From positions 1,488,001 through 1,552,000 of the forward strand of contig JAJHTX010000005.1 of the NCBI GenBank assembly GCA_032164295.1: DNA of 64,000 bases. Reading direction: 5' to 3'. Shown here in pieces: positions 1 to 64,000 of this stretch. The position numbers were made by a program, and so were the translations under genes. The notes under the pieces are model-generated. The model was not told the origin of the DNA. It saw only the letters and a program-made list of their open reading frames with translations, and made no database searches. Numbering within the stretch: the first letter of the stretch is position 1; every line of letters begins with the position of its first letter. This DNA comes from Inonotus obliquus. Lineage: Eukaryota > Basidiomycota > Agaricomycetes > Hymenochaetales > Hymenochaetaceae.

Positions 1-101
1 ACGGAAAGACGCTGCACCGGTTCTGACACTTGTACATTGACCGAGGCTCAGGGCTACATATAACTACTAAAGACGTCCCACCCGCATCTCATCACATCAC
101 A

Positions 102-996
102 ATGTCGTTCACCGAGTTACCTTCAAATCCGCACACAATCACTTCGTCGACACACTTTCAAGAGCTACTCTCGACCGATTTGAATCGCGTCTCCCTACTG
201 AACTTCTGGACACCATGGGCCGAACCATGCAAACAAATGAATGAAGAAGTCACGAAACAAGCGAAGCAGCACCCGAACTTGCTCGTGCTTAATATTGAAG
301 CGGAGGAACAGTCGGAGATTGCAGAGAGTTTTGAGATTGCTAGTGTGCCGACGTTCATAATATTAAGGGTGCGTCTCTTTATTTCGCTAGCGCTAGGTGG
401 CATAATGATTCATTTCGGGTACGTTGGTATTGATCGGAACGGAATACGGGTCACTCATGATACAGGGACACGCCCTCCTTGCTCGTATCGAAGGAGCCGA
501 CAGTGCTCGTCTCACTGCCGAAGTGGCCACGTACACCCGAAGCCCGCCAAAAGTGCTTTCCCACACGGACCGTGCCCCTGCTCCACCTCCTACTGCATCT
601 AATGACGAACCGGAAGAGACGAAAGAGCAGCTTGAAGTACGCTTGAGGAAGTTGATGAGCCAAGATCAAGTGATGTTATTCATGAAGGGCAGCCCAGACG
701 TCCCACGATGCGGATTCTCGCGCCAGATCGTCGCACTATTGCGCGAGCAGGGCGTTGACTTTGGGTATTTCGATATTTTGACGGATGAGAATGTCCGAAG
801 TGGTACGTATATGCATCATCAAATCAACCCGACATTCTGATGTCGTTTATCTTTATTATGAACAGGTCTCAAAGTATTGAATGACTGGCCGACGTTCCCG
901 CAACTGATTGTGAACGGCGAACTGGTGGGCGGTCTTGACATTGTCCGTGAGATGGTTAAAACCGGAGAATTTGCGGAAGTCTTGAAAGCGGAATGA
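102..996 (+). CDS. GRX4: Monothiol glutaredoxin, Grx3/Grx4 type
   Basis: Three exons by eye (102-368, 466-802, 866-996) give 244 residues. Residues about 1-100 form a thioredoxin-like domain with WAEPC at the active-site position, where this family usually keeps only one cysteine. The C-terminal half is a glutaredoxin domain with the monothiol motif CGFS (PRCGFS) followed by the usual WPTFPQL and NGELVGG stretches. Proteins of this architecture bind a bridging Fe-S cluster with glutathione and signal iron status or deliver iron in cytosol and nucleus (family knowledge). The ATG at 102 is preceded by a purine-rich CACA leader and starts just ahead of the Trx domain. Both introns have GTGCGT or GTACGT donors and CAG acceptors, and the frame is kept across both. 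The gene is convergent with the SDR gene that ends at 1493. Confidence 0.93.
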
Positions 997-1492
997 GATG
1001 TCATCCATTTCCATATGATTTCCGCGTTCACACTAATATTGATTTTCGGCGGTGGTACTTACTCTCACAGTGTCTCAGATCAGAAATATATGTTAATTTC
1101 CATATGTTCTGAAGACTTTCGTTCCTTGTGCATACAGTACGATAGCCCCCTAGAATGTTGTAGGAGTTCGAAGTTACCGGATGCAAATCGGTTAACTTCC
1201 TATCAGCAGCCTCAAGCTTTTTTCCGCTCCAATGGGATTAATCTTCCCGGTGGCTCCATGTGTAGTGACGAGAAACCACCTCGCTAAGGTAGCAGCTACC
1301 CGGTGAGACGTTCCTTGATACCCAGATGCTGGGAACACCGATTTTCAATACGCTTCAAGAATATTCCTTTAAGCGTAATGTCGATTTACATTGGAAGTGG
1401 CTTGGAGATAGACTGGCTGAAACACAGTAACCACAAAGAATATGGTACATAGAAAACCTTACGTCACTGCGACTTCTTCCTCCGTAGGAGGA
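997..1492. other. Convergent intergenic region
   Basis: Lies between the 3' ends of the glutaredoxin and the first SDR gene. I see only short open frames without recognisable similarity, so it probably holds two 3' UTRs. Confidence 0.5.
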
Positions 1493-2779
1493 TCAATCGA
1501 AGTGCAGGCCACCATCGAGAGTTATCGTTTGTCCTGCAGAAGGCTCGAAAATCAGTTTCATGAATGTAAATCAAACAGGTAAATAGATCACTCGCCGTTG
1601 ATGAAATAAGCTTCAGGTTTGGCCAAGTAAGAGACGAGGCCTGCGACTGTCGCAGGCTCAGTGACTGGTACCGATTCAAACGCCTGGTGTCAGTTTAGCG
1701 AATAGTGTCCGTAAATGTCACCAAAGGGTACTTGGCATTGGATGATTGAATCATACCGCTTTGACCCCAGGATTAGCTGCGCTTGCTTCGTATACTATCA
1801 GGGTCGTCGATCGTAATTACCACCAAACCCCTGAAACTTCCGAGGAGAGTCGAAACTTACTCATCGGCGTCCGTACATATCCAGGAGCATATGCATTGAC
1901 TGTGATGCCGTAATTCCGAAGATCGTGTGCTGCTCGCAGATTAGATTCAGCCGGTCCAGATGGATAGGATCAATAAAAACGAAATGGGGCTTACTGGCAG
2001 ATTGTGTCAAACCGCGAATTGCGAACTTGGAAGCGGAGTAGGCTGCTGTATGGGGTGTTCCTATTGGACTTGTGTTAGGAAGTTCGGACACGTTAATATC
2101 AAGAATTCTCGCCTTGTCTGCCGGCCACGGAAGTAGCAGCTGCGAGGGATTGGGGTAAAGTCATTAAGCTCGGCACCATGATGTAGGTGACGGACCTAGA
2201 AGTCTCCCGCCACGACCTTGCTTTACCATTTGCAGGGCAGCGTATTTAAGGCAGAGGAATATTCCGCGGATATTGACTTGATAGATGGCATCCAACTGCT
2301 CAACGGGAGCTGGGTATGTTGGTGAGAAGTCAATGAAAGGGACAGCAATGAGTCCAATTAACCTTGCAGGAAGGGACTGAAGAAGGCTATGCCTGCGTTT
2401 GCAACCATCTGTTATCCCATTCAGTTTCACAGTATTCAAAACACATAACGAGAAGGCTTACTATATCTACGCCTCCAAGCTCTTCAGCTGTTTTCTCAAC
2501 CAAAGACTTTACGAAATCTTCGGAGGATACATCGCCGAGCAAGGTGATCACCCGTCGACCCTTCTCACGCAAACTTTCAGCCAGTTTATCAAGTTGCTCT
2601 TGCTTCGAAGGTACGTCATTAATAGCAATGTCGATCCCATCTTCCGCAAGTCGGCAAGCCACTGCTTCGCCAATGCCTTGCGCAGCACCCGTGACTATAG
2701 CAACGCGAGGAGTGTAACTGCTGAATGGGATCGCCGAAGCTGCTGCCGCGCCTGCCTCGTCAACGAAGTAGGAAGACAT
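1493..2779 (-). CDS. Short-chain dehydrogenase/reductase (acetoin/diacetyl reductase-like)
   Basis: A classical SDR read on the minus strand from the ATG at 2779 (MSSYFVDEAG) to a TGA at 1493-1495, split by several introns. The Rossmann signature TGAAQGIG follows at about residue 30, then an ANAG motif near 2390 and the catalytic YSASK near 2030. The tail ends in VDGG-like LDGGLHFD, as in the (S)-acetoin-forming diacetyl reductase group. The substrate cannot be read from sequence. The enzyme should be a soluble NAD(P)H-dependent oxidoreductase. A clear paralogue with the same motifs and similar ends lies on the same strand at 9858-11154. Internal exon borders are approximate. Confidence 0.85.
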
Positions 2780-3536
2780 TGAAATGGTCTTATGTAGTCC
2801 TAGTCGAAGTCGAGAAGAAAAGAAGGAGAAAAAAAATAAGAGTTAAAGGTGGGAATGACCGCTCTGCCCTGATTATTTATTGCTTTTTAGGTGCACAGGG
2901 CCGCGGACGCTATGTCGATTCCATCTGACAACGGACGGGTTCCTTGCTTTGATGATAACAGCATCTTGGTTGACCCAAAGTTTCAGATAGCTAGCACGAA
3001 AGGACTGTCTCGATTAGTTCTTTACGAGATAATGACGTGAATCGTACGAGCACCCGTCCTCTCGCAAGTTGAAATACAGAGTTACTCAGGTCGTACACGT
3101 GTACGAAGGCATTATTTCTTGATACTCTTGGAAATAGCCAGTGACCAGTAGGGATCGGAGGTTAGATCAGCCAATACAGTTGTATGCGCCCGCTCATGCC
3201 GATGGACCGTCGAGCTTCGCAATAACAGACGAAATTTGCAGAGCAACTGTTGCGCCGAGGTCCGGTATCACCAAGTCTCGTCAGGGGAAACTCGTTGTTC
3301 TTCGTGTTTTAGCTAGTCCGGAGGCTTTATCGATAGCGATGGCTTTGCAGCACGTTGAGATCGAGCTAATTCTTCTTTGTCGGTTAGCCAGTTGATCTCG
3401 AAAAGGTAGACACTTATAATCTCTGGTAAAAAGCCGAAACGATGTTCTTGGCGAACAAGACAAGAGGAAAGTACTATGTAGTGTCGATCATCACGCGTTG
3501 GTCACTGTTGGTCACACTCAAACCACAACGACCATC
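2780..3536. other. Divergent intergenic region
   Basis: Separates the divergent SDR and Med22 genes and presumably carries both promoters. It contains a purine-rich run near 2815-2850. No gene is recognised. Confidence 0.5.
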
Positions 3537-4096
3537 ATGGCAGACATTACACAAACAGACGTTTCTCGACCGTCGGCACTTCCAAGTGCTCGTCTTCGAC
3601 CTTCTGCTTCGCAAACACAGCCTATAATCGATCAAAATTCGGACGAATATCTAGACTTTGTCGAGGAAGAGTGGAACAAGAAAATAGATGTCGAAGTCGA
3701 GACCCTAGTCGATGGTATGGTCGATATAGTCAATCTTGCCTCGGTTAGTTCCACATTGCATACTATTCTTTGGCGCCATGGTTCATTGTCGTTCTGCACT
3801 AGATCGGTGACAAGGATAAGTTCAGAATAGCTCAGGAGTCGTTCATAGCGCAATGCCGTGCCGAGTCCATGGTCCGAGCGGCTCACTCATTACTTGCTAT
3901 AACACATTCGATGAAGCTTCTTTTACTTCTCTCCGACGAATCGCAAATTGCACAACAACGTGACAGGGCACTTAACGAGGCCAGAGCTGACGCGAGAGAG
4001 GCTAAGAAGAAGGTTGTAGAGCTATTGAATGACCTACTTGGTGCAGCGAAGGATGGCACGCGTGTACCGGGTTCCGAGGATACTAGGACCAGATAA
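3537..4096 (+). CDS. MED22: Mediator complex subunit 22 (Surf5)
   Basis: Two exons (3537-3743 and 3803-4096) give 166 residues. The middle of the protein shows the Med22 pattern: acidic YLDFVEEEWNKKIDVEVETL, then VDIVNLASIGDKDKF, then RAESMVRAAHSLLAI and THSMKLLLLLSD, ending in a helical, charged C-terminus. Med22 is a head-module subunit of Mediator, a nuclear co-activator bridging activators and RNA polymerase II, and pairs with Med11 (family knowledge). The intron has a GTTAGT donor and a CTAG acceptor and keeps the frame. The ATG at 3537 is chosen because of its ATCATGG context and because the upstream 13 in-frame residues are low-complexity leader. Confidence 0.85.
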
Positions 4097-5508
4097 ACGA
4101 TATCGAAATCTCCAGATCCAAAGCCTTAATGCCCATGAGATCTTTTGTTCTTTATGGGTCTACTTCAACATCGATCCGCTAACGTCTCCGCGATGTACTC
4201 GATAAGGCGTTCTAGGTTGGGCACATGGCATAAGCCTGTATAGACTATTGCTTAAGTCTTTCTAAAGACTCCTTCGCTCGAAGCGAACAACTTTCATTGA
4301 AGTGGAGCGAGGCTTCCCCGTGTTGTATGTAGTCGTTCATTTCCCATTACTCTCTCACGTCGGATCCTAGCTGGATTGGCTATTACACCGATATTCCTCG
4401 AGGAAGTGCCTGTAATACGGATAGGTATAACGAGCTTCAACCTCGGGTATCGAAGTGATCGGAATGCACCTGTCATCATCATCACCTGTGGAGGGTTTTA
4501 GGCGCATTGACCAACGTAACGATATCAAGTCAGCTCGACGAGTTTTCTTTTGCCTCGGCGACCTTTGGGCAACATTTACATTGATGGACCATGGTCATCA
4601 TGCGAAAGTCCAGGGATACAGCATCCGCGAGGGCGCTGCTGATAATCCACAATGTTCTCGATACTTCTTCCTATCATTCAAAGTAGTTTTATCCCCGAGT
4701 GGTGTTTCTCAGGATAATAGAGAGTCCAATCTTCTTCGTTCTTTCCGAGTCCATCGCAAACTTCGTTCTTCCGCCATTCATTCATGGCATGGAGACTCCA
4801 GATGGGAAATTAAATTCGACGTCGCAGACGGGGGTTTAGCGTCTTGCAATCGAGACTCACGCTACCACTACTGGCCGGGTTGGGGCTCCCAGCCAGTTCC
4901 CCGTGCCTACGATTCGGATCCGCTGTGAAAGAGACGTACGCGGCTATTGCGAGCGCTCTGCTCGATCTCACTGACTGTGGGGTTGACCTAGGGCGGGAAG
5001 CTCCTATCTTCTTCCCGACGCTGCTGTGACGGGATCCAATGGTATGTTCGTCTCCCGAGTTGCTGACGCGTTGTTCTTGGAGGAGTTTGATACGGTCTAT
5101 CGTGGAAACGACTCTTGTATTTGTCGCAATGTTATTGGACTGTGATAAACGTTAACGTGCGGGATACTCTGCTGACGAGATTTTAAGCTTCGCTTTTCAC
5201 TTTACCTTGAAGGAGTACTATGAAGGTAATGAGTGTTCACGCCAATAAAAATTCCGTTTATCTTCCCAAACCAAGCGTGGCAGTAGTAGCGCCCGCAGAT
5301 TAAAGCCGAACCTTGAAGCTACTCCAGAAACTATTTTAACCATATGTTTTTCTGTACATTTATTTTCGTCGAAGATGAAGATCGACAATCACATGGCAAA
5401 TCATCCGTAACCGTAACCGGTCATAGACGGCGATCACAAGCAAACACCGCTACATTTCCTCAGTCATTCACATTCTCTTGTCCGAACATTCACCTCGCCA
5501 GCACAACT
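4097..5508. other. Long stretch without a recognised gene
   Basis: About 1.4 kb between Med22 and the SCP2 gene. Open frames on the plus strand at 4455-4928 (157 codons) and 4844-5029 overlap each other, and neither shows a domain I recognise. I see no clear intron structure linking them. It could hold a degenerate gene or an orphan, or only UTRs. I do not call a gene. Confidence 0.4.
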
Positions 5509-6151
5509 ATGTCTGATTTGAAGGTAGAAGGCTACAAGGTAAGCTCAGTGCATAGCAAGCGCACTGCCTTCGGCGAGCTGAAATTGCCCTCGTAGTCGTC
5601 TGACGTGCTATCCGACCTCGGCGACGCGTTCGAGAAGTTTAGTGAAACGGAGAAGAAAGCACAGATCAAGAAGGTTCGCTTCGAGCGTCGCTTACCCGCT
5701 TCAATACACATCCTAAATGACTGTGCTTACGTAGGCGAACGGTATCTTTGAGCTACGCATCAAGAACGAGGAAGGAAAGGAGGCAGTGTGGACCATCGAC
5801 TTGAAGAAGAAGGGAACGGTTTACAAGGGCCAGGCTCAACCTAAAGCAGATGTGACCATCATCTTGTCGGATGATACTTTTGTGCAGCTTGCGGAAGGCA
5901 AGGTTCGTGCTATCACCAGCTAATCCCAAGCGTATGAAGGAAATGATTGAATTCTGTGTTTCTTTGTTTTTCAAGCTCGATGGCCAGCGAGCGTTCATGA
6001 CTGGTAAGTTGAAGACCCGGGGGAACATGATGCTGGCTACGAAACTCAACGACGTGCTGAAGGTTGGTGCTATAGGTTCTCACTAGCGTTTTTCTTATGT
6101 TTTCTGATTATCTTTGTTCAGGCGGCTAAGGGTCCGAAAGCTAAGCTCTGA
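5509..6151 (+). CDS. SCP2 sterol-carrier domain protein with peroxisomal tripeptide (Pox18-like)
   Basis: Five exons (5509-5538, 5596-5673, 5735-5902, 5976-6062, 6122-6151) give 130 residues, all joined at codon boundaries. The whole protein is one SCP2 fold: IFELRIKNEEGKEAVWTIDL, then ADVTIILSDDTFVQLAEGKL, then AFMTGKLKTRGNMMLATKL. It ends in AKL, a good PTS1 peroxisomal targeting signal. Length and layout match the small fungal oleate-induced proteins Pox18/PXP-18. These are non-specific lipid-transfer or acyl-CoA protecting proteins of the peroxisome (family knowledge). Exons 1 and 5 are only 30 nt each. Confidence 0.93.
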
Positions 6152-6333
6152 GCACCTGGTTGCCCGCGAGCTGCTTACTAGAGGCCTGTATCCTTGACTG
6201 TTGTCAATACCTTGCATGCTATATGTTATATACGTTATTACTCAACCGAGTGACGAAGAACGCCGTGATGAGTTGATCATCTTCGCCGTTTGAATTTGCT
6301 GGCACACCTCAACTGAGTTGGTACAGCACTACC

Positions 6334-6693
6334 ATGCAAGGAGGCCTGGTAAGTTTCTCGAAATTTTAGCTCGGACACCTTTCATGTCCGTCGGATAATT
6401 TTGTTGATCATTCAATGCAGACAGGGAGAACTTTGATGTACTTGGGAGATCAAAGTCGTTTCTGGTGCTATTGCTTCGACGTGGCAATCAGACTTGACAG
6501 TATCGGTTTTTACTTGATGCCTGGATGGCTCCATGTCCGTGATGTCCCGCAAATGAGGTCTTACTGTGCCTCTCTGGTGTCTCTTTATCATACTGTGCGG
6601 GGACACTATTTTGTCTTCCGAGTCTTCCGCGACCGTCGTTCATATGATCAACGTTGCCTCGACATTGAAAGGCCGGAGACTGCTTGTTTTTGA
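6334..6693 (+). CDS. Possible small two-exon orphan gene
   Basis: An ATG at 6334 opens a 15-nt exon ending in a GTAAGT donor (6349). A CAG acceptor at 6420 then enters an open frame that runs to a TGA at 6691-6693, giving about 96 residues. The splice consensus is good and the join is in frame, but the protein is cysteine- and aromatic-rich with no recognisable domain, and nothing else supports expression. It sits between the convergent SCP2 and kinase genes, so it could equally be 3' UTR sequence. Confidence 0.25.
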
Positions 6694-6878
6694 TATGTCG
6701 TTTTTAGCTGCAAACCGTTGATTGGGAAGTGCCCGAATCGCGTTCGGCCACCATACATATCCAATTGGCGCGGCATCGGAGCAAATATAAAACCCCAATA
6801 ATACGAACAAGGAAAGCAACTGATCTAAAAATTGTTATGAGTAAAACCTGGGTTTTCTAGTTGGTGGTGGATACAAAC

Positions 6879-8809
6879 CTAACTAAGATCAGTCCTGGAC
6901 CTAGGACTCCCTCCACCAGAGCGGTTCGCACTATCCCATTCCCATAAGGGGTCATTGAAATAACTTGACTCCCCACCATCGATTGCACCCCAGAAACTCA
7001 GACTTAATCCATCAGAGTCCACGTCACTTTGTCCTTCCCTCTCCTCTTGAGTATCGCTCGTTTCGTCAGGAATAACCGTTCCATGAGCAATTCTAGTCTT
7101 GAGCAGAGGTACAACTGTCTCCAAAAGCTCTAAAGGAGGGGATGATTTATCTGCTAGTTCTGGCATCCGAGCTGCGTCGTCGTAGAATTTGACCACCTCG
7201 TCGATAGTCTTCATAGAACCGGCCTCCACCTGACGCTTGGATGGTTCCGTATCAGGCATGTCCTCCCAAGCAATTTTACTGCGCTTTGTTGGCAATCTTC
7301 CATCCCCATCATCGTTGTCCGAAGATAGGACACGATCATCCTCTTCAGCCGGGTCCTTGAACCGAAACCTTTTGCGACTGCCGCTTGAGAATTTAGCAGA
7401 ATCTAGCGTTTCAGCTGCTACTTCATTCGTAGATGCATCCACCGCAGTTGACGTGGGAGATTCCCGATTCGCATTCATCTGCAGAAACAAGATGATGGAA
7501 TAGATCTTGTGTTGCTCTGATCGGACCTGAGAGGCAAACTTACCAATGATTGTGTTGCAGAATTGCGGGGATGATGACTCTGAATCTGTGGTGATGGCTC
7601 GTGCTGGCGTGTTGGTGCTAGTAGCTGCACTATTTGAGTCATCGTAGGGCGTTCCTTTGAGTCTTTGGCCCAACAACTCGTGCAAATCGAACGAATCAGC
7701 GATTGTGAATGTAAATCCATGAACAAGCTTGCGTCGAGGTCCCGTAAGTTTGGCAGCTCCCCCCTCATCACGGCAGTCAACACGTATACATCCTTCTTGT
7801 GCTGAGAATAGGGTACTTGTCTTGATGCCATTTCCTGTCAAATTGCTGAGTTTCTATCAATGAAAATCGATATGAAATAAGACCTTACATAAAGCGTCAT
7901 TCCAAATGCCCAGACGTCCGTCTCTTTGGTGTGCCTTGGTTCGTAAAACAACTCTTGTGCCATCCATCGAATAGATCCTTTCTCACGGCCATCGTGCGTG
8001 GTAGAGACATATCGATTTTGGGAAGAATCCAGCATACGTGAAATCCCAAAATCACATATCAACGGATTTCCGCAAGGACTGATAAGGATGTTATCCTATT
8101 GAATGAGCAGCATCAAATGAGGTTCCGAATGCAAGATACCAATGCCATTCTCACAGCTTTGATGTCTGAATGGATGATATTCTGGTTGTGGATGTACTCC
8201 AGTCCTTGAGCAATGCCACGAGCCTGGCCGTCCATTCATTGTTCAATCGACAGGTATAATGCACATTTAAACAACGCACCAGTTCTATAACATCATATTT
8301 TGGATCATTCCAATAATCCGTCACTGTACCGCAATCCATCCACTCCGATACTAGGCACACAAAATACCCCTCAAACATATATCCGAGAAATGGCAATATG
8401 TTAGGATGATCCAGGTGTGACCAGACACCCATCTCGCGTGCAAGCGTCTGTATAACACGAGTTGGATATCCCACGCTCCATGCGGACAAAGGGAACTTCC
8501 TACCTTGGCAAACTTGTCATCTTTCTCTAGTGGAACCCGAAGACGCTTGACTGCAACCTTGACAATACCATCCGTCATACTCATTGGGTGACGACTGAGT
8601 TGCTGGTATGGTATCGTTCCGACGTAGACATCGCTGAAGCCACCATGAGCAGCCATAGCATGGCTCTTGCAGACAAGATCTGATAGATCATAACCAGGTA
8701 TCTCTGACATTATCCTTGCGAGAGGTCCTTCTGTGCCATTCCTAGATCTCGCCTCCAGCAACGTCCCTCCCCGTGCCGTATCGAGGCTCTGCAGAGTCTG
8801 GTTGTTCAT
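6879..8809 (-). CDS. TKL-like serine/threonine protein kinase with long C-terminal tail
   Basis: The minus-strand kinase domain is split by at least five introns. In order it shows the glycine loop GGFSDVYVG, the lysine motif VAVKRLRVP, the hinge LVSEWMDCGTVTDYW, the catalytic loop IIHSDIKADN, then CDFGISRM. The activation segment ends IRWMAQELF and the C-lobe ends SKERPTMTQIVQLL. The loop is HSD rather than HRD, so the usual arginine is missing (a non-RD kinase). A last intron (donor near 7544) leads into a tail of about 200 residues with a basic KRFRF patch, KRSK and many acidic or serine stretches, suggesting nuclear location. Such expanded TKL kinases are common in agaricomycetes. I chose the ATG at 8809 for its CAACAATG context; an in-frame ATG at 8902 is possible. 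Confidence 0.85.
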
Positions 8810-9857
8810 TGTTGTGGGTGAGGGTATTGTCAGGAGAGATGTGCGCGGGGCAGGGGATCTTGACAAGGTATGAGGATGCAGTGCTTTAAAGTATGCCGGC
8901 ATTTATGGGTATATGCCTCAATTCCCACGGATAGATGGCCCAATCGCATCATTCGGAAAAAAAGGGCAGCAGAACGTGCAACTGGCAGGCCAGCAACGTA
9001 GGCTGAAAATGAGTGTGAAAGACTCGAAACGAGAAGCAGTCGTTGGTTCATGGTCTATGCACGGCAGTTGAGAAGTAATGCAGAGAGCATAGATGTTTGA
9101 GAATGGCGTTCTGCCCTGAAGCGAGATGAATATACCTGGAGAATTTCTTCCGCCAGTTGCAGAAGGACCTGTGCAATACCAGATCGCAAACTCTACGGTA
9201 CTGCAACTCGAGAGCGTGAGTTGATCGATGATCCGACTTGCCTGAGGCTCTCTGATAACACAAGGACTCTACCCAGCATCATTACCTTTTGATGCCATCA
9301 GCGTAAAAAGAGGTTTTGGAAGGGGAAAGCCCAAGTAGATTAGGTGGTGACCTAGCAAGGCTACGGATCTGTCAAAGTGAAGGTGAAAAATCGAGTTGCT
9401 TCACTCCCACACGGAAACTGAGACTCCTCGTCATGGTATCTTGACTATATCACCCACGCGTGTTCACTTGTTCACTTCCTTCTCCAGATGCAGATTGTAT
9501 CCATTCGGATTTTTTTGCTTCCGCCGTTAGTCCCTCGCCTTCTCCATATTCACTTTAGCAGATAATATGTGTGACGCAAGCTAGGTCACCAAACCAGGAC
9601 ATCCGTCATGTAGGGAGCGGTTGCTGTTGAACGAACTTCTGCTGTGACAGAAGTCCCAGAGTGAAGCGAAGCCCAAGCATACAGTGGTAGCTTCACTTAT
9701 ACTGGAGAGATTCATGCCAGCGGAGGTCTGCGTTGCCTCAGTCTAGGCAATGTTGCTAGTGGAACTTTGTTTATGTGCCGGTGGAGGGCTCTCGAATCCA
9801 TTAGCTTCGATGAACGTGGGCTTGCTAATTCATTAAATTTCTATATCCTCCGGCTTA
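8810..9857. other. Intergenic region
   Basis: Holds the kinase 5' region and the 3' flank of the second SDR gene. Only short frames without domains are seen. The run near 9420-9500 is CT-rich, promoter-like sequence. Confidence 0.4.
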
Positions 9858-11154
9858 CTAGTCATAACGCAGGCCTCCGTCGACGTTGATGCACTGTCCT
9901 GTATACATGGCATCAGATCGTACATATGTTTACGTTCTTGGACGTGATGCTCACCATTAATAAAGTAGGCCTCTGGCTTAACCAAGTATGATACTATGCT
10001 AGCGACTGTATCCGCGTCTGAGACCGGTGCATCTGGTGCTCCGAACAGCTAGTTTTAGACGAGTAGGATAAGTGAATTAAGAACATGTCTAAAGCATTCC
10101 TGCAGATGAATTCTGACCTTCCTGACCGTAGCACAATTATCGTCAACACCGTCAGCTGTACGACCTGGTCGAGTATCCGTTCGGTCAGCAAAGCATAGTG
10201 ACGTCTGACAATAAGCCCCTGACATACCAAGGGGTGTGCGAATGTAACCGGGAGCATATGAATTGGCAGTAATTCCATGCCCACGCAATTCCATTGCTAG
10301 GCGATGCGAGCGAGGTCGCAATGAGTACACGACAGTTCATGTATCAGTACCCACAGCAGCTTACAAGCTGTCTGAGTCAGCCCACGGACGGCAAACTTCG
10401 ATGCCGAGTAAGCGGTGAGGTTTGGCGTCCCTGTGAAAATGAGTTAGATTGTGCATCTCAAATCTCAACGCAAGACAGCAATCGAGTACCTTGTTTGCCA
10501 GCCGAAGAGCTTGCAGCTGAAAATAAAAGCTTTAACCAGTGACTATGAGGTGTACTGCAAGTCGCAAACCGATTAATCTTCCCCCACGACCTTGTTTGAT
10601 CATCTGCAATGCAGCGTGCTTGAAGCAAAAGAAGACTCCGCGGACATTGACCGAGTAGATGGCGTCAAACAACTCGCCGGTAGCTGATTGAGATTGAGAT
10701 TAAGCTCTTGTACTATATTTGCAACAGGAAGCAATGGGAAGACTCACTATCTAGGAATGCTCCCATTGCGGCGATTCCCGCATTAGCGATCATCTAGATT
10801 CATGCCACATAAGAAAACTTCGGGAACAACAACTGAACCACTCACAATATCCACGCTTCCCAGTTCTCCCACCGTCTTATCGATCATTGGGATAACTTCC
10901 GCTTCTGAAGAAACATCCCCTGGTAGGGAAATGGAGCGCCGACCTTTCTTGCGCAGTTCCTCAACAACCGTATTTATTTGCGTTTGCTTGCTGGCAATGT
11001 CATTTACCGCAACTTCAATCCCATCGTCTGCAAGTCTGTGCGCAATCGAATATCCAATGCCTTGGGCAGCACCCGTGACGATAGCGGTGCGAGGCGAATA
11101 GTTGTCGAATGAGATTATTGGTGTCGAGGGCTCGTGAGTGAAGAGTGTAGCCAT
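9858..11154 (-). CDS. Short-chain dehydrogenase/reductase, second paralogue
   Basis: Minus-strand SDR from the ATG at 11154 (MATLFTHEP) to a TAG at 9858-9860. It carries TGAAQGIG near residue 30, the catalytic TAYSASKFAVRGLTQ near 10400, and ends INVDGGLRYD. Motif order, length and approximate intron placement match the gene at 1493-2779. The two are paralogues about 7 kb apart in the same orientation, probably from an old tandem duplication later separated. Like its sister it resembles diacetyl/acetoin reductases, but the substrate is unknown. It is divergent from the MGS1-like ATPase. Confidence 0.85.
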
Positions 11155-11458
11155 TCCGGAAAAAGCGACGAAAGGGAAAATGCACAAAGACAGTTCCGAG
11201 GGGTTATGACCATTATATACAAGAGTTTTGATAGGGGTCACGAGAATGGATGTATTTCTGGAAGTTAGTTGAATAGTTCCTGGTTCGCAACCCTGTGCTG
11301 TGAGTGGTACAATTGCAATCCTTGGCGGGACACACGGATCTGGTGACGCTCTATGATTCGTTCCGTTAAGTCACGTGACTGTGACATAACGCGTTAACGC
11401 CCGCGTCTGTGACTCTCGCTTCTTCTATTTACGCAGCGACGTTCAATCCGGAGGATAA
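11155..11458. promoter_or_regulatory. Divergent promoter with E-box and MluI-type box
   Basis: A 304-bp divergent region between the SDR and the Mgs1 gene. It contains a 12-bp palindrome AGTCACGTGACT at 11369-11380 (E-box core CACGTG) and ACGCGT at 11389-11394, the core bound by G1/S factors (MBF) in fungi, 65 bp before the Mgs1 start. Factor binding is inference only; a single 6-mer occurs often by chance. Confidence 0.35.
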
Positions 11459-13705
11459 ATGACATCCAAAGTAACTTGGTATGTTTCTCGTTCTTTGTGG
11501 CAAGGATTACATCTGACCACCTTGCAAGCAAGCCCAATATGCTCCCAACAAGTCCCAGAGCAGATTATAAATCAGCACCTTGATAGCGGTTGCTCAAACA
11601 TAGGAGCGCCCGCTTCCAGTGATCTTGCTCCGAGCAAGCCGTCTGTCCCCGGGATGAAGTCATCGAAAAAGGAGACATATCAAAACCCTTCTCTGGCGCC
11701 GATATTCGCCAGACCTGGTGCTACTCAAGCTCCTACTAGTTCACAGAGTGCATTTCTTACAACCCCGACGCGAGCTACCGCTTCAAAGAGACGTGTTGAC
11801 CAAATTACGTCCGCTCGAGCTGCATCCTCTTCTAGTCCTCTCGAGTCGGCACCAAGCAAGCGTGCTAGAACAGCTACTTCGAACCTTGAGAATGCTCAAC
11901 CACTGCCCGAACGCCTACGACCACAGTCGCTGGATGATTTTGTCGGCCAACCTCACGTCATCGGACCGGGATCACTACTTAGACACCTCATAGATTCAGG
12001 TGGAAATATAGGAAGTATTATCCTATGGGGCCCGCCTGGCTGTGGTAAAACGACATTGGCGAGATTGCTAGCGAAGAAATCGAGCTCTGTGTTCAAGGAG
12101 CTTTCCGCTACCGGTGTCGGCGTTAATGAGGTCAGGCAAGTATTCGAAGAAGCCAAAGGGTTGCTATCATTGACCGGAAAGTACGAGACCACATAGCATC
12201 GTCTTTTAGTACGCGTTGCTCATTCTATATAGGAGAACGATTCTGTTCCTGGACGAGATTCATCGATTCAACAAAGCTCAGCAGGTGTGAACTGATCCTG
12301 GCGCCTAAGAATTGTACTCAACTATTCTCAAGGATATCTTTCTGCCATATGTTGAGCAAGGACACATACAGGTGCGGCCAAGACATACCGGTAATCATGG
12401 GAGACTGATTGAGTGACACTTGAACTATAGCTCATTGGAGCCACAACTGAGAATCCATCCTTCAGAGTGATTGGAGCTCTACTGAGTCGATGCCGGCGAG
12501 TGTGACATATCCCACTCTTGGAATAGCGATGCTAATCCGCATATTCATTCGTAGCGTCTTTGTTCTTGAACGTCTGACCGATGAAGACATACGAGAAATT
12601 CTAACGCGGGCCGTCCTGCGCGTCTCCCCGCCTAAAGAACAAACTTCAGGCGAAGCCGCAGACAAGGCCCATGACCGAGAAGCCGTGACTAGTGAGGTTA
12701 CTGATGCGCTCAATTTAGAACTCGACTCTTCGCAAACTCTGTCGCCTTCATTACCCACTTCATCACCCAACGATACTCCCTTTCCAGATTACCCCCAAAT
12801 TACCCCTAAAGTATTCTCCTCCATCGTTTCTCTTTCTTCTGGGGATGCACGCATCGCACTATCCCTCCTCTCCTTCGCGCTCTCCATGCCGCCTACGACA
12901 CCAACTTCCCAATTACTGGAATCCCTGCGAAAGAGTGTGCTTGGCGCATACGATCGCACTGGGGACACACATTATGATCTCATTAGTGCTTTGCATAAGT
13001 GCGTACGCGGAAGCGCCGGAAGCGCCGCGTTGTATTGGCTTGCGCGCATGCTGAAGGGTGGTGAAGATCCACTGTTCATCGCTCGCCGCATGCTCGTCTG
13101 CGCGAGTGAAGATGTCGGCCTCGCAGACCCGAAGGCATTGCCACTTGTAAGTCTAGAAAGCGTGGTAAAATGTTTATTCATTCATTGAGCGCGGTTATTC
13201 TATCAGGCAATGGCTACTTATCAAGCGTGCCAGGTCGTCGGAATGCCCGAATGCCGTATCCACCTCGCACATCTCGTCTCATACCTCTCCGAAGCACCCA
13301 AGTCGACGCGATCATATAGGGCATACAACCGTGCCGAGGAGGCAGCTGCTCGTGATATGACACTGCCTGTACCATTGGAGTTACGAAACGCGCCTACGAA
13401 ACTCATGGAAGACCTTGGTTACGCGGAGGGATATCGCTACAATCCTGATTACGTGTAAGTACATTTGCCTAACACGTTCGTGAATTAACTAACAATGCTT
13501 CAGGCATCCGGTTATCAACCAGTATTTGCCAACAGAGCTGAAAGATAAGGTCTTCCTCTTCAAGGAAGGCGATGATTCGGATAAAGTTTGGGATGAGGAC
13601 TCGCTCAGTGCCTGGGAACGGGAAGCTAATGATGGAAAGGAATGGGAAGGAAGACAGAAATATGGAAAGTCTTCGGAGGACACAGACGGAGAGGTGGCTT
13701 CCTGA
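11459..13705 (+). CDS. MGS1: Mgs1/WRNIP1-type AAA+ ATPase (RarA family)
   Basis: A 20-nt first exon (11459-11478) is spliced to an exon starting at 11533, creating a UBZ4-like ubiquitin-binding finger, CPIC then HLDSGC. After a serine-rich linker comes RPQSLDDFVGQPHVIGPGS, Walker A GPPGCGKTTLARLLA and Walker B LFLDEIHRFNK. The sensor region LIGATTENPSF and the RarA C-terminal domain follow (GDARIALSLLSFALSM, ASEDVGLADP, MATYQACQVVGMPEC), and the protein ends DTDGEVAS. Family members act at stalled replication forks in the nucleus, binding ubiquitinated PCNA and working beside Rad18 and DNA polymerase delta (family knowledge). About 5-6 short introns are present. Confidence 0.92.
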
Positions 13706-13916
13706 GTGTTTATCGAAGACATAGTCAGCGCATTGCTTGCTTTACTACTGCTATCTTTTTTTGCTTTCACTGAGGAATTACCCATTACCATCGATTGTAT
13801 TGTAGAATCATACACAGGGCTCAGCATAAACAATCATAAGTAAAGTTACATGAAGAATTTAGAGCATAGGAAACGAATCGATGCATTTCCAAAGAATTGT
13901 TAAAAGAAAGCGAATA

Positions 13917-14932
13917 TTATCCATCAAGCGCACCCGCTGTTTGCATCGGTCGCGATTCAAGCCGACGACGGGGAGGACGGGTTGCCCTTATGAAGCCCCC
14001 CGCGTCCCAAGCAGAGACGTTAATACTCGGATCGACCCATATGCCTAGTGCGTTCACGAAAGGCCAGTTCTTTTCATCTGATGGTTCTGCCGTGAGAGAC
14101 AATGAGGAGTTGCGGTCCAAAGATGACCAGACCTCAGCAAGAGGTCGAACCAACGGCACATCTGCATATGAACCGGGTGATAATACCTGGGGAGGAGGTT
14201 CTCGACCCGGGGAAGGTGGAGGAGTGTGCATTTGTCGAGGTAGGGGCAATGTTACTATGCTGGGGGACATCGGTAGTTGACATGTACACGGCTGAGAGCA
14301 ACAGGCGCGAATTATGAGACTGAAGAATTGAAAGTGTGTCATTTTCGACTCACCCTCGGAGTAGGTGGCATTTCCAAGTCATCGTCCAGCGAAGACAAGG
14401 ATGAACCAGCTGATGCGACAACGCGATGTGATCCAGCAGACTCCGTCGTCGGGGTAAGAGCCGAAAGGGCCGGCGAGGCAAGCGCGACATTCTCGTATTG
14501 CTCACCATCATTCTCAACATTGCTCTCCACGTCTGAATCGCAGGGCGTTGGCAACCTCGCAGACTCCTCGTCCAAACGCGCCTTCCTAGCACTGTCCCGA
14601 ACCGTTGCAACTGCCATACCCTCCGAAATCTCACAAGCGGGAAGCGGCTGAAAACTACTAGACACTCTCGACAAGGTGCCTGAAACCAACGATTCAGATC
14701 TTTGCCTCCAGCTGGAACTTGCGGACACCCTTTGTGTTCGCGGCGAGGGGCGTTTTTGAGAGCGTGAGGAAGAACTTTGCGTAGGGGTAGCTGCAGTAAT
14801 ATTGCGGTTCAGGATAAAAAGTTTCAGCGAACGAAGTGCAAAGCAGACCAGGTTCCATAACGAAACGAGCTTACCGCTGTATGAATCGTGGCGTAGTGAA
14901 GCAAAGTCGTTCGCGCTCCTTCCAACACTCAT
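13917..14932 (-). CDS. Serine/proline-rich protein of unknown function
   Basis: The minus-strand gene starts at 14932 (MSVGRSANDFASL), splices by a GTAAGC donor into a serine/arginine-rich exon, then by a further intron into a C-terminal exon ending MQTAGALDG at 13917. The total is roughly 300 residues, mostly low complexity. The last about 70 residues are more ordered, with WSSLDRNSSLSL and NALGIWVDPSINVSAWDAGG, which may be the conserved part. I recognise no domain. It is probably a fungal-restricted, largely disordered protein. It is convergent with MGS1. Confidence 0.55.
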
Positions 14933-15727
14933 CCTCGACTGTCAAAGCAGAGGCAGAGTAGAGAAGGAGAGAATTGTGGCAGAACCTCCCTTCCATCGCG
15001 TGATGCAATCCTTTTCTACTTCTTTACCAGACGTTCAAAGCACAGACCTCGTTCCTAGAACCTACGCGTTCCGCTACTACCAACCAAAGCGGACCCTCCC
15101 AATCAGGAAGATAAAGAAGAGCAAACGAACTAAGGAGCAGAACTATAAGAGGGAAACTCCTCGATAGATCACATCGTGGTGTGCAGGTTCGGCCCGCCGG
15201 ATTCGCCGCCGCGACTCTTTTGTAATGGGTAATGCACAGCGCAACACGAGGCTCTGAGCCTCCCGACCTAGAGATGTGTTATCAGCATTCTTTCGCTGAT
15301 AAAAGTCGTACGACATCGTACCTATAAGCTCAATGGTCATGCGCTAACAGCCTTTGAGGGGCTGTAAGAGCTCGATGTTATCGATCGAACTCCAACAAAC
15401 ATTGAGAACAAGTCCACATTTGGTAATCGAGGGCAGACAGGGTTGTTGTGAACTCCGCTTGGCACTTTGTAGGTACTGCAAAAGGACATCCTTTCTTTCG
15501 TAACACCCGGCACAGCTTAAGAATCTACTTGCCTTGGCTCATCAGTGGTCCCTACGAGATCCGACCCAACCTCTAATCGAAAAGCGATTACTGTTTCAAA
15601 TTAAGATTACCTCCGACAAGCTAAATGTACAATCCACTGAGGTTGCGCTAGATTATTATGAGTCATAAAATTGAGTGGTGAAGGTAAAAGGCGAGTGGTA
15701 TATCTACATAGAGCAGAAATAGAGAGA
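14933..15727. other. Intergenic region
   Basis: Holds the 5' flank of the serine-rich gene and the 3' flank of MGM1. The frame at 14802-15167 on the plus strand has no domain and overlaps the gene on the other strand. No feature is called. Confidence 0.4.
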
Positions 15728-18711
15728 TTAAAACATGTTCCCAAAGAGTCCCTTCGCTCGTCGAGTAGTAGGTTGAGCGTCTTTGCGTAGACTCGTCAAG
15801 CTGCTGAGTTGTTTCATGACCTACACGCGAATTATGAATGAGCGATGAGGGGAATAGGAAGAAAGAGACTAACTTCTTCGAGCCTTTCTTTGCGAGTCTG
15901 AAGTTCAAGATGATCGCGCACTTCAGGATTTTCTCGAGCGAATGCCTCAATCTCTTTACGATCTTGGTCGTATATTAATCGCGAGTCAATCTCTCGGGGA
16001 AACTGGCTCGCAAGTGAGATTCCCGCACGCCGCGGAAAGGACTCAAACTCAGGAACTCACCTGATAGAAGAAATGGTCGAGTAATTCTATGCTTATGAAC
16101 AGTGCGGATGTATACGCCAGCTTTTCGGCAACTACATCTAAGAAGGCCTCGGGGCACATGACATCATTGGCTGGTCCACCCTTGCAGCGTTTTGACTTTA
16201 GAGTTTGAAGACGGAGTTTCAGGATGCCTATTCTGTCCACATAGGATTCCGCCTGTTTGGCTAAAGCGACAAGTACATTTATCAGAGGATTGGTCATCGA
16301 GAAGTCAGAAACAAGCATACCGTCAAACATTTGTGCCGGACTGTATCTATAGTGGACTTCCTCTGGTTCGGGCGTTGATTCTCCTTCCTGCGCCTGCGCC
16401 AATAGTCTTTGTCGCTTCTTTTCTTTCTCTTTTTCTTCGACCGTTCGTAGGTAGCCCATCAAGTTATTTAGCCGACGACCCCCTCCGACACGATTCCTGA
16501 TCTCCTTCAGCTTCGCCTCACACATACCGAGTTCCTTCTCAACTGATTCGACAGACTTCACCCGCCCAAGCTCCCACTCACGGTCGTCAACCTCTACTTC
16601 GAATTTATAAGGCTTGATACAGTTCTCCACTTGGTCTGCAGTAATTCCAAGACGTTCTCGTAGGATTGAATGGCTGATAGCAACGATACGCTCAGCAGCG
16701 CGCGGGTGATGGGAGAATGGTTCGCATGACACTATTGTGTCAATTAATGATCTGAGGGCATCAGCAACGAGGAATGTAGTGTCACGGCCGACACCGGATT
16801 TCGTTAGTAGCGAGCTTGCCGCATCGAGTTTATATCGCCAGTATGGTTCCAACTCGTCTGGTTTAACTTTCGAATCCGCAGCAACTGCACTGAGTTCCCT
16901 CGTTCGGTTGTCTGCCCAGTAAAGTTGTTCCATGATATCCATCACCTTGTCGTTGAGTAAGTCTTTGAGCTTTGCGCGAAGCTGCGGGCGAGCGAACTGA
17001 GAGGTGTAATCGCGGAAACGCCCTTTAAGGGTATCAATTGTTTCGGCAACGTACGACTCTGCTGAGATCCGTCGATCGTTGTATTTGACCTTGAATTGAT
17101 ATGTCGCATCCTCGAGCTCTAATTGTACTTGATTCGTGATTCCATGGAGTGACGAAGCCATCGATGACTCTAGTACTTCCATAAGGTGTCGCCGAAGGGT
17201 CTTTGTACCCAGCAGGAGAGTGGGAAACCGACTAAAATACTCCTTGTGCGCATTGAAGTATTCGTTCTCTGCTCGTCTGACGAGTTCAGCAGGGGTTTCT
17301 GTCCTGCTTCTTGCATGAACAGCTTTGCAAATCACTCCAACATAGCCCAAGTGAAGAGGATACTTGTTTCCGATCATGATTTCCACGGCACGCTCGGGAG
17401 GAACAAGGTCCACCTTCGTGACGACTCCAATGGTACGCATTCCCAACGGGTCGACCTTCCGACTAGCCCGAAGCGCCGGTGAGTTGGCCAGGTCCACATC
17501 TGCGGCGCAGACAGCCAGAATGATGTTCGGCTCGCGGATGTACCGTTCACACAGGCTAGCAATCTGTTCCTTCAGATTATCCGGCTGGTCCATTGAAGAG
17601 ATCTGAATGTAACCCGGGAGATCGATCATGGTCAGGTCGGGCACGTTCGGACTATAAATACGAAGGTCTATGGGATCATCCGAGACGCACTGCTCCGCAG
17701 GGACGGCAAGATTGAGGTCGGTTAGAGTCTTCTGAATTTGTGCGAAGTCCGAAATTTTCCCAAGCCCCAATGCCGGGAATTCGCCATACTCTTGCGGCTC
17801 TTTACTTCCAACATTAGCAGGAGTATGCACAAGCGTCAGCTCAATGGGCCGGCGCGTCACCATATTGGTACCCCTGGCGGTTATAAGTCATTCAAAATCA
17901 CAATGAATATTTCTAGGTTTCCACTTACTTAGGAAGAAATTCATGACCGACAATGGCCTCCAATACCGAGCTCTTTCCCGAGCTTTGAGAACCAATGACC
18001 ACGATACTTGGTAGTTTTAGAGCGTCACTCTGGTCAATTTCGAGAAGCATCGTCCTTATCCCGATAAGCTTCTTTGTCAGGTGCATAAGTTCGCTAGGCC
18101 CGATGATCGCGGTGTCCTTCTCGTCTCCTTCATCTGCCGAGTAAGATGGTGCAGCAAGTGTGGCAGCCATGAGCGCTGCGACCGCTGCATCCTCGCCATC
18201 CGGAGGCTTTCCGCCCGAGTTTCCGTTTTGGCTGCTACTCTCTCTACTGCCCCGCGATTTTTCTCGTGCGGAGAAAAGGTCTTTCAGGAACTGAGGAGCC
18301 TCCACTTCCGCTAGCCGAGATTGTACATCCCTGAGAGTATCCGAAGCGGAATCAAATGCATCCGTTGCAGTGTCCTGTACACGGTCCAACCATCCTGATG
18401 TCACTTTCTTAAGCTCTGCTGAAATAGTCAGTACTCCACGATATGTACCATTCTCACAATCACTTGCCTTCTAGCTTGTAATTTGCGTAACCTAGAGCGC
18501 CTGCTCCTACAGTTGCCCCAGCTATCGGAACTCTGAAAGCGCGAGCTACCAGTTTTGGAATTGTCGTATAGGACAACGCTCTCACATGCATCCGACGGAA
18601 GGATTGAGAGTACGGCGAGAACATACTATTTCGTGGGCGGAGAGGGGAATAGAACATGGCGGTCGGAATGCGCCTCGGGGCGTTGCGAGCCATCATTCTA
18701 AGAGTAACCAT
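15728..18711 (-). CDS. MGM1: Mitochondrial dynamin-like GTPase Mgm1/OPA1
   Basis: Minus strand, five exons by eye. The N-terminus ([20 protein letters not shown]) is arginine-rich without acids, a mitochondrial presequence. A hydrophobic segment [16 protein letters not shown] follows, and a second one ([13 protein letters not shown]), where rhomboid cleavage is expected in this family. The GTPase shows G1 GSQSSGKSS, the switch I threonine in [10 protein letters not shown]3 DLPG and G4 TKVD. The stalk and GED follow, ending KGLFGNMF. Mgm1 drives inner-membrane fusion and cristae shape (family knowledge). The first intron (18419-18467) is GC-AG with the strong donor AG|GCAAGT; the other introns are GT-AG. 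The last exons are small. Divergent to the HMG-box gene. Confidence 0.94.
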
Positions 18712-19521
18712 GGCTGGCGCGACCTAAAGATGAACGAGGAGCGCTAAATGTTTTTGTTGACGGAGCAATAGAGAAGTCGCGACGGTGTCCAGAGTTTCTT
18801 GCCCAGGATCTTCAAGCCCAGATGGATGCAAGCGCTACTCTACTAGCATCAGCAAGTCGTCCGCCGCGATCGGATCGAGATTTTCTGATACCGGATCCGA
18901 TAACGGTGCAAGGTGTGTCTAAAGAGTGCAGAGGTGAACTCAAAAGATGTCCGACCTTGACTGAGTGACGACGAAGCTGTCGGCACGGCACGTGACTTAT
19001 CTATACGCTTTGTTGCCTTTCTGGGAATTGTCGTTCTTGCCTGATTTGTCCCTTTTGGATTGACCGTTCATTGTTTCGACACACATTCATCTCTCTTTGA
19101 GTTCATCGTCTTTGTGAACAGCCAGGTACATACAGCACAGCACACTCCACATCACTTACCATCCATCGGGTGTCCTTTCTACTTGACCTCGGATCATGGC
19201 TCAGGTCCTTTTGGCAACCTATCTTACTTGACACAATGAAATGGTTTTTCCATTTGCAAGCAACACGAGCCCCCATTGTCGTGTTGTGATTACGCATGTA
19301 TTTCCTTATGAGGGGATGTTGTGAAAGAAAACTTGTAGACGCAAGATCCTATAGTTCTCCAAAATTAAACAAAGCTGATTGAATGCTGCACAGCGTCTAT
19401 AGCCGCCATGTAGGCATGCACGCCAACATAGAAAAGAGCGGGGCGAAGTACGAGGAAATGGACATTAGCCCCCCTTCCGAGTCCTTCGTGGTTCTCCTAA
19501 TATCTCCTTCACGCTCTCGCT
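18712..19521. other. Divergent intergenic region
   Basis: Between the divergent MGM1 and HMG-box genes. No gene is recognised. It contains a CT-rich stretch near 19060-19100 and presumably both promoters. Confidence 0.45.
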
Positions 19522-20414
19522 ATGCCTGTCATACGCAACACTGCTACGTTGAACCATGAAACAGGTATTTCATATCGACTAGTTAGCTCTCGTATTTGCT
19601 GACGTGAACTGTAGGGCACCGTGTTGAAAACAATCCCGATCGCGGTTACGCCCATTCCCGGACGTCGATCACCGGAGGCCCCGTGAATTCGAAGGCCGCA
19701 AAGAAGAAAAAACCTTCAAATGCTTTCTTCCTATACCGTTCTCATGTCCTCGCGAAGAACCTGCTGCCCGCAGATGTCAAGCACCAGAACGACGCCTCGC
19801 GAGTGGCAGCTCAGATGTGGAAGGCCGAGTCTCAGGAAACACGCTTGCACTTCTTTGCTCTAGCTGAAGAAAAAAGGAAAGAGAAACAAGAGGATGAGGA
19901 GCCCGAGAATGCAATACAAGTGCCTTCGACACCTCCACCCCCGCCGTTGTCCCCCTCGTCTGTGTCCACCACGAGTTCTTTGCACTCCTCTCCTCCTTCG
20001 ACTCCATATTCAGCCTGTATTCAAACGCCTCCGGCACCAAAGGTAAGTTCCTTGATACTATATCTTCCCAATATACGCTTATAGTAAACGGCATTTTAGA
20101 TGCCAGTGCGTTTCCTCAACCCTCCCAATTTCCCAGGTCGATTTTCATCGCCCTCGGAGGAGTTCTTGCCAGTCATCAATCCTCAAAACGCTTTGGTCCC
20201 CGGATACGATGAGCCTGTCATGCATGGTTTGGCGGCAGAATGGTGCTCACCGCAACGGACGTGCTCGGTTTACCCCACAAGCATCAGTGGCTTTTCCACT
20301 GATAGTAACATGTCGCCGCTGCAGCGCGCGAATGCTACCTCTCGATTTTACCCTGTGACCCCGGCTTTTCCTCCCGATAATGACGTCTCACCCTTCCCGT
20401 TTTATTTCAGTTGA
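19522..20414 (+). CDS. HMG-box transcription factor
   Basis: Three exons. The first (ATG at 19522, 44 nt) joins in frame through a GTATTT donor and CTGTAG acceptor to an exon encoding the HMG box. The box includes KKPSNAFFLYRSHVLAKNLL, a SRVAAQMWKAES segment and FFALAEEKRKEKQ. This is the MATA_HMG subtype seen in fungal regulators. After a proline/serine-rich linker an intron with GTAAGT leads to the C-terminal exon starting at 20100, ending SPFPFYFS. The protein is about 270 residues with a single box. Targets are unknown. Nothing else around it suggests a mating-type locus (in agaricomycetes that is built on homeodomain and pheromone-receptor genes). Confidence 0.82.
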
Positions 20415-20692
20415 AGGAGTTCATGGAAGTTGCAGGATTCAAGTTGTGCTTCGTTACTCGATTTTCGGGATGATGTTCTTCCTCAGTGAATAGGAATATT
20501 GGATTCTCTTCTTTGTTCTTTTGTACTACTACAGCCTATGCATCATCACACGTAGCATTCGTCCTATACATCTACTGCCTGTAATAATCTCCACATATCA
20601 TAATTTACAAATTTCGGTCCTAGCCCAACACGTGATGTGATATAGTAAATGAAAATAATTGGTTCGATAACGCACCCCACAGCCAAGTTCCA

Positions 20693-21411
20693 ATGTTGCT
20701 GCCAACTCCTCCGGAACGCAAGCAGCGTTAGTACTGAACTGTCTTAAGATTTTCTAGAGCGTCATTTCTGACATGGTGATTTAGCTACGCGACGGAAGTC
20801 ACAAAGCACTGCTGCGCAAGCTGGGCTTTCTCCAGAACTCATCGAAAAACGAACGAAGCGCCATCTCGAAGAACTCGAGGTATCGTCCCAACCTCTTTCT
20901 ATTTACCGAGTTTACTTATTGCTACTCATTTCTCAGAGAACAAACTACACGGAGCCAACCGTGTCGCTAGCAGGTATCGGATATGGAGAAAGCGCAGCCA
21001 GCGCTCGAGGACGCGCTCGTGAAACGATATCCGACAAGCGCGTGATCGAAGGAGCACCGCGCAAGAAAACACAATCAAAGAACGTCCGCGACGCGCTTGT
21101 ATATAGAAAGAATCTTGCGACGCTCATTGAAGAGTCGGTAAGTTTTGCGTGTCATGTTTACTTTACACATGGAAATCCGCACAGAAGTAAATCATATGCT
21201 AACGAATGTACAGGGGATTGCTCGTTTACCACCAGCAGTGCCGACATATTTAACAGCTGTCGCACCTCCTCCTTTGGAACCACCGCGTCTGCTATGTACC
21301 GTATGTGGGTACTGGGGTCGGTATAAGTGTCGGAAATGTTCCATAGCGTATTGCGATAAGAAATGCGAAGAAACACATAATGATACACGATGCGAACGGC
21401 GCATGTACTGA
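20693..21411 (+). CDS. VPS71: SWR1 complex subunit Vps71 / ZNHIT1 (HIT zinc finger)
   Basis: Four exons from the ATG at 20693 (MLLPTPPERKQ), all junctions in frame. The N-terminal half has a basic helical region (SPELIEKRTKRHLEELERTN) and a segment ending in KNLATLIEES. The C-terminus is a zf-HIT finger: CTVCGYWGRYKCRKC, then AYCDKKCEETHNDTRC, with the last residues RRMY. Vps71 (ZNHIT1 in animals) helps load H2A.Z into chromatin as part of SWR1/SRCAP (family knowledge). The length of about 165 residues and the C-terminal finger match the family. Convergent with the Swd2 gene. Confidence 0.9.
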
Positions 21412-21481
21412 AAGAATGGTGCAAAAGTAGAACGGCAATCCATAAGGCTACTGTTCTTGGTGAACGTTTCTGCGACAATAT

Positions 21482-22887
21482 CTAGCTACCACCGAACTTC
21501 TTCTTAAAATGTTCTTTAACCTCGTCGGAACCATCGCCGGACAGGTCTGGCAACCAGAAAGCCTAGGGAAACAGTCAGAATCGTGGTATTAGACTTGGAG
21601 AAGATGGACCAAGCACGGCTCACCAGCTCTGATCCCGCCGTTGCCATCATTGCGAGTCTCGGATTGAATCTGACGCAACGAGAAGGACCAGGATGCCCAT
21701 CGAGGGTTGCAACTGGTTGCAGCACCATCGGCACCCTATTGAGGTCTATCGGCTCGTTTCCTCGGACGGGTAGGTTCTGCACGTCCCATATGCAAACTTT
21801 GCCATCCAAACTCCCACTTACCACGAATTTGCTATCGGGAGTCCATGATACTTCCTCCCCACTAATACCCTTTGTCGGATTCAAGCCCACTGTCGCCTCC
21901 ATTCGAACGCGCTCCAGACCGACGTGACCTTCGAGCTTAGCAAGCAGATGTCCCTCGAACGCGTCTAATATGTAATGCGCATTCCCAGATGTGCCCACGA
22001 GCAGATACTTTCCGTTTGACGAGAACGCGAGGGAGGTCATATAGATTTGGCGAGGCGGGAACGAGACCAGCTTCAGTAGAGGATCTTCTAATGTCATCGT
22101 TAAGAACGGCTCCTTATCGAAATTGTTCATGTCGTAGAGTAAGATGCGACAAAACGTGTTAATCGCAACAGCGAATACGAGTCCGGAATTGTCATAGGCG
22201 ATGAGAGGTGAAGATGGAAGATGAAGAAGTCCTCGACAATGCATCTTCCGTAAGTCCCATAAACGAACGGTTCGATCCAGTGACCCCGACATGAAACCAT
22301 CATCTATTGGCGACATCTCCAATGATACGACGCGTTCTTTATGCCCCTTGAAGTATCGTAGATAAATGTTGTCGTGTAATGAGTGGTACCGAATCGAGTC
22401 GTCCTCCTTCGTAGACGCATGGATAATGGAGGTGTTCTTGTGTGTGAAGCGTGGCAAGTCGACACCATATTTCTTCGAGTACAGTGTCTTGATATGTCTA
22501 TGAACGCGCAGTCTGTGTTAATAGCGGGCCCGAAGGTTTCAGTAGGCTACGGAGACGTACTTTCCAGTCTTGCAGTTATATACTCGAAACGTTTCATCTT
22601 CTGCAGCAGTCACGAGTGTGTCTCCCCGGTCATCAAACGACAACCCAGTTATCTGACGAGGAGAAAGATTTTGCATGCGAGGCAAAGTTGAGCCAGGAGA
22701 CGGCGCGGGATGAGGTTCAACGCTCCCCTTGAATATCTTCGCTGGTTTCAATTTGCTCTACAGTTGCCCGTTAGTTGAGCGAAATGCGACTCCGTTAAAC
22801 CACACTGCACACCATAAGTTGATCATTAAGGGTGACTGGTTGAGGCTTTGCGCCATTGATAGTGGCGCCTAGCCCTAAAGTCGTCAT
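21482..22887 (-). CDS. SWD2: WD40 protein Swd2 / WDR82
   Basis: The minus-strand first exon begins at 22887 (MTTLGLGATING) and splices at NDQLM to SKLKPAKIF, the conserved Swd2 N-terminus preceding the first blade. WD repeats follow: SFDDRGDTLVTAAEDETFRV, the HKNTSIIHAST segment, MSPIDDGFMSGSLDRTVRLW, SFSSNGKYLLVGTSGN, and VSWTPDSKFVVSGSLDGKVC. It ends EHFKKKFGGS after a short last intron. Swd2 is shared by the Set1/COMPASS H3K4 methyltransferase and, in yeast, the cleavage/polyadenylation factor (family knowledge). The start lies 180 bp from the divergent Rpb5 start. Confidence 0.92.
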
Positions 22888-23067
22888 TCTGGTGGAATAA
22901 AGCAGTCGCCTGCAAGGCAGGTGTAGGTGCTGAGCAACGAGAGTTAAAAGATGAAAGCCAGTGATCGACTCGTGATCGACGGAAGCCCTATGGGATCGCG
23001 TGACGTGACTGTAACGCGTGGACATTCTCCTCTCCTTCACGAACTTCTCCAACTCACAGTGACAACG
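22888..23067. promoter_or_regulatory. Compact divergent promoter SWD2/RPB5
   Basis: Only 180 bp separate the two start codons, so both genes must share this region. It contains CGTGACGTGAC near 22998-23010 and ACGCGT at about 23015. No TATA box is obvious. Shared control is an inference from spacing. Confidence 0.5.
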
Positions 23068-24008
23068 ATGGCGGATGCTGTTGGCGGACCTGATGAAGCA
23101 GCAAGATTATGGCGCGTCAACAGGACAATACATGAACTTGTCAAGGATAGAGTACGCACATGTATTCAGCTCAAGGATGGGATTTGACTAATTTGACATT
23201 GAACAGGGTTTTCAGGTCGCGGACGAAGAAATCGAAATGGACCTTGCGACCTTCAAACAGACTTATGCCAATAGTGGTGGTGCTGTCGAGTGAGCTTCTG
23301 TCTATTCTCACATCACATGGATAATAACGGAAGACATCTCAGCCGCAACCAGCTCAATTTCTTCACGAACCATTCTGTAAACCACCAGGACCATATCTTC
23401 GTGTTCTTCTCTGATGAAAGAAGTGTCGGTGTCAAAACGATGCGCAAGTATGTCCTCGCACTCATCGCTGGCCTGCCGACTGTGCTGAGGTTGAACTGTT
23501 GGTTGCAGACTGCTTAGCATTCTAGAGGACAAGTCCATCAACAAGGCAATTATCATCTTCCCTGGAAATATGACTCCGTCTGCACGAAAGGTGTGTTTAC
23601 CTCGTCCCCCATCTTGACTAACGCATACTCTAACCTTCACGCCGACGTGTAGGTCATTGTCGCCATGTCACATCAGTACAGACTCGAAGAGTTCTCTGAA
23701 TCAGACCTTCTCGTCAACATTACACGACATATCCTTGTCCCACAACATGAAGTCCTTACTCAAGAAGAGAAGAAGCTGCTTTTGGAGAAGTAGTAAGTCC
23801 CTTTTCTGACCGCTTACGGTATCAATCCTTCTGACCGACGTCTCTCGATACTTCCACTGCTAGTCGTCTCAAAGAGACTCAGCTTCCTCGTATTCAACTA
23901 GCAGACCCAGTAGCACGATATTATGGTCTTAAACGAGGGCAAGTGGTGAAGATCACCCGACCTTCTGAGACGGCTGGTCGTTATGCTAGTTACAGGATAT
24001 GTTTCTAG
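23068..24008 (+). CDS. RPB5: RNA polymerase I/II/III common subunit Rpb5 (RPABC1)
   Basis: Six exons from the ATG at 23068. The N-terminal domain shows [19 protein letters not shown], then [20 protein letters not shown], and an [17 protein letters not shown] stretch. The C-terminal assembly domain has [20 protein letters not shown] and [18 protein letters not shown], ending [12 protein letters not shown]. This C-terminal domain is the archaeal RpoH-like part and is almost invariant. Length about 220 residues, normal for the family. All introns are short and in frame. It works in the nucleus in all three RNA polymerases (family knowledge). Divergent with SWD2 and convergent with the DnaJ gene. 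Confidence 0.96.
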
Positions 24009-24318
24009 ATGGATGTGCTGCCCTTGCTGAAGAGGGGACAAAAGTATCTGTATTTCGGCGCTCCGCTTGCTTTCTGGCGCATTACCTGTCAATTTAAACA
24101 TCACTGTAGTATTCCATTTCATAGATGTTGAATCATAGCCTCTGCGCTCTTGGGATAATTATTTCGGTTCAGAAATCTTCTAGGTCTATGATGTAGGGAA
24201 ATATACAATTGCAATATGAGCAGGGAATTAGATGAGCTGAAGAATATAGCAACGATCGGGTATGCATGTTAGCAGCGAGAACGCGAGACGCAGGACAAGC
24301 CACACGGAGGTAGGCAGC

Positions 24319-26287
24319 CTATTGTGTCTGACACTCGGGGTGATTCAAGTCGTCATCGCTATCATCATCGGTCCACGCGTCCTCATCATCATCTGCGCCA
24401 AACTGGAAAGCAGAAAATGCAGACTGATTCAGGAAGTTAGCGCCCGCGGTGAAAGAGCGCGTACGCACGTCGGCGGAGTCAGCCTCCTCATATCCAGGTG
24501 CATCAACCACGTCTGGTCGTGGCTCCAAATCCGGTCTTCTCGGAGGTAATAACTTTTCCAATGCCTGTCGATCCAGTGCATCCACGTACGAAAGAAGGAT
24601 AATTAATTTATAAACAAATGATTCAATATATCAGATGCTCTTCGCAAAGGGCCAGGTAAGAATAGGGAACGTACCTTGCGATCGACGTTCGCCGCCCAGT
24701 TCGTATCAGGAAACTCGATGTCGAATATAACGTACAGGTCCCCTTTCAAGTCCGGGTTCTTGTAGTGCGGCATGCCCTCTCCCCGAAGAACGATAGTATC
24801 TTTGGGTCGAATGACTTTGTTTGGTGGGCTTGTTACTTCAATCCCACGTCCATCTAGATGCTTCAAGAGGATGCGAGAGAAGCCGAGCAAGGCTTCAGAA
24901 AGCGTAATATTAACCTTCGCCAACAGGTCGTTTCCTGAGCGTTCAAACGAGGGGTGTGGCTGTAATTTTAGCACGAAGATCACATCTCCGGCGGGAGCAT
25001 CTGGCTGTTCGGGGAGAGATATCATTAGGAGGCATTTCCCAGAGCTGTCCAAGGTACTTTACCAATTGGTCGCCCTCCCCGTTGAGGACTATACGATGCT
25101 GGTCCGTCATGCCCTTCTCAATGAAGATCTCCTGACGCTTCTTTTCCTTTACAGTCTTTTTCCCCTTGCACTTTTTACAGCTGTCGAGTGGGCTTTAGAG
25201 CGATTGTTCAGTAGAACAAGCAATTTACTGACCGATCCTTTTCCCGAAGCTTTTCACCAGCACCCCGACACTCGGTGCAGATGACTTGTTGTTGACTATG
25301 TAGAGAATGGTTTATCTGTGCAAACATCCTTAGAGCAGCAAAGAGTAAGTCCTGAAATCATGCTTACCTGGCTTCTCTCCATAGTCCACCCTTTTCCAGC
25401 ACACTTGTTGCAAGCCTTGGGTTTCGCGCTCCCCTTTGCACCGGATCTACAACAAGTGAAGGGCGGTGATGATGAGCGCGCGCCCTAAGGGACCGAGAAA
25501 ATGACCCTACCCGCGACAAACGCCACAGACGATCTCCTTCTCAAGACTCATCTTCACGTTTTTCCCATTGTAGAGGTCCTCGAGTGTCACCTCGTATGGG
25601 ATTACGGAATCCTCTCCCCTCCTAGGGCGCGACATACGCGGCCCAGAGAAAAATGAAAACCCGCCACCACCAAACAGCTCCGCAAATATATCAGCAGGAT
25701 CTACACCACCAGAAGAACCGTCGAACCCTTTTGTAAGTCCTTCGAGCCCGTATTCATCATACACTTCTCTAGTTTGAGAATCAGAAAGAATCTCGTATCT
25801 AACACAGGATCAGCTAATGCCACCAGATGGAAGAGATTCTACGGACGCAGTCCCAATCTCCTGGAACCGCTTGCTAGCGTCAGGATCGTTGATATTCTGA
25901 CCAGAATATTAGCGAAGAGAAGACAAAGGAGTTAATAGCAAATAATACTTTATCCTAGGTTAAGCGAGTAAGTTATCAACATGCATATGGTGAATTTGTA
26001 CGCACAGGGTGATGCTCTCTGGCCTGTTAAAAACGATGAGAAAAACGGTCTTAGACGAGCGAGCTAAACTTGACCTTCTTACGGTACGCCTTCTTGATTT
26101 CGTCTGTGTAGAGGGGTGGTGAGCTCTTTCTTCTCTCCCGGTGCTCAAAATAATATTCACCTTCGCTTGCAGTGTGTGCCACACCAAGCAAGTCATAGAG
26201 TTCCGTTTCAATTGGCACTATTTCAAGTGAGGTACGCGTGCGGCGTCAAGGTTAGCAGTGATAATTGTGGAACGCAAGCTACTAACT
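24319..26287 (-). CDS. YDJ1: Type I DnaJ co-chaperone, Ydj1/Mas5 (DNAJA)
   Basis: Minus-strand Hsp40 with J domain (ELYDLLGVAHTASEDEIKKA and HPDKN), a glycine/phenylalanine region (FGGGGFSFFSG), four CxxCxG zinc motifs (CGVCRG, CNKCAGKG, CTECRGAG, CKKCKGKK) and the substrate domain. It ends ECQTQ, a CaaX farnesylation box as in Ydj1. It recruits Hsp70 in the cytosol and at ER and mitochondrial surfaces (family knowledge). The gene structure is unusual: the start codon seems split by an intron (A at 26287, TG at 26217-26216). The J domain is encoded by exons of 57, 29, 18 and 6 nt (26161-26217, 26075-26103, 26006-26023, 25949-25954). The 6-nt exon encodes the DK of HPDK. Confidence 0.9.
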
Positions 26288-26844
26288 TGCTATGACCGTC
26301 GTTCCGCTCCGTTATTACTACGAATCGGTTCCCTTTCTTGGGAAATTTTAAACGAAAAACAGAAGCTCAAGAAGAAAAGGGAGAAGGGCGTAAGACAACG
26401 AGTAAAGTCGCGAAGTAAAATCTAGCACGCCTTTTGCAATTGACACGTGATGCGGATTTTCGTTGTTTGGTCAAAACTTCGCGGCTAGTTCTCAGGTTCA
26501 ATTTCACCATCATCATCATCATGGAGGCTTCGGCCATTTAAAAACTGATGCAGGTGAGTCGCTAAGCCCATCATCACCGACCGAATGATGCTCCTTTTAA
26601 AACTTATCTACATTGTCTGACTGGCTTTGACTGGGTCTGACGACGTCTACTTCATTTCTGACGGTCTTGCTCCATTTTGAACTTTTTTGATATTCTGGTG
26701 AAACTGTTTATTGACTAACCCCCTTTCCTTGTAGCTTCCCGACTGCCAGACATCAGGCATAGAAGCCCGAAGACTTGATAAATGTACTCCTCTTTACCCT
26801 GTATCTCCATAGAACTAACGATCGACAATGAATAGAGTATCGTA
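26288..26844. other. Divergent intergenic region
   Basis: Lies between the divergent DnaJ and Rcm1-like genes. A short ATC/ATG-rich microsatellite-like run (CATCATCATCATCATGG) is present near 26508-26524. No gene is seen. Confidence 0.45.
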
Positions 26845-28890
26845 ATGGATTTCTACTTCGCTGCCGCGAAAGTTCTGGATAAACTCGACGCAAAACAGGG
26901 CTCTATCAAGGGAATTATATCGACGCTACCGGAAAAAGACAGAAAGAGAACTGCAGCACTAGTCATTGAGACGCTGAAGTGTGCGGAGTCCTTTCCCTCT
27001 ACTCTATCCTTTCCTGCGTTCAACCGCATTCAGACAGGGCGGTCTTAAGCGATGTCATACAAGCCTCCGACCTCCTGAAGAATGAACGACAGAAGCTTAC
27101 CTCATTGAACCTTGCCCTACTCCTCGTACATGATCTTCTCCTTTCAAAGGGGAAAATACAGGCGAGCGATGGCCCCATCAAACAAGCCATACTAAGGTGA
27201 ATATACTGAGATGTCTTCTCTTTTAAAGAATTACCTCGTAACACCGGCTTCCCCCGTGAATAGGCACAAGACACGGCTACAGTCTGAGTTGACGAAAATT
27301 CAAGTCAAACGCGGCGCCAGGACGGTTTCAGAGCTCGCTCAGGTGGGCGACTCGCGGTCCGGTAAGTTCCTCGTCCTTTGTGGGCTGGATTACCCTTCCG
27401 ACACCAACGTAGATCGAATCCCGCGGTACATTCGCATAAACACATTGCACTGGTCAACTGAGGACGCCGTTCGTGTCTTCCTTTCTCAAGGATATGAGGA
27501 ACAAGGTGATCCGCTCCGTTCAAAGTCAGCCATCGCCCTTCCGTTTTTGTGCCCTCAAAGATTAAGCTATCTACCCACAGGAAAGCTTTCCAGCGTGACC
27601 AGCATATCTCCGACCTTCTCCTGTTCCACCCCTCTATATCTTTCAATGACAGTTCTTTACTTAATTCCGGAAGAATTATACTTCAAGATAAAGCATCATG
27701 TTTCCCTGCGGCGATCCTTTCGCCTCCTGCGCATGGTAATCCGCACGTCATAGATGCTACAGCTGCTCCCGGGAATAAAACGACTTTTCTAAGCGCTCTG
27801 ATGAACGGCCGCGGGAAGGTGCCGGTTTCTTTTCTAGTCAGTCGAGTTCGAGGGAACACGGTACTAATCAAAAGATCAGCTATACGCATTTGAACGAGAC
27901 AAGAAGCGCTTCTCGACCCTTAAGAAGATGGTGGTAAGGGCGCATTGCGGCAACGTCGAGCCGATGAACATGGATTTCATGGCGGTGGAACCCCACGACG
28001 CGAGATATGCCCGTGTTTCCCACATGTAGGTACCCTGACTCCTTCCGAGTCTGGATATTTGCCTCACAAGGTACCCAACCCTATTACACAGCCTATTGGA
28101 TCCGTCCTGCAGTGGCTCCGGAATCGTTAATCGGCTAGATCACTTGCTTGACACAGGCAGGTCGAGCCGTCTATGTCTAAACCACTCCCCACTTGATGTT
28201 TGTAATTCCAGAGGACGAGAACGATCTGGAGGTCCAGGAAGAGAGATTACACAAACTCGCAACTTTCCAGATCGCGATGATCAAACATGCTATGAAATGT
28301 ACGTACAGTTCGCTTCGCAACTGTGTCCGATGCTATACAGATCGGTTACTTCCAGTCCCCGCGGTGGAGAAGATAGTCTACTCAACATGCAGCGTTCACT
28401 CAGCTGAGAATGAAGACGTCGTTTGTCACGCGCTAGCGTCTGATGAGGCACACTCTGGGAAGTTTATCCTCGCTGATAGAGAGGATGTGTTACCGACATG
28501 GCCCAGAAGAGGCAATCAAGAGAACATGGGGGAATACAAGTCACGTACGAGATGCTTGACAGGTATATCGCTCCAAGACTAATCGCCTCATCTGCAGAAG
28601 CAGAGTCATTAATCCGATGTGTACCGGGGGATGATCATACCAATGGGTTTTTTGTATCGTGTTTCGTTCGATCGAAACCCGGTAAAGAGCCCGATGACGA
28701 CAGAGTGCAGAAAAGTAGCAAGAGACGAAGGGGGGAGGCTTTTAGCGAGATCCAATCTGCTACAAGCACGAGACGGCAGGCAGGTGAAAAGGGTATGAGG
28801 ACGGAGATAGGCATAAAGGATCGTCAACCAGAGTCAGTACTAGTGGCAGACTCGACCACCAAAAAGCGTAAAAAGCGATCGAGAAAGTAG
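26845..28890 (+). CDS. RCM1: rRNA cytosine-C5 methyltransferase, Rcm1/NSUN5
   Basis: Multi-exon gene starting MDFYFAAAKVLDKLDAKQGS, the typical NSUN5 N-terminus. The linker exons include LSDVIQASDLLKNERQKL and IPRYIRINTL. The SAM-binding core has IDATAAPGNKTTFLSALM (motif I), an acidic-loop equivalent ERDKKRFSTL, and DPSCSGSG with the first conserved cysteine. The catalytic motif is IVYSTCSVHSAENE with the second cysteine. The C-terminus is lysine/arginine-rich (KKRKKRSRK), fitting nucleolar location. Rcm1 makes m5C in 25S rRNA (family knowledge). The introns are short and mostly clear, though some borders are approximate. The reading resumes in frame at each junction I checked. Confidence 0.9.
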
Positions 28891-29859
28891 CATTATAGGA
28901 CTCATGGTATTTCCTTTTCAAACTGTTTGTTTTGTATGTTCACTTCGTTAGTTTGCCGAATGTAATTTTACACGATCCTCTCATGCTATTAGCCATGAAT
29001 ACATGACTTGAGACGTTGAGAGGTGAGAAGTTAATCGCTCCAGCCAGGCATTGGGTGAATTCGTGAAACGCCATAACTACCAACTTTGTCCTCCCCGCGG
29101 TATCCCCCTCCTTGACACGAGGGAGCGAACTTTGGAGAAATGCATGACCAGAAGATGTCTTGACTTACATGAGTTGACGGGCGTTGTCTACCACAGGGAA
29201 GCGGAAGCTGAACCGCCGCAGAGTCAATATTATAACGAGATGGATCAACAATAAACACATTCGACATGCTTAGCACAAGAAGGGAAAACAAAACTGCGAT
29301 CGTATATCAAGATGACGGGTCTATTTCTTTCACCTTCGGCCGCTGAATGGAAGTGTGGTTTTGGCACACTTCTTCCTTCGCAATAATAATCTGACAAACT
29401 TCTCATCCACTTGAGCGGATAAACTTGTTCAAAAAACGCTACTCATTGAATTCAAGGAAAGTAAGCATTAATTCTTTGTCATTACCTAACTACAATGTAT
29501 GAGCACAGAAGAGAACTAGTTTGACGATCGTCAAAAATCCAAGCACAAGCCCAACAAGTTACAGCGTCGATAAACTGGCGTCAGCGACAAAACGATCTGA
29601 CATGCACTGGACGTAAGAAATGAACCACACGCAGGGGGGGAGGGGAAACCATTAATCGGAATGTCGCTGGAGAAGGCTGCACCGTAAGCGAATGGCGGAG
29701 GAATAAGCTGGATGACAAACCCTCGCGTTTGTAAGGAGGGGAGACAAATGATGATACCTGGAAAATAAATAGGTCGACCATTTCGATCGTCGACGATGAA
29801 GCACTTAGGGTGTCGCAGGTAAACCAGAGCTGCTGTTTTCGAACGAAGTGATAATATCG
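28891..29859. other. Convergent intergenic region
   Basis: About 970 bases between the 3' ends of the Rcm1-like and BBP genes. Frames of up to 147 codons occur (minus strand 29531-29974) but overlap the BBP coding exon in another frame and show no domain. I see nothing else. Confidence 0.45.
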
Positions 29860-31692
29860 CTACTGAGGAACCGAGGTCTGGGTCTGGTTGTACTGCTGTT
29901 GATAATATTGAGCGTAAGCAGCGGAATAATCCTGGCCACCGTAACCTTGAGGGTAAGTGCCACCTTGGTACCAACCCTGCTGACCGCTATAGCCAGTACC
30001 GTAGCCAGCACCACCACCACCAGCAGCGTAGCCTTGGGTAGGGCGGTAACCGTTCTGAGAATTCTGATTAGTTGGGGTTGACGTCTGCCACATCTCCGGG
30101 CGACGCCAAGGGGGGACGTCGGATCCTGCTGTGATACTGAGTCCCGACCCTGTTCCTCCCCAGCTCTTTCCCGTCCCTGCGGTAGCGGTACTTTCTCCAA
30201 GTTCCGCCATAAGATTAGCATACTCTGAATCGAAGTTTCCTTTGTTCATTCCCATTGGCTGGGACCCAGGGGGTGCGTTTGGATCTGACTTCACCTGGCA
30301 ATCACGGGCCATGTGTCCAGCGCTACCACATACTCGACAGATGATGTTAGCGGTAAAGTTTTTCTGAGCAGGGCAATCGTATTTCCTGTGTCCAACCTCT
30401 CCGCAATTCTGACAAACTTGGTTCTCATCGTCCCGAAGGGTGCCGTTCAATGCGGCGAGCTCACGAAGCTGGTTTCGCTTATGATCATTCTGACCTTCGG
30501 GGGTGGATGCGGCCTGGAAATTGTTAGTCTGAGGGAAGAAAAGACACGAGGGAGGCTACTCACCGTCTCGATGACCCTATTAATCATCCTGACACAAGCC
30601 GCTACCTTCTCTTCAGAATCCGCCATCACAAGACAGTGCAGGTCCTCTTCCGCATCTTCTGCATACTGATCAGGTTTACCTTTGCCCTCCTTAACACTTC
30701 CCTTGCCGCGGATGCTAATCTTTGCACCACTTTCGCGTTCCATCTTCTTCAAGCTGTTACCACGAGGGCCGACAAGCAAGCCAAAAAAGTTGATCTCGGG
30801 AAATTCCTTGGTTGGAATATATACTTTATCGGTAGGGCGCTGAGAGCGCTTTTGCTGATGGTACTCCACTGGTGGACGGAAATTAGGATCAACCTTCAGT
30901 GCTCGGTCGACAAGCTTGATGCGCTCTTCCTCGAGCTTTTTGCGGTAACGAACTTCGCGCGTGTTTGTACGCCGACCGTGCGAATCATAAGTTGGTGGCG
31001 GCGAAGGAGACCTGCATGAACAGTTCGACATGATCCATATACATGAGGGATAGTAGAACAAACCTCTCTCGTTCAGGAGGTATGAAATCATTCAATCGCA
31101 ATTTGCGGTTGATCTCTTCCAGACGCAAGTGAATTGCATATGTGTCCAGCTGTGCCTGTGAGACGCCATTGGCAGAGATAGCTGTTGGAAGACCAGGTAG
31201 CTCGGTCTTTGCTTCCCCCCAGCGGCTACGTCGCTTTCGCGGTGCATTAGGGTCCGCTGTTACAAGCGTTCAGTCATACAGACAAGGCAAAGTTAGTAAT
31301 CAATCAGTCGTCAATGGCCATGGAAAATAAACAGCGCAAGGCTAGAGACAGCCCACTCTAGTAGAAGGCTTTCGCCGAGAGCGGTCTGAAGGTAGAGCAG
31401 ATGGGGTACATACCAACGGAGTTTGTGGCAGGAGACTGCTCGCGAGACCTGTCTTCTGAGTCGCCTCTATGCGACTGTGGACGCGGGTAAGCTGAAGGAG
31501 AAGGTTGCGCAAGTTGCGGAGGATCCGACGATTCGACAGGCGCCGGACCGAAACGCCTTCTATTTCCAAGAGGGACTGAAACAAAGATCGTCAACACACA
31601 TTGTACCTATACCGATAGCCCGAAGCAAAAGTGAAGTATAGAAACTAACCATCGTTGGTCCCGGTGATCGTTTTAGTGGCAGGCTTCCACAT
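29860..31692 (-). CDS. MSL5: Branch-point bridging protein (SF1/BBP, Msl5)
   Basis: Minus strand, five exons by eye, from the ATG at 31692 ([14 protein letters not shown]). An SF1 helix-hairpin region follows ([10 protein letters not shown], then [19 protein letters not shown]). The KH-QUA2 domain shows [40 protein letters not shown] and a [19 protein letters not shown] part. Two CCHC zinc knuckles follow, [14 protein letters not shown] and [14 protein letters not shown]. The tail is rich in Gly, Tyr and Gln and ends TQTSVPQ. BBP binds the intron branch site in the early spliceosome (family knowledge). The first exon is short and joined through a GTTAGT donor. Domain order and length of about 500 residues match the family. 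Confidence 0.94.
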
Positions 31693-34456
31693 TCTCAGTC
31701 AGTTCGAAGTTCGTCTTCGATACGGTGTTAATCCGAAAATAAAGAGCAGACTTTTTGCAAGAAGAGAGCAGACGACGAGCAGACGAGGGTGTACTGCGAG
31801 TGGCAGATGGCGAGGAGGGATGCCACGCCCTCACAAAGAAACTTACAAATTCAGACTCCGAACCAATTGAATCACGTGGTAATACATTGTCCTTTTGGCC
31901 TTGGTACTACCAATGGTACTACTTGTTGACTTGACTTGTTGACCATTGATCTCATGTTTCCTCAAGGCAACAAAGGACTTTGTATTACCCTTTGTTGCAG
32001 CTCAATTTGATCGACTATCGTTCCTCTAGCGCAGTGTATGTGCCTTCTTCTGAACAGCGACTGTCCGAACAAGAAAGACGGCTTTCATTCGCTATCGCAT
32101 GTCCTCATCCGTGCGGTGGAAGGACGGTGTCAGGCAACTATTTCGAGGATCACCTTGTTTGTCCGAGTAATTCCAGTCCAGTGGAAAGCACTTGACCTCA
32201 GCCGAGCTATGCGACTGAAGGACTCGTCACGAAAAAATCAGACAAGCTGGATGTATCGTCAAACTTCTGCATCCGCCGCGGTTGAACTGGAAGTAAAGTT
32301 CACATTAGAGTTCCTTGCAGTTCATTTCTATTCACTTTTATAACGTACGTGTTTCATTAATGGGTCAATGGGCTTCTAGTGGTTAGAAGCACCAGTCTGA
32401 TGACGGACCGCTACTTCAATTCGCTTGGGTAGCTGACTGCTGCGGGTTTCGTTTCGATTATTGCTTGGTGCTTCAAGCTACTCGGCGTGATCAGAAGTAG
32501 ATCGACCATATAGTGACGCTTAGCTTATGTCAGCCACTTCCTCTACCTCTATTATCCGTACGACAGCTCTAACTTCAACTTTTCCAGGTAGGCAGTGAAA
32601 CGCGATTCAGATGCCCAACGACGATCACCCCTGTCTCTATTGTACGGATCCCACGCTCGCGAGATGGTGATTAGCGTGTGAATAGAGTGTGAGCAGAGCA
32701 GTCCCCGGTCGAAGCCCGTCCTTGATCCAGATTGTTTCAAGTTAGGCATTGACTATTATGGACATCGTCCTTGTTCTCGAAATTCCTCGATCAGAAATGG
32801 CCACACCAGCGCGGGAATTGAAGGCTTGACGATACGTACGTCCACTCATGTGGTCCTGTCGCAGGTTGTATTTATGTTCAGAACTCATCAAAAAAACCCG
32901 GTTAGGAACTCACCCAGGAGAAGGCATGACCGGCTCATCCAATCATTCGCTTGAATACTTCTGTTGCCCTTAGCGCCACTTGACGGTGTTCATCTGTTCT
33001 TCGATCATACTCCCGCCATTCCGAGGATTCGAATCCTAGCCAAGTATCAAGTCTAAATCGGTTAAACCGGTGTTGCTTGTCGGGGTTGCAAAAGTTCCGC
33101 GGGTGTGCGCTGCTCCCCGTTCAAAGCGCGTTAATTAAAAATACTTCCGCGGACGCCTCAAAGGGACGGCCCGCAGTCTTTCGACGCCGGCTCGCGCCCA
33201 GCCTGCTGAAAATTTACCTCATCGCCCAGGCACTTTCGCTTCTTGCGCTGCGCATAATGAGACCATTGAGCGGCCGACGCAACAAATTATGGCATGCCGA
33301 CATTTGCTTACAACACGTCCACTTTCTGGGGTCTGACAACCACCCAGACTAGTCGTTGCCACCCGTCGGACAAAGCTGAGCTCGCTCGACAAAAGGTGCC
33401 ACGTCTCTTTCCTGTTATCGTAGTCCTTACCGTCATGTGGCCGACGAAACCCGCCAGGTGCAGAGCCTCACTTGTGCGCGCAAGCGTATCTAGGTCGCGG
33501 GTAAACGGTACGAGGGTCAACAAGATCGTTGAGCTGAAGCTACCGTGTAGAACGGAGTCCTGATACCCGACTTGTCCGCTTGATTGAGACTTCGCACTTA
33601 CGCGTGAGAGCGTTTTGAAGGTTGTTCAGTGCCCGCACCATTCGGATGGCTTCTCTGCTGCTTCCAACTCGGAGACCAATACATTTATTATGTTTTGTCG
33701 TCGCCCTTTTCAATTTGCCACTGCGAGTGCGCCTTCGTTATGCAATACAGGATTGGCCACGGTAGAGACCGTCGATAGGCTGAATTCACATGTTGGAATG
33801 AACCTGAGTGTATGATTGATTTAATGCGTAATGTTCTAGGACCGCCATAGCAGCGCGGTCGCGCGCGCATGACCGGCGAGTCGGGCATCTGTAGTAGAGC
33901 GTGTAATTTCAAGATGTGACCAGGCAGTGTCACTTGAATCGCTTCTGAGCTTTGCGCATTCTTTCTACGCTTCGGCCATGTCCATGTCAAAGCAGCCAAA
34001 TAGGCGTCAGTATGTTCGTTGCATCGCTTGGATGGATGTTGCTGAATTGTATTGTTTTTACGGGTACGTACGTGGATAATCTTCGCGTTCCCTTTGTTGT
34101 CAGATCGCACCGCTTCCTTGTTATGACTTTTTTACATTCTGTCGTCAACGCCACCGAAACAGAGGATCGAGTCGGGACCTAAGGTGATCAAGACGTCCGG
34201 ATGTGATGGCCGGCAGGGACGAAGGCTGAACACAATCTTATTCCTGTGGCTTCCTCCCTTTGACGACTTGCCGCGAAGTCTCCAGGTCGACATCAAAAGG
34301 CCGTCCATAGCTCTGGAATCTCGAGATCATCCACCTTACGGATGCTTGGCCCTCGGGAAACTCGCGATCGACGCCAATTCAGGGTCGACGGAACCGCTTA
34401 CTTACGGAATCCGTCTCTTAACCTGGCTCTCAGATCACCTCTAGCTTATGGCACTC
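31693..34456. other. Large region without recognised genes
   Basis: About 2.8 kb between the divergent BBP and bZIP genes. Only short scattered frames (under 145 codons) are found on both strands, without domains or linkable introns. It may be a long promoter for the bZIP gene, or hold a non-coding RNA or decayed sequence. Confidence 0.45.
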
Positions 34457-34464
34457 TATATAAA
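34457..34464 (+). promoter_or_regulatory. TATA box of the bZIP gene
   Basis: TATATAAA lies about 96 bases before the bZIP start codon and is followed by a strongly CT-rich leader (34480-34540), a typical fungal arrangement of core promoter and transcription start zone. Confidence 0.55.
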
Positions 34465-34559
34465 CTATCATGTTCTTCCCTCCGCCGCTCGTTCACTCTC
34501 CCACCCTAGTTCTATCGTCTCCCCGCTCACCTATCATCTTTTTACCCACCTGATTATCT

Positions 34560-35688
34560 ATGTCTTCCAAGAGAGGCAGAAAGCGTAACGATAATCTCCC
34601 GCCAAATAGAGCGAGAGATGTCCAGCGCGCTTTCCGAGCTAGAAGGGCCGCACACCTCCAAGTACGTCCTCAAATTATACGACTGTACTAGTCGCTTATG
34701 CCAGTCAATTCATCGTGGACAGGCACTCGAGGAGCGTGTTGCTGAGCTCGAGGAGGAAAACGAGAACCTCCGAGCAGCTCTAAGCCTGCCTCCTGCAAGC
34801 CGCCCGCCTCTGGGGCGTGGTCCAACTGGCAAGGATAAACCAAAGACATACGACAGAGACTCTGCCACGCGAGGCTTGTCTGTAAAGGACGAGGGTTCAG
34901 CGTCACCCATGACAACAACATCATCTCCGCCCTCGACAAGTTACAAGATCGCGTCAACTTCACAGGCACTAGCCTCGGGAAATGACCCCGGGTTATCATG
35001 GGAAGGTGCGATGACTATTCCTCAACAAGACGAATTTGTTTCCGACCAAGACACATTCCCCGATATGGCAGCGAATGCACCAGTTGCGTCGACAAGCTAC
35101 ACTCCTGACCACCTTCGCTTTGATCCGCAATCTTCGAGATCCCGCTCATCCTTTCCGAATGCCTCATTCCATACTCCGGGTCCATCGGGATATCATCACT
35201 CCGCCGACCGTGCTTCGAGCTCAGCACCTAGTTTCGCCGCCAGGGAGGGTTCGTTTTATTCGATGACGACAGTGCAGACGTCAGGCGGTAATAGGTCTTT
35301 AGCTCAGTCATCGCCCTCTCTACACCCACATTCCATGGCACACCATATGGAGGGTACCATTGTCGGTGTAGGTCACAGCCCGCTGGGTTCACATGGCTCA
35401 TACTCTCCTGCATCACCGGCCCCAGGCCCCAATAATCCAAACATGTCAATGAACCTCCGAAGGTCAATGAACGATCCTCAGCATGTCCCTTCTTACGTTG
35501 ACCCATACTCTACCGCCTCTTACCAGCAGAGAGTTCACTCTGGCATTCCCTCCCAGACACATAACGGCGTCAATCCCATATCGGCAAACTCTAGATTACC
35601 GCCCGGAAATGCTAGCGTCCCCCGTGATGGCTACACTGGGACAGAACTGTCGCCCACCGGCGAGCCATCATTTCGTCGCTCGTCCTGA
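34560..35688 (+). CDS. bZIP transcription factor, Yap-like
   Basis: Exon 1 (34560-34661) encodes 34 residues with the basic region, including NRARDVQRAFRARRAAHLQ, a Yap-type QRAFRxR core. Exon 2 starts at 34723 with ALEERVAELEEENENLRAAL, a leucine-zipper coiled coil. It continues as a Ser/Pro-rich region to a TGA at 35686-35688, giving 355 residues. Yap-like factors act in the nucleus on stress genes (family knowledge). No cysteine-rich redox domain is visible within this model. Coding-like sequence continues in another frame to 35962 (separate finding), so the true C-terminus may be spliced and longer. The start is supported by the TATA box and the intron position inside the bZIP, common for this family. 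Confidence 0.85.
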
Positions 35689-37090
35689 CCCACTTTTCTC
35701 CTGAAGAAGATGGGCGGTTGCTACCAAAATCATTGGACCTGGAGGCTTCTGACATGCTTCACCAGTTTCCGGGCAGGGGCGTGCCTGTGGAAGGAGCATA
35801 GATGGTCACCGAGATCTGACGCAGCCTGCGCTCGTGGCGGAATGCATCTCAGATATGTTAGACGCCGGGAAGGTGCGGTTAACCGAGCTTGTTGTTGACT
35901 ATGATGGTGACGGAGGAAGGTGCAATGAGGAAGTCGGATCGCCACGCTCGTCGAGCCTCTGACGCGAATAATACAAGTCCTTCCAGATTAAAGCGCATAT
36001 TTTCCGTGGCAGCGCATGATCTTATTCGCGTATCACACTTGTCCGCCTAAGCAGATCGCCGTTTCAAGCCGCTGAGTACGAACCCGACAACGCTGGAGGT
36101 GAGCTCGACAAACATTTCCCCCGGGTTTATGCCACGTTTCAGGTCCGCATCTTGTTGCCTTTCGCTCTCATCGATGATGCTTTCCCTTTCTCGCTTACGG
36201 TTATTTTATTTGAATTTCTACGGATTTACCTTTCTTTTCACCGCCGACAAGAATCCAGTAGTAGATCATTCCCTTTCGGGGGGATAACTAAGCACCCAAG
36301 ATTGATCCAATGATGGCCGAGATCACCGGTCTTTAACTTACTCCCGCACTACTCATCTACTCTGAATAATATTTCTCTCTCTGCCAAAGGTGTCATCATT
36401 ACTAACTGTAGACTATCGCATAGAACAAATCATTGATCCAAACCATACTGTCAATCTGTTTTTTTACCTTTCCCAATCGCGCGTTATTCACTGTGGCCAC
36501 GAGTATTTCGGAAGCAAACCTTATTTCCAGGACGAGTAAAAGTAGCAAGCCCGTGTGTTGACGCGGCAATATTCTCATTCGTTTGGCTAGAAGGTACTAA
36601 AGGCAGCGTCACGTCCGCCGTGAATGTGGGGCTATAGGGCACGCCTTTACTACGGATATACTATGTACGCTTGTTTGTTGATCAGTCGCCTGGCGGCAAT
36701 CTCCTGTTTCAACGCCACCCCTAAATCTCTATCGGAAGTCGAAGCACATCACGCTGCCTTTTGACGTATTAGCTTGAAGAAACGGTATCATTCAACTCAC
36801 GCCGTGCATACAGAAGTCCTTTAGTGTCTCACTACGATGTGCTTCACAATCACCTTGCTTGCGCGAGGTATGCTTTCTCACACCAGAGTCGTTAGAACAT
36901 GGTGTCCATTCCACATGCCAAACTTGACTAGACAAGAAGTTCAGTGGGTGTATATACAGTAAGCTGCTGGTATGCTTGGCTATTAGATGGGTTGTCATGT
37001 GTAGATCGGGGAAAGATGCAGGAGACAAAAGATTCAAATGAACGCAAACACCACGAAGTCGTCCCTAAATTGATTTGGAAATTTCGAAAG
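35689..37090. other. Region between bZIP and UNG genes
   Basis: The first 270 bases look coding in part (possible bZIP exons). The remainder to 37090 holds only short frames and probably UTR sequence. No other gene is recognised. Confidence 0.4.
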
Positions 37091-38849
37091 CTACTGTGAT
37101 GAGCTTGGCTCTTGCACATTTAGATTGCACCAGTCGATAAGGCCATCCTTTCCGTACCGTGCCTCAAGCCAGTCGTTGGCTTTCTTGAAGTGCCCGTTAC
37201 CGAAGAAGCCCCTCGATGCACTGAGGGGCGAGGGATGCTGTACGATACGACGCGATAGACGGGCCGCGGATAGGTATCATGAAGGTCATCAACGATTAGA
37301 CAATATACCCGATAAGATGAAACACTAGAACCGCGTCACTCACCACACTCTTAAGAATCAGGTGTTTGTTCTGTAATTGATTAGACCATCGGGGAAAGTA
37401 CAATTGCGAGAAACGTTTAGCATGGGTTGTCCTGGTAAAGAACGGGAAAGGAAGTCCGGGCCCACCTTGTCAAGTTTCGCAACTCGCTTCTCGGCATCCT
37501 TACCCCAGCAGAGAAACACTATGCCACGGCCTACGCCGTTTGCTCCGCTCAGGTTTGCTCCGCCGTATTTGTCAACTACCTCTATGACCTTCTCGGTGAA
37601 AGTCTCCCAGCCTTTCCCCTTGTGAGAGTTCGCGGCGCCGCTGCGTACCGTTAGTGCTGAATTCAGAAGCAAAACACCCGAGTTTGCCCAGGCGGTGAGG
37701 TTCCTAAACGCCGAAATGCCGTTAGGCACGTAAGGGGATCAAACAGCTTGAAACTCAGGAAAGAAGATAAAGGCAACGTGTATAGCGATGGGAATGGTTC
37801 TCTGATAGGAGGGTTTAAAGTGAGAAGAATAGTAGCATAGGAAAACACGACGCGGACATAACTAGAGCCAAGTCTCTGGTGAGAGAACGTACCCGTGTTT
37901 CGGCGGAATAAATACTGGATATTCATTCTTGATCTCTTTGTAGATCTTCACGACGACAATTAAGTAAGACATTCCCGCTATATAAACGCAAATGCGCTCA
38001 CGTTGGCAAGCGAAGGTGGTAGTCTCTGTCCGTGGGGGACGGAGAAACATAAACCTATAAAGCAGAGAGGTCAATATCACCACGTTCCACAAATCTTATA
38101 CTCCTGATCTCACGACCTGAAGATTCGAAAGCTGATTGATATATTAAATCCAATACATACCGTGAGCCATGCCTGGGGTATGGTAGGGATCCTGCCCGAT
38201 AATGACGACCCTGACGCGGCCTAGAGGAGTCTTCGACCAGGCGTAGATGTTGTTTGCTATAACACCAAACGGTGGATCACAGGAAGCGACACACGAATCA
38301 GGGATACAGTCAAAAACTATTCATGTACATCTGCATGATGACGTACAGGCGGGGAAGATAGTCTTATTCGCGTCAGCGGGCCCTTTGACGCCCTCTGACC
38401 AAAGGAACTTTTTTAGTGCAATGAAATATGACTTCTTGATCTCATCACTGAGGACCTTCAGCCTGGCGCATATCTGATCAGCGGTGTAACAATGGAATAA
38501 GGATAAAGTGCACTCACCAACTCTTTCCCATCGTTTCGCACTCCAAATTTAATAGTTCCTTCTGTTCTTCTGTCAATGAGTCTTTGAAGGCCTGCATGGA
38601 GAAGGGGATGGCATTGAGAGCTTGCAAGCCAAGAGTGACGGGCTTCTTTGGAACAGAATTACTCTGATCGTTTGAGGAAGCATCAGTATGATAGAGCTTC
38701 TGTTTCTTCACTGTAGGCTCCTTCGACCTAGTTACTCCTGCCATTTCCACAAGAGTACGTTGCCGCTTTCCCGTCACGGTTGTAGAAGTTGACGTAGTCT
38801 TTACTTCTATGTCTTCAAGATATACAGCGGTCTCTTTCGTTCCAGACAT
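37091..38849 (-). CDS. UNG1: Uracil-DNA glycosylase, family 1
   Basis: Minus strand, several exons. After a variable N-terminus ([15 protein letters not shown], with the KRQR and KKQK basic patches) comes the catalytic domain. In order it has [20 protein letters not shown] with the catalytic Asp motif GQDPYH, then an [19 protein letters not shown] segment. [21 protein letters not shown] follows, and the last motif [20 protein letters not shown] with the DNA-intercalation loop HPSPL. It ends NVQEPSSSQ at 37091. It removes uracil from nuclear and mitochondrial DNA (family knowledge). The first in-frame ATG is at 38849; an open, presequence-like extension without ATG lies upstream (finding). Divergent with dolichol kinase. 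Confidence 0.94.
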
Positions 38850-39357
38850 AGTGGCTGATGTACGACGTGCTGAGAGCGCTAAAGAAGCGGACGAAAGGGC
38901 TGGAGCAGAGATAAACTTATCAACCAACGGAGAACGCGTCGAAAAGACGCGCCGGGCAGACTGCACCGTGGATTGAATGATGGGTGTCGGAACGTACGCG
39001 CCTTGGACGCGTTACATGGCTGATAATGTGACATGTCGCGCGTGGAAATGTAACGCTTGCTTAGGAAGGAAGTTACGCCGATCAGCTCGCGTGTCATAAT
39101 GATATTCGTCAAGGACGCTGACTAGCACAGTGAACACTTTCTTCCCTCCATTTCCGCAGCTGTCAGCGACAGCAGCCATATTCCACAAAACTGGGTCGCT
39201 CACGCTCATCACCGTCTCCTCCAGGAAGCGGCTCGGTCGATCTGCAAAGTAGGGCCACCAGAGTCACTCGGCGTCGACCTCCGCCACTCACCGGACTGAA
39301 AGCACAGACGAAGCCTGTACTTGATTGGAGTACGAGCTATCAGGCAGGGTCGTCTAG
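38850..39357. other. UNG/dolichol kinase divergent region
   Basis: 508 bp between the two divergent models. On the minus strand the UNG frame stays open to 39011 without an ATG. ACGCGT occurs at 38934-38939 and 39007-39012. On the plus strand the 5' end of dolichol kinase is unresolved. The promoter for both genes must be here, unless extra 5' exons extend into it. Confidence 0.45.
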
Positions 39358-42300
39358 GTGAGTCGACCTCCGTTTGCCAGAGATGCTGTCTTACAGACTG
39401 TTGTCGAGTATAGTTCTCAGTCTGGTGAGAGTTCAGGTTCAGACAGTGAAGATGGTTTACCTACTCGTCCAAGGAGTCAAGGCAATGGTGCAACAAACAT
39501 TGTTACGGCGAACATCAGTACGGCAAATGGAAGCCCGTCGCCCCTGCTGAAGTCCCAAGTCGAACCGGAACAGTTGATCGAGGCTAGTTCTCCTAGTCTT
39601 ATACCCCCCACAAACGGCGTACGCAGGTCGCGCTCCCCCGATGTTAAGAGGTTATCATTACATTCACAATCGCAACTCAATCGTCCGGCTTCTCCGAATA
39701 CCATGACTCGTACTAGAGCTTATTCTCAGCAACAACTCTATCGCTATCTTCTTCCAAACACATTTTGCATTACTCTTCCTTTCCCATGGGTGCGGCAGAG
39801 CGTTAAGGTATCTGGAGACGTGCGCAAAGCTGGAGAAAACATCGTACTACTGCTCTCCCTGTTGTATGGTATCTTGAAAACGTGGGACGACTCTGAGGAC
39901 GGCGATAATTGGATAGCATTTGGTAAGTCCTTTTGGTCATTGGCGCTGTGGATTCTGCTAAATCATGTGATAGAACTTTCAGGACTAATTATACTTTCAA
40001 TAATTTATCTCACTTGGACACATCTCTCGTATTTCTCCCTTCCGAAAGCGTTGCCCACCGAGCGATCCCCTTCTCGTTCACGCCATCGACGCCGATCGTC
40101 ATCCCCCCAAGTCAATAGGAAGGCAACGTCAATATTCAATGCCTTTCCTGTGCGAAAAGACGACTTTGGCTATGTCTGGATGACGGTTCCAAAGAACTAT
40201 AGGTACTTCATCCCACTGTTCGCCTTATTATACGCTAATGGTAGCGACTGCCAGAGACAGTACCGACGATGGTGTCCTCACTGCACTCCTGTTAGGCCCA
40301 CTGATTTCGACCGCTTGTCTATATAGTGCCAGGCAGGCATTACACAACGGCACCCTTTCGACTAGCTACCTTCCCGATTCTTGGCTCATTGAAGCACCTG
40401 TAATACTGCGCCGACCCAACGCATGGAATGCTGTAGTATCAATCCACCGTGCTCGTCACGCTCTGGTGCAGCTTTCCAGCCTCACATCATCTATTTTTCT
40501 TGTCCATCTCTTTGCATCGCGGATGTACGAAGGTTATCATCGGTCTCTCAAAACTGTCCCTGTTTCCGAGCGAGCAAGTGTGCCCCGTAGCGGATGGCTG
40601 AGAATAAGATTATACACCGCATTCTCGACTGTGACGTCCCTTGCCACGCTCGGTGTTAAATTTGCATTCGTACACTTGGACGTAGGGATATGGAGTGGTA
40701 TGTCTTGTCGCGATCTTATGGGCCAGACCAGCTCACTCGGATACTTAAAGACCTGTCGTATCTTGACGTTGTAACCGTATCCATCTTCTACCAGTTCAGT
40801 CTGTATATGGCGATTCGCCTCGCTCACCATAGTTTCACCCTTGGTGAGCTCGGTTTTGTGTCTTTCGGTGCCGCCATCTTGTTCATGGAAAGCATGCATG
40901 TCACAATTGCAAGAGTGAGATTTACGTGCATTTTTTTATGGACACGACTAACTTCTTCACAGATATGGCCAGTGACTACCTTGTACATCAAGACATTTCG
41001 CCTGCCAACTCCGCTCCTTATCTTCCAGCTGGCTCTTATTCCCGGTTCTATTTTAGTCGGTGTTCTTCTCGCTCCGCTCCTGTACCTTTCACGGCATATT
41101 GCACAGCGTCCGTTGCGAAAACTTCGTTTTCCAGAGGAGAAACAGATTCATCGCCGATTCCTAGCCTTGGGGTTTTACTTAGGAGCCGCTCTAATCACTG
41201 GCGGCCTTATTGGTATGTGGACACGTTGGTGCCTTGGAGGACGTGATCCCTGGGTGTGGACCGTCCGATGGATTCTCCAAGGTAAAAGGCGATGGTCGCG
41301 ACCTGTTCTCCTTTCGTACTGGGGCATACTTGCCGCTGCCAGTGTAGCAGGATGGGGTAGGAGGCTTTCCCGCTCGCGAAAGTATAGACACACGACTGCA
41401 TTACAACCATCAGTTGCATTGGGTACTGAGAGTGGGGGAAACAACGTGCATCCATCGTCTTCTATCGGTGCAACTTCTACCCCTACGGGCGGAACTGTTA
41501 ACCAGCACGATTCGACTTTCGGAAACAATAACCCAACTCAAAGTTTTGGAGGTCCTCATAATCTTGTACCTATCCTCCCTAATGGTGGTAATGTTTCGGT
41601 TTCGGCGGTTGCGACAGATCTATTGGACGCGGCAGATAAACGAATGCCAACATTGGGACTGAACGCTCGGAGAAAATTTTTCCATGCTTTAGCGGTGATC
41701 ATGTTTGTTCCCGGGATTGCTATAGACGTAAGTCGCAGAGTTGTCATTATGTGCAGCATGGTGCTCATGATCGTACAGCCTGCTTTCACGCATCTCTCTT
41801 TTAGCGTCGCCTTTGCCGTCTTCACGTTTGCGGAGTACATGAGATACTTCGCCTTGTACCCATTTGGTGCAGCCATCCATGTGTTCCTGACGGAATTCAT
41901 CGATGACAAAGATAGTGGAACTGCGACATTGAGTCATTTCTATTTGCTGACAGGTTGTGCGAGCACGGTTTGGCTGGAGGAGTATGTTGGTATCTCACTC
42001 AGCGTTGAGCAGATTCTGATTTGTTTATTCAGTCAGTCGAAGTTGCTTGGCTTCACTGGAGTCCTTATCTTGGGTGTGGGAGATGCGATGGTTAGTATTC
42101 GACATCTGACTTTCTCCACTTGGTGTCTCACAGTCATTGCAGGCTTCTGTGATTGGCAGACGATTTGGCCGAACTCGTTGGTCTGTGACATCCGCTAAAA
42201 CAATTGAAGGAAGTACCGCATTCCTGGGGTCTGTTGTTGTTTCTGCGTGGCTCCTTCGGCTTTGCGGAATCGTCGAGCCTTTCAACACGGCTCGATATGC

Positions 42301-42409
42301 AATTGTTGTTTCTATTGCAGCGGTCCTAGAGGCGCTTTCCCTACAGAACGACAATTTGACGTTGCCATGGTATACTTGGAGTATGCAGATACTACTCGGC
42401 ATTAGTTAG
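39358..42409 (+). CDS. SEC59: Dolichol kinase (Sec59/DOLK)
   Basis: Large multi-pass membrane protein read over several exons. After a serine-rich cytosolic N-terminus come many hydrophobic segments (for example LWILLNHVIELSGLIILSI, ALIPGSILVGVLLAPLLYL). The catalytic C-terminal half has NARRKFFHALAVIMFVPGI, HLSFSVAFAVFTFAEYMRYF and the CTP-binding signature GDAMASVIGRRFGRTRW followed by KTIEGS. It ends YTWSMQILLGIS at 42409. The enzyme phosphorylates dolichol with CTP at the ER for N-glycosylation and GPI anchors (family knowledge). No ATG opens the first visible exon: at 39358 the frame reads GTG just after an in-frame TAG, and TAG|GTGAGT looks like a splice acceptor. An upstream exon with the start is therefore expected but not identified. 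Confidence 0.88.
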
Positions 42410-42629
42410 GGCTTTTTAAAATTTTGATTAACTCGTGTACTACAGCCACTATTCTGATGTATTAGGTTATTGCCATTCCCTATTCTGACACAATCGAAGT
42501 CTAGCCTCCTGAATCGTTGTGAGTCGACCGAAACTCTCTTTCCGAACTCTTTCATTGTTATTTACTTATTCCCTTTTACAGACTACATAAACTCAATAGA
42601 ACAAGAAGATATCTCAGTCCTGGTCCTAC

Positions 42630-43304
42630 ATGGTATCCCTGATTCCCTTACAGACTACCGCGTCTGGAAAACCGCGTCTGGAAAACTTTTTGCGAAGAGT
42701 TGCTATCTTTAAGGCACTGGAGTACAAAGCGCCTGCACGCGAGTCCATTGTTTGTCGAGCGCCTATCACCCTTCACGATGCGAAACTGTCAGTATTTCTC
42801 CGGAGCATTCGGCTTTCGAGCCTTTCTCGGGTGCCTTACATCATTCGACTGATTTTCCGACTCTATCTGACATTGAACATGCGCGATGCATTGACGGCTG
42901 TTCATTTGCAGGTTCGTAAAGCGGCTCGGGCGATTGATTCAGCTATACTTGTGTGGATTCATATGTCAAAGAGTATCCATACCAAGACAACAGACAAATG
43001 GTGCACCGAGCACAGGAATAGCATCAGGATTGCTGCTTTCCATCCCGTTTCCGGCTTGGCGAATATATCACTGTATCAGTACGCGGGGATAATTTGTTCT
43101 GATTTTCTCTACTTTTTCTCGTTCTGCACGGAAGTAATGGCACTTGACAAAGGTTTGCCTCGTTGCAAGGCTGACAGCACCAGATTGTCTCGCCTTTGGC
43201 CACGGGATAGCTACTATGTGGTTGGCGCCGCGAACTGGCTCGAAGGAGGTAGTTGCTTCCCTCCTGCCGCGGGAGCATCGGTGATTGATTGCCGTGGTGA
43301 GTGA
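42630..43304 (+). CDS. Open reading frame of 224 codons, unknown
   Basis: A single uninterrupted frame from an ATG at 42630 to a TGA, ending VIDCRGE. Composition is basic with several hydrophobic runs (YIIRLIFRLYLTLNM, ICSDFLYFFSFCTEVM). I recognise no domain. It lies in a stretch of otherwise non-coding DNA, lacks introns unlike its neighbours, and has no obvious promoter, so it may be chance or a relic. Confidence 0.2.
   Translation: MVSLIPLQTTASGKPRLENFLRRVAIFKALEYKAPARESIVCRAPITLHDAKLSVFLRSIRLSSLSRVPYIIRLIFRLYLTLNMRDALTAVHLQVRKAARAIDSAILVWIHMSKSIHTKTTDKWCTEHRNSIRIAAFHPVSGLANISLYQYAGIICSDFLYFFSFCTEVMALDKGLPRCKADSTRLSRLWPRDSYYVVGAANWLEGGSCFPPAAGASVIDCRGE
42657..42684. repeat. Perfect 14-bp tandem duplication
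   Basis: ACCGCGTCTGGAAA is present twice head to tail (42657-42670 and 42671-42684). It lies inside the 224-codon frame and would shift the frame there if recent, since 14 is not a multiple of 3. Confidence 0.85.
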
Positions 43305-45519
43305 TAAGCCACTAACACTTTGTCCGAGTCTGTGATCGGCAAAGGGGAACAGCACGCTTTCACGCCAGCGAGTCAGCGTACGATGAGGCGCCGGCGGGGC
43401 TTACATCTAAGATACCTTGATCGCGGATGAGAAAAACAAGATACCTGAATTACATAGTCAAATAGCAAGCAATGAAGCTCATACCGTCTACATGTACATA
43501 GCCTTCAGACTATTGTTCAAGTTGTGCTAGTCATTCCTGGATGCAGATTCTGTTTTAGATGCTCCGATCACCCCGTCAAACGCTTCTATCGAGTTCCGGT
43601 TCGGCCCGCCAGACTTTAAGGTCAGGGAACACCAGATTTCGTGGCCCATCCGATCCGATGACTCCCTTCTTTGTCTTCCATGCGTGAAAAACCTCTTGGA
43701 AGTAGCTCACTCCGATTTTGACGGTGCAAGTACTGTTCTTCAATGCATTGGAGTCTCGTCGATTCGCAATTCAGTTTAACTACATAGCAAGAAGACAGAC
43801 GGGCGTGGTGAACACTCCGTATTACGGGTGATAGCTTGAGGTGTGTTGGACACAGCTGGTTTCATACAAGCAATATTGATGATAAACCCAGACACGGCAC
43901 TTCACGACAGATCAAATCAGGACCACCATCAACGGTCGATCACCATGTCTCGGCCGAGAATCCGAGCTTGATTCAGCCATTCATAGCAGTGTATAACATT
44001 ACAGTAAGAAGTTCTTTTGTCAATCGAAGGCATGTTGTCGACCATGGAGCGCTACAGTCCGATTCATGCAGGAGATTGAATTGCGGTAGATGCTTCTTGC
44101 AGGAGATTTAATCAAGCCGGTCGCCAACTTATCTGCTACAATGCTACATCAAAGCGAACATGTCGCTAGAAAAACTTATCCCGCAGGACATATCCGCTTA
44201 ATGGATTTCTGCAACTGGAATGAGGATATTCAGGTAAGTTGCCATCTCCCATGGTAGGCAGAACCAAATTGCAATGGACCGGCGAGAACAATAAGCATGT
44301 TTCATTTACAAGCGATGAGCTTATAGTCCATACCTGCCTCATTTTCTCCCCGTATTTTCGTGCATGATGATTAATTGAGCATGCACGCGCTATTGAGTTG
44401 TGAAATTACAAGGTGTCGCATATGTTGTTTTCCATTGTGGTAGCGATCGATAGATCGTGCTAACGTCTGGGTGTATTTCAAAGGGCTAGTCTTTGATCTG
44501 GCAGAATGCAAGAGTCGGTAAAGACACTGAATAACAGATGCTGTACTGGTCTTTGTTATGATAATTCCGAGTATTTTGAAAATAAAACGGATTTAAAAGG
44601 TGGCTTGGATATAGCCGAAAGTAGTATCGGGCAGAGCCGGGATGCTTGTCATGTGGCCAAATGCTTTGCCTTTCTTTTCTTTCTACAACTCAGGCAATGG
44701 CTTGCTTGACACGATGGCATACGGGCTCAACGAGGACCCGATCCTATATTCACAATGCATGTCCACCGAGATCGGGACAGGTTTGCGGGTGCTCACGATG
44801 GGTTATCTGTTATCAAGTACTTGGGAAAAATTAGCGTCTCCGAGACCAGTAGCGGCTAACCCGAATTTCTCCTCGCCGGTAACCGAGGTGAATGAGGTAC
44901 CTGGCGGGAATGCATCGGGAGGCGCTGGAGTACGATTGGAACGATTGGAGGATGATCGGATTCTCTCTTCTTGGCTCCGGTAATTACGGAAGATAGATTT
45001 ATAGTAACCCGGGCGAGCTGAAGACCACACCTAGTCAATCCTTGTTCACCGATGATCACTAACTTCAATCAGGACAACAGCTCATCAGCCCAGACACAGT
45101 CATCGTGATCGCTAGAGCTCGGCTGCGCCTCATTGTACATTCTGAGCCATATGCTGTTCGCATGAACACGGAACATTTGTCACACATTCAAATCCGAGGC
45201 TCCCGGATACCGACGGTTCCCTACCACTGCAGTCCTCGGATTCGTCTTGTAATCATTCATCTGGCCACAGATCATCCCGGATTTCCAATTCGATCAGGAC
45301 CACCATAATGCATTTGTCAGCGACGGCTAAATCTCCGTTGGCTATACCGTCTCCCGATCCCTTTACGCGTCTTCGGATGTCATCGCATTCTCTGTGAAAC
45401 CTTCCGTTAACGCCTATTCGTCTGCGTCTCCGTGCTCGGAGTGTGAGATTCTCTGACCGCAGCTGTGCTATCCCGGTGCTGAAATCAAGTTTGAATGAAT
45501 AATTCCCCGCCAGCAGTCG

Positions 45520-45527
45520 TGACGTCA
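45520..45527. promoter_or_regulatory. CRE/ATF-type palindrome before the terpene synthase
   Basis: TGACGTCA, the full palindromic site for CREB/ATF-type bZIP proteins, lies 11 bases before the TATA box and 124 bases before the terpene synthase start. Binding is inferred. Confidence 0.45.
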
Positions 45528-45538
45528 AGCATCGTAGG

Positions 45539-45544
45539 TATAAA
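45539..45544 (+). promoter_or_regulatory. TATA box of the terpene synthase gene
   Basis: TATAAA, followed by G-rich bases, lies 107 bases before the ATG at 45651, with a CT-rich leader between them (45590-45625). Confidence 0.55.
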
Positions 45545-45650
45545 GGACTGCAGATTTTACGAATGTTTTCTGCATCCAAAACCAGCTCCTCCAACTCAAT
45601 CTCCTCTCCTCTAACTCTCTCTGAGCCAGACAATCAGTTCGACGCCTGCC

Positions 45651-46845
45651 ATGCCAGCCAAATCTACTCACTCTGGAACTTCCTTCAAACTCCCAGACTT
45701 CGTCTCTATGACAAAATTAACTCCCTCCGTCAAGAGAGATTTCAAACGCGCAGGCGCAGAATCACTCTCGTGGTTCGACAGCTTTGGTGTTCTCTCCCCC
45801 CAAAAGCGCGAGATATTCATCAAGTCGGACGCCGACTTGCTCGTCGCGTATACCTACCCCTACGCAGGCGATGACGAATACCGCACGTGCCTGGATTTCA
45901 TCAGCCTCCTGTTCGCTTTGGACGAGATTACGGACGATCAGAACGCCGCCGGTGCACGCAAGACTATGGACTCTTTCCTTCGGACTCTCGACGGAGGCGA
46001 CTGTGATGGTTCTATCATTTCCCGCATGACAGCAAGGTCAGTCCGTTCACACTTCGCGTAGTTATGTATATTCAGCTGACGTCTCTGACTTGCAGCTTTC
46101 GGTCGCGTCTGTTACTCAAAATTGGTCCCCGATCAATGCGCCGACTAGTCCAAGCTTGCAGCTCATATATTGATGCTGTATGTCAAGAGGCTGCTTTGCG
46201 CGAGCGAGGGGAAGTCTTGGGTCTCGAAGAGTACCGTATCCTTCGCCGAGAGAACATAGCACTCCGTCTATGCTTCAGCCTTTTCGAGTATTGCTTTGGT
46301 TTTGACCTTCCAGACGAGGTAAGCTTATATCCCTGTAATCACAAGAAAGTGCATTTACCCACCTGATTTGTTTCATGTTCTAAGGTATTTGATGACCCTA
46401 CATTTGAACGCATGTTCTTCGGCGCAGTTGACATGATTGCCCTCTGCAACGTGAGTAAAAAAAAATCCCTTATCATGCATATGTTGAAACTCAAATTGGA
46501 ATGCAGGACCTCTATTCTTACAACATGGAACAAGCACGGGAAGGTCACTCCTGCTCAAACATCGTCACTGTCATCATGAAGGAGAAATCCCTGTCATTAC
46601 AAGAGACAGTAGACTTCGTTGGTGCCGAGTTCGAGGTGCTTTTATACGAATTCGCTGAAGACAAGAACACCCTCCGTTCTTTCGGAAAAGAAACAGACGA
46701 AAACGTTAGGCGCTTCATCAGCGCACTCGAGACTTGGATCATCGGAAACATCTGCTGGAGTTTCTCAACCCGTCGATACTTCGGACGAGAACACGAGCAA
46801 ATTCGCAAGACGCTCGTTGTCAAGCTCGCAGACAGGATACAGTAA
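45651..46845 (+). CDS. Sesquiterpene synthase (class I terpene cyclase)
   Basis: Four exons with clear GT-AG introns (after TAAG-type boundaries near 46036, 46320 and 46451) give about 340 residues. The aspartate-rich metal motif is ALDEITDDQ near residue 100. The NSE motif is NDLYSYNMEQAREGH, giving N-D-x-x-S-x-x-x-E. The C-terminal W-S-x-x-x-RRYFG segment carries the conserved RY pair. These are the hallmarks of basidiomycete sesquiterpene synthases of the Cop/Omp kind. The product (for example a protoilludene- or cadinane-type skeleton) cannot be read from sequence. It uses farnesyl diphosphate in the cytosol. No P450 or other tailoring gene is visible beside it, but a mevalonate kinase domain lies 1 kb downstream on the opposite strand. 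Confidence 0.93.
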
Positions 46846-47822
46846 CTCCCTTGATAAGCGCCGGATTCCCTTCTCAGTTCGCCAGGAACGCAGTTTTTCT
46901 TGCTTATCGTTATTTCTTGACGAGTAAATTATCCATTATTTTCCTTGAACCGAAAACTTTATTGCTCTACATTTCTTGTCCACATCAGCTAGTCGATTGC
47001 GACTACATTCTATGTTATCTCCTCTTTATTTCTTGTTTATGTTTCGCCTCATTTCGGATTATTAAAAGTAAATATTTATAGCCTACGGTACTTGATAAAA
47101 ATATATAGTATTCTTCTCTATATGTCCATCTCCAAGAAGAGCACCGGTCGAAGTACATTCATCAGTCGATCAAAAATGCTGATCCGATATGCCAAATGCA
47201 TAAACCAATAGCCTCTCAAGCAATTCGGTCTCGGCCACAGGTCGCAATGCAGGTGCCGTGATCGGGGAGCAAAAAAAAAGACGCTCAAACAACCGGACAA
47301 CCCCTTCCCTTCATGTGTCCGAGTCCATGACTCATGAGTTACCGGAAGGTACTATGCATATGCATAATTCGATGCCTTGATGAAGACGAAACCACCGACT
47401 TTGATGCCCCGACTCCCACCACCATCAACAATTTTACCAGCCAACCGAGGAGCATTGCCTTGGAACCGGCTATTCAAACAAGGAAGTGGAAAAAAAAGGT
47501 CATTTTCCTGGAATGACGGGATTAAGGAAAAAAGGGGATTTTAGGAACGGAGTGAGTAGAGGGACTAAATCGTTACCTTGTGTTTCAATGTGCTCTGCCT
47601 CTTCTGTGGAACTCTCGAATACAGATGAATCTGAGTCTGGAACTAGTCTGGGCGCAATTTGTAATAATACTGAAAGATTTCATATCATATGCAAGGAGGC
47701 TCTGCTCTGCTATACATAACCACGGAAAACATTACATCAATATCGTGAGAATACTCTTATTGTTAGATTGAGTAAAAACATCCTAATTTTCAATTCGTTA
47801 CTTTCTCAAAGGTGTACTATTC
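46846..47822. other. Convergent intergenic region
   Basis: AT-rich 3' flanks of the terpene synthase and the mevalonate kinase domain gene. Only short frames are found. A run of A (47270-47280) and other short homopolymers are present. Confidence 0.45.
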
Positions 47823-50800
47823 TTACACATACAACCACCTTCCCCGCTGTTCAGCCCAGGTAGCAAAGTCATTCGAAGCGGCGTTCTCAAAGACAGAACG
47901 CAAGGATGAGGATTGGAGTTCGTTTTCTACAAATCCATTCCCAGGCGTTTCTGGTGGCGTCGCAGGTAAAGCGTATACGTTCGCATCATTATGATCGTTG
48001 GCGGCGTACGGCGAGAGTACGCCGACACCAGATCCACCGACTGATGTTAGATATGGCTCAAACCCGTCTGCCCGTAGTTCCGTCATCAGCTGCTTTAACT
48101 CGTCTTCCGAAAAACCTGGAGATGGTGGATGGAACGACACAAGTTAGAACCAGTACAGAGATGAAGGATGGAAGATGAGTCAGGAAGATGAAACATTCTT
48201 GGTTGTTGGTATGTGGATAGCGTTTCTTGAATGGCGAGACGATTACTCACCGTCAGGAACCAAAGTGACTGCGCAACCTCCACCTCCAGCGCCAGTTAGT
48301 TTGGTTTGGAGGTTGTAGCTCGCCGTCTTTGATTTGATCGCTTCCAGAGCAGGGTGAGACACGCCCAAATCACGAAGATGTGCGTGATTCTCGTTGATCA
48401 AACTCTGTAGAACTAAATCAAGTTCCGCGTCTACTGCACAGATAATCAACTGCATACCTCCAGACCCCTCAGTTGTTCCTCGCGTGGAAGATCCGTGTCG
48501 ACAAGTATCCGATGCGCCTCATCACTGATACTTTGGATTGCCTCCAAGAGGCCGCCAACATACTCGGGCTCCTACATAAATAGCGTGATAAGAACTTGCT
48601 CCGAAAATGCTTCTCTGATACTAACATTAACCTTCTTCAGAGCCACTCCGGCTACAAGCGCTTTTGTGTTTCTTGGCACTTTTGTGTCGATGAGCAAGAA
48701 TCTCAAAGATTTGAAGCTATTCGTTTTGTAAGTAGGCGTATGCGTATGGGAGATCGAGGCCGAAACGGGGAACATACCCTAGGATGGCTTCCATGCCACT
48801 CTTCCTCCCAAAGCCTGGGCGGGTATATGCAAGAGCGCCTCCAAAGACAGAGACACAATTATCAACGCCACTAGGATTACCGTGTAATACCTTCTCAGCA
48901 ACGAACGCCCACCGGTTGATTTCCTCTGCTACGTCCGTTGGAAGCGCTCGTCTTCCCTGATGACTTACGTGAACGTGACCAGGGTCCTCCGGACCGCTCG
49001 GCGGGATACTGGGAGCTGGACGAGGCGGTACCGAAATGCGCTTCAGAACTAGCAATAAGGCGCTCGCAGCGCAGGAGGAGAATGATGCGGAAGAGCCAAG
49101 TCCTGCTCCAACTGGTAAAGTGCTACGTGCGCTGAAGTGTAGAGCAGGACGAATATCGCCTGCAAGCGTCATGTATAGGTAAAGGAATGTCAGCGCTGCA
49201 TTACGCGCAGTAGGCACGTCGTGCTTCGATAGAGGAAGCGCCTGAGACGAAATCGCGTCAATGAGTTTCGGGTCCAGCGTGTCCGAATGATTTGAACCAG
49301 GTGGAATGTATGTTGCCGCATCCCACGGAAGGTCATCGATATTCCATTCATGACGATAATCTCCAAGGTCTGTAAAGTGAACAGAGACCTTGTTGTCCTT
49401 GCGAGGTGTGGTCAGACCATAGCATCGCAGATCTACTGAAGCTGCAAGCGCCGTCTGTTCATATCGCGAGTTAATCATACGTATCATGGTACAACCGAGA
49501 TTACTTACGACTCCATGTACGACTGCGTGTTCACCGAACAAGATAACCTTGCCAGGTGCACTCACGAACCATTCTCTTTCATCTTTGTGACGGCTTTCCG
49601 GCTCACTGAGAGCAAGTTTCTCCACCGCGCGACTGATCGTGCGACCTTCGCGTTTCAGGGAGGCACGGACATAATGATGGCCGTCGACACCCTGCTCGAG
49701 AGTGATAGCCCCTGCCTCAAGCAGTGCATGCTCGAGATCGTCAAGGAGATCATCAGGATCTTCAATGCCGACGCAAAGACGGATAAGGTCCTCTGGAAGA
49801 CCGCGTTCTGCCCGGGTAGCAGCGTCAATCGAAGCGTGCCTGAGAATAGCGAAAATAGATTAGACTGTGTTTAAGCTATGATTTTGATTCTGACTGAAAC
49901 GTACGACATGACGCAAGGCATGCTGATTAGTGAGTTTACGCAACCAAAGCTGACGCTGATACCCCAAAGGCGCGTCGCCCCAACGATGCGCTCGCTGAGT
50001 GCTTTGTCACCGGTCTCGAAACTGAGCACTGCACCTGCACCGTTTGCGATGCGTTCATGGACTTCACGGCGAGGATGATTCTTCAAACCTGGGTAATGGA
50101 CATTAAAGCCGAGCCGATCAAGCATAGTTGCGACGGCCATCGCGGAAGATTGTTGACGATCCATGCGCACAGCAAGCGTCTTCGTTCCACGCAAAAGGAG
50201 GAAAGAGTCAAACGGCGAAAGTCCATTACCGATAGAATTTATAGTAAACGCCATTTGCTGTAGTGCATGGTGTCAGTTTTCCGATCAAATCGAAAGAGGA
50301 GGGAAATTGCTAGTTCGAGGGATAATTCTTTACCTTTGCGAGATCATCGCGGTTGCAAGTGATCACACCGGCCATGAGATCATGATGTCCACTCAAGTAC
50401 TTTGTCGCACTATCATAGACGACATCTGCACCGTGTTCAAGTGGTCGCTGGAGGTAAGGGCTCATCATCGTGTTGTCGACTACGATGATGGCTCCAGGCG
50501 CCCGCTCCTTTACAAGTGAAGAAATCTTCGCAAGATCTGCAATTTTCAACAGCGGGTTCGTCGGACTCTCGAGCATGACCATTGCTGTTTTGCCCGCTTT
50601 CACGTACGGGATGATACTCTCGTCATTTGTGGTGTCGACGTGGTGCACAATAACTCCGCCATGAGACTTGAGGTAACTCAGAAGACGATTCGTCCCTCCA
50701 TACAAGTCATCACCCGCAATCACTTCGTCCCCAGGCTTCAGCAAACGAGTAATAACATCCATAGCAGCCATTCCGGACGATACGGAGAAAGCGTGCTCCG

Positions 50801-51107
50801 CCGAAGACATTTTGGCCAGGTGATGTTCTACAAAATGCGTCATCAGCACACACAGCCTGTATGCAACCAGACCTCAACAAAACTCACCAAGATGGCTCCT
50901 AGTCGGGTTTCCACTACGCGTATAGTCATACTGGCCTGAAACGCCCTTGAAAGTAGCCGTCTGGTAAATCGGTACAGAGCTAGCCGCATATTGATCCTTC
51001 ATGTCTGGATTCTCCACAGTTGCACATAACGTCGCAAAGCGATATGGCTTGCGCGGTGCCCGAGGCGATTCCGGGCCTGGTGTTGGGAGGTCAATGTTGG
51101 AGGTCAT
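47823..51107 (-). CDS. Apparent fusion: cystathionine beta-lyase joined to mevalonate kinase
   Basis: The minus-strand ATG at 51107 opens a fungal cystathionine beta-lyase: YRFATLCATVENPDMKDQY, SVPIYQTATFKGVSG, GDDLYGGTNRLLSYL, VVDNTMMSPYLQRPLEHGAD, and the PLP lysine in YDSATKYLSGHHDL. The usual C-terminus, RLCVGIEDPDDLLDDLEHAL, lies in an exon (49509-49839) that continues in the same frame. After about 44 linker residues it enters FVSAPGKVILFGEHAVVHG, the start of mevalonate kinase. The kinase is complete: GHMP motif STLPVGAGLGSSASFSS, NPSGVDN, and LTGAGGGGCAVTL, ending RGRWLYV at 47823. No stop and no in-frame ATG separate the two enzymes. One would make homocysteine from cystathionine; the other phosphorylates mevalonate in sterol/terpene synthesis. 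Two genes with a hidden kinase start remain possible. Confidence 0.82.
49509..49839 (-). other. Exon joining the two enzyme domains of the fusion gene
   Basis: A single 331-nt open exon. It enters with G completing a Ser codon (MS|HASIDAATRAERG of the lyase), runs through the lyase end, a polar linker, and leaves after VVHGV of mevalonate kinase at a GTAAGT donor. Frame arithmetic: the lyase codon starting at 49838 and the kinase codon starting at 49625 differ by a multiple of 3. All ATG triplets here are out of frame. Confidence 0.85.
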
Positions 51108-51542
51108 ATCGATCTAGTAGTAATCCCTCCGACTGTGATGGGTGAGAAAGAAAAAGAAAGACGAAATTACATGTTGGGGCATCGCTGTGCGTTTCAGTTT
51201 TTAGATGCTTACCCGACGATGGCGTGCTCATGTTCTCAACAAGATCAAACCAAGTTGGTGTGAGGATATTTCCGTTTTGATTATTTCATGTACTTTTTAC
51301 GGGAAAATTCATCCATCCATAGCAATAGATTCCGTCTATTCTGACCATGTATTAGCAATAACGCGGAGTTTGGGTGAACAAAATATCCCTTCTCTGATAT
51401 GCTGAGCTCATTGAGTGGGGCAGCATGATTGATTCGGAATTTGCCGATGAGTCGGGTCAAGTGGTCTTCGCAAGATTTTATGCATACAACCAATATGAAA
51501 TGCAACTTGAAGACTAACTAATGAGAGATACAATAATAGACA
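51108..51542. other. Intergenic region
   Basis: The 5' flank of the fusion gene and 3' flank of the dioxygenase. It includes an A/G-rich stretch near 51140-51165. No gene is seen. Confidence 0.45.
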
Positions 51543-52529
51543 TCAAAACCATCCAGTCTTCGCGTTGAGCCGAAGTTCAGTAGTGGCTCCCGCGACTATC
51601 TTTAGACCTTCGCTCATTTGCGCAAGTTTCGCATTCCACCATTCAACCCGTTGGCGTGTAATCACTTCGCTAGACGGAAGCTCTGGGAAGTTCCTATACG
51701 ACCTTCCGTCATCGATATCTTTGTCCGGTATACTCCAACAGTGGAGCATATTTCCCACGCGAACTTTCCGAAGAGAGTTCACACTTCCCTCCGACCATCA
51801 ATAAAACAATCGGAAGGAAATGGGAGGAGATCTACTCACAAATCTTTCTCCAAAGCCTTAGGATCGTTGGCCTCGCAGACGTACAGTTGGGTAGTCAAGT
51901 CATCGTACGCCGTTTCACCTGGTTGCGCTTTCGGTACGTGGATGCAGACATGGAAATGTGCGGCTCGTTGGATTTCTGAAGTTATTCCATATCGGTCTGG
52001 TGCGATGGTGAGAAGTTCGGCATATCCATCTTTGTCGGTAGTAACTCGTCCACGCAAGGTGTACGTGCGAACATAGTAGTCGCCCGCTGAGTCAGCTTGC
52101 CACCAGTCAAGTTCTGCTCCTGCAACTGGATTCCCTTCTGGGGTAAGCACGCGAATGGTCGCAAGGAAGGGGTGAAACTCTGACAAAATGTTTAGTATCT
52201 ATGAGAGATCAGCATGAGTATGTTGAGCAGCCCACTTTTCAAGAGAGTTGCAGGAGCCATGATGGCCTTCCCGGTTTCAATCTGCCTATCCGGAGAACCA
52301 ATAACGTAGGCTGGTCCTTTACGTGTTTGTCAATACATGCAACCAAGGCATAGAGCATGCCACTGGGCTTACCTTCTAGATCAGCCTGCACATTCCGTTT
52401 CCCATAAGTGTTGCTCCAGACGAGGGGATTGTCATACGCAAGCTGCACCATCAGCATCCTGAATACACTCTTGATGAGTGTCAAATAGGAGACAGAGACA
52501 GTCGCAGGCTCCAAAGTCGAAGTGGACAT
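51543..52529 (-). CDS. Intradiol ring-cleavage dioxygenase (catechol/hydroxyquinol type)
   Basis: Minus-strand gene from the ATG at 52529 (MSTSTLEPATVSVSYL) with about four introns to a TGA at 51543-51545. Diagnostic pieces in order: LEGPAYVIGSPDRQIETG (compare the family GPFYVPGAP signature), VLTPEGNPVAGAELDWWQAD, YYVRTYTLRGRVTTDKDGY, DRYGI with a likely iron-ligand tyrosine, and AAHFHVCIHVP with the two histidine ligands (H-x-H). DLTTQLYVCEANDPKALEKD follows, then a C-terminal exon ending NAKTGWF. Enzymes of this family open catechol or hydroxyquinol between the hydroxyls using Fe(III), in aromatic or lignin-fragment degradation (family knowledge). The exact substrate is unknown. A disrupted tandem copy follows at 53382-59862. 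Confidence 0.85.
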
Positions 52530-53381
52530 AGCAGATTCGCAGGGTAGATGTGAGACGGGAGGACAGGGAAAGCAGAACCCAGGTATTCAGTATCGCGTCC
52601 AATAAGGACCTAGTATTTATGTAAATACCCGCCCGCTTCAGCGAGTGCACAAGCTCCTTCCGACTCCGGATCAGTCACATCGACCAGGAGCATGTAGTAG
52701 CTTGTCGCTTGCTGAAACGCGTTAGCTTCACTAAATGTCCGCAAATGAAACACACATAGAACATATATATCTATTCTCCGAGTCGGAGGGGCGTGCGCTG
52801 CGCAGCATGGGCAAACATGCTCCCGATGATCCTCCTAAGGTTCAAAGGTATTGAAAGCAATCAATTGAACTATTCAAGTAGCGGCCAATGATGTATCTGC
52901 ATCGTGCTCCTGATCAGAATAAGATTGATTGCAAGCAGATGAAGAGCCTGATGTTGTCGGTTCAGTTCAAGCTAAATTGATTGGAGATGATGGATAACAT
53001 AAAAACTGAGCTGACGGATGCTTCCGGTGGGCGACATCATCATGTGATCCGGGTCCTCGTCCTTTCCGTCCGTCCGCCGATCAAGTTCTCACTCACTCAA
53101 ATTCCAAGCACGCCAGCTCTTTCCTCAAGTAGCAGTATTTATATTTGAGACCACGAGAGATGGCGTTGGCTGTCCTTTTCGTTTTTCGGAGAGTACATAC
53201 GTAAGAAACTCACGATACACGTCTCACACACCTAGTCTCGTTTTCTTCGCCGAGTGGTGGGTCCATGTATTTTCAAATGATATCATACTTCCCCCAAATC
53301 GGGTGAGTGACATTACTTATGAGAGTCGTTGCAAAGCGCGAGATATACCTAAATACGAAAGAGACTTCAAAACAAAACCAT
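52530..53381. other. Dioxygenase promoter region and spacer
   Basis: The 5' flank of the dioxygenase. Parts of 52790-52970 resemble 60060-60200 upstream of the disrupted copy, so the duplication included promoter sequence. No separate gene is seen. Confidence 0.5.
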
Positions 53382-53646
53382 CCAGTCTTCGCGTTAAGCC
53401 GAAGTTCGGTAGTAGCTCCCGCGACCACAATCATCTGCGCAAGTTTCGCATTCCACTATTCACCCCGTTGGCGTGTATTCACGTCGCTAGACGGAAGTTC
53501 TTAAGTTCCTATACGGTCTTCCGTCATCGATATCTTTGTCCGGCATACTCCAACAATGGAACATATTAATATTCCCCACGCGTATTTTCCGAAGAGAGTT
53601 CACACTTTCCTCCGATCATCAACTTGAATATAACACTTAGGAAAGT

Positions 53647-53660
53647 AGTAAGATAATGTC
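53647..53660. repeat. LINE target-site duplication, 5' copy
   Basis: AGTAAGATAATGTC, identical to 59376-59389. The pre-insertion sequence continues TACTCATAAA, which aligns with the intact dioxygenase near 51831. Confidence 0.9.
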
Positions 53661-54955
53661 CTTCCTACCACTCGCACAACTGATGAACCAGGCCCAACAA
53701 AGCCGACAGACAGGAGCTAGCGCTCCCGTCGAGGCGGCCTTGGCACGTTTGTCAGCAGAAATTCAGACCCTCAACAACAAGTTTGCGGGCCTCCAACAAC
53801 AACAACAAGCCCGACCAACCCAGAACACTAGGCCGCTCCCCAGAACTTACAACATGGGGACTGCACCACCACAAGCACCAGCAGAGGCGGCGACGACGGG
53901 GACGACATACGCTCAAGCCGCCAGCACAGCCACAGCCGCACCATCCACCAGCCACCCAACCAATCCACCCCCATCCCTGGAACCGAATGCGCCAAAACAC
54001 AGGAAACTCCCCCCAATCACCACCAAGGCAAAGGACCCCACCCTGGTAATCACTTACAACCCCCCAATCCTGGCCAACAACCGCCCCACCGACTACCTAC
54101 TCAGCAAAGCTGCCAGAGACGTCGTGCAGTAGAGACGTCGTGCAGTCTCTGCCAACGGCCAGCAAGCTTCGCGTTCTAGCCACCAGATGGAATCCCAAGG
54201 GACATGCCATCATTACCTTCGCGGCAGGCAACGGCATCACCGAACAAATCGACCTCCAGGCACAGGCCATTGCAAGCCGACTGGTCAACACTACCTCTGA
54301 AGTCGAGGCGCGCAGGGTTGTCCTGCGCGCTACACTCAACATATCCATGGTACCTGTGCGCTACAACACAAAGGACCAAGCTTTCACTCAGGACGAGGTC
54401 CTGGCGGAGCTGAGAGCCAACCCCATCCTTCAACACATTAAACTAGCGACGACTCCCTACTACACCGCCAGACCAGAACGGCTGGCGGAGCAAGGTGAGC
54501 GCGCTCTGCTCACATGCCCAATCTCCATTACCTTCGACGATCCCAAGGGGGACGTCCGTGAGCGACTTATGAATAAGCCGCTCGTCTACCTCTTCGGGAG
54601 GAGGCTGAGACTGTCATACAGACACCCTCGCCCCCCCTTCACACAATGCACTAAGTGCCAAGCGCTGGGACACGTAGCTAAAGGCTGCAAATGAAACCCC
54701 CTATGCGCACACTGCAACCTGAATCACAGGACAGAGGACCACCGCGCTAAGTGCAGACTCTGCGCGAGTGAAGGCATACCCGCCGGCACAGACTGTCCCC
54801 ACCCTAAACTCTGCCATAACTGCCTAGGGCGCCACTCGGCCACAGACCCTACGTGCCCCAGACGCAAAAAGTACCAGTCTACGGCGCCTCTTATCATCAC
54901 CTCCTCAGCTAGCGAACCTGGCTCCGAAATCGAAATGAGCGAAGAAGATTTGTAA
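53656..54955 (+). pseudogene. LINE ORF1 (gag-like, zinc knuckles), broken twice
   Basis: The nucleic-acid-binding ORF1 of the retrotransposon. It begins MSFLPLAQLMNQAQQ with a short coiled-coil and Gln-rich region, then a Pro/Ala/Thr-rich region. The first break is a 16-bp tandem duplication at 54115-54146 that puts a TAG in frame. The second is a TGA at 54692-54694 inside the C-terminal cysteine knuckles (CTKCQALGHVAKGC before, then CAHCNLNHRTEDH and CHNCLGRHSATDPTC after). The final codons overlap ORF2 as TAATG. Its start codon is supplied by the target site. Confidence 0.85.
54115..54146. repeat. 16-bp tandem duplication breaking ORF1
   Basis: AGAGACGTCGTGCAGT occurs twice head to tail (54115-54130, 54131-54146). 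The first copy runs into TAG; without the second copy the ORF1 frame would be open across the site. Confidence 0.92.
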
Positions 54956-57900
54956 TGGTGTGGATCTACCAATGGAATGTAGGACGGCACAGAGCCGCCA
55001 TGGAGCAACTCATTGCTAACTTCGACCAAATCCCAATTAATCATAGACCCCTGCTAATACTAATCCAAGAACCACCGTGGTACCGAATCGGCATCACTCC
55101 ATCCCTAATAGATAAAGAGGGGGAGGAGGTCTATGGCCTCCCCAACCTCCCAGGATACACCGCTTGCCTACCTCCGGGCGCTCCAAAGGACCGCCCAAGA
55201 GTGGCCACTCTAGTATCCAAACTCCTCCCTTCGTCAGGGTGGACGATAGTGGGACCACTCTCTCATGGCACTGACGTGCTAACCATCCAAATACAAGGTA
55301 CTAATATCTGCAATTACTACGGCTGCCAACCACCAGACTCCAGACGCAGGGACAACCACCCTGAGGCGTACCCTGGGGAAACCTTCCTCTATAGCCTCCC
55401 CTTTAACCTAGCCTCTCAAACCATCTTTGCGGGAGACTTCAACCGCACGAGGGACAGCTGGACCTCCTTACCGGTCCGACTGTACCGAGACCGACAAAGC
55501 AAGAAACTGGACGACTTCTTCCAAGAGAATGCCCTCCAACCAGCCTTCGACCCAGACACTCCAACGTGCAGGGAGGCGAACAGCCTAATCGACATGATAT
55601 GGGTACCAACAACAACGGACGCCACGCAGATCCGCGACTCCTATGTAGTGGAATACACCAGACTCTCCAACCACGCCCTACTCAAATGGTCCCTCCAACT
55701 GGACCTCCCTGACGCGCCAGAATCCAGGCCACCACTAGATGAGTCAAAGAAGAAGGACTGGCTCGACATAGTGACGCCAGCCACAGTCAGACTCCTCGCA
55801 CGTCCTGCAGAGGACGCGGAGGAACTAGACTCCAGGGTCGAAAGACTCACGAAGGTGATGCGGGAAGCGGCCTTGCAGCTGTGCCCCGCAAAACCTACCA
55901 AACTCAAAACGGTGGACTGGTGGAATGACCACTGCCGCCAGGCCCTAAACGATCTGCGAGAGTGCCCCCCTTCCGAACGAAACGCTAAGGCCGCCGGCCT
56001 GAACACCTCGATTCGGAAGGCAAAAAGGGAGTTCTACGAAGAAAAAGTCTCTAATGCTAACCAATACAACGTTTGGAACTGGGCGAAGGTAGGCAGGGGC
56101 ATTCGTCCCATGCCAATACCGTCGCTCAGGACCAGGGACAGCTTCACACGAACAGACATGGAGAAAGGTGAATTGTTCCGCCAGACCTACTTCCCACCCA
56201 CACAAGCGGACCCCCCACCTCCAACCAACACCTGCGACAACAACAGCGAGCGGCGGTCACACCCCTTCACTAGGAAGGAGATGATGGACGCAATTCGACA
56301 CACGTCCAACCTCTCCGCTCCTGGCCTCTCAGAAATAGGCTACCCCCCACTCAAGTGGCTGCTGGCGGAATTGCCTAACGAGTTTCTCTCACTCTTCAAC
56401 GACTGCTTACGTCTAGAGCACCACCCGAAAACATGGCGAGCGGCGAAGGTAGTAATGATTCGCAAACCAAACAAGAAGGATCCTTTCGCGCCAAGGTCCT
56501 ACAGACCAATCACACTGGAGGAGACGCTCAGTAAAATCATGGAGAAGATGATAGCTAACCGTCTGCAATTCCTGGCGAACACAGAGAAATGGCTACCGCC
56601 GAATCAATTCGGCGGACGCCAGGACCACGCCGTTCACGACGCGGCCCTCTCACTAACTAACCTAGTGGAGACGGCATGGAGAAGGAACCTGAAGTGCTCG
56701 GCCCTAGCGGTCGACATTCAAGGTTTCTTCGACAAGGTCGAACCCACCAAGCTGAGGGAAACCCTGGACTCCCTAGGCTGCCCGACGGACACGAACGCAT
56801 GGATCTACTCCTTCATGACGAAGAGGGAAGTAGCCCTGTCTTTCGACGGCATCACCCTTGACCCCCAGCCCAAACCCGATGTAGAAACACTACAAGGCTC
56901 CCCCATCTCCCCCATCCTAGCCACCATCTATGCCAGAGAAGCCCTAGAAGCCGCACGTCGAGTCGCAAGGACAGAAATCATAGCGTACGTGGACGACCAC
57001 CTACTGGTAACCTGGTCTAGCGACTACGCCGAAAACTGCCGTGTACTGGCGAAGGCATGCAAACTCCTCCAAGACAGACTCTGCAGCCGCAACATGGACA
57101 TTGAGGCGGAGAAGTCAGACGTCATCCACTTCAGGCGACAACGAGACACCACTCCAGACGGTGCCGACTTAGTCGTCACACTGGAGGATGCAACGGTCAA
57201 GCCCCAATACCCCATGTGCTGGCTCGGCATCTGGTTCGACCCACACCTCAACTTCAGGGAACATACAGAGAGAATGAAGGCCAAAGCCTTCTCCACCCTA
57301 GCTGCCATGCGCCTCATCGCCAACACCCAGAGGGGGATGTCCCCTGAACTACTCCGCAGGCTGTACATCGCCTGCGTACAATCCATCCTCACCTGGGGAT
57401 CAACGGTATGGTACCACGGCAGTCGTCAAAAGACGATTGTCGCCTCCCTCCAGAAAGTACAAGACAGCGCCGCGAGGTGGATCCTTGGGGTCTACCGCGG
57501 CGCAAACAGTATAACTACAAATTTCCTTATTTCTCTCCCTCCCCTTAAATTTTCTCTAGAACTCTTGAAAACTAAAGCCGCCCTCAGACACTACCGTACA
57601 CCACATAACCATGGGCTAAGGCCACTTCCCGCTCTTCGTAAAAAACATATAGGTAATAGAAATAGTGTAATTTCCTTTTCTTTTAGAGACCGAGTGCCGA
57701 ATGCCCAACCAGTTCCCGCGTACATGCATGCCCCCTGGGAAGAACCTCTGGCCTTCTCCGAAGGACGAGTACACTTCCACACCCCACCCACACCGACAGA
57801 CTCCGACACACGCCAGGAATACATCCAAGCGGCGTTGGATCTGTCCGGTGACACTAGCCGCCTGCTAGTCTTCACGGACGGCTCAGTGAAAGCAACACAG

Positions 57901-58953
57901 GCACGCCGCAAAGCGGGCGCCTCCTCAGTCATCCTCTACGACGGCAACACTATCGCCACAAGAAAGATGGTGGCAGCCGCTCTAACCACAGCCACGGACT
58001 GCGAGATCATGGCGCTGGCAACTGCGCCAACCTGGACAGCGCGCCACCTCCCCACATCAGACACACCCCCGAGGGAAATACACTTCCTCTCAGACTCACT
58101 ACCGGCCCTCAACCTCCTCGAGAAATGGCAAAGCGCGCCAGGCGCGCACCGACTCCAGGAATGGAGGAAGGGAACTCAGACCCTGCTCGACGCCTTACCA
58201 ACTGTGCATATCCACTTCCACTGGTGCCCCGGCCACGCGGGCATCAGCGGCAGTGAGTTGGCAGATAGGTTGGCAAAGGAAGCGGCGAACCTCCCCCCAA
58301 CGAGCGAACTCCCCTCCACTGCCGCTCTGCTAGAGAAGGCAGTCGACAAACTCCTATCCTCCTGGAACGGCGAGATCAGCCGCTCCACAGACAACAGACC
58401 ACAGTACCTCAGCATCAACGGCCCTGCCTCGAGGAAACCCAGAAAACTACTGAAGCTCGCCCGGCGCCGAAAGGACATTGCACGCGTCGCCCAAGTACTA
58501 TGCAATGCAGGCCCGTTTGGCGGCTTCTTCAAGCGGCTCCCCAGGGAGTATCACCTACAACGCGGCATCACCATCCATTGTCGCTGGCACAACCACCCCC
58601 CATGGCCAGTACAATCCCCAGCACACATACTCGGCGGATGCGAGGTCCTGGCTAGGACGCTAAACTGGCCAGCCACCACGCGTCCGCCTGCACACTACAC
58701 CGAATGGGCCGAGGATAGAAACCTCGGACCCCTTGCGGACTGGCTGAAGGAAACCACACCTTTCTTCATCACGGAACGAGCCTCCGCCGAGGCCATAGCC
58801 TCGGCATACACGCGGATGGAAGAAGAGGGCCTGGACACTCGCGACGACCACATAGACTTAGGAATCGCACGCAACTACGCTCAAGAGGAACTGGGACCAG
58901 AGGCGGAGACGCCTCTGGAATGGGCACGGCAACTCACAAGATCAGATTCTTAA
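54955..58953 (+). CDS. LINE ORF2: endonuclease, reverse transcriptase and RNase H
   Basis: An uninterrupted frame of 1332 residues. An N-terminal APE-like endonuclease has IQEPPWYRIG and the GDFNRTRDSW motif. The reverse transcriptase (about residues 480-760) has AKVVMIRKPNKKD, RSYRPITLEETLSKIMEKM, CSALAVDIQGFFDKV, LQGSPISPILATIYA and the catalytic box AYVDDHLLV. The RNase H (about 960-1120) has LLVFTDGSVKA, CEIMAL, FLSDSLPAL and HWCPGHAGISGSELAD. Together they would nick target DNA, prime reverse transcription there and remove RNA. The frame starts on the TAATG shared with the ORF1 stop, suggesting coupled translation. No lesion is visible, so the enzyme may be active. Confidence 0.95.
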   Translation: MVWIYQWNVGRHRAAMEQLIANFDQIPINHRPLLILIQEPPWYRIGITPSLIDKEGEEVYGLPNLPGYTACLPPGAPKDRPRVATLVSKLLPSSGWTIVGPLSHGTDVLTIQIQGTNICNYYGCQPPDSRRRDNHPEAYPGETFLYSLPFNLASQTIFAGDFNRTRDSWTSLPVRLYRDRQSKKLDDFFQENALQPAFDPDTPTCREANSLIDMIWVPTTTDATQIRDSYVVEYTRLSNHALLKWSLQLDLPDAPESRPPLDESKKKDWLDIVTPATVRLLARPAEDAEELDSRVERLTKVMREAALQLCPAKPTKLKTVDWWNDHCRQALNDLRECPPSERNAKAAGLNTSIRKAKREFYEEKVSNANQYNVWNWAKVGRGIRPMPIPSLRTRDSFTRTDMEKGELFRQTYFPPTQADPPPPTNTCDNNSERRSHPFTRKEMMDAIRHTSNLSAPGLSEIGYPPLKWLLAELPNEFLSLFNDCLRLEHHPKTWRAAKVVMIRKPNKKDPFAPRSYRPITLEETLSKIMEKMIANRLQFLANTEKWLPPNQFGGRQDHAVHDAALSLTNLVETAWRRNLKCSALAVDIQGFFDKVEPTKLRETLDSLGCPTDTNAWIYSFMTKREVALSFDGITLDPQPKPDVETLQGSPISPILATIYAREALEAARRVARTEIIAYVDDHLLVTWSSDYAENCRVLAKACKLLQDRLCSRNMDIEAEKSDVIHFRRQRDTTPDGADLVVTLEDATVKPQYPMCWLGIWFDPHLNFREHTERMKAKAFSTLAAMRLIANTQRGMSPELLRRLYIACVQSILTWGSTVWYHGSRQKTIVASLQKVQDSAARWILGVYRGANSITTNFLISLPPLKFSLELLKTKAALRHYRTPHNHGLRPLPALRKKHIGNRNSVISFSFRDRVPNAQPVPAYMHAPWEEPLAFSEGRVHFHTPPTPTDSDTRQEYIQAALDLSGDTSRLLVFTDGSVKATQARRKAGASSVILYDGNTIATRKMVAAALTTATDCEIMALATAPTWTARHLPTSDTPPREIHFLSDSLPALNLLEKWQSAPGAHRLQEWRKGTQTLLDALPTVHIHFHWCPGHAGISGSELADRLAKEAANLPPTSELPSTAALLEKAVDKLLSSWNGEISRSTDNRPQYLSINGPASRKPRKLLKLARRRKDIARVAQVLCNAGPFGGFFKRLPREYHLQRGITIHCRWHNHPPWPVQSPAHILGGCEVLARTLNWPATTRPPAHYTEWAEDRNLGPLADWLKETTPFFITERASAEAIASAYTRMEEEGLDTRDDHIDLGIARNYAQEELGPEAETPLEWARQLTRSDS

Positions 58954-59346
58954 TTGTTTATGACTCAGTTATGTTTCCCTCCCCCCCGTTAATACTATTC
59001 CCCCCACACTCCTATCCTACCTGTTTCCCTTATTTTCTTACTTTCCATTTTTCCTCTAAGTCGTATGTTTATATGATTATGACCGGCCCTAAACAAACTT
59101 GACCGAAACGGGCAATTTTTAGTAAATAACTTTATTAGGCTTATCTACAGTATATACATTCAAAAATAGTTTCTGTTATTCCTTCTAATTCCCCTACCTC
59201 CCCAGCGTCGCGCCCTTTAGTCCTTTCTTTAGAGCACCATACTGCTACCTTTTTCTCTGCTTTTCTTACTTCACCACTCTTAGAGTTCACACCACCACGT
59301 AGATTTTGTCTGCCGCGCACTTGTAACTAGAATTACTGACGCGCGT

Positions 59347-59376
59347 AATAAATACATTTAAAAAAAAAAAAAAAAA
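59347..59376 (+). other. LINE polyadenylation signal and A-tail
   Basis: AATAAA at 59347-59352 is followed by a run of 17 A at 59360-59376, the template tail used in target-primed insertion. The last A may belong to the target duplication. Confidence 0.85.
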
Positions 59377-59389
59377 GTAAGATAATGTC
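59376..59389. repeat. LINE target-site duplication, 3' copy
   Basis: AGTAAGATAATGTC directly after the A-tail, identical to 53647-53660. The following TACTCATAAA continues the dioxygenase pseudogene. Confidence 0.9.
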
Positions 59390-59862
59390 TACTCATAAAA
59401 AACGTCTGAAGATTGTTAGCCTCACAGACGTACATACAGATGCGTAGTCAAGTCATCATACTTAGTTTCCCCTTCGTCCGCTTTCGGTGCGTGAACCCAA
59501 ACATGGAAATTCAGTTGGTGTATGCTGAGTCACGTACTGTACTTTTCAAAAGAGTTGTAGGAGCCATGACAGCCTTCCCTATTTCAATCTGCCTATCCGG
59601 AGAACCAATAACGTCAGTTGGTCCTCTAGATACATCTCAGTATCGATAACCAAGGCATAGAACGTGCGATGAGCGTACCTAGCAACTCAGCTTGTGCATT
59701 CCGTTTCCAATATATATCATGATAGCTCCGGACGAGCGGATTGTCATATACAAACTGCATTATGCATTATGTATTATCAATGTCCTAACTCCTAATTGCA
59801 CTTTTGAAGAGCGTCAGGTGGGACTCCGGAACAGTCATGGGTTCCAAGTTAGACGTTGACAT

Positions 59863-60426
59863 AGTAGCTTCGTAGGAGGAGAGGAAAGCAGAATTTATTC
59901 AGTGCTGTATCCAATCAGCATTGTTATTTATAAGCGCCAACTTAGACGCCTGGACTGGGATATTCCCCCAAGTGGTCACAACGCACCGCTGGTCGTCTGA
60001 TTGTCAATTGTCAATAAGATAGACGCGTCAGCTGAACAGACAACGGATCAGATCATATATACATCGGAGAGGAGCGTGGCAAGATCGCTGCGGACGAGGA
60101 CGCCTTGAAGGTATTCAATTCAACTGCAACCAATTGATGTATTCGCATTGTGGTGATAATAGGCCAAACATCGCAAGTTGATGAAGAGTTTGGTTTCGTC
60201 CAGTGCTTATTTCTTTGCTTGCCAGTGGATGATGAAGTTACGTAATAAAACACGGTGCTTGTCATCATGATCGGGTAATCCCGGCAAGGCAGATCATTCT
60301 CACGCTCACGCATCGTCCACTCTCATCTCCAGTTTCTCAAAATCTCCAGCTCACCCACCCTCTCCAACTCTTCTTACAAACTCCACTCCTTAATCTCTCC
60401 TCAAACCGACAGCAACGGGGAGAACA
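59863..60426. other. Pseudogene promoter and ATP20 5' flank
   Basis: Segments around 60060-60200 echo the promoter of the functional dioxygenase copy. From about 60310 a CT-rich leader precedes the ATP synthase subunit g start. No gene is seen. Confidence 0.5.
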
Positions 60427-61123
60427 ATGTCATCTCGTTTACTGACAACGCTGCGCTCCACGCGCTCATCGCGACCTTCAACATCTATTGGGCGACGGTT
60501 GAACTCTACCAGCAGTTCGCCTCAGCAGAAGGCGCAGGAGACGGCGCAAAAAGCGCAGGAGAAGGCACAGGAGGCTCTTGTTGCGGCTCAGAAGGGATTG
60601 GCGAAGGCGGTTGAGGCTGCGAAGAAGGCTAGTGGTGGACTTGGGGAACGAGCCGGAGGTTTATTAGGATGTGCGTATTTTATCTTATTTTTCTAGGGTG
60701 ACATGCATATGGAAAGCTGAATTAACTCCCTTTTCTTTTTCTTGTTTATGCGTATACGATTATATGCTTGTAATCTTGTGTTTGATAATTAGCGTACCGT
60801 GAACCATTGACGTACAACCTCCAAGTGACACGCGAGTTGGCGAAGCAGGTGTACGTCGCTGAGCGATTACAGCCTCCATCACTGTCCTCTTTCTCGGAGG
60901 TGTACAAAACGTTGTGGCAACGCGCGTCTAACCCTACGTATTGGCGTGAATTAGCGCGCACGGGCGAGTACAAACGCGTGGGTATCTATGCGCTGGAGGC
61001 GTATGGGATCTTCAAGGTACGTTCGTGTCATCTGTTCTTTCGTCCGTTCATGCGTTGAGAATTGACTTTCAGGTTGGAGAGATAATTGGGCGTAGGCACC
61101 TCGTCGGGTACAAATTGGACTGA
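60427..61123 (+). CDS. ATP20: Mitochondrial ATP synthase subunit g
   Basis: Three exons. The N-terminus (MSSRLLTTLRSTRSSRPSTS and more) is rich in Ser and Arg with no acids, a mitochondrial presequence. It is followed by a Gln/Ala/Lys coiled coil (QKAQETAQKAQEKAQEAL), then the conserved domain: SYREPLTYNLQVTRELAKQV, NPTYWRELARTGEYKRVGIY and ALEAYGIFKVGEIIGRRHLV. It ends YKLD at 61123. The EAYGIFKVGEIIGRR segment is the membrane helix with the GxxxG-like glycines used for ATP synthase dimerisation (family knowledge). About 165 residues. The introns (donors GTGCGT and GTACGT) keep the frame. Confidence 0.92.
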
Positions 61124-61925
61124 TATGTAGAGAAAAAAGTATCTCCGCCTCATAGAGGAGTAATCGTTATTTCTGCACTTTGTTTTGAGAGCACGTCACG
61201 ACGATGAATCCAATACGGTACCGTGATGAGCCGTAGACCATGCCTTGGAAGCTGTTGTGCGACGTAGAACTGGTTCCGTTGCGGTCTAACCATGTTTAGG
61301 ACGGTTACGCGATTATTGTTTGTGGTCCAGAGCTTGATCCAGGAAGTCTTAAGAAGAAGGTACAGGATCGTGGTCTGGACTTACTACTACGGACGTCACG
61401 TTGACGTTGGAACTGGCGGTTTCTCCCTTTCGACTCGTTCTCCCGGACTTGATGCAGCTGGTGTTGAGCTTGAGAGTGTGTTAACTCCGACGTCATCCAT
61501 CTTTTTGACCGGTGTGATACGAAAGCAGAAGTCAACGGATCCCAATGTCGAAGTAAAGGGAGAATACTGAGCTTAAGAGAATGTTTCTGTCATCGATGGA
61601 TTGAAAAGAAAGAAGCTCGTGTGGAGGGGAATAGAACGTAAATGGTGCCCTGGGAAGTGTTATCTGTTCTCCTCTCCGAATCCGAAGGGACACGAGATAG
61701 GTAAAGAATACGAAATGTACACGGATGTGGTCGGATAAATTATTGTATTATAGATAACGTACTATCAGTAGAGATTCTGACCTGTATAAGTCCTACCTTG
61801 AGCTCTATTACCCTCTGAGAAGTCCGCTCTCTCTCCCATTCTTCCCGCAAGAATCACACACGCACGCACGGATCCTCCTTTTCTCTTTTAACTGAGTACG
61901 AATTGAACCTGAGTCTATTATCAAT
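61124..61925. other. Region between ATP20 and urate oxidase
   Basis: About 800 bases; see the weak 92-codon frame listed separately. The stretch 61800-61925 is the leader of the uricase gene. Confidence 0.4.
61292..61570 (+). CDS. Possible small protein of 92 residues
   Basis: One open frame from the ATG at 61292 to a TGA, with a basic, hydrophobic N-terminus (MFRTVTRLLFVVQSLIQEVL) that might be a membrane helix or mitochondrial signal, and a polar end (NVEVKGEY). Another frame over the same DNA also stays open (61286-61390), so the true structure, if any, is unclear. No domain is recognised. Confidence 0.22.
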   Translation: MFRTVTRLLFVVQSLIQEVLRRRYRIVVWTYYYGRHVDVGTGGFSLSTRSPGLDAAGVELESVLTPTSSIFLTGVIRKQKSTDPNVEVKGEY

Positions 61926-63139
61926 ATGTCTGAATCTGCAACGGTGGGCCTTGCTGCGTCGCGATACGGAAAGGACAAGGTCCGCGTGTTCCGCATTGTC
62001 CGTGGAGATGGATGGCATGATGTTGTTGAGTATGAAGTCTGCGCGCTCGTAGAAGGGAATATCGATACCAGGTGCGGCTATACGGCTGTTAACACACGTG
62101 TGATACGGACTGATAGGTTTGTATAGCTTCACGCAGGCAGACAACAGTGTCGTCGTCGCTACCGACTCAAGTATGTAATCCATCCTCTTTAACACGTATA
62201 CGAACCACTGAGCGACATCTAAACAGTCAAGAACATTACGTATTGTACGTTTCGACGTTTTATTGTTATTTTATATGCGCATGATCACTTTTACCAGGGA
62301 TGGCAAAGACGTCGCCATTTGTGCTTGTCCCTGAGCTGTTTGGCATTCACCTCGGAGCGTTCTTGTTGGGCAGATATGGACACTTACAGCGGGCGTTTGT
62401 CACTGTACAACAACTGCGGTGGCAGCGTATCAATGTTGGTGGGAAGGAACACCCTCATTCGTTCTGGCGGGATGGAGATGAGAAGCGGGTGGTCGACGTC
62501 GAGGTGCGTCATGCTTAGCCAAATGGAGGTAATAACGGATTAAGTAATGTTTGAACATGTAGATCGACGGGACTGGAGGAAGGGATAAGATGACGGCAAA
62601 GGTGACGTCGGGGATACGTGATTTGCTCGGTAGGTCTTTCTACCTTTTATTATGAGAGCTGAAGTAATCTTTCATTAGTTTTGAAATCTACAGGATCAGC
62701 ATTCGAGAACTTCTACCGCGATGAATTCACCACTCTCGTCGAGGTCAACGACCGCATATTCTCAACTTCTGTTGATCTCAAGTATGAATTCACTCCCATT
62801 CCACTTGGTCATCACAACTCTCTCGAAAGCACACTTTCCAAGCTTAAAGAGTCTCATGCATTTGACTCGGTCGCTGCGCGTGCTCGCGAGATAACACTGA
62901 CGACGTTTGCGACGGACGAAAGCGCAAGTGTGCAAGCCACGCTGTACAAGATGGCAGATCAGATTGTGCAGGAACACAAGGAGGTGACGAGTGCTTCATA
63001 TGCGTTGCCAAATAAGCATTATGTTCCTGTGGACATGAGGTACATCGGGATTGATAACACGACGCCTGCAAAGGCGGAGGTGTTCATTCCTCTGGCGGCG
63101 CCAAGCGGGTTGATCAGTGCAACTGTAGCACGTAAATAA
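61926..63139 (+). CDS. Urate oxidase (uricase)
   Basis: Five or more exons from the ATG at 61926. Signatures: ASRYGKDKVRVFRIVR with the catalytic-dyad lysine in YGK, VVATDS before KNIT with the partner threonine, then VLVPELFGIHLGAFLLGRYG. FVTVQQLRWQRI follows, with GSAFENFYRDEFTTLVEVND, a phenylalanine/arginine region, and the last-third NKHYVPVDMRYIGIDNT. It ends AAPSGLISATVARK. The enzyme oxidises urate with O2 to 5-hydroxyisourate and is usually peroxisomal (family knowledge). This protein does not end in an SKL-type PTS1, unlike most fungal uricases. Its exon junctions near 62170-62300 are short and approximate. Confidence 0.92.
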
Positions 63140-63369
63140 AGTGACGTGTAGCGTACGTAGAATAAGAAGAAAACAAAAGGAAAATTAAGGTTTGATGCTG
63201 AATTGTTACGTCAGCTTGAATGGAGCAATTATTGCCGGAAAGGGTAGCGATGACGTACGGGTGGGAGAAAGGAGAAATAGGCAGTCACTTGAGCTACTTA
63301 CATACTGCGCTTTCTTATATCCCGACACATCTCGCCGACGCACAGACTCACTCAACAACGTTCTACACC

Positions 63370-64000
63370 ATGGCCGGCGACCACAAATGTCCTGTTTGTC
63401 AGGCAACATTCACAAGACCACAACACGTCGCTCGTCATATGCGATCCCGTAAGTAGATGTCTCTTATTCAATAACTCTCTCCGTCGCCTAGCCCCATACC
63501 ACTCCCCCCATCCACCCTCCAGTGGAGCATCCGGAGAGCATTGGCTCCCGTTCAATTAAGGAGGTCTAGTCCCCGCCGCGCTCTCATTCGACGGCAGCCC
63601 TCCGCACCGCCGCAACACTCCTCTTCATTTTCTCCATCGATTTTCCTTCTTTTTTGTCGCAAGGCGTCTCACTTACCATTGTTTCTCTCCATTCGTTTTG
63701 TCTCAGACACTGGTGATCGCCCCTACAAATGCCAGCATTGTGGAGACCAGTTTGCTCGTAGGTAAGCAGGTGGCTTAGCTGGTAACGAGGGAAGCGATGG
63801 AGCATAGAAGCTGACGATTGATCCCCTTGTTAACTGATAAAGCGATCTGCTTTCTCGACATGTAAACAAATGTCATGCCGGCGACAAGCCGCCGACAACG
63901 ACTGCCCCAACACGCAGGAAAGGCGCTTCTTCGACTCGAGCGACGACGTCAAAGCAGGCCTGCGATCAGTGTGTTATCGCGACCCTCCCTTGTGATGGCG
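63370..64000 (+). CDS. C2H2 plus Zn2Cys6 transcription factor, 3' end outside the window
   Basis: Three partial exons. The first (ATG at 63370) gives a C2H2 finger, KCPVCQATFTRPQHVARHMR. It splices to HTGDRPYKCQHCGDQFARR, a second finger with the typical linker, and then to SDLLSRHVNKCHAGDKP. A basic TRRKGASSTRATTSKQ linker leads to ACDQCVIATLPCDG, the start of a Zn2Cys6 (Gal4-type) cluster where the window stops. This C2H2-Zn2Cys6 combination is a known fungal nuclear regulator class, often with a fungal-specific TF domain further on (outside the window). Targets are unknown. Confidence 0.85.

Follow-up and report, generated by a model that had tools for sequence, protein, structure and literature searches.

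Fusions between a cystathionine beta-lyase and a mevalonate kinase are already known in basidiomycetes, having been described in 2012. In the part of their report available to us, Liu et al. 2012 found a metC-MVK fusion in 12 basidiomycetes, with Laccaria bicolor as the exception; the fused protein was about 886 amino acids (aa) long on average, was the only MVK homologue, and carried a 16-residue kinase insertion conserved in 7 species (PMC3342255). Likewise, in the accessible sections of Wilson et al. 2012, STR3 carries a mevalonate kinase region at its C-terminus in all the basidiomycetes examined, except Postia placenta (PMC3468542), and an STR3-kinase fusion is also mentioned for Lignosus in the excerpt consulted (PMC4129116). 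Neither an enzyme assay of the fused protein or of either half, nor an experiment on the reason for their joining, was found in the portions of the open-licence PMC literature examined.

Here, a gene of this kind is described from the chaga fungus Inonotus obliquus, within a window of 64,000 nucleotides (nt), the whole stretch of DNA analysed. The original prediction of a single reading frame holding both enzymes is confirmed: after splicing, nine exons on the minus strand form one open frame of 908 aa (Table 1), with the start codon at 51107 and the stop codon ending at 47823. All eight introns are of the GT-AG type and measure 53-135 nt, summing to 558 nt. The donor of intron 6 was set by comparison with relatives and the chaga record P0122, and lies six bases from its first placement. 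An earlier 906-residue version, two residues shorter, was the query for the TIGR01329 score and the whole-protein search for relatives, and the kinase-half query used in the genome and stand-alone searches carries the same two-residue difference from the 908-aa model. Intron 4 (49455-49508) is 54 nt long, in frame and free of stops, and would add 18 residues within the kinase if retained; retention of intron 7 (48405-48457) introduces a stop.

Table 1 Features of the fusion gene in the window
Feature	Position	Strand	Basis
Whole fusion coding span	47823..51107	-	spliced model, 908 aa
Exon 1, lyase	50888..51107	-	spliced model
Exon 2, lyase, PLP-lysine motif SATKY	50334..50827	-	spliced model, alignment to lyase structure
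Exon 3, lyase	49905..50257	-	spliced model
Exon 4, lyase end, linker, kinase start (SAPGKVILFGEH)	49509..49839	-	spliced model; frame conserved in relatives
Exon 5, kinase, GLGSSA and HGNPSGVD motifs	48778..49454	-	spliced model, alignment to kinase structures
Exon 6, kinase	48626..48716	-	corrected donor
Exon 7, kinase	48458..48571	-	spliced model
Exon 8, kinase, GAGGGG motif	48251..48404	-	spliced model
Exon 9, end of the kinase, C-terminal tail with GRWLYV as its last residues	47823..48115	-	spliced model

The domains follow each other as cystathionine beta-lyase, linker and mevalonate kinase in the same frame, and exon 4 holds the junction as predicted: its lyase end matches Pfam PF01053 with 38.5 bits (unspliced frame), and the kinase motif SAPGKV begins at residue 449. 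The polar linker that had been proposed at about 44 residues is present, yet its length is here about 47 (residues 402-448). As had also been claimed, neither a stop nor an in-frame ATG lies between lyase and kinase, the nearest preceding Met being residue 355, within the lyase. In the other frames, ATGs located between the end of the lyase and the kinase motif lead into just 5-32 open codons. That the junction is a fusion rather than an opening by chance follows from conservation: chance is excluded because 169 of the 173 sequences compared (the window and 172 relatives) keep the linker in frame, while the flanking-motif pattern went unmatched in four (P0027, P0053, P0101 and P0268); a stricter first pattern had used 113 of 121.

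Upstream of the gene on the same strand, an open frame at 51836-52198 matches PF00775, a domain of intradiol-type dioxygenases, with 44.7 bits. The region 52001-60000 displays marked strand asymmetry, with GC skews of -0.141 and -0.162 and AT skews of 0.158 and 0.139, and includes a 1346-codon open frame on the plus strand (54913-58953).

Both domains had been described as complete with catalytic residues, and both stand up to curated models. Against TIGR01329 (eukaryotic cystathionine beta-lyase; cut-off 487.5), the lyase half reaches 538.1 bits; its closest solved structure is Arabidopsis cystathionine beta-lyase 1ibj, and the SATKY, DNTM and YTRSGNPTR motifs are present in the alignment. 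The PLP-lysine motif is kept in 172 of the 173 sequences. The lyase half looks functional and is predicted to cleave cystathionine to homocysteine. Across the genome, the fusion gene is the sole gene best matching cystathionine beta-lyase; the next locus in the TIGR01329 search (L025) reaches 281.4 bits, under the cut-off, and scores better with cystathionine gamma-synthase models. Besides L025, whose best match is cystathionine gamma-synthase, one other strong PLP-enzyme locus best matches OAH sulfhydrylase (L026), and four weaker loci best match distant family members; among the matches listed, none of these six exceeds any cut-off. The enzyme names of these PLP loci, and of the GHMP loci below, are best matches, and several of the loci were scored as single exons.

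With TIGR00549 (mevalonate kinase; cut-off 163.05), the kinase half reaches 208.9 bits, and it aligns most closely with the solved structures 2r3v and 1kvk, which we take to be human and rat mevalonate kinase, respectively. The Lys, Ser, Glu and Asp aligned to the catalytic positions of 1kvk, presumably Lys13, Ser146, Glu193 and Asp204 in the rat enzyme, are identical, and the alignment places extra residues around PGHVHVSHQGRRA in the kinase half compared with the human and rat enzymes. Over the 173 sequences, a SAPGK-type motif is found in 171, GLGSSA in all 173 and the Glu/Asp pattern in 150, leaving 23 without a pattern match. Like the lyase, the kinase half looks functional, and its motifs predict phosphorylation of mevalonate. 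The C-terminal GRWLYV (exon 9, 47823-48115) places a Trp near the C-terminus; a loose pattern for such a Trp matches 166 of the 172 fused relatives, and also 10 of the 19 stand-alone kinases. When the kinase-half query was run against the 36 Mb assembly (30 contigs), all five matches fell within the fusion locus, and no second mevalonate kinase locus was found in the genome with this query. Four other GHMP loci best match diphosphomevalonate decarboxylase, phosphomevalonate kinase, homoserine kinase and galactokinase; the decarboxylase and homoserine kinase loci are above their own cut-offs and the other two below. Among PDB sequences (60 of 112 matches listed), the best stretch is confined to one half each.

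A search of relatives for proteins with both domains, which had been suggested as a check, recovered them: the PLP-enzyme and GHMP kinase domains occur together in all 120 relatives listed of 1102 found, a figure that overstates exclusiveness, as the whole-protein and distant-profile searches admit only 0.55-1.75 times the query length and so exclude single-domain enzymes. In Sanghuangporus baumii P0001, 835 of 908 residues are identical and the linker is nearly the same. A profile of the more distant fused sequences brings in Sporisorium, Ustilago, Exobasidium, Calocera, Dacryopinax and Tulasnella (best 120 of 4451 matches), genera among which are smut-lineage fungi (Ustilaginomycotina) and Dacrymycetes. 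In the search with the kinase half, the best 120 of 6828 matches showed no complete kinase standing alone among the entries with a basidiomycete name, a count that leaves aside many unnamed entries that are exon pieces. The basidiomycete-named entries were fused or partial models (Fibroporia, Candolleomyces, Ceratobasidium, Serendipita, Rhodofomes, Lentinula, Schizophyllum and Moniliophthora among others) or the chaga fragment discussed below, and the stand-alone kinases among the matches listed (Umbelopsis, ascomycetes and others) share 39-43% identity.

In the 169 sequences with the linker frame, the linker, counted between the close of GIEDxxDL and SAPGK, spans 44-144 residues (median 58). 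Of these sequences, 101 share an ISRAVEKL-like stretch, suggesting that the linker may be more than a spacer in Agaricomycetes. In the chaga protein, ISRAVEKLA occupies residues 424-432 (exon 4) and is predicted, with low confidence, to form a helix; the stretch is absent from the smut-lineage sequences shown in the linker listing. The model predicted for P0001 (mean pLDDT 73.6, pTM 0.54) lacks the certainty needed to tell whether the halves touch, and linker residues 419-438 fall under pLDDT 50. One alignment of relatives comprised 63 hand-picked sequences, 58 from the 120 whole-protein matches and 5 from 119 new kinase-half matches. In a kinase tree of 49 hand-picked sequences (50 were chosen, and P0192, lacking the motif, was left out), 31 fused and 18 stand-alone fungal kinases are separated by one branch (100/97). 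This topology fits a single fusion event, which would have preceded the separation of Agaricomycotina and Ustilaginomycotina, the sample lying outside Pucciniomycotina and Tremellomycetes.

Evidence on transcripts comes from relatives and from chaga itself. Among 15 hand-picked relatives, the contig extends beyond the coding frame by 109-188 nt in five, 280-395 nt in five and at least 888 nt in five. Because the contigs of the first five are too short for the introns of this gene (558 nt), they are probably spliced transcripts that keep the fused frame intact, provided that the genes of those species have a similar number of introns. In addition, a fused unigene is reported for the Pleurocybella transcriptome in the text available (PMC3720577). 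The deposited Inonotus obliquus 'mevalonate kinase' P0122 (308 aa) is identical to the kinase half at all 294 residues compared; it begins at an ATG in intron 4, ends in intron 7, and is devoid of both SAPGKVILFGEH and GAGGGG. It matches a transcript retaining parts of introns 4 and 7 and appears to be an incompletely spliced piece of the fusion gene. A coding sequence of 927 nt on a 1872-nt transcript, given in the consulted part of a chaga transcriptome study (PMC6770048), agrees with it in length, and we infer that the two correspond. As far as its text was available, a chaga genome paper appears to give mevalonate kinase two genes (PMC9020118); one locus was found in the present assembly. 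Work on chaga terpenoids is affected, as the deposited 'mevalonate kinase' looks like a fragment without needed motifs.

Taken together, the gene is very probably a basidiomycete CBL-MVK ('metC-MVK') fusion, transcribed into one mRNA and translated into one two-domain protein. Two tandem genes would offer another account, with the lyase ending near the linker and the kinase starting from a hidden 5' exon or an internal start, or with both read from a bicistronic mRNA. The only chaga kinase record, the transcript-derived P0122, does represent the kinase part alone, no chaga transcript or protein crossing the junction was seen, and a Met occurs somewhere in the linker in 58 of 169 sequences and within its last 20 residues in 24. 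Yet the chaga frame has no ATG between residue 355 and the kinase motif, and no internal start is conserved, since 145 of the 169 sequences are free of Met over the final 20 residues of the linker. The start of P0122 in intron 4, downstream of the missing SAPGKVILFGEH, gives no working kinase start, and the linker letters themselves are conserved, as the recurrent ISRAVEKL-like stretch illustrates. Tandem genes are therefore very unlikely.

It could also be speculated that the two enzymes are translated jointly and separated later, as would happen if the linker were cleaved; its variable length and its low-confidence residues 419-438 would be compatible with such processing. The stretch recurring in Agaricomycetes suggests a linker with a role beyond spacing, and no cleavage site was identified, although no systematic search was made; separation after translation appears very unlikely as well. 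Finally, a sequencing or assembly error could join two frames, as one base fewer ahead of the kinase motif would leave two overlapping frames. Such an error, foreseen in the original prediction as a refutation, is contradicted by the nearly identical linker of P0001 and the frame kept across relatives, and is so improbable that it may be set aside.

The product of the CBL-MVK fusion would thus consist of an STR3-type cystathionine beta-lyase, a short linker and an ERG12-type mevalonate kinase. The two enzymes have no common intermediate; direct channelling between the halves is therefore not expected, and the fusion alone does not demonstrate the suggested coupling of sulfur amino-acid synthesis to the sterol/terpene pathway. 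The halves may act largely independently, and the fusion may have been kept as both are needed housekeeping enzymes that would be made in fixed, equal proportion. Its retention could plausibly reflect that methyl groups and isoprenoids are needed together. A stronger version, in which the fusion is a functional tether and one regulated protein sets the supply of both, with lyase tetramers and kinase dimers possibly brought into a larger assembly via the linker stretch, seems unlikely. If it were true, the lyase would feed homocysteine, methionine and S-adenosylmethionine, the last of which would be needed alongside isoprenoid units in sterol C-24 methylation, ubiquinone synthesis and the methylation of prenylated proteins. 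If both halves work, a single gene supplies the methionine and the sterol/terpenoid routes across a very large fungal group, and a single mutation or change in expression would touch both.

Compared with the described systems, the chaga gene shares with the metC-MVK of Liu et al. 2012 the domain order, a similar length (about 886 versus 908 aa) and the status of sole mevalonate kinase, and no substantive difference emerged from the sections of that paper at hand. With STR3 of Wilson et al. 2012, as far as the seen text goes, it shares the architecture, about 450 residues beyond the lyase and the lack of a stand-alone kinase. Postia placenta, the exception in the seen part of that study, is represented here among the whole-protein relatives by the fused entry P0022 (909 aa, both domains), and the exception of 2012 may be a gene-model gap. 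Neither this entry nor the reading of P0122 as a kinase fragment appears in the portions of the literature examined. In the ascomycete STR3 and ERG12, the human and rat mevalonate kinases and Arabidopsis 1ibj, each half finds a counterpart that aligns over its full length with the catalytic motifs kept; unlike the chaga fusion, these counterparts are separate polypeptides.
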